A stretch of DNA of 64,000 bases from Candidatus Nanoarchaeia archaeon. Its GTDB lineage: Archaea > Nanobdellota > Nanobdellia > Woesearchaeales > SKIA01. The notes under the pieces were generated by a model. The model worked only from the letters and a program-made list of their open reading frames with translations. It searched no databases and was not told the DNA's origin. The position numbers were made by a program, and so were the translations under genes. The stretch's first letter is position 1, and each line of letters opens with the position of its first letter. Location of the stretch: NCBI GenBank assembly GCA_028279685.1, contig JANQNG010000016.1:56999-120998 (forward strand), given 5' to 3'. Shown here piece by piece: positions 1-64,000 of the stretch.

Positions 1-317
1 TTTTTTTTGCAGTTATCAATTGCTGCAAGAAACGCTTTATTTTGCTTGATAGAACCATCTTCAATAGCCCTATTGATCTTGACCAAAGATTCATCAATAA
101 TCCTGCCCGATCCAATAGTCATATGACCTACTTCAGAATTCCCCTGGTATCCTTCGGGAAGACCTACTGCTTTGCCTGAAGCATTGATCAGCATATTCGG
201 GAAATGCTCCATGAGCTCATCAGTACGTGCAGTATCTCCTTGTGCAACAGCATTATCAGTAGTTTCTCTGCGAAATCCCCATCCATCTCTTATTAGAATT
301 AACACCGGCTTTCCCAT
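1..317 (-). CDS. gpmI: 2,3-bisphosphoglycerate-independent phosphoglycerate mutase, N-terminal part, truncated by window edge
   Basis: Reverse-strand reading from ATG at 317: MGKPVLILIRDGWGFRRETTDNAVAQGDTARTDELMEHFPNMLINASGKAVGLPEGYQGNSEVGHMTIGSGRIIDESLVKIN; typical iPGM N-terminus. Absent from ORF track because it runs off the edge. Confidence 0.93.
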   Translation of the reverse strand, partial: MGKPVLILIRDGWGFRRETTDNAVAQGDTARTDELMEHFPNMLINASGKAVGLPEGYQGNSEVGHMTIGSGRIIDESLVKINRAIEDGSIKQNKAFLAAIDNCKK

Positions 318-381
318 ACTACACCTCTTCTAACGTGATAGCCTACTCTATACTATATAAAGGTATTTGTAAGAAAAAAAA

Positions 382-1281
382 TTATTGGATGCCAAATCCT
401 TCCATTGTTGCTTGTCTGACACGCTCCCCTAAATCCCTGTCTGTGAAGCGTACGGCATCAATTTTCTGGTTACCTGAGAATAGCAATCTACCTATAGAAA
501 ACCCATCAACAGATCCATTTTTGATAGCTTCTAACACCTCATCTTTCGTCCATTCGTAATCATCAGTATTTGGGTTCTTGATATATTCTTTATGTCCTAG
601 CATAGAGAAAAACATCATCTCTTCTTTGAGATTTTCAAATTGCAGAGGTTCTCCATGAGCATGCTTCCAAAAGTTTCCACGTTCCATCAACACTAGTTCT
701 GGCTCATGCGCATAAGTATGCCATCCAGCTCCAAATTTATCTGATACTCTGTATGTCCAGACGTTATTATCGCTTCTCCAACCGTATTCAATACAGACTA
801 TCGTCAAATAACTCTCTGGTTTCTCTCCGCTTTGTATTTTTTCGAAATCTTCTTGAGATGCATTAAGTGCATCAACACTTACTACTTTAGAAGTTCCAAA
901 AACAAGAACTTTATCATCTTCCCAGAACTTTGTCTCGGGTAATTCTCTGATAAATTCTTCCTCTCTTGCATTCGCTCCACCTTTCTCTCTCCATTCATCT
1001 ACTCTTCGCTGATACTCTTGCTGATTAACCATTTCTAATCTTCCTGAGAACTCACTATATTCTTTTCCATCTTCTGTGCGAATGTTTACCCAATATCTAT
1101 TGACATAAACTCCTGGTTTTTTTCCATAAGAATCTGTCCTACTGTAATGCACCTCTCCAAATCCTATAATCTCAGCTAAAGTACCTCTCTGTTTTGCAAC
1201 AGGTTTATATCCCCATTCCCAATTCTCATCAGGAATATTGACCGTTATCTTATCACCGATCTGCATAACATCATTAATCAT
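382..1281 (-). CDS. hypothetical protein
   Basis: Long ORF; internal start MINDVMQIGDK preferred over the track start. Confidence 0.7.
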   Translation of the reverse strand: MINDVMQIGDKITVNIPDENWEWGYKPVAKQRGTLAEIIGFGEVHYSRTDSYGKKPGVYVNRYWVNIRTEDGKEYSEFSGRLEMVNQQEYQRRVDEWREKGGANAREEEFIRELPETKFWEDDKVLVFGTSKVVSVDALNASQEDFEKIQSGEKPESYLTIVCIEYGWRSDNNVWTYRVSDKFGAGWHTYAHEPELVLMERGNFWKHAHGEPLQFENLKEEMMFFSMLGHKEYIKNPNTDDYEWTKDEVLEAIKNGSVDGFSIGRLLFSGNQKIDAVRFTDRDLGERVRQATMEGFGIQ

Positions 1282-1545
1282 AATATCCCCCACTAGAAGC
1301 AAGAAAAACAAAAGATAATATATAAAATTTACCATATTAACCACTCGAAAGTTTAAAAATAGTAGACAATTTTAAATAAACTCCTTATTCCAAATCATAT
1401 GCTTGAGGGGATAGCATTACCTGAACAGCGTAGTCGAAAGGATCGTATTATGCTGAATTTTTGGGATTTAGGAACGATCTATATAGATAGTCTTCATGTA
1501 TTTCCAAGCAAAGCAATTCTACAGAGCCCCTATCATAAGAGAGGC

Positions 1546-2601
1546 TCAAAATTTAACCTCTTCCATCAAAAATTCTTCTAAGTCATGCCCTTCTTCAAGT
1601 TTACCTACAAGATCATTGCATATCTCCCTTCCAAAACAATGTTTCCCAGAACAAGTTTCACGTCTTTCTTTAAGATTATCAAGAAAATCTCCTTGATCAT
1701 GTATAGCCCTATGTTGGAACTCAAAACGATTCAGTATTTCCTCATCAAGATCTTTAAGAAGTTCATCACCTGCCAACGTTATTTGGTATCTTGGAAATCT
1801 TTTTCTGCCTCTTTTGTCTGGAGGATATGGCCTCACAGAAGTAATAAGAAATAATCCGGGAAATGTCTTGTTGAGCTGTTGTTCTATTGCTTTACCATAT
1901 GAAAGAAGCTGAAGCTTATACTTTCTTGATTGATACCCTCCTCCTAAAGCACGCTTGAAATCAAAAATAACAAGATAATCTCCCATAGTAAGCAACACAT
2001 CAACATGTCCTCTTAGCATTATTCCTTTATGGTCATACCAAAGTTCTTTTTCACAATAACAATCACGGTGTACAGGATCAACATCAATAAGATTCCATGT
2101 TTCATTATGTATATACTCATTATCATGTTGTGTATTTCCAAGCGCATGTGCAGCAGTTCCGACGAGGGCAAGCGTATTTTCAGGAAAATTTGCCTTATAG
2201 GCATCGCTTACTTTTGAGATAATCCCTTCTATAGGGCATGTCCCCCCAAGCTCGCTTGACCTTAACTGAAATTGATTAAAAGAACGCTCTTCGATTAGAA
2301 ACGGTTTAAGTTTATTGTTTTTAACGAATTTTTTCCATGAAGAAACTGCATGATTGTCTCCAACAACATCAAAATCAATGTTTCCTGAAAGAAAAACAGT
2401 ATGCGCTTCAACACCAAACACCGTATATCCTTGTTCATAACAATCATCTCTCAACAAATCAATATCAGGTACTGTTTTTTGAAAATCATATGCGCAACTC
2501 TTCGGTTTGTGGCCTAATGAACAAGGATGTTCAAACTCGCAGCGATAGAATGAAAAATCTCCGCCGCTATTACAACACGATTTTAGTTGGTTTTTGATCA
2601 T
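1546..2601 (-). CDS. Cas4/RecB-like PD-(D/E)XK nuclease with C-terminal Cys cluster
   Basis: GTAAHAL, RGHVDVLLTMGDYLVIFDFKRA, QLLSYGKAI match the PD-(D/E)XK core; CSGKHCFGREIC plus upstream Cys suggests a Fe-S site. Confidence 0.75.
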   Translation of the reverse strand: MIKNQLKSCCNSGGDFSFYRCEFEHPCSLGHKPKSCAYDFQKTVPDIDLLRDDCYEQGYTVFGVEAHTVFLSGNIDFDVVGDNHAVSSWKKFVKNNKLKPFLIEERSFNQFQLRSSELGGTCPIEGIISKVSDAYKANFPENTLALVGTAAHALGNTQHDNEYIHNETWNLIDVDPVHRDCYCEKELWYDHKGIMLRGHVDVLLTMGDYLVIFDFKRALGGGYQSRKYKLQLLSYGKAIEQQLNKTFPGLFLITSVRPYPPDKRGRKRFPRYQITLAGDELLKDLDEEILNRFEFQHRAIHDQGDFLDNLKERRETCSGKHCFGREICNDLVGKLEEGHDLEEFLMEEVKF

Positions 2602-3559
2602 AGTATCCCATCACATAAAGGAGTCTTCTCTCAAGACGCTTGACAGCAGTTGGATGAAGTTCGCGTTGATGCGGCATCTTTATGTTATCTAAAACTCCCC
2701 ATTCTTCGTTGACTCTAAACTTTCCATTATATTTTGCAGCTAATTCAAGAATCTTTCTTGAAGTTCCTGTTTTTGAAGCATAAATATCAACCTCTCCTTC
2801 AAGTCCAATTGCTTTAGCTATATTCGCGTAAGCAACAGCAGTAATATGTTGATTGAACCAAGTGGAATCTCTCACCCACTTAGTGAATTGATCATATGTT
2901 TGATCTTCCCAAGGTTCCATGCTTTTTATCGCTAAGCAAGCATCATAAAGAAGAGGATTAAATTGCCACAATCCTTCCTTCGGATCAATCTCTTCTGATC
3001 TTTTTCTTGTTAAACCTAACAACTGATTGCCATTCTCCCAAAGTTCTTTGTTTTCTTGCTCAATCAAATCTTCAAAGCAATGAATCAGTTCACCATTTTC
3101 ATAATAGAAAGGAGTGAAAAAAGGAGACATAGGAAAAAACACAAGATCTTCAAACGGCTTTTCATAATGAAATTTATGTTCATTGTCTTTCAATATACGC
3201 AATATTTCATCTGTTAAGCTATTTCTTATTGAAAAAGGATCATAACCTATAACTTTCCCTTCTCTCGTTTGATCTACTGATACTCCTGTGATAAAAAAGA
3301 CTGTCTTTTCTTCAAGCCTGTTTAGATTTCCTGCAATATTCTTGTGTAATTTCCTATAGGGGATCACCCCATTTACTATACGATCGTTATCAGTATAGCT
3401 CTCTTTAGCATATTGAAACAATTCTTCAAGAGAAATATCCTCTCTTGCAGAAGATTTGAAAGTATAGTCTTCTACATTAAGAAAAGGTTCTAGAACATAG
3501 AGTACTCGCGCCACTTTCTGAGGGTCCGCGAGGATTCTCTGCATCACAACATTACTCAT
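2570..3559 (-). CDS. hypothetical protein, overlaps the Cas4-like gene (operon)
   Basis: 329-aa ORF overlapping 1546-2601 by 32 bp; no family recognised. Confidence 0.75.
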   Translation of the reverse strand: MSNVVMQRILADPQKVARVLYVLEPFLNVEDYTFKSSAREDISLEELFQYAKESYTDNDRIVNGVIPYRKLHKNIAGNLNRLEEKTVFFITGVSVDQTREGKVIGYDPFSIRNSLTDEILRILKDNEHKFHYEKPFEDLVFFPMSPFFTPFYYENGELIHCFEDLIEQENKELWENGNQLLGLTRKRSEEIDPKEGLWQFNPLLYDACLAIKSMEPWEDQTYDQFTKWVRDSTWFNQHITAVAYANIAKAIGLEGEVDIYASKTGTSRKILELAAKYNGKFRVNEEWGVLDNIKMPHQRELHPTAVKRLERRLLYVMGYYDQKPTKIVL

Positions 3560-3612
3560 TTTAGAATGGTGAAAAGAAGAATCTATATAAATATTCTCCT
3601 CTTCCTAGATCC

Positions 3613-6438
3613 ATGTTCCTCGTCACAAACTTCGACGTCAGCAGAGGTAAAACTCCTTTTATTAAATACTATCTGAGTGATTTTGAACATCTTTATGGCC
3701 CTCTATGCTTGAGATGGCATCCTTTCTATATTTCCAAAGCATTAACCTATCCTGAAGTATCAAAAGTCATGCAAATAATTGGAGAAAATGAAGCTCATAC
3801 CTTGCTCTCCTATGAGCCCAAACGATACAGCGCAAAGAAACAAGTGATATTTCTCAGAGGTCCTTTGAATAAGCACCCAAGCAATGTACTAAGAAGTTAT
3901 TTCTATAAACAATCAGCAACTGAAATAATAAGACTGACACATCATTTTCCTGATCAATGCATTGCCGTGGATCGTAATATTGAGCATGCACTTCATAACC
4001 AAAGAGAAGCACATAGCATTCTCAGAGACATTCATGACAAAAGCCTTGAATTCAGAATTTCAGTTAAAGACAAGAAAAAAGCTGAACGCCAGAGAAGAAA
4101 ATTCTTGCGCGATGAAGTCAAAAAATCTCAAAAGCTTGATGAACTGCTCAAAGAATCAAGATATCTCGTGCAAGAGCTCGACCCAAGGCATTCATGCAGC
4201 ATAGATCCTATAAAACACAATTTCCATATCCTTTTAGATTCAAATCCAGGACATAGACCTAATGGAGTTGAATTAAAACAAGTGCGATTATTTACTAAAG
4301 ACCTGATTGACGAACTTTTCAAAAGAGGAAAAGTGGTTGTTACTGATACTGAATTCGGAGAGTATAAAACTCCTGATCCTTTTACTTATCTTGATACTTT
4401 CGCGAGATTCGAAGGAGATAAAACAAAAGGAGAAATATTTTCATTGTATCCTATAGATGCAGATTTTCTTGAGACTGAAGATGGACGCATACCTTTTTTC
4501 TTTCACCCCGAACCTCTTGCACTACGCAGAGCAATTTCTCGTTATAGATTTGACCGAGAATATATTTTCATAGGAGGCCAGAATAACTTAAGTTTTGACG
4601 AACAAAAAACAATGCACGCTCAACGTGAAACGAAAAAAAATAGAATGAAAGGAGATGATGGCTTCCTTGTAGGTTGTGATAACTCTGAAGCTTCTAGAGT
4701 GAGCGATAAAGGAGGTATGGAACTATTAAGGTTCTTCGGACCTATTGGAGTAGATACCTTCAGAATCGCAAAAAGTTACTTTACTGAACTTTTCCCAGAT
4801 ACAAAACTTGAAACGGTCATGGCGTGGTTCAATATGTTCTTAAAGCATCCTATTTATAATTTCAAGAAATCATACCAATCATATTCTGTTATAGAAGAAG
4901 AAAGGAGAGAATGGGATTACGGAGATATTGAAAAAGGAAAAGCCATTTCAGCATATGGTTACTATGATAGCAAAGCACCTCTTCACATCCTCAAAGTATT
5001 GCTGCCCGCTGTTGTCAACATTGCGAGAGCAGTTTCTTGTGAAGTATATGATGCGGGTGTGAAAAGTCCTAAAGAACTATCTTTATGGTATTGGGAAAGA
5101 GAAAATTTCAAAGCGACAAATCATCCTTTAGCTTCCCAACATCTGAAAGAGGAGAAATATCCTGTAAAAGGTAATCAATTCAGGAACCTGCTGAGTAATA
5201 CTTCGTTACTATCTGAAATTGATATTCGCGCAACAAAGAAAAGATTGCTTGAACATAAACTCGAGCATAGTTCAAGAGATATTGCTCCAAATGCAAAACT
5301 TTCATATGTACCTTTATTAGCGAAAGGATTTGAGTCTCTGCTCAGAAGAGGAAAAGCAGAACCCCTTTACCTTCTAGCAGAACAGGAAGAACACCCTCTT
5401 CTAAAAATAATGTACACCCAATTACTTGATTGCCTTGCAGCAAAACCATTACTTGATCTAAACCAGGTATTGAGAGGAAAATTGCACCCTATTGTATTTT
5501 GCGCAAAATATAGGCCTCCACAAAAAGAAAATGCGCTATCGACTGTAGAACATTGTCTTTCAGAATTTGAAACTTATGTTGGGGATGTAGCAGAATCTCT
5601 TGATGGAAACATTATTGAATTTACCGGCAATTATTTGTTTTCCAAAAAAATACCAAAAGATAGTATTCCTCTTGGAGCATCTCATGTTATTCCTATAAAG
5701 GAAATTTACTCAACGAAAGCAGCAGCCAAAAACGCCAAAAAGAAAACCTCGATTATCTTTTCGCTTAAAAATCAGCGATCTGCAACGGGAATAAAGATTC
5801 CTTCTGAAAAAGTTCGCAGGCAACTTGATCCTTTAGCCACAAGAACACCATATCTTGAAGTGAAATGCGTCTACGATTTTCTCCAAACGTATTTTAAAGA
5901 AGGAACAGAAAAAGCATTGATTTTCTTAGCAGATTTTGGAAAGAAACTAGCAAAAGATGAATTCCCCGTAACAGACTATCTTAGAACAATCAAACGAAAT
6001 AAAGTATATGCGGAAAATCAATTGCATCCTGATGTCAGAATTCTTGATTATTTTCAGGTTTCAAAAGGAAAAAGTGTGACTTATGCAATAGAAAGGAGAT
6101 CAGATGGCTATTATCCTAAACAATATGATGAATCAATAAATCCAACAGAACATTTTCGCTCAGCAACCCATTATTATCAACACCTTGTGTTTGGAGGTCA
6201 TAAAAAAATGGAGAATTCCTTGCTGCTCGACCCGAAATCAGATATCAAGAAGACAACATTGTACAGAATCGTGACTTCTCTTTGCTTCCCCAATCATAAG
6301 AAAGATGGAAAATACTGGCAAAAAGCCGAAGCATATCATAACATTAAGCTCGGCATAGGTACAGAAACTGATATGAGAATATTATTAACATCATCTTTAA
6401 AAGAAGAAGAACTTTCTCTTAATCTATGGGATCAATGA
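3613..6438 (+). CDS. divergent B-family DNA polymerase-like protein with intact 3'-5' exonuclease motifs
   Basis: VVVTDTEFG (ExoI-like), IFIGGQNNLSFDEQ (ExoII-like), AISAYGYYDSKAPLHILK (ExoIII YxxxD-like); thumb-like C-terminus FLADFGKKLAKDEFPVTDYLRTIKRNK...HPDVRILDYFQVSKGKSVTYAIE; no DxxSLYPS or YGDTDS found. Confidence 0.6.
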   Translation: MFLVTNFDVSRGKTPFIKYYLSDFEHLYGPLCLRWHPFYISKALTYPEVSKVMQIIGENEAHTLLSYEPKRYSAKKQVIFLRGPLNKHPSNVLRSYFYKQSATEIIRLTHHFPDQCIAVDRNIEHALHNQREAHSILRDIHDKSLEFRISVKDKKKAERQRRKFLRDEVKKSQKLDELLKESRYLVQELDPRHSCSIDPIKHNFHILLDSNPGHRPNGVELKQVRLFTKDLIDELFKRGKVVVTDTEFGEYKTPDPFTYLDTFARFEGDKTKGEIFSLYPIDADFLETEDGRIPFFFHPEPLALRRAISRYRFDREYIFIGGQNNLSFDEQKTMHAQRETKKNRMKGDDGFLVGCDNSEASRVSDKGGMELLRFFGPIGVDTFRIAKSYFTELFPDTKLETVMAWFNMFLKHPIYNFKKSYQSYSVIEEERREWDYGDIEKGKAISAYGYYDSKAPLHILKVLLPAVVNIARAVSCEVYDAGVKSPKELSLWYWERENFKATNHPLASQHLKEEKYPVKGNQFRNLLSNTSLLSEIDIRATKKRLLEHKLEHSSRDIAPNAKLSYVPLLAKGFESLLRRGKAEPLYLLAEQEEHPLLKIMYTQLLDCLAAKPLLDLNQVLRGKLHPIVFCAKYRPPQKENALSTVEHCLSEFETYVGDVAESLDGNIIEFTGNYLFSKKIPKDSIPLGASHVIPIKEIYSTKAAAKNAKKKTSIIFSLKNQRSATGIKIPSEKVRRQLDPLATRTPYLEVKCVYDFLQTYFKEGTEKALIFLADFGKKLAKDEFPVTDYLRTIKRNKVYAENQLHPDVRILDYFQVSKGKSVTYAIERRSDGYYPKQYDESINPTEHFRSATHYYQHLVFGGHKKMENSLLLDPKSDIKKTTLYRIVTSLCFPNHKKDGKYWQKAEAYHNIKLGIGTETDMRILLTSSLKEEELSLNLWDQ

Positions 6439-7595
6439 TAAGTGCTTTAGCAAAAGAACGCCTTGAAAAGCAGCAATATCGCGTAGTAGGCAGCCATAGC
6501 ACAGTTAAAACCTGCGGCTGGACAAAGAAAATGATTCGAGGCCAAGGAGGCTGTTATAAATTAAAATTCTATGGGATTATGTCCAATCAATGCCTTCAGA
6601 TGAGCACTTCTATGATGTGTGCTAATCGTTGTGTATTTTGCTGGAGAGACTATAAATCTCCTGTTGATAAGGAATGGAAATTTGACGTTGATGATCCTAA
6701 AATGATCTTAGATGAAAGTGTTAAAGCACACCATCAATTATTGATTGGTTTCAAAGGTTATGATAAAGTGAACAAGGAAGCGTATGCACAATCTCAAGAG
6801 GTAAAACATGTTGCCTTGTCGTTAACAGGAGAGCCTATTAATTATCCTAAGATTAATGAAATACTAAAACTGTTCAATCAAAAAGAGATCTCTACCTTCC
6901 TCGTTACTAATGCACAGTATCCTGACGAGATAAGGAAATTAGTTCCAGTAACACAATTGTATTTGAGCATTGATGCTCCTACAAAAGAAATTTTGAAGAA
7001 AGTTGATAATCCTTTGTTTACAGATTACTGGGAGAGAATGATACAATGCCTAGAGAAAATAAAAACCAGAAAAGACAGGACATGTATTCGACTGACACTA
7101 ATCAAAGGATTAAACGATTCTCCTCATGAGAAATACGCTGAACTTATCAAGATAGGAGAACCTGATTTCATCGAGGTCAAAGCATATATGTTTGTAGGAG
7201 CTTCACGGCAGCGATTAACGAAAGACCATATGCCTTTACACGAAGAGATCGTCATATTTTCGAAAGCACTTGTGAAATATCTCGATGATTATGAAATTGT
7301 TGCTGAGCACATTCCATCAAGAGTGGTTATGCTTGCTAGAAAAAAGTTCAAGAAAAATGGTAAGTGGATGACTTGGATTGATTTCAAGAAATGGAATGCA
7401 TTAGTGAACTCTGAAAAAGAGTTTTCTGTTGATGATTATTTGAAAGAGACGCCTTCTGTTGGTATAAGTGGCAAAGGAACCTTAGATCTAGTTGAAAAGC
7501 GTAAAGGTAAAGAAGAAGCAGAAAGTTTAAAGAAAAAAATATTTGTCAATGAAGACACTGACGAAATCGAATTATGGAAAGACGATGGATGCTGA
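6426..7595 (+). CDS. taw1: tRNA 4-demethylwyosine synthase (TYW1/Taw1), radical SAM
   Basis: SMMCANRCVFCWRDYKSP, LSLTGEPINYPKINEIL, IEVKAYMFVGASRQRL are characteristic. Overlaps upstream ORF by 13 bp. Confidence 0.93.
   Translation: MGSMISALAKERLEKQQYRVVGSHSTVKTCGWTKKMIRGQGGCYKLKFYGIMSNQCLQMSTSMMCANRCVFCWRDYKSPVDKEWKFDVDDPKMILDESVKAHHQLLIGFKGYDKVNKEAYAQSQEVKHVALSLTGEPINYPKINEILKLFNQKEISTFLVTNAQYPDEIRKLVPVTQLYLSIDAPTKEILKKVDNPLFTDYWERMIQCLEKIKTRKDRTCIRLTLIKGLNDSPHEKYAELIKIGEPDFIEVKAYMFVGASRQRLTKDHMPLHEEIVIFSKALVKYLDDYEIVAEHIPSRVVMLARKKFKKNGKWMTWIDFKKWNALVNSEKEFSVDDYLKETPSVGISGKGTLDLVEKRKGKEEAESLKKKIFVNEDTDEIELWKDDGC
7564..7593. repeat. 30-bp direct repeat, copy 1 (taw1 3' end)
   Basis: aaatcgaattatggaaagacgatggatgct, identical to 8535-8564. 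Confidence 0.95.
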
Positions 7596-7642
7596 AATAA
7601 TTGCGGATCAATCCGTGATTTCTCCTGTTTTTTTGCAGCAAG
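7595..7642. repeat. ~48-bp repeat with hairpin and T-tract, copy A (terminator-like)
   Basis: aaataattgcggatcaatccgtgatttctcctgtttttttgcagcaag; near-identical to 7946-7994. Confidence 0.85.
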
Positions 7643-7677
7643 GCTTATTAAAACTTCTAAATTTGTAAAGAAAAAGT

Positions 7678-7726
7678 GGACGCCTAATTGGCGAGCACCT
7701 GACTCAAAAACAGTCCCTTCCCAAGG
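7678..7726 (+). pseudogene. tRNA-like remnant upstream of the class-II tRNA
   Basis: GGACGCCTAATTGGCG...CTCAAAAACAGTCCCTTCCCAAGG aligns with GGACGCCTAG...GGCG...CTCAAAAACAACTCCCTCCCCAAGG of the tRNA at 7775. Confidence 0.6.
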
Positions 7727-7774
7727 TATTAACTGAAAGATTTTCGAAATATATAAATTTTATGAATATGCGAA

Positions 7775-7891
7775 GCCGCGGACGCCTAGCTTGGTTTGGC
7801 GGTTGTCTCAAAAACAACTCCCTCCCCAAGGGGTTGTGGGTTCAAAGAGGTTTCAATACCTATTGAACTTGTGGAACTCCCACCCGCGGCG
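7775..7891 (+). tRNA. class-II (Ser-like) tRNA, anticodon loop CTCAAAA (CAA), predicted 31-nt T-loop intron 7847-7877
   Basis: GCCGCGG/CCGCGGC acceptor, GCC/GGC D-stem, GTTGT/ACAAC anticodon stem, long variable arm, GTGGG/CCCAC T-stem; removing 7847-7877 restores TTCAAAT. G73. Confidence 0.7.
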
Positions 7892-7945
7892 CATATTTTC
7901 AGATATCAAAAATAACTTAGAATTACTTGAAAAATACATACGCCA

Positions 7946-7994
7946 AAATAATCACAGATCAATCCGTGATTTCTCCTGTTTTTTTTGCAGCAAG
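7946..7994. repeat. ~48-bp repeat with hairpin and T-tract, copy B
   Basis: aaataatcacagatcaatccgtgatttctcctgttttttttgcagcaag; see copy A. Confidence 0.85.
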
Positions 7995-8078
7995 TTTTTT
8001 TAATGATTAGAAAAATAGAAGAATATGCGTTTGACAAAGGCCAATAACTATATAAAAAGAAGTTTCCTTTCTTTCCCT

Positions 8079-8294
8079 ATGAAACGGAAGTTCAATATTA
8101 TTATTGAAAAAGGCGAAGATGGCTACTTGATTTCTGAAGTAGTTGAATTACCTGGCTGCCATACACAAGCAAAAACACACGATGAATTAATAAAAAGAAC
8201 AAAAGAAACCATCAGCCTTTATCTGAAAGAAAAGAAACCTCAAGACTCCAAGCAGACTTTTGTTGGATTGCAACAATTGGAGATTGAGGTCTAG
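8079..8294 (+). CDS. hicB: HicB-family antitoxin
   Basis: MKRKFNIIIEKGEDGYLISEVVELPGCHTQAKTHDELIKRTKETISLYL; adjacent HicA. Confidence 0.88.
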   Translation: MKRKFNIIIEKGEDGYLISEVVELPGCHTQAKTHDELIKRTKETISLYLKEKKPQDSKQTFVGLQQLEIEV

Positions 8295-8296
8295 TC

Positions 8297-8530
8297 ATGG
8301 CAAAATTACCTTTACTTTCTGCAAAAGAATTTATCAAAATTCTAAAGAAACTAAATTTCATATTCAAAAGGCAACAAGGCAGCCATATGTTTTTTGAACA
8401 CCCTGACGGCAGAACAACAATTGTTCCTCACCATGGAGGAGAAGATATCGATCGTGGCTTGCTCAATAAGATCATCAAGCATGACTTGCAGATGAAGAGA
8501 GATGACTTCTTAGAATATCTAAAAAATTAA
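8297..8530 (+). CDS. hicA: HicA-family mRNA interferase toxin
   Basis: LSAKEFIKILKKLNFIFKRQQGSHMFFEHPDGRTTIVPHHGGEDIDRGLLNKIIK. Confidence 0.92.
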   Translation: MAKLPLLSAKEFIKILKKLNFIFKRQQGSHMFFEHPDGRTTIVPHHGGEDIDRGLLNKIIKHDLQMKRDDFLEYLKN

Positions 8531-8534
8531 GAAA

Positions 8535-8564
8535 AAATCGAATTATGGAAAGACGATGGATGCT
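8535..8564. repeat. 30-bp direct repeat, copy 2
   Basis: Identical to 7564-7593; followed by aa, giving TAA in the taw1 frame (IELWKDDGC*). Confidence 0.95.
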
Positions 8565-8862
8565 AATGGAAATTCCCTAAGACCGCATCAATCGTTTGGC
8601 TATGTTCAAGAGGGCTCTCCACAAGATCTCCATCTACTTTATCGATAACAACAAGCTTGGTTGGGACAACCTCATAACGTCTGTCCTTGTTCTCCACACT
8701 TTCAAAATCGCAGCTCACTTTAGTTTCCCAAAGAGGAAAACACTGTCTATGGAGTCCTGTATCTTTACTGACGATTTCTGCAAAAACTTCGTCATCATCA
8801 TATATGGTCGTTTTGACCCTTCCTTCATCATACGTTCCTTCATGTATAGTTCTGTATACCAT
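8563..8862 (-). CDS. hypothetical protein
   Basis: 99-aa ORF starting MVYRTIHEGTYDEG. Confidence 0.6.
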   Translation of the reverse strand: MVYRTIHEGTYDEGRVKTTIYDDDEVFAEIVSKDTGLHRQCFPLWETKVSCDFESVENKDRRYEVVPTKLVVIDKVDGDLVESPLEHSQTIDAVLGNFH

Positions 8863-9034
8863 CCGGGAGAGGAAAACGGAAGGGTAAATAAATGTTACTG
8901 TTTTTAAGAGATTCTTTGCGAAAGATTTGAATATTCTTGAAATACTCGTACTTCAGACGGCTTTATATACTCTTTAAAACACTACAGATGATTTAACCAA
9001 TATGCTTAAATAGTATTTTCTTATCTCATCCCTC

Positions 9035-9502
9035 ATGAAATTCCCTTCGTATTTCGATAATGAAACTGCAGCAGCAGTTCTGAACCTCGCTATGAAGAGC
9101 TATAGAAGGATATTTAACCTTCCTCCTTACGCTGCAGAAACTAAAATAGATGTTAATTCGGAGCGCAATTACATAAAATCAACGAGCGTCTCGTTTAGTT
9201 ATAAATTGAAATTTGAAAGGGATATTGTTCGCGGCATAGGGAGACAATCTTGTTGGAAAGAGGAAATTTCTGAAGAAAACGGAAATATTGTTTTTACCAG
9301 AAACAACTTGACCACGATAACTTTAGAAAGAAGAAGTAGAAGATTTGTCTTCACAACTAGAGACAATCCTCATCTTAGTGTTATTCAGACTGTTATTGCA
9401 GCATATCTCTTTGGAAACAAAAGTATGTCTGAAGATGAGTCTTTTATAGACCAATCCGAAGCAAACGAAGATTATATGCCAAAAGTATCCGAAAATTCCT
9501 GA
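9035..9502 (+). CDS. hypothetical protein
   Basis: 155-aa ORF. Confidence 0.65.
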   Translation: MKFPSYFDNETAAAVLNLAMKSYRRIFNLPPYAAETKIDVNSERNYIKSTSVSFSYKLKFERDIVRGIGRQSCWKEEISEENGNIVFTRNNLTTITLERRSRRFVFTTRDNPHLSVIQTVIAAYLFGNKSMSEDESFIDQSEANEDYMPKVSENS

Positions 9503-9747
9503 ATGCGCTTAAATTCTGAGACAAACTGATGACCTTTATCAAGAATAGCAACCATTTTGCCTTGTTTCCATTCAATCTCTTCTATCATCTTATTTTTTCT
9601 TAGTTCATTGAGATACTCTGTCATCTTTTTGTGAGATAGGTTCGACTTGTAAAGTAAGTGTGTAGGTTTGATTTTACCTCCTTTTTCCTGGATGGCGATC
9701 AACATGTCGTTGATGATTTCGATTTTTGTTCTTCTTACCATAAGCAT
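9472..9747 (-). CDS. winged-helix DNA-binding protein
   Basis: KIEIINDMLIAIQEKGGKIKPTHLLYKSNLSHKKMTEYLNELRKNKMIEE: archaeal wHTH pattern. Confidence 0.75.
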   Translation of the reverse strand: MLMVRRTKIEIINDMLIAIQEKGGKIKPTHLLYKSNLSHKKMTEYLNELRKNKMIEEIEWKQGKMVAILDKGHQFVSEFKRIQEFSDTFGI

Positions 9748-10423
9748 GCCTTCTTGTAGTAATCATAATAAAAGTTATCAACAGAAGTATAAATCCTGCT
9801 AATTGGAAACATTCTCCTATAAAATACTGTATACTATTCATTGTACTGAATATAAAGAGGATCTGGCTGATAAAGACCATGAGGAATGATAATGCCACAA
9901 GCATAGAACGTACTCCTTTCTTCTGGAGGTGATTGCTAAAAAAATGATAGGTAATAAAGATAAGCAAAAACGTTGTTACTAAGTGAAATAATGCTACACT
10001 ATGAACTGCCTGAAATGCTATCAACAAAGTGAAAAAGGTAAGCAGCAGTATCACTTTGATATCTTTTATTCGCAATGCAACAATCGCAAGGATGAGCATA
10101 GCGAAAAGCATCAAGATGATGAATCCGAGCATGCCATAATATTTGAATAGCAGAAATGCTAGTTTATCATGCACAATAAAAACAAAAGGACCTATTACCT
10201 TTCCCACCATACTCATGTAAATGCAGATATACATAACAATTTTTACTACAAATGCCAATGCGAGCAGCAGAAATGATAAGGAGAAAAAAAAATATTTTTT
10301 TTCTTTGGTAAAGTGATAAGCCTTAAAGCTGAAGAATGCAATCAATAACGCGGTGATTATCGTGAACAAGTCAAAGAATGAATCAACCCCATAGAACCAT
10401 TGTGGCCCACAACTTACCTGCAT
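9674..10423 (-). CDS. multi-pass membrane protein
   Basis: Several hydrophobic segments. Confidence 0.65.
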   Translation of the reverse strand: MQVSCGPQWFYGVDSFFDLFTIITALLIAFFSFKAYHFTKEKKYFFFSLSFLLLALAFVVKIVMYICIYMSMVGKVIGPFVFIVHDKLAFLLFKYYGMLGFIILMLFAMLILAIVALRIKDIKVILLLTFFTLLIAFQAVHSVALFHLVTTFLLIFITYHFFSNHLQKKGVRSMLVALSFLMVFISQILFIFSTMNSIQYFIGECFQLAGFILLLITFIMITTRRHAYGKKNKNRNHQRHVDRHPGKRR

Positions 10424-10686
10424 AATAGTAGCATACTAAATGAATTTTTAAAGATTATGAATTCGAAAACTGAATCAATACTGCAGATCGTTTATATATT
10501 GTTCTCGCAAGAAAAACATATGGGGGTGACTTACATGAAAATGAGAGAAGTGCATACATTAGTAGAAGAATTACAGGCTCAAGGACATTTTGACAATGAT
10601 CATGCGGCGTTTATGAAAGCATATCTTGAAGAAGCAACCATATGAATTACCACATATTTTTTAAACATTGATGATTAACGGAATGT

Positions 10687-11460
10687 ATGAGGATTTCCCT
10701 TGACATCAACAAAACCGTGGATCAAAATGCTCAAGTTTATTTTGAATTAGCTAAGAAATCTCGGAAGAAAGGAAAAGGAGCAGCTGAAGCTGTGCAAAAA
10801 GCAAAAGATAATTTAATTAAGGTCAAAGAAGAAAAGCCTGTAGCAAAAGAAAAGAAAGAAAAACGTAAGAAAGTATGGTATGAGAAATTCCGATGGTTTG
10901 TAAGCTCAGATGGTTTCTTAGTGATTGCTGGCCGTGATGCTACTACAAACGAAATTGTAGTGAAGAAACACACTGACAAAGATGATTTTGTGTTTCATAC
11001 TGAAATGGCAGGTAGTCCTTTTGTTGTTATTAAATTCGATAGTCATGATGGAGAAATTCCTAATTCTACAAAGGAAGAAGCTGCTATGTTTTGCGTTGGT
11101 ATGTCAAGAGCATTCAAGCAAGGTTACGCTAATGCAGAATGCTATATGATTAAGCCCGACCAGGTTTCGAAGAAAGCTGCCGCTGGAGAGTATATGGGAC
11201 GAGGATCGTTTATGATCTATGGGGAAAGAAAATATTTCAATCCTGAAGTGAAATTGGGAGTTTGTATTCATGAAGAGAAGATTATGTGCGCACCTCTGGC
11301 CGCTGTAAAAAAACATAAAGAGTTTTTGGAGATTATGCAAGGCAATGATAAGGCTTCTGATGTTGCAAAGACAATTAGAGCAAAACTAGGCTATGATGAC
11401 CTAGATGATATTATTGCAGTGTTACCTCCTGGAAAATGCGCAATAAAAAAGAAGCGTTAA
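10687..11460 (+). CDS. NFACT-R domain protein (C-terminal half of split NFACT/RqcH)
   Basis: ISLDINKTVDQNAQVYFELAKKSRKKGKGA ... KFRWFVSSDGFLVIAGRDATTNEIVVKKHTDKDDFVFHTEMAGSPFVVIK. Confidence 0.88.
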   Translation: MRISLDINKTVDQNAQVYFELAKKSRKKGKGAAEAVQKAKDNLIKVKEEKPVAKEKKEKRKKVWYEKFRWFVSSDGFLVIAGRDATTNEIVVKKHTDKDDFVFHTEMAGSPFVVIKFDSHDGEIPNSTKEEAAMFCVGMSRAFKQGYANAECYMIKPDQVSKKAAAGEYMGRGSFMIYGERKYFNPEVKLGVCIHEEKIMCAPLAAVKKHKEFLEIMQGNDKASDVAKTIRAKLGYDDLDDIIAVLPPGKCAIKKKR

Positions 11461-11669
11461 GCTCCTAGGAATCGTAGCACTTCATAGACTAGGAAGACAG
11501 GCCAGATGATTGCTTTAATGAATCCTAGTACGCCAACCCAAAACCCTGTTGCTGTCGAGAGATAATAAATCAATGCTCCTATGAACCCTAATCCATAGAT
11601 TGCGCCTCCGCAATGCTCTTTGCAACTTACACTACATTCTTTTATTTTCTTTTTAGCTTTTTTTCTCAT
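11457..11669 (-). CDS. small membrane protein
   Basis: Short ORF with two hydrophobic stretches, adjacent to the DUF523 gene. Confidence 0.55.
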   Translation of the reverse strand: MRKKAKKKIKECSVSCKEHCGGAIYGLGFIGALIYYLSTATGFWVGVLGFIKAIIWPVFLVYEVLRFLGA

Positions 11670-12085
11670 AATAACACCTCATCTTCAGTAAATACTTTAA
11701 TATTATTCTTTTTTAAGAGTTTAGCAAATATACCATCACCGTTAATTAATGTTCCGGAAAAAGTACCGTCATAGATCTTTCCAGAACCACAAGAAGGAGA
11801 TTTTGCTTTTATGATTGCTTCATCACAATTTGCGAGTAAAGCAATTTTTAATGCTTCTTCTGCACCTCTCTCAAAATGAGCAGTAACATCTTCTCCTTTT
11901 TTTGTAAAAAATTTATTCCCTTTTTGCTCAGCAGGAGTTCTCGGCGTCGTTAAACCACCTAATTGTTCTGGGCAAACAGGAATAGCATCTCCTTGCTTTA
12001 CTAGTTCCACAATTTTCTGGCAAGGTCTCGCTTCACCATCCCATCTGCAACGTATCCCTGCCAAACAAGCACTCACCACTTTCAT
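11666..12085 (-). CDS. DUF523 family protein
   Basis: VSACLAGIRCRWDGEARP...PVCPEQLGGLTTPRTPAE...KAKSPSCGSGKIYDGTFSGTL. Confidence 0.88.
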   Translation of the reverse strand: MKVVSACLAGIRCRWDGEARPCQKIVELVKQGDAIPVCPEQLGGLTTPRTPAEQKGNKFFTKKGEDVTAHFERGAEEALKIALLANCDEAIIKAKSPSCGSGKIYDGTFSGTLINGDGIFAKLLKKNNIKVFTEDEVLL

Positions 12086-12217
12086 ACTAAGAACACAGTA
12101 TCTCTGTATTTAAATATTCCCAAAGCGTGTCGTGATTTTCACGGAAAATCTTGAGAAAGTTATATGAAACAAAGCTTAAATATCACAATATGATTAATAC
12201 ACAAGTTTTAAATATTG

Positions 12218-12233
12218 GTAAGGCACACCTTAC
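12218..12233. promoter_or_regulatory. operator-like palindrome upstream of AbrB antitoxin gene
   Basis: GTAAGG-caca-CCTTAC just after a TATA-like ttttaaat and before ATG 12247. Confidence 0.55.
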
Positions 12234-12246
12234 TGTAGGTGATACC

Positions 12247-12513
12247 ATGGATTTTGCCATAGCCAAAATAAGTACCAAAGGCCAGATCGTGATTCCAACG
12301 TCTATGAGAGAAGACATTGCAAAAGGCGATGAATTTCTCATGGTCAAAAAGAAAGGGAATATTCTATTGAAGAATATGAAAAGTGTTGCAGAAGATCTGA
12401 AAGATGATTTGAAATTTGCTCAGAAAACTGATGAAGCTTGGAAGAGAATAAAAGCAGGAAAAGGTATTAGAATGGATTTTGATGAATTCATCAACGAGAT
12501 GAAAAAGTGGTAG
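12247..12513 (+). CDS. AbrB/SpoVT-type antitoxin
   Basis: MDFAIAKISTKGQIVIPTSMREDIAKGDEFLMVKK. Confidence 0.85.
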   Translation: MDFAIAKISTKGQIVIPTSMREDIAKGDEFLMVKKKGNILLKNMKSVAEDLKDDLKFAQKTDEAWKRIKAGKGIRMDFDEFINEMKKW

Positions 12514-12749
12514 ACATAATATTTGACCCTTTATTCAAGAAAAAATTCAAGAAGATAACAGATAAAAAAATCAAAGAAAAAATAATCAAACAAATTTCTA
12601 AAATAAGAAGTAATCCTAAAATAGGAAAACCAATGATGTATGAAAGAAAAAGTACAAGAGAATTATATATTGCTCCTTATAGATTATCATACGAAGTCAA
12701 AAGAAATATCGTCTATGTTCTTGCATTGTATCACAAAGACAAACAATGA
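12507..12749 (+). CDS. RelE/ParE-type toxin
   Basis: IIFDPLFKKKFKKITDKKIKEKIIKQISKIRSNPKIGKPM...YIAPYRLSYEVKRNIVYVLALYHKDKQ. Confidence 0.85.
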   Translation: MVDIIFDPLFKKKFKKITDKKIKEKIIKQISKIRSNPKIGKPMMYERKSTRELYIAPYRLSYEVKRNIVYVLALYHKDKQ

Positions 12750-12799
12750 CTAACCAGTCTTTAAATTTCTATCAAAGAAATTAGAATAACAGAATAATC

Positions 12800-13237
12800 T
12801 CAGTGTCCTCTTTTGTATTGGATCTCTTCTTGGCGAGTGATAATACCATCTCTATTATAATCCATATCTATACACACCCAAAAGCAAAGTTTTGTCTTTG
12901 ATTCCTCATCTAAATGATGAAGAGCTGGTTTATCTGAAAAGAATAATATTTTTTCTTCGTTTTGATAACTTTGATCAATCAGAAAATAACCAAATTGTAC
13001 AGCATCAGATTTTACCGCTCTTGCAGTAGCAGGAGTCATCCAATAGCCACAGAAATTTTCTACTTTGTCAGTTCCTAAGAATCTCTCTATTCTCTTGTTT
13101 GGTGTAGCAGCCTCATAATAAATTCTTCTTTCTGTCTTTTGAAATTGCCAAGCAGCACATCCTGTCAAGAAAGGAACACTTAACGCAAACATACCGATCC
13201 CGAAAAGCAGTGGTTTCACCCTCATTTCAAATAGCAC
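12800..13237 (-). CDS. putative lipoprotein
   Basis: N-terminal hydrophobic segment ending in LTGCAA. Confidence 0.6.
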   Translation of the reverse strand: MLFEMRVKPLLFGIGMFALSVPFLTGCAAWQFQKTERRIYYEAATPNKRIERFLGTDKVENFCGYWMTPATARAVKSDAVQFGYFLIDQSYQNEEKILFFSDKPALHHLDEESKTKLCFWVCIDMDYNRDGIITRQEEIQYKRGH

Positions 13238-13355
13238 AAAAACATTATCCTATATAAGCCTTTCAATATCATCACTATTCCACAGTCCTCACAATTTTTT
13301 CGATATAGAAAAAAAATGGAAAAACATATTTATATCACAACAATTCTATCTTCTT

Positions 13356-13925
13356 ATGAAATTAATTCTGACAAGACATGGCATCACCATTGAAAATGAG
13401 CGAGGAGTCTTACAAGGCCATCTCCCAGGGAATCTTTCTCATTTAGGAAAAGAACAAGTAAAAAGATTAGCGATGAGACTCAAAGATGAACACATTGATG
13501 CCATCTATTCAAGCGATCTCAAGAGAGCAGCTCATACCACAAGAGAGATAGCTCATTATCACCCTGACGCACATATCTATTTTTCTGAGAATTTAAGAGA
13601 GCTAGATTGGGGTTCCTTATCAGGAAAAGCCAAACCGTTATCTCCTGAAGACATTCCTGATGATGTGGAGAGCGCAAATTCCATCAGAACACGCAGTGAG
13701 CGCTTTATTCAGACGCTAATCCAAAATCATCACAATCAAACCGTTCTTGTTGTGGCTCATGACTCTTTCAATAGATACTTGATGTCTGTGATTATGAAGA
13801 AAAATATCCAAGAACTCTCAAAAGAGCTTGGGAAACATCATCATACCTCTATAAGTATCTTTGAAATAGATGAAGATAAAAATCATACCGTACATCTGCT
13901 CAATTGTGATAAGCATTTGAGATAA
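13356..13925 (+). CDS. histidine phosphatase family protein
   Basis: LILTRHGITIENERGVLQGH...IYSSDLKRAAHTT...VLVVAHDSFNR. Confidence 0.9.
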   Translation: MKLILTRHGITIENERGVLQGHLPGNLSHLGKEQVKRLAMRLKDEHIDAIYSSDLKRAAHTTREIAHYHPDAHIYFSENLRELDWGSLSGKAKPLSPEDIPDDVESANSIRTRSERFIQTLIQNHHNQTVLVVAHDSFNRYLMSVIMKKNIQELSKELGKHHHTSISIFEIDEDKNHTVHLLNCDKHLR

Positions 13926-13931
13926 TTATTC

Positions 13932-13942
13932 ATGGACGCTGC
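13932..13942. repeat. 11-bp duplicate of tRNA-Ala 3' end
   Basis: atggacgctgc, also at 14037-14047. Confidence 0.55.
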
Positions 13943-13988
13943 AGAGAATAAGGCAACTCCACTTCGCTCCGTTTCCTTATGAACCTTT

Positions 13989-14019
13989 GGCCTACTTGAC
14001 ACTGTCGGTCAAGTAGCCC
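13989..14019. repeat. strong intergenic hairpin
   Basis: ggcctacttgac-actgtcg-gtcaagtagccc (12-bp arms, one mismatch). Confidence 0.6.
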
Positions 14020-14037
14020 TGATTAATGTAGAAGATA

Positions 14038-14111
14038 TGGACGCTGCGGGATTCGCACCCGCGGCCTCTTCGTTGCGAACGAAGCACTCTACTAGACTGA
14101 GCTAAGCGCCC
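14038..14111 (-). tRNA. tRNA-Ala (CGC)
   Basis: Reverse strand GGGCGCTTAGCTCAGTCTAGTAGAGTGCTTCGTTCGCAACGAAGAGGCCGCGGGTGCGAATCCCGCAGCGTCCA; loop TTCGCAA. Confidence 0.92.
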
Positions 14112-14199
14112 TTCTTTTCTAATGTGTTTTTCTGAGTGCATATAAATATTTTCATACTAAACGCTCGGCGTTTATCATCCGGAGGTCTACTCAATAAAT

Positions 14200-15192
14200 C
14201 TAACTAACTATTCCTTTCAGCGCAAGATAAACAACATAAATAATAAACAATGCATAAATTCCAAGCATCATCCATGCGTGCTTTTTATCTAATCTATAAT
14301 TCTTCCCTAAGAATAAGTATACTGCAATTGCCGATACTAACAATCCAACAACTAGTTCAATTCTTGTAAAGGTAATTGCTACTTTACCTACGAATAATGC
14401 CATGATTAGCACAGGAATACTCAATCCGATTAGAATATCAAAGATGTTCGATCCAAAAACATTCGAAGCGGCAGCATCAATATTTCCTTTTTTTGCATTC
14501 GCTATCGAAATCACCATATCAGGTACTGATGTTGCTGCAGCAATCACAGTAAAACTAATCACTAGAGGAGGTATGTTGAGTGCATACGCTAATCCTATTG
14601 CACTTTCTGTCAAATAATACGATCCTATTGCCATAAAAGCCACAGTGAATATTACGCCTAGTATGGTTTTGCCTAATTTGATCTTTTTTCCAACTTTGTG
14701 TTTCTCTTGGAACTTCTTTGTGTCTTTTACCACAACCAATCCGTAAATCACATAGACTAAAATAAAAATAAGAGGAATAAGAATACTCCAATTCTTAGAG
14801 AAAAGCAATGCACCAAGCAGCATCGCAACTGAAATAATATAGAACACATCATCACGTTTTTCAACCTCTTTACTTACTTTGAAAATAGCAGGACTGATCA
14901 ATACACAAATCGCAGGAATAATAAGAAGATTAAATAATGCAGATCCTGTTATAGTACCTATACCAACATCAAATCGATGAAAAAAAATTACTGAGAATAA
15001 TGCAATCATAAGCTCAGGCATGCTGCTTGATATCGCATCAAAAGTCACTCCTTTCACTGATTTAGGCAATCGAAGATAATCTCCGAGATTAGAAGAATAT
15101 ACTGAAAATTTTCCCCCTGTATAATAAATTACTAAACTTGTTAAAAGAATAATTCCAACATCAAATGCTATATTCATACTTGCCATAAGCAT
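14200..15192 (-). CDS. sodium/calcium exchanger (CaCA) family membrane protein
   Basis: FDAISSSMPELMIALFS and IAAATSVPDMVISIANAKKGNIDAAASNVFGSNIFDI alpha-repeats. Confidence 0.9.
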   Translation of the reverse strand: MLMASMNIAFDVGIILLTSLVIYYTGGKFSVYSSNLGDYLRLPKSVKGVTFDAISSSMPELMIALFSVIFFHRFDVGIGTITGSALFNLLIIPAICVLISPAIFKVSKEVEKRDDVFYIISVAMLLGALLFSKNWSILIPLIFILVYVIYGLVVVKDTKKFQEKHKVGKKIKLGKTILGVIFTVAFMAIGSYYLTESAIGLAYALNIPPLVISFTVIAAATSVPDMVISIANAKKGNIDAAASNVFGSNIFDILIGLSIPVLIMALFVGKVAITFTRIELVVGLLVSAIAVYLFLGKNYRLDKKHAWMMLGIYALFIIYVVYLALKGIVS

Positions 15193-15273
15193 ACTGTCCT
15201 AAAAAACCTTTGTATTCACTCTTGGATAGATGATCGATAAGTATATATATTATCTTTTCAGAAAAATCATGCG

Positions 15274-17094
15274 ATGTGCGGCATTATAGGATATATAGGA
15301 AATGGAAGCGTTATTGACGTCCTTCTAAGAGGTCTTGCTAGGTTGGAGTATCGTGGTTACGACAGCGCAGGACTTACTGTCTTGGAAAAGAAGCTAACAA
15401 CAGTGAAAGCTGTGGGCAAAATCAGCAACCTCAAAGAAAAAATAAAGAAACAACATTTTAAAGATATCTCAATAGGAATTGCGCATACACGATGGGCCAC
15501 GAACGGAGAACCTAACGAAACAAACGCACACCCCCATACAAGTAACGATAATACTATTTCTGTTATACATAACGGCATTATTGAAAATAAAGAAGTACTT
15601 AGAGAAGAGCTTATCAAAAAAGGGTTCACGTTCAAGACAGATACTGATACTGAGGTAATTCCTGTGCTCATAGAACATTATTTGAAACATAGTAAAGATT
15701 TCGAAGAAGCATTAATTAAAACAACCATGAAACTCAAAGGAGCTTATGGTATTGTAGCAATGCATGAAGGAGAAGAGAAATTATATTGTGCAAAACTAGG
15801 TAGCCCTTTATGCATAGGCATTAGTAATAATACGCGCTTTGTCGCATCGGAGCCAAGCGCATTCGTTGAGCACACTAATAAAGTGATCAATCTTGATGAT
15901 CATGAAATCGCGATTGTTCATAGCAAAGGAGAAACCATTAAAAAAATCAAACCTGCTAACGGAGAAGCTATTTCTGCAAAGAAAACGGTTGTTGAAGTTC
16001 CTTTTGATATTGAAGATGTAAAAAAAGGAAAATATGCACACTTTATGCTTAAAGAAATTCATGAACAACCGCAAGCAATACAGAATACTATCGGAGGAAA
16101 AATAAGAAACATCGACAATATCCAAATTGAGATTCCTTCCCCACTACAATCAGTAAATTTTCTTGCCTGTGGCACAAGTTGGCATGCTGGTCTTATTGGA
16201 GAGTATATTATTGAAAATTACGTCGGCACTCCCGTTGATGTTGAATACGCATCAGAATATATTAACAAAAAATGTTTACTTTCCAAGCAAGATGTTGCCA
16301 TTGCTATTTCTCAATCTGGAGAAACAGCAGATACAAGAGAAGCATTGAAGAAAGCTATTGCAAAAAAAGCAAGCATCGCAGGCATTGTAAACGTTGTAGG
16401 ATCACAAATTGCTCGATTGGCAGGAAAAGGTATGTATTTGCATGCAGGTCCTGAGATAGGAGTAGCGTCAACGAAAGCTTTTACCTGTCAAGTTGCTGCA
16501 TTAAATTTATTGAGCGCAAAATTAAGCAATGATCAAGCATATCGAAAAAAAATTACTTCTTCTCTAAAGAAAGTACCTGCTGCTATTAAACTATTACTTG
16601 ATGATGATGCTTTCCACAACACTATTAAAAAAATAGCCAATACTTTCTCTGAAGCGAATAATGCGTTATATTTAGGCAGAGGTATTGATTTCCCTGTTGC
16701 TTTAGAAGGTGCTTTGAAATTAAAAGAGATTTCATATATTCATGCAGAAGGCTATCCTGCTGGAGAAATGAAGCATGGCCCTATTGCCTTAATTGACGAA
16801 AATATGCCTGTGTTTTTTGTTGTTGGTACAGGGAAAGGCAATTACGAGAAGGTATTATCGAACATGGAAGAAGTGAAGTCACGAAAAGGTCGCATTATCA
16901 CTATAAGTGATCATAAAGACAAACAAATCGAGAAACTCTCTGAGTTTACCATTTATGTTCCTCACATTGCTGACACTGTTTCTCCTATTATCAAAGCATT
17001 GCCTTTGCAGTTGATAGCCTATCATATCGCTGTCAACAAAGGATTAGATCCTGATAAGCCAAGAAATTTAGCCAAGTCAGTTACTGTAGAATAA
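15274..17094 (+). CDS. glmS: glutamine-fructose-6-phosphate aminotransferase
   Basis: MCGIIGYIG...RLEYRGYDSAG...HTRWATNGEP...two SIS domains...NLAKSVTVE. Confidence 0.97.
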   Translation: MCGIIGYIGNGSVIDVLLRGLARLEYRGYDSAGLTVLEKKLTTVKAVGKISNLKEKIKKQHFKDISIGIAHTRWATNGEPNETNAHPHTSNDNTISVIHNGIIENKEVLREELIKKGFTFKTDTDTEVIPVLIEHYLKHSKDFEEALIKTTMKLKGAYGIVAMHEGEEKLYCAKLGSPLCIGISNNTRFVASEPSAFVEHTNKVINLDDHEIAIVHSKGETIKKIKPANGEAISAKKTVVEVPFDIEDVKKGKYAHFMLKEIHEQPQAIQNTIGGKIRNIDNIQIEIPSPLQSVNFLACGTSWHAGLIGEYIIENYVGTPVDVEYASEYINKKCLLSKQDVAIAISQSGETADTREALKKAIAKKASIAGIVNVVGSQIARLAGKGMYLHAGPEIGVASTKAFTCQVAALNLLSAKLSNDQAYRKKITSSLKKVPAAIKLLLDDDAFHNTIKKIANTFSEANNALYLGRGIDFPVALEGALKLKEISYIHAEGYPAGEMKHGPIALIDENMPVFFVVGTGKGNYEKVLSNMEEVKSRKGRIITISDHKDKQIEKLSEFTIYVPHIADTVSPIIKALPLQLIAYHIAVNKGLDPDKPRNLAKSVTVE

Positions 17095-17193
17095 GCAATG
17101 CCTCCTTGCGTAGTACTCTAAATACATATAGAATTGTTATAATCTCAGATTTCTTATCAGATTATGGAAGCGACACGGAGCGAGGCATTGCTT
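17093..17193. repeat. palindromic-arm element E1
   Basis: 12-bp perfect arms AAGCAATGCCTC/GAGGCATTGCTT around core CTTGCGTAGTACTC...GGAAGCGACACGGAGC. Confidence 0.75.
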
Positions 17194-17257
17194 TATACTT
17201 CTAGCTAAGAGTGTGACAGCGGAATAATTTTTTAAAGTAGGCTTCCTTGCCCATAGT

Positions 17258-18679
17258 ATGCTTGTCGAGTCATTTTCGGGAATACGAGGATTAGCTGAAG
17301 AAGATCTTACAGAAGAGCTTATTAAAAACTATTCATTGGCTTTTGCAGAGTATATTAAGAAGCAATCAATACATCCAAAAATAATCATAGGTATGGATAC
17401 ACGACCTTCTGGCTCAAGAATCAAAAAGCAAATGATTGATATGATTCTATCACAAGGTATTGATGTTATTGATGTCGGCGTTAATGCAACTCCTACTATT
17501 GAACATGGTGTACGGATCTATAATGCAGCAGGAGGTATTATTATTACTGCTTCGCATAATGAACCTGAATACAACGGATTCAAATTCCTGAGTAAAACAG
17601 GAGGTGTTGTTTCATCAGAAGACGCAAACACCATTATTGAGACTGCTCAATCAAACCCCCAACCAAAAGTATCTGAGAAAGGAACCTTAACAGTCAACGA
17701 AGAGTTCATCAGAAAAGCATATTTTGAATTTGTTTTCGATTTACTAGGTCCTGACACGATAAAAAATATTAAGAAGCACAATCTGAAAGTCATTGTTGAT
17801 CCAAATGGTGGTGCTGCCGCAACACACATTGAAGATATTTTGAAGAAATTAGGTGTCACAGTGATTACCGCCAATATGGAGTTGGGTGTATTCAATAGAA
17901 AAGTGGAACCTAATGCTGAATCACTGCAATATCTTTCAGGCATGCTTGGCGAGGAGTTTGCTGATCTTGCTGCTGGTTTTGATTGCGATGCAGATCGTGT
18001 AGAGATTGTCATACCTCCAAGCAATTTTGCAAATGAATTTGGTATTGTTGTCTCAGGACAATATCTTCTTGCGCTACTTGCAGATACTACCTTAAACAAA
18101 CACAAAGGAAAACCTATAGTTGTAAACGATGCAACATCTTATGTGGTCAAAGATGTCGCTACAAAACATGGTTCTGATATGGTTGAAGTTGAGGTAGGAG
18201 AAACAAATGTTGTTCGAGAGATGAAAAAACTCAATGCGCCTATTGGCGGAGAAGGTAGCTCTTCTGGAGGTATTTTTCCTCCGGCAGAATGCAGAGATGG
18301 TACATTGACTTTGATCATGCTTTTGAAACTTATTGCAGAAACAGGCAATACGTTAGAGGATCTTTTGAAAACGCTGCCTCGATATCATGATTTCAGAACA
18401 AAAGTTAAATGTGAAGCACGCCATCAGACTGCTGTGAGAACAAAAATGAAGCAAGCATTAGCTGAGGAATTCACCATTAAAGAAACAGGCGGTTCTGATG
18501 GTGGCTTAAAAGCAATTGCTGATGACGGCTCTTGGCTTTGGATGAGAGCATCAAAAACAGAACCTGGTATTTTTAGAATTCATTCAGACTCCAAAGATAG
18601 AGAAAAAGGAAAAGCATTATTAGAGACAGGAGTGAAACTCTTTCAAAAAATAGTAGGTGAAATAAAAGAAGAAGAATAA
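17258..18679 (+). CDS. glmM: phosphoglucosamine mutase / phosphohexomutase
   Basis: GIRG start, GMDTRPSG, TASHNEPEYNGFKF, GFDCDADRVEIV, GGEGSSSGG. Confidence 0.92.
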   Translation: MLVESFSGIRGLAEEDLTEELIKNYSLAFAEYIKKQSIHPKIIIGMDTRPSGSRIKKQMIDMILSQGIDVIDVGVNATPTIEHGVRIYNAAGGIIITASHNEPEYNGFKFLSKTGGVVSSEDANTIIETAQSNPQPKVSEKGTLTVNEEFIRKAYFEFVFDLLGPDTIKNIKKHNLKVIVDPNGGAAATHIEDILKKLGVTVITANMELGVFNRKVEPNAESLQYLSGMLGEEFADLAAGFDCDADRVEIVIPPSNFANEFGIVVSGQYLLALLADTTLNKHKGKPIVVNDATSYVVKDVATKHGSDMVEVEVGETNVVREMKKLNAPIGGEGSSSGGIFPPAECRDGTLTLIMLLKLIAETGNTLEDLLKTLPRYHDFRTKVKCEARHQTAVRTKMKQALAEEFTIKETGGSDGGLKAIADDGSWLWMRASKTEPGIFRIHSDSKDREKGKALLETGVKLFQKIVGEIKEEE

Positions 18680-18700
18680 CGTATTCTTCATGTAATCTTT

Positions 18701-19126
18701 CTAAACCCTGTCTGATGGAGGGTAATTAAGATATCTGGTGTGTCCCTCTATTGCTCGTAACGTCGCATAAACTTCAATTTCTTTTGGGGGTAAATATTTT
18801 ATATCTCCCTCTTTATATAAACAAATACATTTTGTTTCATCATTATCTTGAACGAATCCTAAAACATAAACTTTCGGCTGAAGATAATCCATCTCCATCT
18901 CATCTCCATCCAAGTAATGCAGTCTTCCGAATTTAATCATTTCCGGAGCAGGATAGCTCGGAGCTTCTACTTCTTCAATATCCAGAAGTTCATATGGTGT
19001 GTTGTGCTGTTCAAGAAAATTCTTGCACATCTCTTGCCTTGCTGGCAATCCTCCTCTTTCCCGACTAAGAAATGTATATAGTAATCCAGGAATTATCCTT
19101 TCTATTATTTTCTCCATCTCTTCCAT
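18701..19126 (-). CDS. hypothetical protein
   Basis: 141-aa ORF. Confidence 0.6.
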   Translation of the reverse strand: MEEMEKIIERIIPGLLYTFLSRERGGLPARQEMCKNFLEQHNTPYELLDIEEVEAPSYPAPEMIKFGRLHYLDGDEMEMDYLQPKVYVLGFVQDNDETKCICLYKEGDIKYLPPKEIEVYATLRAIEGHTRYLNYPPSDRV

Positions 19127-19221
19127 AACAACAGAATATTTATGTTAATTATATGCCTTTCGGTCGAGCTAGCATACTCTATAATAGCTAACTTTAAATA
19201 TGATGGCATCGATGACTCTGT

Positions 19222-19947
19222 ATGAGAAGTATTGCTCTCTTCCTGTTCATTATTTTTTTGGTTTCTCTTGTAGGTTGTGTTAGCATGGAAGAACCTCAGA
19301 AAGTAGAAGAGGAAATAGAAGCTCCTGTTCAGAAAACACTAGATCCAGATTTGCAGGAACATACTTTTGTTGAAGAAGAAAAAGTAACAGAAGAACCTCT
19401 TTGCGATAGTTCAGATCCTCCTATTCGCTACCAGAACTGCATACAAGATGCTGCTGTACAAGAAAATGATTACACACTTTGTAATGTTCTGGAAGACAAA
19501 GAAGAATGTTACACGTATTACGCAGAAACCGCAAACGATAAAACTGTTTGTGCTTCCATAACAGATCGTTCTGAAAAAGATTCTTGTTATTCCAAATACG
19601 GCAGGAAGTATAATGATATTGATGCATGCTTGAGTGCAAGTAGCGCTATCAGTAAAGATTCTTGTATCCATAGTGTTGCCAGAGCAACAAACAATATACA
19701 ATACTGTTTCCAAATAGTAGAAGACTCAAATATTGGTGGCTGTCTTGCAGTTGTATCTTATGCATTAAATGATCTTTCTTTCTGCGACAATGCAGATATA
19801 TCAAGCAATGCTCTTGACAATTGCTATCATCGTCTCGGAATGCTTACAAAAGACTCAAGCTGGTGCGACAAAATAGACGATTCAAACCCGATGAGTAGAA
19901 ATTTTGCTCAAAGCTGTCATTCTACTGTCCAAGCAGTAAGCTCGTAA
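19222..19947 (+). CDS. lipoprotein with tandem Cys-containing repeats
   Basis: Lipobox VGCV; repeated ~25-aa units with paired Cys (DYTLCNVLEDKEECYTYYA / DKTVCASITDRSEKDSCYSKY / IDACLSASSAISKDSCIHSVA). Confidence 0.7.
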   Translation: MRSIALFLFIIFLVSLVGCVSMEEPQKVEEEIEAPVQKTLDPDLQEHTFVEEEKVTEEPLCDSSDPPIRYQNCIQDAAVQENDYTLCNVLEDKEECYTYYAETANDKTVCASITDRSEKDSCYSKYGRKYNDIDACLSASSAISKDSCIHSVARATNNIQYCFQIVEDSNIGGCLAVVSYALNDLSFCDNADISSNALDNCYHRLGMLTKDSSWCDKIDDSNPMSRNFAQSCHSTVQAVSS

Positions 19948-19978
19948 ACCTTAAAAAGAAGTATATTCTACTTTTGTC

Positions 19979-20671
19979 ATGAAAGCCATTATCCTAGCAG
20001 CAGGAAAAGGGGTGCGTATGCGTCCACTGACAGAGAAAACACAAAAAGTATTGCTGCCTATTAACGAAAAACCGTATCTTGAGTACATGATTGATAATCT
20101 TCTTAAAATCGGCATTAATGAATTCATATTCGTTGTTGGTTACAAAAAAGGGCAAATCGAGCGCTTTGTAAAGAATAAAGGCATCAACGCAACACTTGTT
20201 GAACAGGAAAAGCAGTTAGGTACTGGTCATGCTGTAGGGTTGTGCATGCCTTATGTCGACGATGAGTTCTTTCTTTTCATGGGTGATGATCATACATCAA
20301 TCAATGATTTGAAAGCATTGATCAATAAGGCAAAAGAAAAACCTGATATGAATATCATCGGAGGAATGGAACATGATGAACCTGAACGTTTTGGTGTCTT
20401 CAAAATCGACGATGAAAAGTTTTTAGGTATTGAAGAAAAACCTGAAATACCTCCTTCAAAGATTATTAATTGCGCTGTATACAAATTCAACAGTAGCGAT
20501 ATATTTCCTGAGATTGCAAAGTTAAATCCATCTGAGAGGGGAGAGCTTGAAATAACTGATGCTATTACAGCCCTGGCTGATCAAGGAAAGATGACATACA
20601 TTATCCTCAGAGATTGGTTTACTTTAGGTAAGCCAGAAGATATTTCTGATGCGGAGATGAGATTAGAATGA
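19979..20671 (+). CDS. sugar-1-phosphate nucleotidyltransferase
   Basis: MKAIILAAGKGVRMRPLTEKTQKVLLPINEKPYLEYMIDNLL. Confidence 0.93.
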   Translation: MKAIILAAGKGVRMRPLTEKTQKVLLPINEKPYLEYMIDNLLKIGINEFIFVVGYKKGQIERFVKNKGINATLVEQEKQLGTGHAVGLCMPYVDDEFFLFMGDDHTSINDLKALINKAKEKPDMNIIGGMEHDEPERFGVFKIDDEKFLGIEEKPEIPPSKIINCAVYKFNSSDIFPEIAKLNPSERGELEITDAITALADQGKMTYIILRDWFTLGKPEDISDAEMRLE

Positions 20672-21213
20672 AAAACGGACCTTGGATTATTAAAGAAAGA
20701 AAAATTATCAATAAGAATCCTTGGAGCGAAATGATTGTGGACAACGTCATAAGACCTGATGGTAAAGAAGGAGAATATGCATTCATAAAAGTTCCTGATG
20801 GTGTTACCATTCTTCCTTTGGATGACGATGGCAATGTTTATCTTGGCAGAGAATTCTTTTATCCTCTAGAAACATATCTTATTAACACACCTACTGGTGC
20901 AAGAAACAAAGGAGAGGATGCATTAACCGCTGCCAAGCGAGAGCTTCTCGAAGAACAAGGTATAGAAGCAGAAGAATGGATTAATTTAGGAAAATACCAG
21001 CACTTTAGCGCAATGACAAAGTGTCAAAACACGCTTTTCCTCGCAAGAAAGCTGACATTCAAAAAACACCATAGAGAATCTGTCGAAACCATTGAGAGCT
21101 TGAAAATGACGTTTGAAGAAGCAATCGAAAAAGTTGAGAAAGGCGAAATTATCGATGGAGAATCTATTGCCGTTATTCTAAAAACAAAGCTTTATTTGGA
21201 TAAAAACAAATAG
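20668..21213 (+). CDS. NUDIX hydrolase, ADP-ribose pyrophosphatase-like
   Basis: TGARNKGEDALTAAKRELLEEQGIEAEEW Nudix box. Confidence 0.9.
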   Translation: MKNGPWIIKERKIINKNPWSEMIVDNVIRPDGKEGEYAFIKVPDGVTILPLDDDGNVYLGREFFYPLETYLINTPTGARNKGEDALTAAKRELLEEQGIEAEEWINLGKYQHFSAMTKCQNTLFLARKLTFKKHHRESVETIESLKMTFEEAIEKVEKGEIIDGESIAVILKTKLYLDKNK

Positions 21214-21247
21214 AAAACCTTTTAAGCTCTTATTCCGGAGTATTGCT

Positions 21248-21688
21248 ATGAATTGGACTGCTGCATGTCTATTGCTACTTTGTATGACATCTTGTAGCCT
21301 TTTGGAAATGCCTCATACGGAAATTTCTCTGGAAAAAACTGATGTGCCTCCTGAAGAAGAGAAGTTCTGTGATACAAATCCTTGGTGTTGCGGCATTTAC
21401 AGCGAAGCTGAATCTTATCTCAAAGGGATTAGTAAAAGAGCATTGGAAGAGAGCAACGTCGAGTTATGCTATGAAATTCCTGATGACGAGCCTTTAGCTG
21501 TTTGCCCTGGTACACTTTCTTGGTTTGTCTATAGCAGGGATCTATGTATTTATGAAGCTGCCATTAAAACAGGAGATATTAGCTTATGCGACGAAATTAA
21601 ACGTGAAAATAGAAGCATGATGCCTGGAGAAGAAGGAGGCTTCATCAGACACAACAAAGAAGATTGCGTAGCAGATATTGGTTCTTAG
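21248..21688 (+). CDS. lipoprotein with paired-Cys pattern
   Basis: Lipobox MTSCSL; NVELCYEIPDDEPLAVC and DISLCDEI resemble the 19222 repeats. Confidence 0.6.
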   Translation: MNWTAACLLLLCMTSCSLLEMPHTEISLEKTDVPPEEEKFCDTNPWCCGIYSEAESYLKGISKRALEESNVELCYEIPDDEPLAVCPGTLSWFVYSRDLCIYEAAIKTGDISLCDEIKRENRSMMPGEEGGFIRHNKEDCVADIGS

Positions 21689-22092
21689 AAAATAGCAGGA
21701 TCATCTGATCTGAATGTGTATTCGCCTGGTGTTTTAAGGTTAGAAGGCCATTTTTGCTGTTTTGAAATCGTTTTAGAAACTTGTTTTTTACTCATATCAA
21801 CAACATTATTCATGCTCAAAGCTTTCTTCATGCTAATATTTCCGCAGTTAATGCATGTGAAGTAAGCTCCATATTTGCCATGAGCTAAATCCAAGTATTC
21901 TCTACAGACACACTTCATATCATTCAGAATAGAATCTTTATGCCGCGCACAAACAGGAATCCCTTGATTATTCTGAACAGTGGATTGCTTCCCACAGAAA
22001 GGACATTCGCTTATCTGCGAAACACCATATTGCTTTTTTCGATACATTTTTGGAAGAATAAATTCCTCCTTTATAAGCTTTAAGAATGACAT
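21685..22092 (-). CDS. zinc-ribbon protein
   Basis: CPFCGKQ...CVCREYLDLAHGKYGAYFTCINCG. Confidence 0.65.
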   Translation of the reverse strand: MSFLKLIKEEFILPKMYRKKQYGVSQISECPFCGKQSTVQNNQGIPVCARHKDSILNDMKCVCREYLDLAHGKYGAYFTCINCGNISMKKALSMNNVVDMSKKQVSKTISKQQKWPSNLKTPGEYTFRSDDPAIF

Positions 22093-22131
22093 ACAAAATG
22101 ATTATAAACACAAATAAATCTCTGAACATTT

Positions 22132-22638
22132 ATGAAATTAGAACTGACTCTACAAAACTCTCTTTGCCAGTACAACGGAAAAACTTTCATTATTCCAGAA
22201 TCTTTGGAAATAAGAAATAATGTAGGATATAGTCGGGGAGTATTTGAAAAAAGAATTTCTCTTTCAAAAGATATGGGATTAGAAATTATTGAAAGACCTT
22301 TTACTTTTAATTGTGTTCACCAAAGTAATTGTATTGGATACAAAGATAGAGATAATCCTTGCGAATATGTTCTAGACGATGATCAACCACAATGGTTATT
22401 TATGAACACAAATACTGGAAATGGAGAAATTTCAATCCAAAGAATGACGCCTTGCATCGCAGACACTGCTTTACTTATAACTGCTATAGAAGAAGGGAAA
22501 CTTAATAAGCATGAGATAGAAACAAAAAATATTGACGCTAAAAAATTTCCTTTTCAATGGGAGTTACGTAGAGATGCTAGTCTAAAAGAGACCACTAGAC
22601 AATTGTACACTGAAATGGTTGAAGAATACAATTCTTAG
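22132..22638 (+). CDS. hypothetical protein
   Basis: 168-aa ORF. Confidence 0.65.
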   Translation: MKLELTLQNSLCQYNGKTFIIPESLEIRNNVGYSRGVFEKRISLSKDMGLEIIERPFTFNCVHQSNCIGYKDRDNPCEYVLDDDQPQWLFMNTNTGNGEISIQRMTPCIADTALLITAIEEGKLNKHEIETKNIDAKKFPFQWELRRDASLKETTRQLYTEMVEEYNS

Positions 22639-24266
22639 AAATCACTCAATTTCATCTTGTATGCTTTCGCTACATACTCTTTGCACATACGATGAGTGTT
22701 GAAATACGATGCACCATGAACAATGCTTGCCTTCATCTTGCCAATCCATCGTGATTTTCTAGTATTATAATAAAGGGGCATAATAGTGTATTCCAGTATC
22801 GCCATTAGATCATAGATATCAACAATAGGCCAACCTCCTGTTGCCATTTTGAATCCTTCTATAGTCCATCCATCAACGGTACTGAAATGAGGAACGCCGT
22901 TGTGCGCAGCTTTCATACCTGATGTTCCTGACGCTTCCATAGGAGGTCTTGGTGTGTTAAGCCAGACATCAACACCAGCAGTCAACTTCTTTCCTAAACT
23001 AATATTGTAATCTTCAAGGTAAACCATTTTGATCTTTCCTTTCAAGATATGTGCAATATCTAATAATCCTGCAATGGTGTCTTTACCTGGTTGATCTTTT
23101 TTGTGTGCTTTTCCTGCAAAGATAAATTGAAGCTTTCCTTTTCCTATATTGATGAGCTGGTCAATGCGTTCAAAAATCATCATCGCATTTTTGTATGTCG
23201 CAGCTCTTCTGGCAAACCCTATGGTAAGTACATCAGGATCAAATCGTGATCCTGGAAATTCACGTTCAATATGATCTATAAGTTCTTGTTTTGCTTGTCG
23301 ATGAGCATACCAGATTTCACCATCAGGAATAACATTAGCTTGACTTAAGAGTTCTGGATTTTCCATCCATCCAGGAATATATTTTGAGAAAACATTCTGC
23401 ATTGCAGGATGTGTCCAAGATACTGAGTGAACACCGTTCGTAATGTGCGTTATGTTTGGATTATGGAACATTTCTCTACTTACTTTCCCATGAAGTTCAG
23501 AAACACCATTGATGAATCTGCTGAAATATATTGCTAAATCTGACATATCAAGTTCATATTCTCCTGCATACTCTTTGATTTTCCAAGGCATCATATCTTT
23601 TGCTTCTCCTTTGAAATGATTGTTCACAATATGATAAGGGAATTTGTCATGGCCTGCAGGCACAGGAGTGTGTGTTGTGAAAACACATCGCTGTTTTACA
23701 GCCTTTTCATCATAGTTGAGTTTTCTGAATAACTCTAATGTGAGAAATGCAGAGTGTCCTTCATTCATATGAAACACTTCAACGTCTTTGTAATAGTCTA
23801 CTGCTTCTAATGCTCTTATACCTCCAATGCCTAGAATCATTTCTTGCGCCAATCGATCTCCTGTATACAATGACTTTGTATATTCTTTTGCTGTTGAAGA
23901 ATTCTTAGGATGATCAGTACAGAGGAAAATTATTGGTACTGTTCTGTTAGAAATGCCTTTGATTCGTGTTCTCCATATATTGATGTGAACATCCTCTCCC
24001 ATAATGTTGACTTTGACTGTTTTTCCTGTATTCTCAATGAGTTTTTTTGGATCCCATTCATCAGCAAGCTCTATTTGCTTGCCTTGCTCAATTTTCTGCT
24101 TGAAATACCCTTCCTTATAGAGCAACGTAACACCTACTACAGGAACTCCGAGATCTGCGAAAGATTTTAACGTGTCCCCTGCGAGAATACCAAGACCACC
24201 AGAATAGGTCTTAATTCGCTCATTAAAGCCAATTTCAGCACTAAAATAAGCTATTTTCCTGATCAC
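22635..24266 (-). CDS. alpha-glucan phosphorylase (GT35)
   Basis: AYFSAEIGF...YSGGLGILAGD...FHMNEGHSAF...HITNGVHS...EASGTSGMKAAHNGV. Confidence 0.95.
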   Translation of the reverse strand: MIRKIAYFSAEIGFNERIKTYSGGLGILAGDTLKSFADLGVPVVGVTLLYKEGYFKQKIEQGKQIELADEWDPKKLIENTGKTVKVNIMGEDVHINIWRTRIKGISNRTVPIIFLCTDHPKNSSTAKEYTKSLYTGDRLAQEMILGIGGIRALEAVDYYKDVEVFHMNEGHSAFLTLELFRKLNYDEKAVKQRCVFTTHTPVPAGHDKFPYHIVNNHFKGEAKDMMPWKIKEYAGEYELDMSDLAIYFSRFINGVSELHGKVSREMFHNPNITHITNGVHSVSWTHPAMQNVFSKYIPGWMENPELLSQANVIPDGEIWYAHRQAKQELIDHIEREFPGSRFDPDVLTIGFARRAATYKNAMMIFERIDQLINIGKGKLQFIFAGKAHKKDQPGKDTIAGLLDIAHILKGKIKMVYLEDYNISLGKKLTAGVDVWLNTPRPPMEASGTSGMKAAHNGVPHFSTVDGWTIEGFKMATGGWPIVDIYDLMAILEYTIMPLYYNTRKSRWIGKMKASIVHGASYFNTHRMCKEYVAKAYKMKLSDF

Positions 24267-24370
24267 TAAGACACCCCTTTTAATGTAAAATGAGTACGAG
24301 CTTATATAAAAAGGTTGGGGAATTAGTTATATAAAGACTAGATGGTTATTCTACTGTAACAGCAGCAGAG

Positions 24371-24586
24371 GTGACTCATATGGCAAAGAAAAAAGGAAAG
24401 AAGATGAAACGATTATATCGTTCAGATGATCGATTGGTTGGAGGTGTCTGCGGAGGTATTGGGGAGTATTATCAGGTAGATCCGACATTAATCAGATTGT
24501 TCTTCGTGCTCTTTATCTTCTTAACAGGAATTGTGTTAGGAATATTAGCATATCTCGCAGCATGGGTTATTATACCTGAACGATGA
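24371..24586 (+). CDS. PspC domain protein
   Basis: KRLYRSDDRLVGGVCGGIGEYYQVDPTLIRLFFVL. Confidence 0.9.
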   Translation: MTHMAKKKGKKMKRLYRSDDRLVGGVCGGIGEYYQVDPTLIRLFFVLFIFLTGIVLGILAYLAAWVIIPER

Positions 24587-25056
24587 GTGAAAAAACATTC
24601 AAAGCAATCAAGCAATTACTGGATAAACATAACGTTTCATATGCTGTAATGGAGCATGAACCAGTCCATACTTCTGAAGAAGCTGCCAAAGTAAGAGGTT
24701 ATGGTATTAAAGAAGGTATGAAAAGAGGTGCTAAAGCAATGATCATGCGTTCTTCTGGAAAGTTTTATCAGTTTATTGTGCCAGGAGATAAAAAAATTGA
24801 TATGAAAAAAGCAAGAAAAGCACTTAGCGCAACGAGTTTTTCACTAGCCTCTCCTGAAGAAGTAAAAAAATTATCTGATTGCGTCATAGGAAGTGTTCCT
24901 CCTTTTGGTAATCTTTGGGATATTCCTGTGTATGCGGATAAACATTTGAATGCTACATTAGATTTCAGTGCAGGACTGCATGAAGTTTCTATGACTATGT
25001 CTCTAGCAGATTGGAAGAAAATTGTGAAGCCAGTAATGGGAGATTTCAGTCGATAA
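24583..25056 (+). CDS. YbaK/EbsC-type aminoacyl-tRNA deacylase
   Basis: YAVMEHEPVHTSEEAAKVRG...GAKAMIMRSSGKFYQFIVPGDKKIDMKKARKAL. Confidence 0.88.
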   Translation: MSEKTFKAIKQLLDKHNVSYAVMEHEPVHTSEEAAKVRGYGIKEGMKRGAKAMIMRSSGKFYQFIVPGDKKIDMKKARKALSATSFSLASPEEVKKLSDCVIGSVPPFGNLWDIPVYADKHLNATLDFSAGLHEVSMTMSLADWKKIVKPVMGDFSR

Positions 25057-25088
25057 GGAAACTTTATAAAACACTAAACTACCTACAT

Positions 25089-25835
25089 GACATGCTCAAA
25101 GTCGCCGATAAAATAAGAGAGATTAACAGATTATCAAAGTACGCAAAACTTCTTAGAGAAGGTGCTCAAAACGCAGAAGCAATAATTAGACAAAATATTA
25201 AACATAAAAAAAATCTTTATCATCTCTATAAAGAAAGCCCTGAGAAAGTAAATGTTATTCTTGCTGAAGTTAGAAATCTTGCACAAGAAGAACTTAAACT
25301 CATGACAAGAGTACTCATATGGATAGATGCGAGTGAAAAAAAAGCTGCAGTTTTGCAATTGAGAGAAGCAGCTGCAATCTTTAAAAGACTGGGTATGATG
25401 AGAGAAGTAGATAACCTTCTCAATATAAGTAATTACAAAAAACAACTACTTGATAACTTTTACACGAATCTTAAATCTCAACTATCTTCATTATGGAAAA
25501 AAGATCTTGATACTTTTTTCAAACAAGTGGATATCCAAGAAGATCTGTTCAAGCAATTGACACGTAATTCTCCTGAAGAAATAGAAATAGCAAAGATCGC
25601 AAAAGATAAACTCATTCAATTACGCGAAAACATAAAAAGCATATCTCCTGTAGGAGGATTTGTGTCTCTTCCTATTGTTACTGCAGTAACAGTAGCGCTC
25701 TATAATAATGAAAGCCGCCTGCCAAACATACTACCTGATCTTAATTTTTCTATAGTGTTTGTTCTGCTTTTTCTATTTGTGATAGGCATAACTGCACATA
25801 CTGAACTTTCTCCTGATCCCCTTGAAGAAGTGTAA
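25089..25835 (+). CDS. hypothetical helical protein with C-terminal membrane segment
   Basis: Start MLKVADKIREI preferred. Confidence 0.6.
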   Translation, partial: DMLKVADKIREINRLSKYAKLLREGAQNAEAIIRQNIKHKKNLYHLYKESPEKVNVILAEVRNLAQEELKLMTRVLIWIDASEKKAAVLQLREAAAIFKRLGMMREVDNLLNISNYKKQLLDNFYTNLKSQLSSLWKKDLDTFFKQVDIQEDLFKQLTRNSPEEIEIAKIAKDKLIQLRENIKSISPVGGFVSLPIVTAVTVALYNNESRLPNILPDLNFSIVFVLLFLFVIGITAHTELSPDPLEEV

Positions 25836-25837
25836 CA

Positions 25838-26425
25838 CTATTTTTTCTTAGAGCGATGCCTGATAATAACAAAACATGCTATTATGGATCCAATTAAATT
25901 AAAGACCAAATCAAAAGCATTATTTAGATAATTACCTACTTCTTTTGCCACATCAAATAAAATAACAGCAAACAACTCCAGTATTTCATTAAACGATCCT
26001 ATTCCTGATGCTATAAGAATAAGAACCAAAGATAAGAAAAACTTATTATGAATTATTTTTTTATCAAGATGAGGATGTAATAAGTTATAAGAAATAATTG
26101 TAGCGACAAAAATCCCTATTGCGTGTGTTAAATTATCATATTTGAATATTTCAGGAATAATCCAAAAATCATACAGTCTTGTTGCACCGATATAAATATT
26201 TCCTCCGAATATGTGCATAGCACCAAGCAACGTTAAGCCACTAATCATTAAAGCGGAGAGATGAAGTTTTTTATGAAAAACAGTTACAATAATTATTATT
26301 AAAGACATTATCAAAGAATAATATAAAAATTCGTAATTTTGCTTTATAATTGAATTAATGGTAAAAAACAGTAAGTAAGCTATTGTAAAATAAAGCATTA
26401 TTTTTAGCTTGGTGCTTTCTTCCAT
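25838..26425 (-). CDS. DUF2238-like membrane protein
   Basis: YDNLTHAIGIFVATII...GIGSFNEILELFAVILFDVAKEVGNYLNNAFDLVFNLIGSIIACFVI. Confidence 0.7.
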   Translation of the reverse strand: MEESTKLKIMLYFTIAYLLFFTINSIIKQNYEFLYYSLIMSLIIIIVTVFHKKLHLSALMISGLTLLGAMHIFGGNIYIGATRLYDFWIIPEIFKYDNLTHAIGIFVATIISYNLLHPHLDKKIIHNKFFLSLVLILIASGIGSFNEILELFAVILFDVAKEVGNYLNNAFDLVFNLIGSIIACFVIIRHRSKKK

Positions 26426-26496
26426 ATGAAAATACTGTGGTAAACACTTTATAAATCTTTTTTATTTTCATCCCTTTGAATCGAAAGATTTAAATA

Positions 26497-26528
26497 GTAA
26501 AGCAAGCTTTACGTATAGTGAGCTTTAC
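26497..26528. promoter_or_regulatory. palindromic operator upstream of XRE regulator
   Basis: GTAAAGCAAGCTTTAC followed by half-repeat GTATAGTGAGCTTTAC ending at the ATG; TATA-like tttaaata just upstream. Confidence 0.6.
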
Positions 26529-26720
26529 ATGCTGAAAAAGAACAAACTCCAATCGTTTCGAAAGAAGGCAGAACTGAGCCAAGAGAAGCTTGCGGAGAAA
26601 GTGAATGTGACGAGGCAGACCATTATCTCAATAGAAAGATGTAGATACGTTCCTTCATTGGAATTGGCCTTGAAATTTGCTAAATTGTTCAAATGTAAAG
26701 TGGAGGATTTGTTTGGATAA
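26529..26720 (+). CDS. XRE/Cro-family HTH regulator
   Basis: NKLQSFRKKAELSQEKLAEKVNVTRQTIISIERCRYVPSLELALKFAKLFKCKVEDLF. Confidence 0.93.
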   Translation: MLKKNKLQSFRKKAELSQEKLAEKVNVTRQTIISIERCRYVPSLELALKFAKLFKCKVEDLFG

Positions 26721-26768
26721 GGTGAGGAACAATGTTTTACTTGATGTTTACATTTCCAGAGGAAAAAA

Positions 26769-27014
26769 ATGGCAAAGTGGTTTCGTCCGAGAAAAGGATT
26801 GATGAGTAAAGATTTAGGATATGGCTGGGTTCCCATTACTTGGGAGGGTTGGCTCGTAGTAATAACCTTCATAGCTGTCGTAACAGGAGGTATGTTTGAA
26901 TATATTGCGTATGATCCTAAAGGAAAACTATGGTGGATCCCCCTACTACTTGTTTTTGGCTCAATAGGAATAGTATGTATCATTTGTCATTTGAAATGCG
27001 ATTATACGAGGTGA
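26769..27014 (+). CDS. small membrane protein
   Basis: Two hydrophobic segments. Confidence 0.6.
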   Translation: MAKWFRPRKGLMSKDLGYGWVPITWEGWLVVITFIAVVTGGMFEYIAYDPKGKLWWIPLLLVFGSIGIVCIICHLKCDYTR

Positions 27015-27075
27015 TTATTTTCGTATATTTCAAAAGATAAGCAATCAAATAATTGAACGAATTGGAGGTAAAACT

Positions 27076-27522
27076 ATGATCGGCAAACCTGAATGGTTCA
27101 CCTACAGGATTTTTGGATGGGGTATTCGCCCAAAAACAAAAGAAGGATGGATTTACATTATTGTGGCTATCGCGATATTTCTTCTAGGGATATATGTATC
27201 CCCTGATCAGAACATGAAAATGATTGTTGGAGGCATTATTGTTGTATTGTTAATGCTTGATAGTCTGCATATTATGACTCAGTTAAGCAAAGTCCATGAT
27301 GAGCGAGAGAATCACCATCAATTGATTATAGAACGAAATGTTTCCTTTGCCGCAATCTTCGCAATAGCCGCAATAATCGTCTATCAAGCTTATACTCGAG
27401 GAGAAAAGCTCAGTTACAGCATAGGAGAATCAATCCCCGTAGATACTTCGCTGCTGATAGTGTTAGGCGTTATGGTTGTCATTAAGATTGTGTCATTGAT
27501 TTACGTGAAGAGTAAGATGTAG
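27076..27522 (+). CDS. membrane protein
   Basis: Several hydrophobic segments; downstream of XRE regulator. Confidence 0.65.
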   Translation: MIGKPEWFTYRIFGWGIRPKTKEGWIYIIVAIAIFLLGIYVSPDQNMKMIVGGIIVVLLMLDSLHIMTQLSKVHDERENHHQLIIERNVSFAAIFAIAAIIVYQAYTRGEKLSYSIGESIPVDTSLLIVLGVMVVIKIVSLIYVKSKM

Positions 27523-28347
27523 TTATTTTTTAGCTTTCAAAGACTCAACAAACATATGTCTTTTAGGATAATTTGATTCTGCAAGAAGATATGCTCTAGA
27601 TTTCGTACCTGTAAGATCAACATGAGAATAGGTACGATCATAATCAAAGCTGCCAGAATAAGATATCATCATCTTACCATCATTAAATTTTTTACCATTT
27701 CTCATTCTTGTTCCTGTAAAAAACAAACAACCAGCAGCTTTTCTTGAAAATCCTTCAGGAATTTTCACATTGCCTGAATAACCCTGAACTTTTTCCATAT
27801 CGCAATAAAAAATAACGGTTCTTCTTTTTTCTGTATACCTGAAAAAAAATCCTCCATTATCAGTTGAGAAATTACAAAGATTGATCTGATCATGGCTTCC
27901 TTTCCACCCAATCTCCTCTATAACATAATCCATCGCTATTCTTGCACTATCACTTCGAGAAACATATAACTTACCATCATCAAATGTGAATCCATAACGA
28001 AACCTAGGAACATACTCTCCAATAAAATCTTTTACTTGATCTGCTATTGCTTCTTCTAAAGATAAAGGGCTGTCAACGAGCTTTGGAGTTCTATGCTGTC
28101 TACCATGTAAAACAGCACCATGATTTGAAGTGCTCACTCTAGTATTGCTGGTTAATGCATTAAAATGAACTTGTCCAAAATCATAAGTATGAATTATTTT
28201 AGTGCCCTCTTTATTTTCACCTACAACATTAGTTTCTATTTTTAATGGAGAAACAAGAACTAAAGCATCATTCATAAGAAGTATTCTTCTTGAGTCGGGA
28301 ACTTCAATTTTATCTATAATTTCTAAAGGTGCGTGTTTTGCAAACAT
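27523..28347 (-). CDS. hypothetical protein
   Basis: 274-aa ORF. Confidence 0.6.
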   Translation of the reverse strand: MFAKHAPLEIIDKIEVPDSRRILLMNDALVLVSPLKIETNVVGENKEGTKIIHTYDFGQVHFNALTSNTRVSTSNHGAVLHGRQHRTPKLVDSPLSLEEAIADQVKDFIGEYVPRFRYGFTFDDGKLYVSRSDSARIAMDYVIEEIGWKGSHDQINLCNFSTDNGGFFFRYTEKRRTVIFYCDMEKVQGYSGNVKIPEGFSRKAAGCLFFTGTRMRNGKKFNDGKMMISYSGSFDYDRTYSHVDLTGTKSRAYLLAESNYPKRHMFVESLKAKK

Positions 28348-28595
28348 AAACAGATAAGAATTCTGTACATTATATAAATCTATCTCATTCCTTGTAATTC
28401 ATCGATATAATGCTGTCGAAAGCATGTTTTATAGATACTGCGATTTAATCTATATACTCGTTTTACATGCGCTTCCAAATTGATAGTATAGTTTGTCTTC
28501 AAAGTGGCGAGTTCCATACTCGCCCAAGAGAGGCCAAAAAATAAAAGATATCAACATTTAAGCAAATTTATATATGAATAATCTTCTATATTTAT

Positions 28596-29474
28596 ATGTT
28601 TCAACTTGAGCGACTAGAAAACTGGATGAAATGGTCTAAAAAAGCTGGAGATCTGCATAGTAAATATCTTTCTAATCTTAAGCTGATATTTAACACGTTA
28701 AATAATCTCAACAAGGAATCAACATATAAGTTGTCTGATAATTGGAAATCTGTTGTCTTGCTGCTGTTCTTGCTGTACAAGAATTATTCTAATATGCAGA
28801 TGTTGTATAACCATTTTAAGAACGGGTCTCAGATATTCAAACAGTCCCTTAATAAATCTCTTGAAGAAGGAGATGTAGACGAAGAGACTCGTAAGCTTCT
28901 TAATGAAATAGAAAAATTCTACGCTCTTGGAACTACTCTGGAAAACAAAGCAAAGCATCAGTTAGGAGTTCTTGAAGAGTTCACTCATATTTTTTCCGAG
29001 TTACGGATAGAAGAGGACTCGAACGCCTTCTTGGGGAAAATCAGCTCTAGATTATTTGGATATCACATAAAAGAAAGAAGGTTGAGATCTTTTGCTCGCA
29101 CTGCAATAACTCCTAATGCACACTCACTGATTGATAAGCACATTCAGGACATTAAACGAGTACATGCACACGTGATCTATGAAGTTTACAAAGAAGAAAA
29201 ATTAATTTATCAATATTCTGATAAAGCACACGCCGTCCAGAAAAAGATGAAACATTACCTATCTGTAGCCAAAGACTTTTCTATGTATGATGCAGGAGCT
29301 CAAATGGAGAAAACATTCAGGAGAATAGCTCCCGCATGTGCTGTTATTTACACATTGTGCTATGTGTTCTTATTCATGTTCCCGAAATTTACTTCCGATA
29401 ATTACCTAATCTGGAATGAGATTAGCAACTGGGCAAGAAGAATATCCTCCTATAAGTCTGATGTGTTCGTTTAG
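28596..29474 (+). CDS. hypothetical protein with C-terminal hydrophobic segment
   Basis: 292-aa ORF. Confidence 0.6.
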   Translation: MFQLERLENWMKWSKKAGDLHSKYLSNLKLIFNTLNNLNKESTYKLSDNWKSVVLLLFLLYKNYSNMQMLYNHFKNGSQIFKQSLNKSLEEGDVDEETRKLLNEIEKFYALGTTLENKAKHQLGVLEEFTHIFSELRIEEDSNAFLGKISSRLFGYHIKERRLRSFARTAITPNAHSLIDKHIQDIKRVHAHVIYEVYKEEKLIYQYSDKAHAVQKKMKHYLSVAKDFSMYDAGAQMEKTFRRIAPACAVIYTLCYVFLFMFPKFTSDNYLIWNEISNWARRISSYKSDVFV

Positions 29475-29562
29475 GCGAATCATTAATGTATAATTTGATG
29501 CTCTTTATTCTTCTATGTTGAGAGTATTTTTGACATCGACGAGCACAGAGTCTTAACTCTAA

Positions 29563-29853
29563 TTAACTCCCTTCCGTGACCTCGGCTTTTTCGGCTGCGA
29601 TTTGCTCATCGGCTTTCTTCTGTTCAGGAAGCGCTTTCTGAATCAAAGGCAAGACAGCCTCTACCTCTTCAATCGTCATTCTGCCTGGTTTGCTCCATCG
29701 CCACTGGCCAGAATTAGGATCAAGATTCTCCCTACTAATCTGCAGCTTAGGAATTCCTCCATTATACGAAAATACACCTACGGTAAGCTTTGTCGTTTCA
29801 AATGTTGCTGTTTCAGCAAATATTTCCTTATCCAAACTTTTATCGAATGCCAT
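29563..29853 (-). CDS. possible PC4-like ssDNA-binding protein
   Basis: KLTVGVFSYNGGIPKLQISRENLDPNSGQWRWSKPGRMTIEEVEAVLPLIQKAL resembles the PC4/Sub1 fold pattern. Confidence 0.45.
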   Translation of the reverse strand: MAFDKSLDKEIFAETATFETTKLTVGVFSYNGGIPKLQISRENLDPNSGQWRWSKPGRMTIEEVEAVLPLIQKALPEQKKADEQIAAEKAEVTEGS

Positions 29854-29951
29854 TGTACATTACCTCATTATTGATACAAAGCAGATTCTTAGACTATTTA
29901 TATGTGTTTTGAAGAAAAAAGATTATAAATCAGTCACCATTCTCGAGTAAT

Positions 29952-31202
29952 ATGTGGATCTTAGATGAGCTCGAAAAAATAACCGATCCTAGGCAAAAGA
30001 AAGTTGAAGCATTCAAATACCTAAAAATATTCAGCAGACCAGTAAATAGATATATTCCAAATGGTGTCTACTTCATTGAAGATAGAGAACCGTATGGAAG
30101 ACATACTGACAAAATTAAAGAATACTTGAAAAATGACGATCATGTTTTTGAAGTTTTTGATGATATATTCGATGGTAAATTCCCAGATCTCTATAAAAGT
30201 ATCAAAGAAGAGTACTTTGATAACAGAAACACGCTGCTTAATCTTATATCGATGAAAAAAGAAGAAAGAATGAATCTTCCTATTCTTGCATTTCCTCCAT
30301 ATCACAGAATAAATGCTTTTTTAGCTCGTTCTTTGAAGTCTACAGAAAAATCATTTGTGGAAGGACTTGCATTCAACAAGAATCCTATTGGAGGAGGTAC
30401 GTTTTCAGAGATTTACAAAGGTGAAGATATTGAAGAAAATGCATATGCTTTAAAATTATTCAAGCCAGATTTTCGATTTAATCATTATATGGATGGTTGG
30501 GTTAAACGCACCATAGATTTGTGTTTTAAAAACATATATCGTATTAAAGAACTAGTTCAAGAAGATCCCTTTACAAAATTAGTCCTCTTTCCTAAACAAA
30601 GAGATAATTATGATGAGTGGTATATTATGGAATATTTTGACGGAACTTCTGTCCAAGATAAACTGAATGATGAACATTTCAAAAAGAACGAAGAATTGCT
30701 GGCAAAAATAATGACAACGTATGGTGCTATGTTGAAAAAAGTTCACAATAAGCAATTAGTGTTCTTGGACAATGGATGGCATTCTGTTTTGGTAGGAAAT
30801 GAAAATGCCGAGTTACCTGATGTCAAGATTTGTGATTATGATACTATGTTTTCGACAGAAAAAATACGTGAAAAACATATTAATATGATGAAACCAAACT
30901 GTGCCAGCAGAGAACAATTATTAGGAGAAGGATTTTCAGTGCATAGTGATATTGAATGTCTTGCTCAGATGATTGAACGATTATTTAATAATACTGATTA
31001 TATTAAGACAAAGTCTTATGCTATTCAACAGAATTTTGTAAACGCTGCCAAGAAAAACAAAAGAACATATCCAAAAAGACGCCAAGCAAATCTTCCACAC
31101 CACATACGGCAAGTCGTTGTTCCTCTTCTTAACTATCCAAGAGATGACTCAATTTCGCTTGATGATGTCATATCAGCAATACGTCAAGATTTCAAAGCGT
31201 AA
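29952..31202 (+). CDS. atypical eukaryote-like protein kinase fold protein
   Basis: NPIGGGTFSEIYKGEDIEENAYALKLFKP (P-loop and VAIK-like Lys); FLDNGWHSVLV in place of HRDxKxxNxxx; ICDYDTMFS at the DFG position. Confidence 0.7.
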   Translation: MWILDELEKITDPRQKKVEAFKYLKIFSRPVNRYIPNGVYFIEDREPYGRHTDKIKEYLKNDDHVFEVFDDIFDGKFPDLYKSIKEEYFDNRNTLLNLISMKKEERMNLPILAFPPYHRINAFLARSLKSTEKSFVEGLAFNKNPIGGGTFSEIYKGEDIEENAYALKLFKPDFRFNHYMDGWVKRTIDLCFKNIYRIKELVQEDPFTKLVLFPKQRDNYDEWYIMEYFDGTSVQDKLNDEHFKKNEELLAKIMTTYGAMLKKVHNKQLVFLDNGWHSVLVGNENAELPDVKICDYDTMFSTEKIREKHINMMKPNCASREQLLGEGFSVHSDIECLAQMIERLFNNTDYIKTKSYAIQQNFVNAAKKNKRTYPKRRQANLPHHIRQVVVPLLNYPRDDSISLDDVISAIRQDFKA

Positions 31203-31241
31203 TTACACAATATTTAAAATAAGTAACATCTTCTTCCCACT

Positions 31242-32348
31242 ATGAAAACTCACATCACAGCGCTGGATTTGCATTATCTTGTTCAGGAGTTTCAATCTCT
31301 TGTTGGAGCAAAAGTGGAGAAAGCATGGCAAAAGCTTAGAGAGGAGAAAAAAGAAGTGCTGTTTCAGTTGCATGTTCCTTCTAAAGGAAAACAATTTCTG
31401 AAGTGCAAACTGCCTGAAATAGTGTATCTTACTGATGTCAAAGATAAATTCCCTATATTGCCGCCTGGTTTTGCCATGTTTTTGAGAAAGCGATTAAATA
31501 AAACAAGAATAACGCATGTCCAACAGATTGATTTTGAGAGAATAATAGAAATTGGTTTTGAAACAAAAGAAACAGAATATAGGTTAATTGTTGAGCTCAT
31601 TCCACCAGGCAACATGATTCTCTGTGAAAAAGATTATACTATTATTAATCCTTTAGAGAACCAGAAGTGGAAAGATAGAAAGATACAGAAAGGAGAACAA
31701 TACAAATTTCCGAAGTCAGAAGTGAATACATTGACTGTTTCTGAAGAAGAATTTAATTCCCTTATTGATAACGCAAAGAGAGATAATATTGTGAAGGTAT
31801 TGGCTATTGACTTTAGTTTAGGAGGAGTGTATGCAGAATATATATGCAAAGAGGCAAAAATTGATAAGAACAAAAAATCATTAACTGACGCTGAAAAACG
31901 TGGCCTCTTCAAGGCATTACAAACACTTATAACGCATAATATCAAAGCGAACATCACTGAAGGAGAGATTCTTCCCATTGAGCTCAACAAGCCAGACAAA
32001 TCATTCGATTCTTTCAATGCAGCAATCAACTCAGTATTCAGAGAGACCGTCGAGAAAGCAGAAATTATTTCCGAAGAAGCAGCTCATAAAAAGAAATTAA
32101 CAAAAGTAGAAAAAGTCATTCAGAAACAAACTTATCAAGCAGAAGGAATGTCGAAATCTGCATTAGAGAATCAAAAGAAAGGTGAACTGATTTATGAATA
32201 TTATCAAGCATTGAAAGATATTATAGAAGATATCAATAAAGTGAGAAAGGAATATGGTTGGCATGCCGTAAAAGAGAAATATAAAGGGCATAAGATCGTC
32301 AAAGACGTTAACAGAAAAGAAGGAAAGATTGTAGTTGAATTAGACTGA
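31242..32348 (+). CDS. NFACT-N domain protein (N-terminal half of split NFACT/RqcH)
   Basis: TALDLHYLVQEFQSLVGAKVEKAWQ...FAMFLRKRLNKTRITHVQQIDFERIIEIGFE...LIVELIPPGNMIL; ends GKIVVELD*. Confidence 0.88.
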   Translation: MKTHITALDLHYLVQEFQSLVGAKVEKAWQKLREEKKEVLFQLHVPSKGKQFLKCKLPEIVYLTDVKDKFPILPPGFAMFLRKRLNKTRITHVQQIDFERIIEIGFETKETEYRLIVELIPPGNMILCEKDYTIINPLENQKWKDRKIQKGEQYKFPKSEVNTLTVSEEEFNSLIDNAKRDNIVKVLAIDFSLGGVYAEYICKEAKIDKNKKSLTDAEKRGLFKALQTLITHNIKANITEGEILPIELNKPDKSFDSFNAAINSVFRETVEKAEIISEEAAHKKKLTKVEKVIQKQTYQAEGMSKSALENQKKGELIYEYYQALKDIIEDINKVRKEYGWHAVKEKYKGHKIVKDVNRKEGKIVVELD

Positions 32349-32414
32349 TCTTGTTTATAAATAAATCTTCAAATCAATAGAAAGCCTTATATTCAATACA
32401 AATATCCTTTCTGC

Positions 32415-32834
32415 ATGGTTTATAAAATCAGTATCCTTGATAAAATGGAAAAAACTCCTTTTCCTTACTTAGACTTATTGGCTCAAGAAGAGTTTTCTAT
32501 AAAGCATATATTTCCTAAAGAAATGAATGATATATCTTATCTTAAAAAAGAAAAACAAGACCTCCTTATTATAGAACCTATGGGTTTTTTTAATGTAGGA
32601 AAAGGTAATCCTTTTGCTCGAGGAACTTTATTCTATTTGAATGTTAAGAAACAAGGAACTTTGCACGAACAAACAAAAGTAATGATTTATACACATATCT
32701 CAAAAGAAAGCTTTACAGACAAAAATTATTACGACTGGGGAACGGTAGATAAAGTTCTAAGAAAACCTATGGGACGTGCTGAACTCTTAGAAGAAGTTTT
32801 GGCATTACTCAAGCCAGAACAGATTACGCAATAA
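32415..32834 (+). CDS. receiver-domain-like protein
   Basis: Alpha/beta pattern with KVLRKPMGRAELLEEVLALL, like the REC Lys-Pro end. Confidence 0.4.
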   Translation: MVYKISILDKMEKTPFPYLDLLAQEEFSIKHIFPKEMNDISYLKKEKQDLLIIEPMGFFNVGKGNPFARGTLFYLNVKKQGTLHEQTKVMIYTHISKESFTDKNYYDWGTVDKVLRKPMGRAELLEEVLALLKPEQITQ

Positions 32835-32838
32835 CATC

Positions 32839-33078
32839 TTATGATGTTTTCTCTTTAAGGAAATCTCTTATAAGATCTTCTATAACCCCGCTCATATTAA
32901 TGTTGTTCTCTTTGCAATATGCCCTGAATTCCATCATTAATTGCTCATCTAAAGTAAAATTTACTCTTTCTTTGTAATTAGCTTTTCTCATCTGTCCTGT
33001 TCTATCTAATTCTTCCAAAAGATTAAGATACGCTTCTTTTTCCCTAACCATGTCCTTAATTCGTGATTCACTTAACAT
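32839..33078 (-). CDS. ribbon-helix-helix antitoxin-like protein
   Basis: ERVNFTLDEQLMMEFRAYCKENNINMSGVIEDLIRDFLKE. Confidence 0.75.
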   Translation of the reverse strand: MLSESRIKDMVREKEAYLNLLEELDRTGQMRKANYKERVNFTLDEQLMMEFRAYCKENNINMSGVIEDLIRDFLKEKTS

Positions 33079-33407
33079 TTTAACAGCAACCTCCCTACCT
33101 TATTTATATCAACTATACTTTTCTTTGCAATAAGTAGTATATTCTCTACAAGCTTCTGATCATCATATTTTTTTTCATTATCTTGAAAATATAATGTTCC
33201 CAACACATAAGCAGTTCTTTTGTTTCCATCTTCAAAAACATGATCAACTACAATGCTTCTTACTAAGTAGCTCAGCTCATAGAGCCAACTCTTTTTCTTT
33301 TTGAGCATGCCTAAAGCAAAAGTTATGCTAGATTCATTTCTAACTAAGCCTTGCTCTCCAATCTCTTGATTGATCCTAATCAAATCCTTTAAATTATACA
33401 CACTCAT
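33072..33407 (-). CDS. Fic/Doc family protein
   Basis: HVFEDGNKRTAYVLGTLYF matches HxFxDGNKRT. Confidence 0.82.
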   Translation of the reverse strand: MSVYNLKDLIRINQEIGEQGLVRNESSITFALGMLKKKKSWLYELSYLVRSIVVDHVFEDGNKRTAYVLGTLYFQDNEKKYDDQKLVENILLIAKKSIVDINKVGRLLLKC

Positions 33408-33505
33408 ATATATAAATAAGTATGATTAATTTATAAAAGTTTCGATTATGAGAATATAACCTTTAGCACCAGAATTCGTGATAATCACGAGCTGAAACAG
33501 AAATT

Positions 33506-34132
33506 TCAAGAGAGCTTCTTCTCTTCAAGCAGCGTTGTCAATCTCTCTTGTGCATTGCGTATACAGATTATTGGATGAGGAAATATATCTATTGCCTTAC
33601 CAGGAAGCCTTGTGCCTAAATGAAAATAATGTCCTTTGCACCATTGTTTCATCATATATTGTGAATCAGCATATGCGCTATCTTGAAAACAAATTTTGTG
33701 GCTGTATGCTATGTTATATGCATCTTTAAGCCAAGAAGGCTTTTTGTAGTCTTTATCAGAAGCAAGACCTTTATGGAATACTTTGCTTCCTCTTACGCCT
33801 ATCTCGCTAACACCATCTCTGTAAACATCAAAAGAAACGGTGATGTCCTCATCAGATAATTCTGCTCGGTAGACATTTCCAAGAGCATCGTCCATAAATC
33901 CTTCATAATGTATATAAGGATCTTCTATAGGAACATTATCTACAATTTCATTGAGTTGGTCAAGATCAACATCCATATATGGGGCAAGTGCGTGGACAAA
34001 AGATTTCATGTCTGTCCATTGCGACTCATTTTTCTTATATTCATAATAATTATGGAACGATAAGAAAGGAAACAATAGCCTTTTGTTAAAAAAGAAATTT
34101 TTCTTACTGTGTACAGGAATAGCTTTGATCAT
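33506..34132 (-). CDS. hypothetical protein
   Basis: 208-aa ORF. Confidence 0.6.
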   Translation of the reverse strand: MIKAIPVHSKKNFFFNKRLLFPFLSFHNYYEYKKNESQWTDMKSFVHALAPYMDVDLDQLNEIVDNVPIEDPYIHYEGFMDDALGNVYRAELSDEDITVSFDVYRDGVSEIGVRGSKVFHKGLASDKDYKKPSWLKDAYNIAYSHKICFQDSAYADSQYMMKQWCKGHYFHLGTRLPGKAIDIFPHPIICIRNAQERLTTLLEEKKLS

Positions 34133-34229
34133 ACTGCATCAACCATTTATTAAATCTGCTGGAGATTGTTCTCAGGATCGAGAACAAGCTTGACTAGGCT
34201 GTCATCTTGAGCAAATTGATTAATAATAA

Positions 34230-34967
34230 TCACTCAACATCAACAAGCCTATCAGGATAGTTCGTAAAAATACCATCAACTCCTAGTTTCTGAAGCTTTT
34301 TCATCCTTCCTTTCTTGTTGACTGTCCAAGCATTGATTTTAATATTTCTTTTTCTACATGATCTGATCATTCTTCTTGAGATCAATCTATCATGAATATG
34401 CAAATAATCAGGGCGAGCAACTCTTACTCCGAGTAAAGCAGTTGGTGTGATGAGAGGATAAAATATAATACAGAAAATAATAAACATGAATATGCTTAAC
34501 TTCTGATCAAATGTTCTAAACACCAAAGCAGTCTTCACCTTAGGCATGAGCTTTTTTGACTCCTTCAATGTCTTGATATTGCCTGATGAAATGATAATAT
34601 GATCTTTAATCTTGAGCTTTTTCAACACCTTATAGACTGTTTGAATAGGGACTCCCCACTTAAGTTCGATATTGCAAACTGCTTTTCCATGAAGCGTCCT
34701 CAGCACCTCTTCCAAAGTAGGAATAGGTTGTTCTTTCTTCTTTGTTCTTAAAGATTTAATCTGATCCAGCGTAAGCTTTTTCACCCGCCCATTACCATTT
34801 GTAGTCCTATTAACACGAATATCATGGATAACAACAGGATGGCCATCTTTAGAGAGCTGAACATCAAATTCAATCCAATCAACCCCTAATGCAACGGCTT
34901 TTTCAAAAGAAATCAGCGTATTCTCGGGCTCATGTCCGCACGCACCCCTATGCCCTATTTTGATCAT
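34230..34967 (-). CDS. glycerophosphodiester phosphodiesterase
   Basis: IGHRGACGHEPENTLISFEKAVALGVDWIEFDVQLSKDGHPVVIHD. Confidence 0.95.
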   Translation of the reverse strand: MIKIGHRGACGHEPENTLISFEKAVALGVDWIEFDVQLSKDGHPVVIHDIRVNRTTNGNGRVKKLTLDQIKSLRTKKKEQPIPTLEEVLRTLHGKAVCNIELKWGVPIQTVYKVLKKLKIKDHIIISSGNIKTLKESKKLMPKVKTALVFRTFDQKLSIFMFIIFCIIFYPLITPTALLGVRVARPDYLHIHDRLISRRMIRSCRKRNIKINAWTVNKKGRMKKLQKLGVDGIFTNYPDRLVDVE

Positions 34968-35043
34968 AGATAAGATAGAAAAATTGGGTTTTTAAATATT
35001 GTGGGTGCGGAAACATTAAATAGGGTTATAGATTTATTTATCC

Positions 35044-35898
35044 ATGAGTTTTTTTATCAACCGCTACAAAGAATGGAACCCTGACTTCAAGGAAGAATAT
35101 TCGCCTATGAATGTTTTACGTGTAAACACACTACGAACCAAAGAAGAAGAAATTATCAAAAGACTGCAGAAAAATGGTGTAAAACTCAAAAAAATCCCTT
35201 GGCTCAAGTATGGATATTCCTACGAAGCAGATTTCTCATTAGGATCAACCCCTGAATATTTACTAGGTTATTATTATCTGCAAGATGCCGCTTCGCAATT
35301 CGCCGTTCAAGTATTAGCTCCTCAATCTGATGAAGTAATTCTTGATGCTTGTGCTGCTCCTGGCAGTAAAACAACCATGATAGCTCAGATGATGAACAAC
35401 GAAGGAATTATTATTGCTGCTGACAATAATGTGAAGCGTCTGCAAAGTCTTATGAACAATACAGAACGTTGCAGCTGCAAAAACATTGTTGCAGTAAACA
35501 AAGACGCATTATTCATTGATGAAATAAACAAACAATTCGATCGAATTTTATTGGATGTTCCTTGTTCAGGAAATTATTGCATCGAAGAAGAATGGTTTAC
35601 GAAAAGACAGATAGCCGATATTAAACAAAAAGCAGAAATGCAAAAGAAACTACTAAAAGCGGTTACTAAAGTTTTAAAATCAGGAGGAACATTAGTATAT
35701 TCGACCTGTTCTTTAGAGAAAGAAGAGAATGAAGAAGTAATTGAGTGGGCTCTAGATAACTTGCCTTTGACATTACAACCCATAGAAGCAGACATCGGCT
35801 CTTCTGGACTGACAGAGAAAACGAAATTATGCAAACGCTTCTGGCCTTACAAAACGAATACGCAAGGATTTTTTGTTGCGAAGTTAGAGAAAAAGTAA
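35044..35898 (+). CDS. NSUN/RsmB-type RNA cytosine-C5 methyltransferase
   Basis: LDACAAPGSKTTMIAQMM, RILLDVPCSG, GGTLVYSTCSLEKEENEEVI. Confidence 0.93.
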   Translation: MSFFINRYKEWNPDFKEEYSPMNVLRVNTLRTKEEEIIKRLQKNGVKLKKIPWLKYGYSYEADFSLGSTPEYLLGYYYLQDAASQFAVQVLAPQSDEVILDACAAPGSKTTMIAQMMNNEGIIIAADNNVKRLQSLMNNTERCSCKNIVAVNKDALFIDEINKQFDRILLDVPCSGNYCIEEEWFTKRQIADIKQKAEMQKKLLKAVTKVLKSGGTLVYSTCSLEKEENEEVIEWALDNLPLTLQPIEADIGSSGLTEKTKLCKRFWPYKTNTQGFFVAKLEKK

Positions 35899-36273
35899 AC
35901 TATCCTCAGGGTTCTCTATTTCCTGAACTCTTTCATAACCTACTTTAGCAAGCCATAGCTTGAAAGGTTCTGCTTTTTTAGATGGAATTGATTGAATTAT
36001 CCTAAATGCTCCTTCTGTATTGGCACAGTCCGTAAGCCTTAATTTGCCATCTTCAGCCACCATTTTCAACTGTCCGATATTATCGGACATTTCAAATCCT
36101 TCCTCATTCAACTTTGCCTTTAGATCTGACCAGTATTTTCGAGGTCTTGAGCTGGAATTTAATGCTTCCACAATGTCAATAATTGAAAACCACCACTCAT
36201 CTTTATACCAAGTCTTACGGATAGCATTTCCTTCAAAAACAGCCAATGCTTTATTTTGATTAGTTTCGCTCAT
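35884..36273 (-). CDS. Bro-N domain antirepressor-like protein
   Basis: IRKTWYKDEWWFSIIDIVEALNSSSRPRKYWSDLKAKLNEEG...EPFKLWLAKVGYERVQEIENP. Confidence 0.88.
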   Translation of the reverse strand: MSETNQNKALAVFEGNAIRKTWYKDEWWFSIIDIVEALNSSSRPRKYWSDLKAKLNEEGFEMSDNIGQLKMVAEDGKLRLTDCANTEGAFRIIQSIPSKKAEPFKLWLAKVGYERVQEIENPEDSLLFL

Positions 36274-36316
36274 AATATAGGTAAGTCACTTTATTATTTA
36301 AACAATTCTGCTATCT

Positions 36317-37063
36317 ATGTCCAGTGATTTTCGGAAGATTTTTATTACAATACCCTTATACTTCAATATGCTTTCTGCAATCAAACGCGAACTCAAAGCG
36401 TTATCTCATCCTGATAAAATAGGAGATTATCAACGATTCTTCAAGACGGGAAAAGGAGAATACGGTGAAGGAGATGTCTTCATAGGATTAACGGTTCCTG
36501 AGCAGAGATCAGTAGCAAAAAAATATCTTGATGCAGATAGGGTAACGATCAGAAGTTTGTTAGAATCTAAAATTCATGAACATCGATTGACTGGATTATT
36601 GATTTTAGTCCAACAATTCCAAAACGCTGTTGAAGCTGAAAGGAAAAGGATTGTCGCTTTCTATTTGAAACACAAAAATCGTGTAAACAATTGGGATTTA
36701 GTTGATTTATCTGCGCATAAAATACTAGGAGAGTTTTTAGTTGGTAAAGATCGTCAAATATTATACAAATTAGCAAAATCTAAAGTATTGTGGGATAGAC
36801 GCATTGCTGTGGTAGCTTGTTTTGCGTTCATCAATCGAGGAGATTTCCAAGATATTCTAAAATTAGCTAAGCTGTTATTAGAAGATTATCATGATCTTAT
36901 GCATAAAGCGGTGGGCTGGGCACTCCGAGAGATAGGTAAAAAAGAATTAAAATCTCTCTTGAAATTCCTCGATAAACACCATAAAGTGATGCCTCGGACT
37001 ATGTTAAGATATTCTATTGAAAGATTAAGTGAAAAGAAAAGAAAGCATTATATGAAAAAGTAA
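36317..37063 (+). CDS. DNA alkylation repair (AlkD-like HEAT) protein
   Basis: DRVTIRSLLESKIHEHRLTGLLILVQQF...NRVNNWDLVDLSAHKILGEFL...LLEDYHDLMHKAVGWALREIGKK. Confidence 0.92.
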   Translation: MSSDFRKIFITIPLYFNMLSAIKRELKALSHPDKIGDYQRFFKTGKGEYGEGDVFIGLTVPEQRSVAKKYLDADRVTIRSLLESKIHEHRLTGLLILVQQFQNAVEAERKRIVAFYLKHKNRVNNWDLVDLSAHKILGEFLVGKDRQILYKLAKSKVLWDRRIAVVACFAFINRGDFQDILKLAKLLLEDYHDLMHKAVGWALREIGKKELKSLLKFLDKHHKVMPRTMLRYSIERLSEKKRKHYMKK

Positions 37064-37150
37064 AAATCTTTCGATTAGTATCGTGATTATCGCGGTTTTT
37101 TCTAAGAAACTTATATTAAGAATTCTGAATTTGAATGAAAAAAGAAAAAA

Positions 37151-37185
37151 GGACGCCCAATCTGGTTTGGCTCCTCCACCCGAAG
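37151..37185 (+). pseudogene. tRNA-like remnant upstream of second class-II tRNA
   Basis: GGACGCCCAATCTGGTTTGGCTCCTCCACCCGAAG aligns with GGACACCTAGTCTGGTTTGGTGCTCCC...ACCCGAAG of the tRNA at 37233, lacking the anticodon loop. Confidence 0.6.
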
Positions 37186-37232
37186 TATAATCTGAAAGGT
37201 TTTCGGATTATTTAAATTTTTTGGTATGCAAA

Positions 37233-37353
37233 GCCGAGGACACCTAGTCTGGTTTGGTGCTCCCCTGATGAGGGAGTTCTTCACCCGAAGAGTTGTGGGT
37301 TCGAATCAGCGAAAGTTGACTCAACTTTGTGGGCGAAAATCCCACCCTCGGCG
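37233..37353 (+). tRNA. class-II (Ser-like) tRNA, anticodon loop CTGATGA (GAT), predicted 34-nt T-loop intron 37306-37339
   Basis: GCCGAGG/CCTCGGC, ACC/GGT, CTCCC/GGGAG, variable arm CTTC-ACCC-GAAG, GTGGG/CCCAC; removing 37306-37339 restores TTCGAAT. Bulge-helix-bulge-like TTCG(AAT)/CGAA(AAT). G73. Confidence 0.72.
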
Positions 37354-37357
37354 CACA

Positions 37358-37846
37358 TTATTTTTTAGAAACAAACTTACTATCCTTATCATAGAATCTC
37401 CATTGCAAATGTGCATCGTTCTTTATACCTATGCGTTCTGTTTTCACAATCTTCGGTTTGTATCCATCATCCAATATCTTGAATCTCTTCCCTAACTCTT
37501 GGCCAGAATCTTTCAATGTAATCTTTAACTCACGACATAATTTCCCAGGACCGTTTCCATGTTCCATTTCAACTGCGCGAATTAGTACGGCGCCTGGTTT
37601 TACATCCGTAGTTATATTCAAGCAATGATACATACCATAAATGAAATACACATAGACATGTCCATACGTGTCATGCATAATTGCACTTCGTTCTGTTCTA
37701 GTGCGCGCGTGACTGGCCTTATCTTGTTTATACGCTTCAGTCTCAACAATACGAACTTTCTTTGAATCAACTTGCAATATCTTCCCAACTAATGCTTTAG
37801 CTACAATTACTGTATCTCGTTTGAAGAAGCTCTCAGGCAATCGCAT
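37358..37846 (-). CDS. DNA-3-methyladenine glycosylase (AAG/MPG family)
   Basis: AKALVGKIL...RIVETEAYKQDKASHARTRTERSAIMHDTYGHVYVYFIYGMYHCLNITTD...GNGPGKLCREL. Confidence 0.95.
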   Translation of the reverse strand: MRLPESFFKRDTVIVAKALVGKILQVDSKKVRIVETEAYKQDKASHARTRTERSAIMHDTYGHVYVYFIYGMYHCLNITTDVKPGAVLIRAVEMEHGNGPGKLCRELKITLKDSGQELGKRFKILDDGYKPKIVKTERIGIKNDAHLQWRFYDKDSKFVSKK

Positions 37847-37921
37847 ATAAGCTACAAAAAGCCGTTATTTTTATAGATATCGAGCAAAATCATTAAAAAG
37901 CAGCACAACATTCTCATTCCT

Positions 37922-39115
37922 ATGTTCATAGCGATGGTAGGAAAGCCCTCTGCGGGGAAAAGTACATTCTTCAAGGCAGCGACATTAGCAGAGGTAGATA
38001 TAGCCAATTATCCATTCACTACGATCAAACCTAACACAGGAGTTGGATTTGTAAAAATAAAGGATGCTGCTAAAGAATTCAACAAAACAGCTAATCCGAG
38101 AGAAGGATTCATATTAGGAGACTATAGATTTGTGCCTTGTGATCTTATTGATGTAGCTGGCTTAGTGCCTGGTGCGCATGAAGGATTAGGCATGGGCAAC
38201 CAATTCCTTGATGATCTAAGACAAGCAGATGCATTAGTACATGTCGTTGATATTTCAGGATCAACCAATGAAAAAGGAGAACCTGTTGATGCAGGAAGCC
38301 ATGATCCTGCAAAAGATATTAAGTTTCTGGAAGATGAATTAGATCTTTGGTATCTGGGCATTCTCAAGAAAGGATGGGAGAAGTTCGCAAGAACCGTGGT
38401 GCAGACAAAAGGAAGTATTGCAGCAGCATTAGGAAAACAATTATCAGCATTCAAAGTTGGTGAAGATATGGCAAAAGAGGTTATAAAACAATTGAAACTT
38501 GATCCTGAGAAACCTAATGACTGGAGTGAAGATCAATTATTGGAACTAGCACGCGAATTTCGACGGAGAACAAAGCCCATCGTCATTGCTGCAAATAAAA
38601 TCGATATGGGTTCAGGTAAAGAGAATTATGAACGCCTCAAGAAAGAACATGCAGCATTAATCATAGTTCCCTGCAGCGCAGTTAGTGAATTAGCTTTGAA
38701 GGAAGCTGCAAAAGCAGGAAATATCGATTACATTCCTGGCGAGAAAGATTTCACTATCAAAGGAGAGCTGAATGATAAGCAAAAACAAGGATTGGAATAT
38801 ATCAAAGAAAACGTCTTGAAAACATTTGGTAGTACTGGCGTACAAGACGTATTAAACGCGGCCGTATTCGATTTACTCAAATACAAAGCAATACATCCTG
38901 GTGGTGTTTCTAAACTCGAAGACAGTCAAGGAAATGTATTACCTGATTGTTTTTTGCTTCCTGAAAAAGCAACAGCATTAGATTTCGCATTCAAACTCCA
39001 CACTGACTTTGGGAAAAACTTCATCAAAGCAATCGACGTTAAAACAAAGCTTCCAATAGGAAAAGATCATATTCTAAAGCATTTAGATGTTATTGAGATA
39101 AAAAGTAATGCATAA
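37922..39115 (+). CDS. Obg/YchF-type GTP-binding protein
   Basis: [40 protein letters not shown]...[35 protein letters not shown]-terminal TGS-like end. Confidence 0.92.
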
Positions 39116-39640
39116 TTACTTCTTCTTAGCTAATCCATACTTCGTGAGAACTTCTTTATAGCGTTCGAATTCAGCTGACTTCTTGATCTTGCGTAGTTTC
39201 TCAGCAGGCAATTGCTTGATCCATTCAAAAGAAATTTTCAAAACATCTTTAACATCTTCATCAATAACTTCTTGCTCAATCTCAACCTCTTCAACATCTG
39301 CGTCATCTACTTCATACGTGTAATCTTCAAACTCCTCTTTAGGAGGCATGATAACATTAATAATTCTTCTTAATATTGATTCTTTCTTGCGCTCGATTTC
39401 GAGTTCTTCATGATCAAGCTCTTCAAGCTCAGCATAATCATCTGCAATTTCTTGTTTCTTTGGTTTTTCTTTCATAGAACGCTCTATCTCTTCTTTAGAA
39501 ATGTCATCATAGGTCTCTATCTTTTTCTTTTTGATTTTGAAGCTTACTCCAGGGATGATGCTTCTACGCACCCCTCTTTTCTTAGAGATATAGTCTCCGA
39601 GGTCTTTGTTGATATCGTTCTGCTTGCCTATATTGACCAC
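39116..39640 (-). CDS. hypothetical charged protein
   Basis: 174-aa Glu/Lys-rich ORF. Confidence 0.6.
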   Translation of the reverse strand: MVNIGKQNDINKDLGDYISKKRGVRRSIIPGVSFKIKKKKIETYDDISKEEIERSMKEKPKKQEIADDYAELEELDHEELEIERKKESILRRIINVIMPPKEEFEDYTYEVDDADVEEVEIEQEVIDEDVKDVLKISFEWIKQLPAEKLRKIKKSAEFERYKEVLTKYGLAKKK

Positions 39641-39721
39641 CTGAGAAAAATAGCAGCAGAGAACTTTATAAACTTTTCGGGGATGACGAAAAAGTCATGT
39701 GCAAATAGAGCAATCTCTTTA

Positions 39722-39822
39722 AAGGTGATGCCGCCCAGCGGAGTACTCCTTTAGTAGATCAATTTGCTCTAATTGCTTTGCTTTTCAGATTGTGTATGTG
39801 ACACGTAGCGCAGCATCACCTT
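39722..39822. repeat. palindromic-arm element E2
   Basis: Arms AAGGTGATGC/GCATCACCTT; core CCAGCGGAGTACTC...GTGACACGTAGC. Confidence 0.7.
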
Positions 39823-39828
39823 ATTGTT

Positions 39829-39936
39829 GATTGACAACACCACGCTCCGTTTCCTTGTTAAATCAGATATTCGATAACGATGTTCACGCATAATAGCAGA
39901 GAAATCAGAATACTCCGCTAGGTGGTGTTGTCAATC
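39829..39936. repeat. palindromic-arm element E3 (inverted relative to E2)
   Basis: 15-bp perfect arms GATTGACAACACCAC/GTGGTGTTGTCAATC; reverse-strand core CTAGCGGAGTATTC...GGAAACGGAGC. Confidence 0.75.
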
Positions 39937-39988
39937 GCAAAATTTGTTAACCATAAACCATATAAAACCAATTCCAATCCTCTTCATC

Positions 39989-42280
39989 ATGGGAGAAGAT
40001 GTAAAATTAAAGGTTGCAGGAGCAATCCAGGATGATGTCAATAAAGGTATTGTGAGAATTGATTCTACCTATATGCACAAAATAGGTATTCGTGCTGGAG
40101 ATATTATTGAAATCGAAGGATCTCGAAAAACTGTTGGCATTGTAGACCGAGCATATCCTGGCGATATAGGATTGAATATCATCCGCATGGATGGTTTAAT
40201 TCGTAGAAATTCAAAATCAAGCATAGGCGAATACGTTGCCATTCGCAAAGCAGAGGTCAAAGAAGCCAAAAAAGTGGAAATCGCACCCGCAAGAAAAGGT
40301 ATTATGATTAGGGCAAATCCTATCATCTTCAAGCAAGGCTTACTGGGAAGAGCAGTTATCAAAGGAGATGTGCTCTCTTTAGGAGGAACCCGAAGAAGAA
40401 GAACAGCTATGAGTGCCAATCCTTTCTTCAACGACATGGATTTATTCAGCGCATTAAATGAAACAATCAATTTCGGATTAGGAGATTTGAAATTTATTGT
40501 TGTAAAAGCAGATCCCAAAAGTGTTCCTGTAATCATTACAGAAAACACAGAGATCAATTTCAATCCGGAGGCTGTTGACTTTGTCGAAGAAGAGAAACTT
40601 CCTGAATTCACCTATGAAGACATTGGTGGATTGGGTGAAGAGATGCAGAAGATTAGAGAAATGGTCGAACTCCCTCTGAAACATCCTGAGATTTTCGAAC
40701 AATTAGGTATTGATCCTCCAAAAGGAGTCTTGTTACATGGACCTCCCGGAACAGGAAAAACACTATTAGCAAAAGCAGTAGCAAACGAAACACAATCAAA
40801 TTTCATTCTCATTAACGGACCTGAGATCATGTCTAAATACTATGGTCAATCCGAACAAAACTTAAGAAAGAAGTTTGAAGAAGCAGAGAAGAATTCTCCA
40901 TCCATTATATTTATCGACGAAATTGATGCTATTGCATCAAAAAGGGAAGAATCAAGGGGAGAGGTAGAACGAAGAGTAGTTGCACAACTGCTTGCTATTA
41001 TGGACGGCCTTAAGTCAAGAGGTAAGGTCGTCGTGATAGCAGCAACAAATATCCCTAATCAGCTTGATCCTGCATTGAGACGACCAGGAAGATTTGACCG
41101 TGAAATTGAGATCGGTGTTCCTGATGAAAAAGGAAGACTCAATATTATGAAAATTCATACGAGAAACATGCCTATGACGAAAGATGTCGATCTAAAGAAA
41201 ATTGCAGAGATCACCCATGGCTTTGTCGGAGCAGATTTATCATCACTAGCTAAAGAGGCTGCCATGATCGTACTAAGACGTGTTCTACCCGATTTGAATC
41301 TGGATGAGGAAGAACCAGAAGCATTGCCGCAAGAGGTACTTGAAAAACTGCAAATCACACAAACAGATTTCATTGATGCATTGAAGGTTGTCAAACCATC
41401 AGCATTAAGAGAGGTTCTTATTGAAATTCCTAATATTAATTGGACAGATATTGGTGGTCTGGAAGGTGTGAAACAAGAACTGATAGAAACTGTTGAGTGG
41501 CCTTTGAAAAACAAGCAAGCATTCAAAGCATTGGGAGTTAAACCCCCTAAAGGCGTATTGCTCTATGGTCCTCCTGGAACAGGAAAAACATTGTTAGCTA
41601 AAGCAGTCGCGAATGAAACAAAAGCAAATTTCATATCTGTAAAAGGGCCTGAGCTATTGAGTAAGTGGGTTGGCGAATCTGAAAAAGCTGTTCGTAAGAT
41701 TTTTGAAAAAGCCAGACAGACTGCTCCTACAATTATCTTCTTTGATGAGTTTGATTCATTGGCTCCTGTTAGAGGCTTGAGCAATGATAGTCATGCAACA
41801 GAGAGAGTAGTTAATCAATTATTAACTGAAATTGACGGATTGCAATCATTAAATGATATTGTTATTATTGGCGCAACAAATAGACCAGATATTATTGACC
41901 CTGCATTATTGAGACCTGGACGGTTTGATAGAATTATTTTAACTCCTGCTCCTGATGGAAAATCGAGAAAGAAAATCTTTGAGATACATACAAAGACTAT
42001 GCCTTTAGCGAAAGATGTTTCTTTTGATGAATTAGTAAAAATCACAAGCGGTTATGCTGGTGCAGATATAGAAGCTGTCTGTAAAGAAGCAGCTATTTTT
42101 GCATTGAGAGAAGATATTAAAGCGAAAGAAGTAAAGCTCAAGTACTTCGAGGAAGCTCTGAAAAAAGTAAGGCCTTCTGTTACTCCTGATGTTGAGAAGA
42201 ACTACGAAGAACTCCAAGATAAGTTCAGAAGCGCCCAAGGACGTCAGATGGAAAATGGCAAACCAAGTTATTATGGTTGA
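39989..42280 (+). CDS. cdc48: CDC48/VCP-family AAA ATPase
   Basis: Two AAA modules ([18 protein letters not shown] twice) with the CDC48 N domain; start [12 protein letters not shown]. Confidence 0.97.
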
Positions 42281-42732
42281 TTACTTTCTACAGGAACATA
42301 CTCAGGTAAGCTTTCTTTCCAGTCAAAGTAATCACTATCAATAGTTCTTTCTAAATTATAGAGACTATCTAAGATAGGTTCTATTTCTTTATACGCTAAT
42401 GCAATATCTTCGAAGGCAGATATCACTCTTTTATCTATAGGAGTGATAAACTGACGTGCCGTTGGATGATGTGCTAGTTTTGGATTGTATAATTGAATAG
42501 GTTTTGCTTCTCTATGCCTTCTTTGCCAATACACATATTTAACCCCATATTCTCCTGAGATAATATGAGCACCTACAAAGCAGTTGTAATCTTCTTTTTT
42601 CTCAGGAACAAACTCAACTGTTTCATATTCAGGTTCTTCATAGGTAATAATCATAGCAACTAATGTCGCAAAAAGCAATGGTAGTGAAGCTTTGAGAGCA
42701 ATATCTTTTATCCGTTCTATTTTTTCATTCAT
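42271..42732 (-). CDS. hypothetical membrane-anchored protein
   Basis: N-terminal hydrophobic segment. Confidence 0.6.
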
Positions 42733-42851
42733 TATTCTAACCTCTTTGTTTCTATAACCTTAGAAAAGCATATGACCTATATTAATATTATTTACCCCTT
42801 TTGGAGGTATAAATTAGAAAAATATTTAAGGACCAATGCATTCTCTAATAT

Positions 42852-43589
42852 ATGGAGATATTCAAGGAATTAGGGTTTACAGAGCGTGAAATCAAGGTTT
42901 ACGTGGCTTTACTAGAGCTAGGATCCACCACTGTAGGTCCTATTGCTTACAAAACCAAGCTCCAGCATGCTAAAGTCTATGACACATTGAACAAACTCAT
43001 AGACAAAGGATTAGCCAATTTTATCGTGGTATCAAAGACAAAACATTTCGAAGCAGCAGATCCTAAATCAATATTGAATTTAATTGAAGATAGAAAACGC
43101 AGATTCAAAGAAGTGCTTGAAGATCTAAAGATGAAGCAAAAATATTCCAATTCAAAGCAAATAGCCATAGTTCATGAAGGATTCAAAGCTTTCAAAGCTT
43201 TGTTTAATAGAATCGCAGATGAATTATCAAAAGGGAATTCTTATTGGGCATTTGCATTCAAAGAAGAATATTATACTCCAGCAGCAGCATTGTTTCTGCA
43301 AACATTTCATAAAAAACTCGAGGATAAAAACATTGATGATAGATTGTTGGGTAATATTGTTGTAAAGAAAAAAATAAATGAAACATTTTATCTAAATAAA
43401 AACATAAAAATAAAATTTACAAATAATGAAACTCCTCTAGGAGTCATTATTATCAAAGGCAAAGTGATAAATTTAATTTGGGGCGACAGACCGACAGCAA
43501 TAGAAATTACATCAGATCAAATATGTGAACAATACAGAAAATTCTTTCTGGAACTCTGGAAAAAAGCCAAATCTTCGTATTATGGTTGA
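42852..43589 (+). CDS. TrmB-family transcriptional regulator
   Basis: LGFTEREIKVYVALLELGSTTVGPIAYKTKLQHAKVYDTLNKLIDKGLANF. Confidence 0.92.
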   Translation: MEIFKELGFTEREIKVYVALLELGSTTVGPIAYKTKLQHAKVYDTLNKLIDKGLANFIVVSKTKHFEAADPKSILNLIEDRKRRFKEVLEDLKMKQKYSNSKQIAIVHEGFKAFKALFNRIADELSKGNSYWAFAFKEEYYTPAAALFLQTFHKKLEDKNIDDRLLGNIVVKKKINETFYLNKNIKIKFTNNETPLGVIIIKGKVINLIWGDRPTAIEITSDQICEQYRKFFLELWKKAKSSYYG

Positions 43590-44018
43590 TTATATTTTTA
43601 ATTTAATTTTTTCGCCATATATTTTTTGAAATCTTTCCATTTTATCTATATCTTGACGGTAAGGTGTTCCGTACATCAACACTTTCTTTTTTGGATTAAA
43701 ATAGAATCGGCAACTGTTACTGCCATCGAAGAAACCCCAGACAATACTTTTATCTTGAGGATTTTCAAATCCATCAAAAATATGCTTACAAAAATGAGAC
43801 ATTAATTGCTCAGGGCTCATTCTACCATAATCAAATTCAAGCGCCGCTTTACATCTATTCGCACTAAAATAAGAGCTTAAATGGTTGTTTTTATTCGGAT
43901 CTACATCCGGAAAGAAAGACATAATCAAATCACGCATACCTTCAATAAAAAGTTTAGGATCTTTCTGCTTTATTCCAATTGATATTTTATCAATGATTTC
44001 ATCTTCGGACAAAAACAT
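43590..44018 (-). CDS. hypothetical protein
   Basis: 142-aa ORF. Confidence 0.6.
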   Translation of the reverse strand: MFLSEDEIIDKISIGIKQKDPKLFIEGMRDLIMSFFPDVDPNKNNHLSSYFSANRCKAALEFDYGRMSPEQLMSHFCKHIFDGFENPQDKSIVWGFFDGSNSCRFYFNPKKKVLMYGTPYRQDIDKMERFQKIYGEKIKLKI

Positions 44019-44166
44019 AACTCATTCTTTGTTTGAGGCTATAAAAATGTTCCGAATACAATTTACTTGAAAATGATATCACGATTTAATCCAGAACATC
44101 TTCAAAGCAAGCAAAATAACCATACAAAAAACATAAAAAGCCCTGCAATTCTAACATTTAAGAGGT

Positions 44167-44451
44167 GTGTATGTGGTCGATCATGTTGTTACAACAAAAG
44201 CTCGTAATCTGAAAGAGAAGAATATCCATTATCAGTTTAGGGGCGAACACGCCACAGAAATAGTCCAGCAGCTAAAGCATTTTATGATTATGCTGGATGA
44301 ATGGAAACGAGATATAGAAAATCTATTTACAGAGATAGGAATGCGTATGCCTGATAGAAGCCAACGATATGAAGAAGAAGAAAATGACGAGGGTTACCAA
44401 GACAAGAATTATCGTCATGATGTTGATCATTATTTTGACTCTGAAATCTAA
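44167..44451 (+). CDS. hypothetical protein
   Basis: 94-aa acidic ORF. Confidence 0.5.
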   Translation: MYVVDHVVTTKARNLKEKNIHYQFRGEHATEIVQQLKHFMIMLDEWKRDIENLFTEIGMRMPDRSQRYEEEENDEGYQDKNYRHDVDHYFDSEI

Positions 44452-44610
44452 AATATGTTCATCTTTTTGTATGCTCAAATTGAAGAAAAAAAAAGAAGTT
44501 TCGAGAGCTACGCTGGGTGAGAGGCGTTACTATTACTCTCTTTCTGCGGCTGAGACGCAGCTCCCAAAACCCCTCCACTTTCAGCTAGTGCTGAACATGA
44601 GATTTGTCCC

Positions 44611-44823
44611 TTAAAATATTGAGACATTTTTTGTCTTGTACGCTGCGATAACGCCTGCTGCGAAGAGGGATATTCCCCCTATCGCAAAGAGGGACGCGGT
44701 GGTCAATAATGTTGAAGCACCTAACGTCATCTTCGACACAACAAGCAGGCCGTTAGCCACGAGCAGCAATAGGAAGACTTCCTTATAGTGCTCGATCACT
44801 CCATCTACTTTCTTTGAAAACAT
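44611..44823 (-). CDS. small membrane protein
   Basis: Two hydrophobic segments. Confidence 0.55.
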   Translation of the reverse strand: MFSKKVDGVIEHYKEVFLLLLVANGLLVVSKMTLGASTLLTTASLFAIGGISLFAAGVIAAYKTKNVSIF

Positions 44824-44943
44824 TTTTTTTTACACCTTCAGGATATTTTTTGATCCATTCCTTTATATACTTTTCTATTTTTTCGGGATAACCGAAAAAA
44901 CGAATAACAGAAGGTTTAAAAAGGCCCTATCCCTTATAAACTC

Positions 44944-45576
44944 ATGGCTCGTAGTTATAACCCCTTACATCCTAATAAAAAGAATAACATACTCGTAGCC
45001 TCTTTCAAGGTCGAATACGAGAACGTCTTCCATTTCAAGAATCTCTACAAAAAGTTAGTTGAATTCCTCTCTCTTTCTGAAGGGTTTGAAGATATCGAAG
45101 CAGGAGGAGGCTCAAAAGACAAATGGGAATACTTCTACAAAGAAGCTGAAACAGCACCAGGATTCACCGATCATTTCATGTGGTGGCGATGTGAACAGAA
45201 AAAAAACGAATATTTCAAATACGTCATCAGAACTAATTTTCGTTCGATACGCATGGGTAAAACCGAAGTAATGCACCAAGGAAAAAAATATAAAACCTAT
45301 TCAGGGGATGTCATCATTTTTATCGATGCTTATCTTGTGCTAGATTACAAACAACATTTCAGCTCAAGCGGTTTCATGAAGTTTTTTGATACCGCATTCA
45401 AAAATAGAATCTACAAAGGAAAAATTGACGAATTCAAAGAAGATCTATATCGAATGGCTTATCGTTATCAGAATGAAATCAAGCAATATCTTGAATTGAA
45501 TGTCCCCTATGATCTGCCTCCTTCCACAAATTATCCGAAAAAAGGAATTGGAGACGGTTATCACGCAGCACAGTAA
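44944..45576 (+). CDS. hypothetical protein
   Basis: 210-aa ORF; typical archaeal spacing. Confidence 0.65.
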   Translation: MARSYNPLHPNKKNNILVASFKVEYENVFHFKNLYKKLVEFLSLSEGFEDIEAGGGSKDKWEYFYKEAETAPGFTDHFMWWRCEQKKNEYFKYVIRTNFRSIRMGKTEVMHQGKKYKTYSGDVIIFIDAYLVLDYKQHFSSSGFMKFFDTAFKNRIYKGKIDEFKEDLYRMAYRYQNEIKQYLELNVPYDLPPSTNYPKKGIGDGYHAAQ

Positions 45577-46220
45577 GCAATAAATGCTTTAATAGCTTTC
45601 TTAGAAAACACTCCTGCGACCATACTGATTGCTGTCTTTGGAGGGAAAAATCCCATTTCACTAACTTCTTCATTGGGCACAGTACTTTTTCCTCCTGTTA
45701 TCGTACACAAGTAATTTACATTAATCATAAAATAGCCTGATCCTTCTTTGAAGGTATTTTTATGAACGCAAAGAATTTGTTCTGCTTGTGCTATGTATCC
45801 TGTTTCTTCAAATATTTCTCGTTCAATAGCCTTTTTAGGATGCTCATCCCAATCAATAAATCCTCCGGGAATACTCCACTTTCCTTCGAGAAGACCTCTC
45901 TTGTTCTTCACGAGAAGAACATGTCCTGCTTTATTCACTACAATTGCATTCGATACAGGCCTGCAATAGGAATAATTGATTGCTTGTCTGACAAAGAGAG
46001 AACACTTTTCTGAACTAGCAGCTTCATCTTTGCACATCCAGGTATTAGGAAACTTATCCAAAACAGGCCTGCAAAACTGTATCTCTTTATTTTGCACTTG
46101 AATAAAGTCTCCTAGCATCTTAAATTCAAATGGAATCTCTTTTTTTGATGAGGGAAACTCCAATATTCCTTCCTGCTCAACGAGAAACACTCTTCCTTCA
46201 TATTCAATATAGTAATACAT
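45561..46220 (-). CDS. NUDIX hydrolase
   Basis: GGFIDWDEHPKKAIEREIFEETGYIAQ Nudix box; SYCRPVSNAIVVNKAGHVLLVKN. Confidence 0.9.
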   Translation of the reverse strand: MYYYIEYEGRVFLVEQEGILEFPSSKKEIPFEFKMLGDFIQVQNKEIQFCRPVLDKFPNTWMCKDEAASSEKCSLFVRQAINYSYCRPVSNAIVVNKAGHVLLVKNKRGLLEGKWSIPGGFIDWDEHPKKAIEREIFEETGYIAQAEQILCVHKNTFKEGSGYFMINVNYLCTITGGKSTVPNEEVSEMGFFPPKTAISMVAGVFSKKAIKAFIAYCAA

Positions 46221-46417
46221 ACATTAGCTAGTCAACTCCAATTTATTAAATTATAGTATTGGAGATTAATAATTATACAGAAAAATAATCCAATACTGTA
46301 ATTCAAAGGACGTATGAGCTGTCTGAAAAAACTGATTTGTCTATTTATTTGCGTCCTTTGTTATTACTGATAAACTTTATAAAAATAGATTACTGGATTC
46401 TTTGAAAGAGGTGTTAT

Positions 46418-48115
46418 ATGACAGCAATGCTCACTGAAGGGATTTTCTTTCAAATAGGGATTATTATCATTCTGGCTACATTAGGAGGTTATATTGCTAG
46501 ACTGCTCAAACAGCCTTTGATCCCTTCCTATATTGTCATGGGCATTATCATAGGCCCTGTGCTTCATATGATCACCGACGCTTCTGTTATACAAACCTTG
46601 GCAGAGATAGGCATTTCTTTCCTTCTTTTCACTGTTGGGCTAGAATTAGACATTAACAAATTGAAAGACGTCGGCTCAGTAGCAAGCATAGGAGGGCTTG
46701 CCTCAATGGTGCTCTCTTTTGCTTTAGGTTATCTCATAGCCATATTTCTAGGATTTTCTGTTATGGTTGCTTTATACATAGGTATTATTATGATGTTTTC
46801 TTCAACTATGGTAGTTATTAAAATATTATCAGACAAAAATGAACTTGATACGCTTCACGGTAAAATAAGCATAGGAATGTTACTTATGCAAGACGTTGTA
46901 GCTATCCTTGTTATCACCATTCTCGCATCAGTGAATGATTTTGCGCCAAGTATCCTTGCCTTTACCCTGGCGCAAGGCATAGGTTTCATGATACTTGCTT
47001 ATTTCCTTGCGAGATATGTTTTCCCTGAAATATTCAAGTTTGCAGCAAAAAACCAAGAATTATTATTTTTGCTCGGTATAGCAGTATGTTTTGCATTTGC
47101 GATACTTGCAAATTTAATAGGTTTTTCTATTGCTATCGGATCATTCATTGCAGGAGTAGCACTTGGAAGCCTTCCTTATAATGTTGAGATTTCCTCGAAA
47201 ACAAAAACACTGAAGGACTTCTTTGGCGTTCTGTTTTTTGCAGCAATAGGACTCGAGCTAGGATTGACAGATCTCCACGCACTGATTCTTCCTGCAATTA
47301 TTTTCCTCCTCTTCGTTCTCCTTATCAAACCATTCCTTAACTACATCATCTGTATCATATTTGGTTACACGAAAAGAACATCTTATATTACGGCAATAAG
47401 TCTGGCACAAGTAAGCGAATTTTCACTTATTATTGTTGCTCAAGGACTTCTTTTAAGCCACGTCGACAATAAGGTCTTTTCATTTACAGTATTGCTTGCA
47501 CTCATCACTATAGCATCGACCTCCTACGTTTTGAAATATGAAAATTTTCTTTATCGAAAGTTGCACAAATTCCTTGGTGCTTTTGACCATCTCAGCATTG
47601 CAACACAGGAGCTGCACTTCCTCGAGGAGAAAAAAGCACATCACCATATTTTAATAGGTTATAACAGAATGGGTTACAGCATATTGAAATCATTAGATAA
47701 ACTGAAAAAAGATTTCGTGATCATTGACTACAATCCTAACATCATAAAGAAGCTCATAGAACAAAAGATCCCTTGTATTTATGGAGATATCGGTGATCTT
47801 GAGCTGCTTGATCATCTTAAATTAAAAGAAGCAAAAGCCATTATTTCAACAACACCAGAAGTACAATCAAATAAGCTCCTCATTAAGAAAATCAAAGAAA
47901 AGCATGGTCATGCAGTTATTATCGTTACTGCAATGCAAGTCGAGGAAGCGTTAGAACTTTACGATGAAGGCGCAGATTACGTTATTGTGCCTCATCTTTT
48001 AGGAGGTCAGCACGCCTCTATTATTCTTGAAGATGTTGCAGAAGATTTCGGAAAACTCTTAAAGCATAAGGAAACCCACATCAAAGAGCTGCATAGCAGA
48101 CACCATTATCACTAA
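46418..48115 (+). CDS. Kef-type K+/H+ antiporter with TrkA-N domain
   Basis: LGGYIARLLKQPLIPSYIVMGIIIGP...HHHILIGYNRMGYSILKSL...IPCIYGDIGDLELLDHL. Confidence 0.93.
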   Translation: MTAMLTEGIFFQIGIIIILATLGGYIARLLKQPLIPSYIVMGIIIGPVLHMITDASVIQTLAEIGISFLLFTVGLELDINKLKDVGSVASIGGLASMVLSFALGYLIAIFLGFSVMVALYIGIIMMFSSTMVVIKILSDKNELDTLHGKISIGMLLMQDVVAILVITILASVNDFAPSILAFTLAQGIGFMILAYFLARYVFPEIFKFAAKNQELLFLLGIAVCFAFAILANLIGFSIAIGSFIAGVALGSLPYNVEISSKTKTLKDFFGVLFFAAIGLELGLTDLHALILPAIIFLLFVLLIKPFLNYIICIIFGYTKRTSYITAISLAQVSEFSLIIVAQGLLLSHVDNKVFSFTVLLALITIASTSYVLKYENFLYRKLHKFLGAFDHLSIATQELHFLEEKKAHHHILIGYNRMGYSILKSLDKLKKDFVIIDYNPNIIKKLIEQKIPCIYGDIGDLELLDHLKLKEAKAIISTTPEVQSNKLLIKKIKEKHGHAVIIVTAMQVEEALELYDEGADYVIVPHLLGGQHASIILEDVAEDFGKLLKHKETHIKELHSRHHYH

Positions 48116-48116
48116 A

Positions 48117-48359
48117 ATGAAAGTTGACGAATCTGTACTAAGAAGCCCTCCTACTATAACTATAGGCAAAGAAGGCATCACAGAAAAAATAGTTAGAGAA
48201 ATCAAGATCCAAATCAAAAAGAAAAAACAACTAAAAGTCAAGTTTCTGAAAAGTGCTTTTGAAACAACTGATAAGAAGACATCATTTGAGCTACTTGCTG
48301 ATTGGAGCGGAACTACCATACTTAAAAAAGTAGGCTTTGTTGTTGTATTAGGAAAATAA
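48117..48359 (+). CDS. small hypothetical protein
   Basis: 80-aa ORF directly after the antiporter. Confidence 0.55.
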   Translation: MKVDESVLRSPPTITIGKEGITEKIVREIKIQIKKKKQLKVKFLKSAFETTDKKTSFELLADWSGTTILKKVGFVVVLGK

Positions 48360-48360
48360 A

Positions 48361-48825
48361 TTAAGTATCTTCATCATAAATTTCTTCATAAGGATTCTTA
48401 TTCTCGTATCTGACAGGATTTTGTATCGCATTTCGAATCTTCCTATAATTTAAGCATAAAAACAGCAGACTTGATGCCGCGCCTGCTTTAAACGGAATTT
48501 GATAAGCCAATTTAGATATTTTCTCATTTTTAATGATCATATAGGATTCTGGAGAATATCTTGAATTATTTCTTTTCATCGAATATTCATAATTAGTGAA
48601 AAAAAGACATCCTATGGAAAATTCAACAAAAATAACACCTGCTATAATTTTATTCAAAGTAGAACTAGGAGTATAAGTTCTAATAAACGAAAATAATTTA
48701 GATGTCGTACCTTGAAGATCATCTTCACGAACTTTAGTTCCTATATCCTCCTTTGCCACTATACCATTACCCATTATTATAGATCTAATTGATTCCGAGA
48801 ATAAAAATTTTTCTATTTTTTGCAA
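48361..48825 (-). CDS. hypothetical protein
   Basis: 154-aa ORF. Confidence 0.55.
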   Translation of the reverse strand: MQKIEKFLFSESIRSIIMGNGIVAKEDIGTKVREDDLQGTTSKLFSFIRTYTPSSTLNKIIAGVIFVEFSIGCLFFTNYEYSMKRNNSRYSPESYMIIKNEKISKLAYQIPFKAGAASSLLFLCLNYRKIRNAIQNPVRYENKNPYEEIYDEDT

Positions 48826-49313
48826 AAGAGAATTATGTCTTTTTTCTCCTCGATTCTCTCAAGAATAGCAAACTTTCCAATAATTTCTTTCTCGATCTCT
48901 TTAGCATTATTTGCTTTCTTCAGGAAGCTCAAAGCAAATTGACATGTTTCCTTAGCAACTCTTTTCATTTCTATCAGCGCTTTTGCAACATCATCAAAAT
49001 TCTGAAGTGACGTTACTGAAATAATAATATCGAATGAATCATCGTCAAATGGAATCTTTTCAGCAGATGCAACAAACAATCTCTTATTAATCAATGCCAG
49101 ATAGTTTTGCTTCAACAATTTTTCAGCAGGATCAATCCCATAATATTCGCAATCAAAATAATCCTTTGCAAACGCTGTGCCACAACCAACATCAAGCAAT
49201 TTCATACTATCATCTATCTTCAATCTCTTCTTGATAATCGCTAGTTTCTGTAGCTGTTCTTCTTTATGCAATGCATCATATGAAGAAGCAATAGTATTAT
49301 AGTATGTACCCAT
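48813..49313 (-). CDS. class I SAM-dependent methyltransferase
   Basis: KLLDVGCGTAFAKDYF...EKIPFDDDSFDIIISVTSLQNFDD. Confidence 0.9.
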   Translation of the reverse strand: MGTYYNTIASSYDALHKEEQLQKLAIIKKRLKIDDSMKLLDVGCGTAFAKDYFDCEYYGIDPAEKLLKQNYLALINKRLFVASAEKIPFDDDSFDIIISVTSLQNFDDVAKALIEMKRVAKETCQFALSFLKKANNAKEIEKEIIGKFAILERIEEKKDIILFCKK

Positions 49314-49449
49314 AAAAGAAGTATCTTCTTTTCATTAATAAATACTCGTGATTATTCCGAAAAATAAGAAGAAGCACATATGAAATGTCATCCCTTTTAC
49401 TAATAGTAAGAATAGTTAAATTTAAGTATAACTTATGTATAACTAACAT

Positions 49450-49656
49450 ATGGTTGATGTTAAAGTTAAAAAATGGGGTAATTCGATGGGCATCATAATC
49501 CCAAAAGAGCTTGTAAAAGAAAGAAATATTGAAGAAGGTGAAACAATTAGCATTTTAGTAAGCAAAAAAGCAGATTTTAGCAAAACCTTTGGAAAATTAA
49601 AATCAAACATTTCAGGCCAAGAATTCAAAGATCTCGTAAGAAAAGGATGGGACTAA
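49450..49656 (+). CDS. AbrB/MazE-type antitoxin
   Basis: VKVKKWGNSMGIIIPKELVKERNIEEGETI. Confidence 0.88.
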   Translation: MVDVKVKKWGNSMGIIIPKELVKERNIEEGETISILVSKKADFSKTFGKLKSNISGQEFKDLVRKGWD

Positions 49657-50018
49657 TGGAAAAAATCTATTTTCTTGATACTTATGCTATGTTTGAAATC
49701 ATTCTAGGTAATAAAAAGTACGCACCCTATGATTCTCAAAATGTATTAACAACCAAACTAAATCTTATGGAATTATTTTATGGTCTTTTAAGAAAATTTG
49801 GAGAAAAAATTGCAATATTTTTTTATGAGCAGTTCTCAGAATACACAATAAATTATGATGATGAATCAATACAAGAAGCATGCAAACTAAAACTTACAAA
49901 CAACAAGTTATCTTATGTTGATTGCATAGGATATGTATTAGCACAGAAAAACAAAGCGAAATTTCTTACAGGAGATAAAGCATTTAAGAATATGGACAAT
50001 GTTGAATATGTGAAGTAA
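49656..50018 (+). CDS. PIN-domain (VapC-like) toxin
   Basis: IYFLDTYAMFEI...NLMELFYGLL...LSYVDCIGYVLAQKNKAKFLTGDKAFKNM; start MEKIYF after the track's MGL. Confidence 0.85.
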   Translation: MEKIYFLDTYAMFEIILGNKKYAPYDSQNVLTTKLNLMELFYGLLRKFGEKIAIFFYEQFSEYTINYDDESIQEACKLKLTNNKLSYVDCIGYVLAQKNKAKFLTGDKAFKNMDNVEYVK

Positions 50019-50033
50019 ATACCGAATACTCCA

Positions 50034-50948
50034 TTACACAAACAAATAGTAGATCCCTGTAAGTTTCATCAAATCAACAAACCAGATTTTGAGCCATCCT
50101 AACAAAGGAATCTTGAATACGGCTTTTCCAATGACATATCGTTCAGAAATGTTGAATTCGTCCAAAACAGGAATATTATTTCTTATATCCTTCACAGAAT
50201 CTGGATTGTGATCTCCTTTTGTTTGGAATACATACTGCGAACCAGTATTTCTCTTTTCAACAACTCTGTGGATAATAGGATATTGTCTTCCTGATTGGAA
50301 CACAATAATATCTCCTACGGCAATATTTTCTGGTTTTGCGCCAAACAAAATAATAATATCTCCTTTATTGAATCCGTTATGCATTGGAAAATCTCGAAAC
50401 ATTGATTTTGTAATATTCTTTTCCTCATACCAAGCACCACAGACCCTCCAGTATTCATCGAATCCTCCTTTGTAGTCTGTTGGAAATTTGCCACAAATGG
50501 TCTCGTACAACATGATCTTTCCTAGCGAAGGATCATAATGTGTTGATAGTTTATGCTCCATACTCCCTGAGACAACAGCAACAATAGGCAATCCTGTGCC
50601 AAACATACCTCCTAATACAGGATAGACTACGAACTTGATAAGCACAAACGCAATAACTATGTTTGCAAGCCAACTCCATACACTATTATCTTCCCAGATA
50701 AAATACCATATTTTACCCAGCAATGTTTTGGGCTTCTTCTTTTCTTTTTTACTGAACGTAGTAAGCTTTTTCCCTTTTGGCTTTACTACCTTTTTTCTTC
50801 TCTCTTTCCTTGTCTCTTTGATAGGTTCTTCAGAGGCTCTTTCTTCAGATTCTTCTTGAGATGTTGTCTTCTCTTTATCCATAAGATCATAAGTTTTTGA
50901 AGGCTTATAAATCTTGTGGAGAAGAACAAACTTTAGTGTATTAAACAC
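50034..50948 (-). CDS. archaeal signal peptidase I
   Basis: VVSGSMEHKLSTHYDP...FNKGDIIILFGAKPENIAVGDIIVFQSGRQYPIIHRVVEK. Confidence 0.92.
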   Translation of the reverse strand: MFNTLKFVLLHKIYKPSKTYDLMDKEKTTSQEESEERASEEPIKETRKERRKKVVKPKGKKLTTFSKKEKKKPKTLLGKIWYFIWEDNSVWSWLANIVIAFVLIKFVVYPVLGGMFGTGLPIVAVVSGSMEHKLSTHYDPSLGKIMLYETICGKFPTDYKGGFDEYWRVCGAWYEEKNITKSMFRDFPMHNGFNKGDIIILFGAKPENIAVGDIIVFQSGRQYPIIHRVVEKRNTGSQYVFQTKGDHNPDSVKDIRNNIPVLDEFNISERYVIGKAVFKIPLLGWLKIWFVDLMKLTGIYYLFV

Positions 50949-50964
50949 TGACTATATACATCCT

Positions 50965-52041
50965 CTATTTTGGAGCCACACTTACTTTGTTCTCATTAGC
51001 GAAATTATGCTCAAGTATACGATAATGGCCTGTTCCATCAAGTCGAAAGAGATATACTCCTTGATTTCCTGTATAGACTATTGCATCATTGGATGGTACC
51101 CAGTCAAAATCCTTAATTGTGCCTTGAAGCTCCACTTGTACTGGTGACCAATCACCAATGGCTGCATAGTTTATCCTAGATGTTGATGAGCTCGTGGTAA
51201 ATGCATAATGAGAACGATCTGGAGAAACTAAGAGTTTGTTGATTTTACTAGAAACAACCTGAGTAAGATCTGCTAAAGTATCGGCAGAAAGATCTATTTT
51301 CTGAAGAAAAATACCATCATCATAACTTTTAAAGAGAAGCTCATCATCAGAAATCCAGTTCAAGTCAAGGTGTTCGTCCCATCCCGTTCTGAAAGGAAGT
51401 CTTTCGCATATACTAAAAGAACCAAGGTCTTCTAAATCTTTAATGACAATGTGTACTACTGTACCATAACTGTGTTGCACAAAAGCAATCAGAGAATCAT
51501 CAGGAGAAAAGACAGGATTATGGAAATATATTCTGTTTCCAGAGATAATCTTTTTTGATGTATCTAAAACAGTATCATAGTAATAAACTCCTGCAAAGTA
51601 TGCTCCATTGGCTAAGAATCTTCCCGAATGTGACCACCTGAAGTCATTTGCCCTTTCATATCCTCTAAAAGGAAGAGTTGCTTCTAAGATTCTTTCTTTG
51701 TTTATGATGGTTATATTGTCGTCTTCAGAATTATATGCCAGATATTCTCCATTAGGCGACCAAAGAAGGCTGCCAGAAGAGAAATCATCAATGAATTGTG
51801 CTATGTTTACACTGTCAGGATGAATTAAGAAGACAGAACTAGACTCAGGAGAAGAGCGCTTCGGTGCATAAGCAATCTTAAATGGAAGTTGGCTTATATC
51901 TTCTAAATCAACAATATCCCCTTCCGTAGGTCCTGTCGGATCTTCATCAGTACAGCTCGTTGAAAAATACGAAAACATTAATGCACCAACAATTAAAGAA
52001 GTGCTTATAATACGCTTCATAGTTTTTTTAAAAGATTTCAT
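50965..52041 (-). CDS. TolB-like beta-propeller lipoprotein
   Basis: Lipobox STSCTDED; repeats such as SSGSLLWSPNGEYLAYNSED, FHNPVFSPDDSLIAFV. Confidence 0.75.
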   Translation of the reverse strand: MKSFKKTMKRIISTSLIVGALMFSYFSTSCTDEDPTGPTEGDIVDLEDISQLPFKIAYAPKRSSPESSSVFLIHPDSVNIAQFIDDFSSGSLLWSPNGEYLAYNSEDDNITIINKERILEATLPFRGYERANDFRWSHSGRFLANGAYFAGVYYYDTVLDTSKKIISGNRIYFHNPVFSPDDSLIAFVQHSYGTVVHIVIKDLEDLGSFSICERLPFRTGWDEHLDLNWISDDELLFKSYDDGIFLQKIDLSADTLADLTQVVSSKINKLLVSPDRSHYAFTTSSSTSRINYAAIGDWSPVQVELQGTIKDFDWVPSNDAIVYTGNQGVYLFRLDGTGHYRILEHNFANENKVSVAPK

Positions 52042-52139
52042 TTTCTCTCAATATTGGAATTCACTCAGAATACTTAAATATCACTTTTTTTGCTTATACT
52101 GTCAAAAACCTTTATAATCTGTTCTAGATTCGTCAAATC

Positions 52140-53144
52140 ATGGTATTCTGCCCTAAATGCGGAAAGAAGAAGATTGTAGACGTGCTCTGCGAGGAATGCA
52201 TGAGAAAAGAGATTCCTCTGCTTGAATGCTTTAAAGAAATCGAGATAATCTTATGTAGTGAGAGCGACAGCATCAAAAAAGGAGGAAAATGGACACACTA
52301 CAATGATGTGTGGAAAGCAGTAGAAGCAGAGATTATCCGACACCTAAGATTTTCAGAAAATGCCGTAATCGATGAAATTACTATTAAGAACTTTCCTGTA
52401 GAAAGAAAGCCAGGATTACAGAGAGACCATGATGTGAACATTACTGTAAAAGGAAAAGCACATCCTGATATGGAATCGTTCTACAAAGAAGACGTTATGA
52501 TCCCTGTAAAAATACGCTGTACCATCAGTCCCAAATATGCAAAAAAAGGAACAGAATATTTCGAAGGAACACTGCAATTGAGGAATCCTTCTGATGAAGC
52601 AATTAACTTTATTGTTAAAGAAATAGATAAAAAGAAAAAAGACGGTGTTTTTCTTAACAAAATCGCCGATGTAAAAGGAGGTGTTGATTTCAGCATCACC
52701 AGTAATGAATACACTCAGCAACTAGCGCATGAAGTACATAAGCGTTTCGGAGGAGAAGTGAAAACTTCAGCAAAACTTTTCTCGAAAGATAAAAATACAC
52801 AAAAAGATCTGTATAGAGTCAATGCATTAATACGTTTGCCTTCGTTCAAGAAAGACGATATACTTTGGGTTAATAATAAGCTCATCAAAGTTCTGAAGTT
52901 CAAAGGAGATGATGTTTTTGGTAAAAATCTTCTCACTGGAAAAAATACAAGCACAAATTATCAACGGACTGACTTTTCAGTACTTGAACAATTCGAGACA
53001 ACTATTTCAAAGATCAAGCCACAGATAGAAATTCTCGATCCTGAAACATTCGACAGTGTCGACATTGCTAATCAGCATAGTGATCCTGATCCTACAAAGC
53101 CTGTAACGGTTGTGCAATTCTCAGGGAAATGGTATATGGTTTAG
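52140..53144 (+). CDS. nmd3: NMD3-family protein
   Basis: MVFCPKCGKKKIVDVLCEECMRKEIPLL; rest of protein consistent with archaeal Nmd3. Confidence 0.85.
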   Translation: MVFCPKCGKKKIVDVLCEECMRKEIPLLECFKEIEIILCSESDSIKKGGKWTHYNDVWKAVEAEIIRHLRFSENAVIDEITIKNFPVERKPGLQRDHDVNITVKGKAHPDMESFYKEDVMIPVKIRCTISPKYAKKGTEYFEGTLQLRNPSDEAINFIVKEIDKKKKDGVFLNKIADVKGGVDFSITSNEYTQQLAHEVHKRFGGEVKTSAKLFSKDKNTQKDLYRVNALIRLPSFKKDDILWVNNKLIKVLKFKGDDVFGKNLLTGKNTSTNYQRTDFSVLEQFETTISKIKPQIEILDPETFDSVDIANQHSDPDPTKPVTVVQFSGKWYMV

Positions 53145-53155
53145 TTTCTATTAAA

Positions 53156-53260
53156 GTGATTGACACTGCCTTGCAAAGTAATCCAATGCTACATCTGTTT
53201 GTTATAATTTTGAATAGCTTATAAAATTACAGAAGCGACACGAAGAGCAGTATCAATCAC
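53156..53260. repeat. palindromic-arm element E4
   Basis: 14-bp arms GTGATTGACACTGC/GCAGTATCAATCAC (one mismatch); core CTTGCAAAGTAATC...GAAGCGACACGAAGA. Confidence 0.7.
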
Positions 53261-53340
53261 ATGACGCTGATAAAAATACCTGTCTGCAGTACAGAAATGT
53301 TTAAATAATCCGCCCTCTCAAAGACACTTCGGGAGAGTGA

Positions 53341-54150
53341 ATGGAGCAAGCAAACAGTATTTTTGAAGTCCACGGGAATTCTGTATTAACTCGTAAGAAG
53401 TTCGTTGATGTCGAAGATAAACGAAAGAAGGTAGAAAATGTTATTGTATTAAGTCACTTTAGATTTCCCACAGTTAAAGAAATCACAGATATTTTTACCG
53501 ATACTAAAGAAAATATAGGTATAGTAACAGAAGATTATGGATTAGTTGCAATAAGAGATTGTCTTGATGGTATTCCTTTTTCTGCTGTTCAAGAGGTTAT
53601 AAGCAATTTTGTAGGAAATTCAGAGCATGAATCTTATATTAGAGTAGAATATGGTAATATACCTCACCGCATTATTACCGTTGCCAAAAAACATGGTACT
53701 ACTCGCGATCATAGTTGGTATAATACTGTTCTTGAAAGTTTTAGTGCGTATGGCTTTCCTGTTGGAAAATTCTTTGCGTATGATATTGGTGTAAACGGTC
53801 AAAAACTTGAAGATTACGCTATTATAAAAGATGATTTAAGAACCCTGTTTGATAAAATCGAAAGAGACTCTCAGGAAGAAGTTCCTCTCCACACTTACGA
53901 CTGGCTTGCCAGAACAAAAAAGATTGCTTTGCCAGATATTACAGAACAAATATTTGCATTGGTCTTGAATAACTGTGCTCAAACACTTGTTAAACTGAAA
54001 CAAAAAAAAGATCTCTTTGATGAGCCATTCTTTAATCAATTTAGTGTTGGAGAGTTAAGTGGAAGACAGAAATTTATGTATCCTGCCTACAATCTTGGTT
54101 CTGATGAAGAAGGGATACAGATGTATATTCCTAAAAAAAATATACACTAA
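53341..54150 (+). CDS. hypothetical protein
   Basis: 269-aa ORF. Confidence 0.65.
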   Translation: MEQANSIFEVHGNSVLTRKKFVDVEDKRKKVENVIVLSHFRFPTVKEITDIFTDTKENIGIVTEDYGLVAIRDCLDGIPFSAVQEVISNFVGNSEHESYIRVEYGNIPHRIITVAKKHGTTRDHSWYNTVLESFSAYGFPVGKFFAYDIGVNGQKLEDYAIIKDDLRTLFDKIERDSQEEVPLHTYDWLARTKKIALPDITEQIFALVLNNCAQTLVKLKQKKDLFDEPFFNQFSVGELSGRQKFMYPAYNLGSDEEGIQMYIPKKNIH

Positions 54151-54180
54151 TTCTCAATAATGAACTCCCCTGACTTAAAA

Positions 54181-54573
54181 TTACTTCAATTGTTCTTTTA
54201 TTTTTTTAACAATAGGACTAAACAACGATTTTGCAATCAAGATGGCTTCATTTGCTTCTTCAATTTTTGGTTTATACCCATAATAATTTATGTTGTGACG
54301 CAACCGTCTCATATTATCAATAAGGTTAAGAGGTCTTTTTGTGTCAATTTTTAAACTGAGTATTTCTTTAATAGGCATTACATGATCTTCAGATTTTATA
54401 CCTTTCTCTATAAGCAAAGCATCACCTAACATCCTAAATGACTCATATATGTTTCTTATTACCGTTGCAGATGAACCTTCAGAAACAGGAAGTGTCAAAG
54501 TAAATTTCATGTCTCTCTCAGCTGCTTGGATTATGCTTAATGCATTTTTCCGATCTGGCCTTTTGTATCTCAT
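54181..54573 (-). CDS. HEPN-domain (HepT-like) protein
   Basis: Helical protein with MRRLRHNINYYG; partner of the MNT gene. Confidence 0.7.
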   Translation of the reverse strand: MRYKRPDRKNALSIIQAAERDMKFTLTLPVSEGSSATVIRNIYESFRMLGDALLIEKGIKSEDHVMPIKEILSLKIDTKRPLNLIDNMRRLRHNINYYGYKPKIEEANEAILIAKSLFSPIVKKIKEQLK

Positions 54574-55307
54574 TGCCTAACCTCTAAAAATCCTTCTAAA
54601 ACAATACCATTGGCAATGTTTGAGAATAGGTTGATGTCCACTTTATTGCGGCTGAATACGTGTAGATTAACAACTACATCACTTCGATATCCAAAATTTG
54701 GAATTTTTCCAAGTTCAATTATGCGAAGCTCTTCGTTGTCTTCAATTTCTACTGCTATATCAACATCGCTTTGTTCATTGTCATCGCCTCTTCTATAGCT
54801 TCCAAAAAGAGATATTGCCTTGGCATTGCCAACAGTTCTTAGAATATGGTTCTTTAATCCACCATTATATGCTTCAAAAACCATAGATAGGTTAAAAGCC
54901 ACCTTTCTTGATTGGTTATAAGGATGTTCTTGATTACAGGTTATTCTCCATGCCTTTCCATATACTTTTTTTACTAAAAATTCTTCCTCTTCCATTATCC
55001 CAACTACAGTCTTTGCGGTGGTTTTAGCTATCTGAAGTTCTTCGGAAAGATCATTTAATCCAATTTCACGATTTGGATACGAGAAGAACCAGTATAACAT
55101 CTTCTGATACGCTTCGTTAATTTTAGGCAAATCCACACTTTCTAGTTTTTTACTCATCTGTATATTGGTAACATCCAGAACTATATAAACTTTTTGGTTA
55201 CCACTTGGAGTTGTTAGAAACCACATGAGCTTTTTTAAACCCATACCTCTTAAGACAACATTATAGAAGAAACCTGTGAAACCATGATGAAAGCTCTCCG
55301 ATATCAC
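54570..55307 (-). CDS. HTH plus MNT-type nucleotidyltransferase
   Basis: SLFGSYRRGDDNEQSDVDIAVEIED; N-terminal wHTH segment. Confidence 0.83.
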   Translation of the reverse strand: MISESFHHGFTGFFYNVVLRGMGLKKLMWFLTTPSGNQKVYIVLDVTNIQMSKKLESVDLPKINEAYQKMLYWFFSYPNREIGLNDLSEELQIAKTTAKTVVGIMEEEEFLVKKVYGKAWRITCNQEHPYNQSRKVAFNLSMVFEAYNGGLKNHILRTVGNAKAISLFGSYRRGDDNEQSDVDIAVEIEDNEELRIIELGKIPNFGYRSDVVVNLHVFSRNKVDINLFSNIANGIVLEGFLEVRQ

Positions 55308-55474
55308 ACACCAGTATATGGCCTCAACCTTTATGTTAGAGTATCTATTTGAGGAGGAGTTCGACCAAAGAAATCTACATCTAACCAGCTAAAATCAATA
55401 GTATCTGCTCCTCTGTGTATGAAGATAAGACTTGATTTCCAAACTTTTTTAAAGAAATAAGCACTTCAGCAAAT

Positions 55475-55819
55475 ATGCTTTTCGGTATACAATTATTGGG
55501 AATATTCTTTGTGTTAGTTATGATCTATTTTTCCTATCTCTTCTACAAGAAGAAAACCTACAATCTTAGGAGCTTATTGCTTTGGGTCGGTATCTGGATA
55601 GCATTCCTTATTCTTGTGATGTTCCCTACAGTGATTTATGGCATCATGAGTTCACTGCAGATTGAACGTACGGTTGACTTCTTTGCTGTTTCAGGATTGT
55701 TGGTTTTCGCTGTCATCCTCTTCTATCTGTATGGTATTGTAAAGAAAATTGAGACCAATATGGAAGATCTTGTCAGAAAAATAGCCATCAAGAAGGTTAA
55801 AAAAGGCAAGAAAAAATAG
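55475..55819 (+). CDS. DUF2304-like membrane protein
   Basis: Two TM segments with NLRSLLLWVGIWIAFLILVMFP. Confidence 0.75.
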   Translation: MLFGIQLLGIFFVLVMIYFSYLFYKKKTYNLRSLLLWVGIWIAFLILVMFPTVIYGIMSSLQIERTVDFFAVSGLLVFAVILFYLYGIVKKIETNMEDLVRKIAIKKVKKGKKK

Positions 55820-55916
55820 ATTTCTGTTAGGACATATGATTTCAATAACTTCCTTTGTTCTTTTTTTCTATATTGAAAATAAATTAATTCAATATCTATT
55901 AATGCTAAAGAACAGA

Positions 55917-58900
55917 CTAAACCATAGAAGAAACTTCAGCATATGCTTCTCTTAATTTGCTTTCTATGTGAAATTGGCTGTCTAATCCGTGTTTTGAGAA
56001 AACTAACCTTCTTAACTTAATTATTCTATTGTCATCAAAATAAGCAGGAATGTGTTTTTCACCAACCTTTTCAAACATTTCCTTAATTTTATCCGGCAGC
56101 TGATCATGAAGCACACCAGCATTGCAGAATATCATTTTTGGACTATGTTCATGAAGCCTGTCAGGAATATAAACTGCCTTTTCTGAATCTTTATCAGGTC
56201 TTCTTTTCGGAACTTGATAAGGCCTAATAACCTTCTTTTCCTCTCTTTCTTCCCTTATTATTAAATCCATCCCAGCTGTATTCCAGAACTCAAACGAATA
56301 AGGCCTTAAATGATCTCTGGTTCCTATTATCAAACTTCTGTAATGCTCTATTTCTCTTTCTTTTCTTTTCCTAAACTCTTCATTTCTTTCTGGCCATTCA
56401 ATAGTCGGCATATCTAAAGCAAGATTGATTAAAAGCATCTCATTCAAATAACCTGTGTGAGCATCAGGATATCTTGCGCCTTTACCTTCTCCTTTTCTCT
56501 TCTTAAGGTGTGTTGTTCCGTCAACAATAATTATATCTGGTTGTTCATTCATAATATCTCCAGATAAAGTCTTGAACAAATTTGGACTATTATACAAAGG
56601 ATTATTGTGGCATCCTGTCGATGGAACTTTTATTCCGTAAACAACTTCTAAACGATCACTATGCATAATATCTTCTTTCATTGCCAAAACAGGAACGACA
56701 CCATAACTCATGTTTGGAATGAGAATGGTTTTCAAAGATTTACTTCCCGTATTAAAAGCAGCTTCTGTAATAAAATTGCTAAGAAGCATTGCTTCATACG
56801 CAACTGCATATATTTCTGCATTTCCTAACTCAATTAAAAATTCTGGATCATCTTCGGAAAAAGTTTTATCAGTTATTACTGTAGAAGATAATTTTACGTA
56901 TTCATCCTCAGTTCTCTTATCTATTATTGAAATATTATCAGCAGATTCTACCAAATTCAAGAAAGATAAGTATTCAAGATCTTTATGAAGCTGGTTATTT
57001 CCATCAAATCCTCCTTGTTTTATCGAAGCAATTGTTTTCTCCCATTCTTCAATTGTTTCTTCCACATTATCAGATTCAGAAAGCCTCAGCATTAATGCAG
57101 AACTGAAATATCCTCCAGTAAATTCCATTAATTTAAGCATTTTTTCATGATCATGTTTTATTGGCTTCTTATCGAGATATGTTCTGAAGGAGTAAATGTT
57201 AGTAAACACCTCAGACTTATCATGAAACAAGACACTTAGAGAATTATAAATCTCATTAATACCATTACCTTCTTCTAGAGCAACATCAAATGATCTACGC
57301 ATTAAATCTTCGAGAAAATCTGCTCTTTTCAAATCACGAATATTTTTTTCATGATAGGGATAATATAAGAAACCAATCATTTCAGCAAAAAATTGTTTTC
57401 TCTCTTCCATATTTTCAAGTAATGTAAGGGAATGTAGTATGTTGTCTACATTTTCCTCTTCTATGAAATCTGAAAGGAAACTGTTTTTTTCTTGATAATC
57501 TGATAATTCAGTGTATGAGTTTATCTGAAATACATCACAAATAGTACATAGATTTGACTGCATTTTGGAAGAAGAAAATTTTAGAAGCGATAGAAGCTTA
57601 TCACTAACTTTGAGATTTTCCTGATTTTCATAAAACGCCTCTAAATCGTCTGTTTTTTCACTAAAGTAATCAAAAAGCCCTGGCGAAATATTGATTAATA
57701 TTGTTGACGGGAAGTTCGAAGCGAAAAAATCTGTATATTTATCTATTGTATCGAGCTCAAAATTCTTTATTATTTTTTCATGGGCTTCTTCGCTCAAAAT
57801 CCTAAAAGGATAATCTATAAGTTCATAATCTGATTCAAGATCGCTTCGTTTATAGTTTCTATTAGATTCTCCATCCATATTTATGACAGTTATTCCTTCA
57901 CAATAATTATTTCTAAAAGTGTTCTTGAATTTACTTAAAATATCCCTGTCCTTTCTCGGACGGATCTTCTCATAATATGATGATATCTCTTGAAAATTAT
58001 CAAAGATCTTAGAATAAAGTTGTGCAAGAAACTCAGTGTACTTTTCAAATGAATCAAGTTTTAGATGGTATATTGCCGATTTAACATAACCCGGATCAAA
58101 TTTTACAATGTGATTTATTAGCAAAAAATTAGATGGATTTCCGAATTTATCCAATTCATTTTCAAAGTCATCACCAAAAGCCAGAGTAAGCGTGTCAAGA
58201 TTAATGCTTAAGCTATCATCAACCCCCAGTCCTCCTTTTTCCCTAACCATTGGTTTGACTGTCTGAAATAAATGCTGTCCCCTTCTATTTTCATTTCTCC
58301 AAAATTCAAAATATTTTGAAGTAAAATAATTGTTTATTTCCTTAGCATTATGCGAATGGTGTGCCTTATTATGCATACCTATTAGCTCTTCATTGGATAA
58401 AAGCTCTTCAGGAATCATACTAATCCATAAATTAGTATAAAAATTCATGAAGAAATTTGCAAGAATAAAATTTTTTTCATCATCCCTTTCTAAATGTCTA
58501 TCAATAATATCATTCAATCCTTTATCTCCACAAACTATCTTTTGAATCTTTTCAACATTAATTCCTTCAGACATCCCTTTTTGAATTTCTTCGACCACCC
58601 CTTCTGAAAGCAAATATGCTATTCCTTCATCCAATAATTCCACCAGTTTTCTTTTAAATTCAATTCTTTTTCCTACAATCTCTTTGTTGCGTTCATATTC
58701 AACTAATTCAGTAGAAAACTTTGGCAAAGGAACCTTGTGAAGTGATTCGGGATGCATAGCAACTTGTATTTCACGAAGATTCGTTATATGATCAATTCCT
58801 GAAACTAAATCTTCATAATTATCCAAACGGCAATAAAAATTAATCAACTCAGATTGAAGACAATACTTGAAGTCAAGATATTCTACCTCTTTTTTATCCA

Positions 58901-59234
58901 TGTCTCTAAAAATAAAGCTTTTAATTATTTGATCAGCTTCTAGATTTGATATTGGATTCTTCACAATGAATTCTTGCAGTTCAGGATGATCAATACCAAC
59001 TATTGATTTCATACTCTCTTCATTATCATAAGATTGAAACAGTTTCTCCCAAAACTCTCCAGAAAAATAATTTTTGAATCTCATTATTCTTTCTAAGACA
59101 TCATTTCTAAGAAGATCAGAATAACGATATTCGTGATATTCATCAGCAAATGGAGATTTTTCTATCATTTCATCAAATAGACCAAGAAGAATACTATCTA
59201 ATCCCCTCATTTCTTTGTTTTCATCAAAATCCAT
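55917..59234 (-). CDS. large protein of unknown function (1105 aa)
   Basis: Single uninterrupted ORF; no family recognised. Confidence 0.85.
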   Translation of the reverse strand: MDFDENKEMRGLDSILLGLFDEMIEKSPFADEYHEYRYSDLLRNDVLERIMRFKNYFSGEFWEKLFQSYDNEESMKSIVGIDHPELQEFIVKNPISNLEADQIIKSFIFRDMDKKEVEYLDFKYCLQSELINFYCRLDNYEDLVSGIDHITNLREIQVAMHPESLHKVPLPKFSTELVEYERNKEIVGKRIEFKRKLVELLDEGIAYLLSEGVVEEIQKGMSEGINVEKIQKIVCGDKGLNDIIDRHLERDDEKNFILANFFMNFYTNLWISMIPEELLSNEELIGMHNKAHHSHNAKEINNYFTSKYFEFWRNENRRGQHLFQTVKPMVREKGGLGVDDSLSINLDTLTLAFGDDFENELDKFGNPSNFLLINHIVKFDPGYVKSAIYHLKLDSFEKYTEFLAQLYSKIFDNFQEISSYYEKIRPRKDRDILSKFKNTFRNNYCEGITVINMDGESNRNYKRSDLESDYELIDYPFRILSEEAHEKIIKNFELDTIDKYTDFFASNFPSTILINISPGLFDYFSEKTDDLEAFYENQENLKVSDKLLSLLKFSSSKMQSNLCTICDVFQINSYTELSDYQEKNSFLSDFIEEENVDNILHSLTLLENMEERKQFFAEMIGFLYYPYHEKNIRDLKRADFLEDLMRRSFDVALEEGNGINEIYNSLSVLFHDKSEVFTNIYSFRTYLDKKPIKHDHEKMLKLMEFTGGYFSSALMLRLSESDNVEETIEEWEKTIASIKQGGFDGNNQLHKDLEYLSFLNLVESADNISIIDKRTEDEYVKLSSTVITDKTFSEDDPEFLIELGNAEIYAVAYEAMLLSNFITEAAFNTGSKSLKTILIPNMSYGVVPVLAMKEDIMHSDRLEVVYGIKVPSTGCHNNPLYNSPNLFKTLSGDIMNEQPDIIIVDGTTHLKKRKGEGKGARYPDAHTGYLNEMLLINLALDMPTIEWPERNEEFRKRKEREIEHYRSLIIGTRDHLRPYSFEFWNTAGMDLIIREEREEKKVIRPYQVPKRRPDKDSEKAVYIPDRLHEHSPKMIFCNAGVLHDQLPDKIKEMFEKVGEKHIPAYFDDNRIIKLRRLVFSKHGLDSQFHIESKLREAYAEVSSMV

Positions 59235-59352
59235 GTTTCTGGCTGTTAAGAATTCTAAACAATATATAAAATTACTTCTCGAAAGTGAATAATTAATTAT
59301 TTTCTATATAGAAATAGTTTATTTAATATACTACAAGAACACCAACTGAAAG

Positions 59353-61179
59353 ATGTGTGGGATAGGAGGTTTCAATTGGGAAGACAGAAAGCTAGGCAAA
59401 GCCATGAATGAAGCATTAGCACATAGAGGCCCCGATGATGATGGCATCTTTGTAGACAAAGGACTCACATTAGCCCACAGAAGACTCTCTATTCTTGATC
59501 TAAGAAGAAAAGCCAAGCAGCCAATGACTGACAAAAAAGGAAACTACATCATCTTCAATGGAGAAATCTACAACTTCAAAGATATTAGAGAAGAAATTAT
59601 TAAGGAACAAAAGAAAAGAAGAATCAAATATGAATTCTTCTCAGGCACTGACACTGAAGTTATCTTGAGAGCTTATGCGCTCTGGGGTGTTGATTGCCTC
59701 AAAAAATTCAACGGTATGTTTGCATTTTGTATTTATGACAGCAAGAAAAAGACATTGTTCCTTGCAAGAGACCGATTAGGTATTAAGCCTCTACACTATT
59801 ACGCTTCTAAAGAAGTATTTATCTTCTCATCAGAGATCAAGGGAGTTCTCGAACACAGTATCAAGAGAAAGGTCTGTGAGCCTGCACTTCAAGAATATCT
59901 TCGCTATGGATTCGTCTTGGGAGAACATACGATGTTTGCTAACATCAAAAAACTTATGCCAGGACATTATCTGCTCTATGATATGAAAAAGAAAAAACTT
60001 TCAACAAAAAAATATTGGAAAGCTGATTTTACCAAAAAAAATGATTGGCCTGAACACGCAGTTACTAGAAACATCAAGCGCTTGCTTTATACCTCTGTAA
60101 AAAGAAGATTGATTGCTGATGTTCCTGTAGGTGCATTCCTCTCAGGAGGTGTTGATTCAAGCATTATCGTATCAGAAATTGCAAAACACAAGGACAATCT
60201 GCATACTTTTTCTGTTGACTTTGACTGTAAAGGATTTAGCGAAGCTTCTTTCGCAGGAATTGTTGCTGAACAATTCAGAACGCAACATCATGCAGTGCAA
60301 TTTGATGCTGAAAAAGTGCTCAAAAGTATCGAGACACTTTCCTATCACTTTGATGAGCCTTTCGCAGACAGCTCACTTATACCTATGTATTTCGTTAGTG
60401 GAGTTGCGAGGAAACATGTCAAGGTCTGTCTTTCAGGTGATGGAGGTGATGAAAATTTCGGGGGTTATGATAGATACAAATGGATGAAAATACTCGCATT
60501 GCAGAAAAAAGTCCCTGAAAAGATGAACGATTTCATCATCAAAATTATCGATAATATAAACGCGTTAAAAAAAACACACCTTCTTACAAAAGGCAATCAA
60601 TTGCTCAAACTCCATAATAAGCCCTCATCTGAAATATACGAACATATCATGAGAGCAGAACTTTCAAGGGAAGAACCTCAAAACACAACTTATGACAATC
60701 ACTTCATCCACGATAATCTTATTGATAATGTCACGAGTGCAGATCTTCAAGTATATCTTCCTGATGACATCCTCACAAAAATTGATCGCGCTTCTATGGC
60801 CGTATCTTTAGAAGCAAGAGTTCCTTTCCTTGATCATAAGCTTGTAGATTTTATGAACACTGTTTCTGCAGACTTAAAGGTGAAGCAATTTACGACGAAA
60901 TATTTACTAAAGAAAGCGTATAAAGATATCCTTCCGAAAAAAATATTGTTCAGAAAAAAACAAGGGTTTGGCGTTCCGCTAAAACATTACTTCAGAGATG
61001 GACTAAAAGCATTTATTCACGGGCAACTTGCAGACAGAGATTTTCTTAAGCAAGGATGGGTTGAAAAACACTATGTCGATAAATTATTAAAAAATCATTC
61101 TGCAAAAACCAACGATCATTCTCCTACGTTATATCAATTACTACAGTTAAAACGCTGGAAAGAAACGTGGTTGACTTAG
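59353..61179 (+). CDS. asnB: asparagine synthase (glutamine-hydrolysing)
   Basis: MCGIGGFNWEDR...GAFLSGGVDSSIIVSEIAKH...CLSGDGGDENFGGYDRYKW...SLEARVPFLDHKLVDF. Confidence 0.95.
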   Translation: MCGIGGFNWEDRKLGKAMNEALAHRGPDDDGIFVDKGLTLAHRRLSILDLRRKAKQPMTDKKGNYIIFNGEIYNFKDIREEIIKEQKKRRIKYEFFSGTDTEVILRAYALWGVDCLKKFNGMFAFCIYDSKKKTLFLARDRLGIKPLHYYASKEVFIFSSEIKGVLEHSIKRKVCEPALQEYLRYGFVLGEHTMFANIKKLMPGHYLLYDMKKKKLSTKKYWKADFTKKNDWPEHAVTRNIKRLLYTSVKRRLIADVPVGAFLSGGVDSSIIVSEIAKHKDNLHTFSVDFDCKGFSEASFAGIVAEQFRTQHHAVQFDAEKVLKSIETLSYHFDEPFADSSLIPMYFVSGVARKHVKVCLSGDGGDENFGGYDRYKWMKILALQKKVPEKMNDFIIKIIDNINALKKTHLLTKGNQLLKLHNKPSSEIYEHIMRAELSREEPQNTTYDNHFIHDNLIDNVTSADLQVYLPDDILTKIDRASMAVSLEARVPFLDHKLVDFMNTVSADLKVKQFTTKYLLKKAYKDILPKKILFRKKQGFGVPLKHYFRDGLKAFIHGQLADRDFLKQGWVEKHYVDKLLKNHSAKTNDHSPTLYQLLQLKRWKETWLT

Positions 61180-61189
61180 TCATTGAACT

Positions 61190-61819
61190 TTACTTACTAT
61201 GACTATTACTATCAATATAAATCTTGTCAGAATTGCATTTTGGACAATGTGTTAGTGAAAATTTTCCATCTCTTTCATCTACTGTAAATTGATGGCCACA
61301 ATCATTACATTTCACATCCCATTGCTTGATAACACCGTCGCCTTTGCCATGTACCTTACTGTATTTTTGAAGTATATCAAGCGTTTGATTGGTGTATTCT
61401 TCTTTCGAAATAGTACCAGCAAGAAAATCTTCGCCAAGTTTGTGGATGAGCCTCAACGTATGATAAACAATATCGGTTTGCGTGATAATCCCCGCTAATT
61501 TATTGTCATCAATAACAGGCATTTTCTTAATAGCTTGCTGCTTCATCACATCAGCGAGCTTGAACACATCTTCTTCAGAACCAGAATAAATAATTTGTCT
61601 TGTCATAATCTTCGAAATCGGCTGTGTGTTCTTCAGGTCTGAGGCGATGCATCTCCAAGTCATATCGCGCTCTGTAACAATACCCACAGGAAATCTGCTT
61701 TTAGTGATTATTAAACAACTGATCTGGTGAGCTTTCATAAGCTTAGCAGCATCAATAATAGGTATATCTGTAGAACAAGTGATAACATCACGGATCATGA
61801 TCTCTTTAACTGGTATCAT
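61190..61819 (-). CDS. CBS-domain pair protein with C-terminal zinc ribbon
   Basis: IMIRDVITCSTDIPIIDAAKLM...KMPVIDDNKLAGIITQTDI...CNDCGHQF...HCPKCNS. Confidence 0.9.
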   Translation of the reverse strand: MIPVKEIMIRDVITCSTDIPIIDAAKLMKAHQISCLIITKSRFPVGIVTERDMTWRCIASDLKNTQPISKIMTRQIIYSGSEEDVFKLADVMKQQAIKKMPVIDDNKLAGIITQTDIVYHTLRLIHKLGEDFLAGTISKEEYTNQTLDILQKYSKVHGKGDGVIKQWDVKCNDCGHQFTVDERDGKFSLTHCPKCNSDKIYIDSNSHSK

Positions 61820-61934
61820 ATGATAATAGCTTACGAGAAGAAGTTTATAAATATTTTCTTAAACCCGTTACTCTTAATAAATCAAAACATTTAAATAGAT
61901 AACACCGTATCTTCCTCGGTATAATATCTCAAGG

Positions 61935-63416
61935 GTGGTATTTTTGGAAAAGAAGAATGAAAATCAAGCAAAAAAGCGTTCTAGAAAAAAAGTGAAAAGA
62001 AAGCGCAAAGTCTTAAAGAAAATAGTGAAGAAAAAAGAAGCACCACAAAAAAGTTCCAATGCTGGAACATGGATTGTGATTGCTTTGATTGTGGTTGCTG
62101 TAGCGATCTATCTGATGCTAACAATTCCTAAAGAGGAATTAGTACAAGAAGGAGATTTGCTCATAGCAGAAGTTAACAAAGAAAAAATCTACCTATCACA
62201 GATCAATACTGACTTCGAAAGAATTCCACAAATGGTCAGAGGTCAATTGACTAAAGAAGATGTACTTAATCAAACAATAGGGCGAATATTGATTCTTTCC
62301 TACGGTGCTGAGCAAGACATTACTGTAGCTGATGAAGAAGTCGAAGCGATGTTCAACGATATCAAACTGATGTATGATTTTGATGACGATCAGCTCGATC
62401 AAATTCTTTCATTTCAGAACATTACAAAGGATGAGTACTTAGATATTATTAGAGAAGAAGTATTACTGAATAAGATCCTTAATCTCAGCGTAATAGAAAC
62501 TGTAGAAGTAACTGATGAGGATGCTCTAGGATACTATGAAGACAATGCTCTTGTATTCAACGCTGCAGAAGGCCAAATCAGAGGTAAAAGAATCATTGTA
62601 GAGACTGAAGAAGAAGCAGCGGAAGTGATCCGAAGACTTGATCTTGGAGGAGATTTTGCTGATCTCGCATCAGAGGTAAGCATAGGTCCTTTTGCTGACA
62701 AAGGAGGAGAAATGGGCTTCTTCAACGAATTAGCAGTCTATCCTGAGGTTGCTGAAGCTGCGTTCGAGTTGGAAGTAGATGAATATACTGCTCCAATTGA
62801 AACTCAGTTTGGCTACCATATCATCTTAAGAGAGAGTGATGATGTTCCTTTTGAAATGGTCGAAGAAGATATCAGAAACAAACTTTTAGTCGAAAGAGGA
62901 AGAATCAAATTTCAGGAATTCATGGATGAGTTAAGAATAAATGCAGAAATCATTTATCACAATAACATCCCTGAAGAAACAGGTGATGCTATTGAAGACT
63001 TAGTTCCTTCTGTTGGTATTCAAACCGAAGAACCTGAGATGGAAATCGAAGTGATGGAACCTGAAATTGTAGTGCCTGAACCTACAGAGCCTGCTCCTCA
63101 AGAGATGCCTGATGACCTCGTAGAAGAAGAAATTGTCGTGGAGGAAGAAGTCATAGAAGCGCCTTTAGGTGATGACCTCGCATCATGCCTAACTAACGCT
63201 GGCTTTGTATTATATGGTGCTGATTGGAGTGCTGAAATACAGAGATTGCAAGAAGCTTTGGGTGATGACTTCGCTAATCTTGATTATAAAAATTGTGATG
63301 AGAACAGAAACTACTGTAGAGATGCTGGCGTCATCCGTTATGGAACTTTCGTTTTTGAAGGAGAGAAATACTACAGTTATGATCTTGCGGACCTTGCAGC
63401 TCTCGCAGGCTGCTAA
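61935..63416 (+). CDS. membrane-anchored parvulin-type peptidyl-prolyl isomerase (SurA/PrsA-like)
   Basis: Basic N-terminus, one TM, rotamase GGDFADLASEVSIGPFADKGGEMGFF...TQFGYHIILRE. GTG start, or TTG at 61944. Confidence 0.9.
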   Translation: MVFLEKKNENQAKKRSRKKVKRKRKVLKKIVKKKEAPQKSSNAGTWIVIALIVVAVAIYLMLTIPKEELVQEGDLLIAEVNKEKIYLSQINTDFERIPQMVRGQLTKEDVLNQTIGRILILSYGAEQDITVADEEVEAMFNDIKLMYDFDDDQLDQILSFQNITKDEYLDIIREEVLLNKILNLSVIETVEVTDEDALGYYEDNALVFNAAEGQIRGKRIIVETEEEAAEVIRRLDLGGDFADLASEVSIGPFADKGGEMGFFNELAVYPEVAEAAFELEVDEYTAPIETQFGYHIILRESDDVPFEMVEEDIRNKLLVERGRIKFQEFMDELRINAEIIYHNNIPEETGDAIEDLVPSVGIQTEEPEMEIEVMEPEIVVPEPTEPAPQEMPDDLVEEEIVVEEEVIEAPLGDDLASCLTNAGFVLYGADWSAEIQRLQEALGDDFANLDYKNCDENRNYCRDAGVIRYGTFVFEGEKYYSYDLADLAALAGC

Positions 63417-63441
63417 TCTTTTTATTTTATTATTTCTTTAA

Positions 63442-63855
63442 TTAATAATACAACAGAAGAACTTCTAAATCTTCTTTACTGTGCTCTCCCATTTGCCAAT
63501 TGAGCTCAGCATTTTTCTTGAGGCCTTCAATCACTACACCAGTAACACGAGATATTCTACTCAGTGTAGTCGCTTGTGGTACTTTCAATCCCATTATTGC
63601 TCCTTCCCATTGCTCTGCTCCTTTTTCCTGAAGTTTCTTTCTTAGTTCAGCAGAATTCGTTGCCTCTATTTTAACAATATTCAGTTGTTTTCCTTTCATC
63701 CATCTTGCAATATCAAAGATGCCGCAGTCAATCATCTTTCCTCCAGCAAAAATACTAAGCCATTCATGAAATTCATTCGACTTAATAAGACTATTATAGT
63801 TATCCAGATTTTCTTTGATACTATGTTTGACTAATCCATTAATTTCAGGAAGCAT
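63442..63855 (-). CDS. hypothetical protein
   Basis: 137-aa ORF. Confidence 0.6.
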   Translation of the reverse strand: MLPEINGLVKHSIKENLDNYNSLIKSNEFHEWLSIFAGGKMIDCGIFDIARWMKGKQLNIVKIEATNSAELRKKLQEKGAEQWEGAIMGLKVPQATTLSRISRVTGVVIEGLKKNAELNWQMGEHSKEDLEVLLLYY

Positions 63856-63930
63856 ATATGTGGTACGTATATCTTGTATAAAAGGTTTTTGTTAGTCGAT
63901 ACTCTGTAGAAATGCTTTTTAAATTGTATT

Positions 63931-64000
63931 CTCACAGACAGTACTGCCTAGCGTAGTTCTCGAAAATAAACTCTGATTATGCGTGAAAATCGTATCGAAT
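63931..64000. repeat. palindromic-arm element E5, truncated by window edge
   Basis: CCTAGCGTAGTTCTCGAAAATAAACTCTGATTATGCGTGAAAATCGTATCGAAT closely matches reverse-strand E3 core. Confidence 0.6.

Follow-up and report, generated by a model that had tools for sequence, protein, structure and literature searches.

The window, a stretch of 64,000 nucleotides from contig JANQNG010000016.1 of a Candidatus Nanoarchaeia archaeon (order Woesearchaeales), carries on its forward strand a serine-type class-II tRNA gene, F4, with an isoleucine anticodon (Table 1). Its layout is GCCGAGG-AC-ACCT...-CTCCC-CTGATGA-GGGAG-variable arm-GTGGG-TTCGAA(34 nt)TCCCAC-CCTCGGC-G, with A8 in place of U8 at position 8. 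On re-reading, the coordinates, strand, anticodon arm, variable arm (CTTC-ACCC-GAAG) and G73 given in an earlier sequence-only reading are all as described there, and its proposal that the gene is a class-II tRNA of the Ser type whose anticodon, for Ile, does not match is supported. The traits of tRNA-Ile are absent: F4 is class II and not class I, with G73 and not A73, and G37 and not A37. That reading did not include the 34-nt intron, A8, a truncated copy of the gene at 37151–37187 or the predicted cognate antisense RNA gene. Genes of the F4 kind are designated F below, and their truncated copies T; T(-) denotes the minus strand of T.

Table 1. Features of the two T-F modules in the window
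Feature	Position	Strand	Remarks
F4, Ser-type class-II tRNA gene	37233–37353	+	Acceptor to G73; 3' CCA not encoded
F4 anticodon GAT	37267–37269	+	Loop CTGATGA 37265–37271; stem 37260–37264 / 37272–37276; stem covaries among paralogues
F4 T-loop intron, 34 nt, between positions 59 and 60	37306–37339	+	BHB helix TTCG:CGAA
T4(-), predicted cognate antisense RNA gene of F4	37138–37187	-	Start ~37187; oligo-U end 37150–37138
TATA box of T4(-)	37209–37216	-	20–24 nt from the T border in 23 modules
Putative F4 promoter region	37082–37119	+	Palindrome-like CGTGATTATCGCG, TATA-like TTATATTAA
F3, sibling of F4	7775–7891	+	CAA at 7809–7811, loop CTCAAAA; T-loop intron 7847–7877; G73
T3(-), predicted antisense RNA gene of F3	7667–7728	-	With oligo-U end
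TATA box of T3(-)	7750–7757	-	

Because its T loop is split, F4 is missed by ARAGORN and by Rfam, both at the gathering threshold and in a permissive scan of the locus (E ≤ 1); the sole tRNA that these programs see in the window is tRNA-Ala at 14038. The family covariance model, built partly from F4 itself, scores it at 89.5 bits. A Fic/Doc-like protein (33072–33407, minus strand) and a BRO-N-like protein (35884–36273, minus strand), both candidates recognised by eye, are encoded near the module.

A search with the split-T-arm pattern yielded four F genes, and a covariance model made from those four yielded eight in the genome. F4 has the anticodon GAU and the other seven have CAA, in an anticodon loop that is constant among them (CTCARA; CTCAAAA or CTCAAGA). 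Across the eight copies, 99.3% of stem cells are paired; the anticodon stem is fully paired in every copy, with compensatory two-sided changes at all five of its pairs. The stem covariation score of these copies is 0.524, against 0.184 after shuffling (none of 500 shuffles reaches the observed value) and 0.066–0.164 when the 3' partners are slid out of register. Given this pairing and covariation, the gene type of F4 and F3 is not a product of chance. The module at 7775 is flanked on both sides (7612–7665 and 7945–7995) by a direct repeat of 45–50 bp (ATCAATCCGTGATTTCTCCTGTTTTTTT-GCAGCAAG), which is the presumed F promoter region present twice and perhaps the scar of a lost second module.

With two covariance models, 26 F genes were found in 14 genomes belonging to 11 families of the order Woesearchaeales; a T-based model revealed T-F modules in other families, the fetching of long F-model matches added more, and the 26 genes were annotated by script. 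A pseudogene or an assembly artefact is extremely improbable as an explanation of F4: the assembly is of metagenome type and standard tools miss the gene, but the compensatory changes in the anticodon stem and the recurrence in 14 genomes speak against both. The anticodons of the 26 genes are CAA (11), GAA (8), GAU (4), CAG (1), GAG (1) and CAC (1). None is a serine anticodon; all have A35, with G or C at position 34, so that only hydrophobic NUN codons would be read. The F model was trained on members with A35, while the T-based search (R2) had no such requirement; normal Ser tRNAs carrying other anticodons turned up as well. G73 is present in 25 of the 26 genes, as is a long variable arm, the gene in genome G296 being class I; U33 occurs in all and a purine at position 37 in most. 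A8 replaces U8 in 11 of the 26 and may weaken translation activity. In a tree built from these short sequences, the F genes are grouped apart from normal Ser tRNAs in at most 4 changes.

Several claims of the sequence-only reading can be judged against this family. The gene at 7775, suspected there of being a sibling, is the paralogue F3, with the loop CTCAAAA given there and the anticodon CAA. The loop CTGATGA, identical to that of F4, is also present in genome G122. Archaeal occurrence of a mismatched class-II tRNA, for which it knew of no established case, is real, and the recurrence of the same gene kind contradicts a sequencing slip or a decaying copy. Its C35-to-A change from tRNA-Ser(GCU) stands as a possible origin of F4; it is not the whole story, because a normal Ser(GCU) is kept, seven siblings have CAA and the family rule is A35 with G34 or C34.

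Strict A8 or GCY patterns exclude relatives with T8 and GCA, and with them the family wrongly looks unique to the window genome. Five pattern matches in GTDB were unrelated or a normal Leu(CAA), and BLAST against phages and plasmids gave no relevant match. The class-I tRNA of G296 (L243), which has no long variable arm but has the anticodon CAC and G73, lies in a T-F module, where the anticodon arm is the part that T pairs with. A frequently doubled motif similar to CACTGGACA is found just 5' of the plus-strand TATA box in modules L195, L196, L210, L238, L239 and L243, which belong to genomes G060, G038, G012, G281 and G296; it is a possible operator common to the modules.

The T-loop intron of F4 splits TTCGAA from TCCCAC. 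The exon sequence TTCG at positions 54–57 pairs with intron CGAA, followed by the bulge AA^T60; in F genes generally, positions 54–57 pair with the four intron bases just before the last bulge, and the predicted cut at 59/60 regenerates the consensus T loop TTCRAAT. In the window genome, exon TTCG goes with intron CGAA or CGAT and TTCA with TGGA, and this covariation between position 57 and the intron end (TTCG/C-type, TTCA/T-type) is kept in nearly all relatives. The BHB helix has 3–4 pairs in seven of the eight F genes of the genome and only 2 in F7; F7 (C79b) fits the motif poorly and may contain two introns. As in archaeal non-canonical BHB introns, a 4-bp helix lies between two bulges, here located at 59/60. 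All 26 F members have the 59/60 intron, which is absent from most of the normal tRNA-Ser genes seen. Since the normal tRNA-Leu(TAG) and tRNA-Ser(GGA) of the same genome carry an intron of the same kind at 59/60, it is a maturation feature and not a defect. Ordinary tRNA genes are also heavily interrupted (L143 at C36:41.9k, L147 at C78:38.2k, L148 on C57, L149, and L157 on C72), with up to three introns per gene in the D loop, anticodon stem, anticodon loop and T loop, and many ordinary tRNAs escape standard finders for this reason.

The truncated self-copy T is found near 25 of the 26 F genes; module G055b has no good cognate T. At all eight loci of the window genome, T contains the D and variable arms of its F, sometimes also the anticodon arm, and never the T arm or the 3' acceptor; the order is an A-rich tract, then T, then a TATA box. 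The truncated copy T4 lies upstream of F4, and the complementarity of T4(-) is to the D and variable arms of this gene. With a model based on sequence only, ten T copies are found in this genome, all within the eight loci. The distance from the minus-strand TATA box to the T border, where similarity between T and F ends, is 20–24 nt (sd 1.2) in 23 modules, against 14–85 nt (sd 13.6) from the same box to F. Where an ordinary tRNA gene of this genome has a clear TATA box, it stands at about -29 to -36, and read on the minus strand the box of the modules lies that far from the T border. A main role of this box as the F promoter is rejected because of its varying distance to F. In several genomes a CGAAAG-type BRE lies 5' of the minus-strand box, and the A-rich tract, which on the minus strand is an oligo-U stretch, stands at the T(-) end in all modules except G055b. 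Because the TATA spacing is fixed to T and an oligo-U end is present, T is most simply read as a minus-strand antisense RNA gene.

For F itself, we infer that the promoter is the conserved upstream TATA-like region. The putative F4 promoter region is conserved at the other loci, and where T is missing upstream, as at the C35 locus, it immediately precedes the tRNA.

Other roles of T were considered. Protein coding is rejected: open frames exist in places and are broken elsewhere, and conservation tracks the tRNA and TATA nucleotides. A box C/D guide RNA is rejected too, the C box RTGATGA being absent from all 26 T(-). Orphan T elements also occur (at C79, among them T5 and T7a, and at L244 in G010); their best match is an F elsewhere, or they have no intact F.

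T could also be a relic of tandem tRNA duplication, kept F-like by gene conversion, with F alone being of importance. T is indeed a truncated same-strand copy, and the extra orphan copies T5 and T7a would suit such an origin, but the truncation borders are identical throughout and never include the T arm or 3' acceptor, the spacing of T to the TATA box stays constant despite a diverging linker sequence, and the minus-strand oligo-U end and conservation in 11 families also tell against a relic, which is thus very unlikely. Common descent and gene conversion could produce the cognate similarity of T and F, T being sense-like to F; these alone would not explain why the minus-strand promoter stands at a fixed spacing or why T is truncated so consistently.

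The complementarity is specific to partners. When T is defined, in all but a few modules, by a fixed window measured from the TATA box, the best partner of T(-) is its own F in 24 of 26 cases, and the total duplex energy is -1592.7 kcal/mol, against -876.4 kcal/mol for shuffled partners (sd 42.3, minimum -1098.4; 20000 shuffles), i.e. 17 sd below them. Of the 40320 assignments within the window genome, the cognate one ranks first. The D, anticodon and variable arms are each covered at about 60%, the T arm at 1% and the 3' acceptor at 0%. In a control set of ordinary tRNA-Ser genes, the runs shared between gene and upstream DNA are shorter (mean 7.3 vs 11.8); the few with runs of 13–17 nt seemingly have, as judged by eye, a different upstream element like the tRNA 5' end. 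In several genomes a hairpin element, TCGCATAC...stem-loop...GGTCGCGA, which resembles the tRNA-Ser 5' end, lies upstream of a normal tRNA-Ser (L150, L091, L098, L218, L234).

The genome keeps normal tRNA-Ser genes with TGA, CGA, GGA and GCT, together with a true tRNA-Leu(CAA) at C36:41.9k and a true tRNA-Ile(GAU) on contig C24, a set assembled from searches and, for several genes, from introns read by hand; F is therefore dispensable for decoding. The CAA and GAU anticodons of F might suggest that it translates UUG or AUC in this organism, through sense-codon reassignment or as a needed decoder. Such a role is highly improbable, as normal tRNAs for both codons exist and UUG, whose frequency in the window is 16 per 1000 codons, has its usual meaning in CDC48, the single gene tested: compared with solved homologues, its UUG codons align with Leu 9 times, Ile 5, Thr 1, Tyr 1 and Ser 0. 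Reassignment of UUG is rejected on this alignment.

There is an even prospect, judging from these sequences, that F is a serine-inserting mistranslating tRNA restrained by its cognate antisense RNA in an RNA-only, toxin-antitoxin-like module. The first RNA, F, would be an extra Ser-type tRNA, built as a 7/5 cloverleaf with a long variable arm and G73, matured by removal of the T-loop BHB intron and charged with serine by SerRS. SerRS reads the variable arm and G73 and not the anticodon (PMC7609411), so F should carry serine; in E. coli, allo-tRNAs of the Ser type that bear a Leu anticodon deliver Ser to Leu codons (PMC7609411). Active F would insert serine where the codon specifies Leu, Ile, Phe or Val and thereby be toxic. 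The second RNA, T, would be 30–55 nt long, transcribed from the opposite strand with its own TATA box and an oligo-U end, with complementarity to its own F in the D, anticodon and/or variable arms. It should block F folding, serylation (the variable arm being the SerRS handle) or decoding, and the pair may act as an RNA-only toxin-antitoxin or as a switchable mistranslation device. That every member is limited to A35 is expected if damage is the point. The presence of several modules in one genome, every one with a partner of its own, the patchy distribution and the orphan T resemble toxin-antitoxin modules, whose function here may be addiction, defence or stress mistranslation. Sequence comparison gives good support to the existence of the gene family, to its cloverleaf, intron motif and A35 rule, and to the promoter geometry of T and its cognate complementarity; that T is transcribed and neutralises F, and that F is spliced, serylated and toxic, is what we infer.

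Two further readings share much of this anatomy. Regulated adaptive mistranslation, in which F is deliberately used under some condition to insert serine at hydrophobic codons and T(-) is an ordinary antisense regulator and not an antitoxin, has the same anatomy; the repeated, conserved upstream promoter motifs suggest regulation, and Candida is a known case of statistical mistranslation (cited in PMC4300185). However, up to 8 modules per genome with their own cognate RNAs and a patchy presence recall addiction modules rather than one regulon, and this use is somewhat unlikely. Alternatively, F may be a non-translating tRNA-like decoy, sponge or regulator acting on SerRS or a tRNA-cleaving toxin, with its level set by T(-). 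A8 in 11 of the 26 F genes would agree with this, certain genes resembling allo-tRNAs do not function in translation (PMC7609411), and nev-tRNAs mature without detectable mistranslation (PMC4300185). The well-formed anticodon stem and loop, with U33 and mostly a purine at 37, the T loop that splicing would restore and the family-wide A35, which points to codon reading, make it unlikely.

The mistranslating module proposed here may be compared with known systems. Like F, allo-tRNAs have G73, a long variable arm, an expected Ser identity and non-serine anticodons, and some have been speculatively tied to toxin-antitoxin or transposable elements; they are bacterial, have 8/4 or 9/3 acceptor domains and carry anticodons for 35 of 64 codons (PMC7609411). 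F, in contrast, is archaeal, always canonical 7/5 and limited to A35, with a T-loop intron and a predicted cognate antisense RNA gene. The nev-tRNAs, with which the sequence-only reading compared F4, combine a class-II body with a class-I anticodon and are mischarged in vitro; as described in the accessible text of PMC4300185 and PMC4033280, they are eukaryotic (nematode) and Leu-charged, have Gly(CCC) or Ile(UAU) anticodons and, unlike F, have no antisense partner reported. The predicted cognate antisense RNA gene sets F apart from them. F genes are not from nematodes. Members with GAU and GAA fit the nev-like class-II/class-I mismatch; 11 of the 26 F have the Leu anticodon CAA. The traits of tRNA-Leu are absent from F, which has G73 instead of A73 and non-Leu variable loops; G73 and the missing Leu-type TTAGTG variable loop argue against Leu charging.

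As in the proposed T-F pair, both partners of the type VIII system CreTA are RNA, action on translation is tRNA-based, the genes are adjacent and the hosts include archaea; the CreT mini-ORF sequesters a rare tRNA, unlike F, where the tRNA is the presumed toxin, and CreA, a guide of the CRISPR type whose repeats are degenerate, works with type I CRISPR-Cas to repress transcription of creT (PMC8501985). T differs from CreA in being complementary to a tRNA body, and no obvious repeat handles are seen in T by eye. In type I toxin-antitoxin systems, as proposed for the T-F pair, an overlapping antisense RNA lies opposite the leader of the regulated gene. The regulated product of the T-F pair would be a tRNA and not a small-protein mRNA.

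As far as open-access PMC papers go, no archaeal family of class-II tRNAs whose anticodons are mismatched would precede this one. That it forms an RNA-only toxin-antitoxin class of DPANN-type archaea, with an NUN-reading serine tRNA as the toxin and a cognate antisense RNA masking the tRNA body as the antitoxin, has a little less than an even chance. The predictions for the T-F module are concrete and cheap: serine at UUG, UUC and AUC codons, and an antisense RNA of 30–55 nt. If true, it would be a natural, recurrent system with the genetic code as its weapon, in which serine is sent to core-hydrophobic codons and its delivery is controlled by a dedicated antisense RNA.
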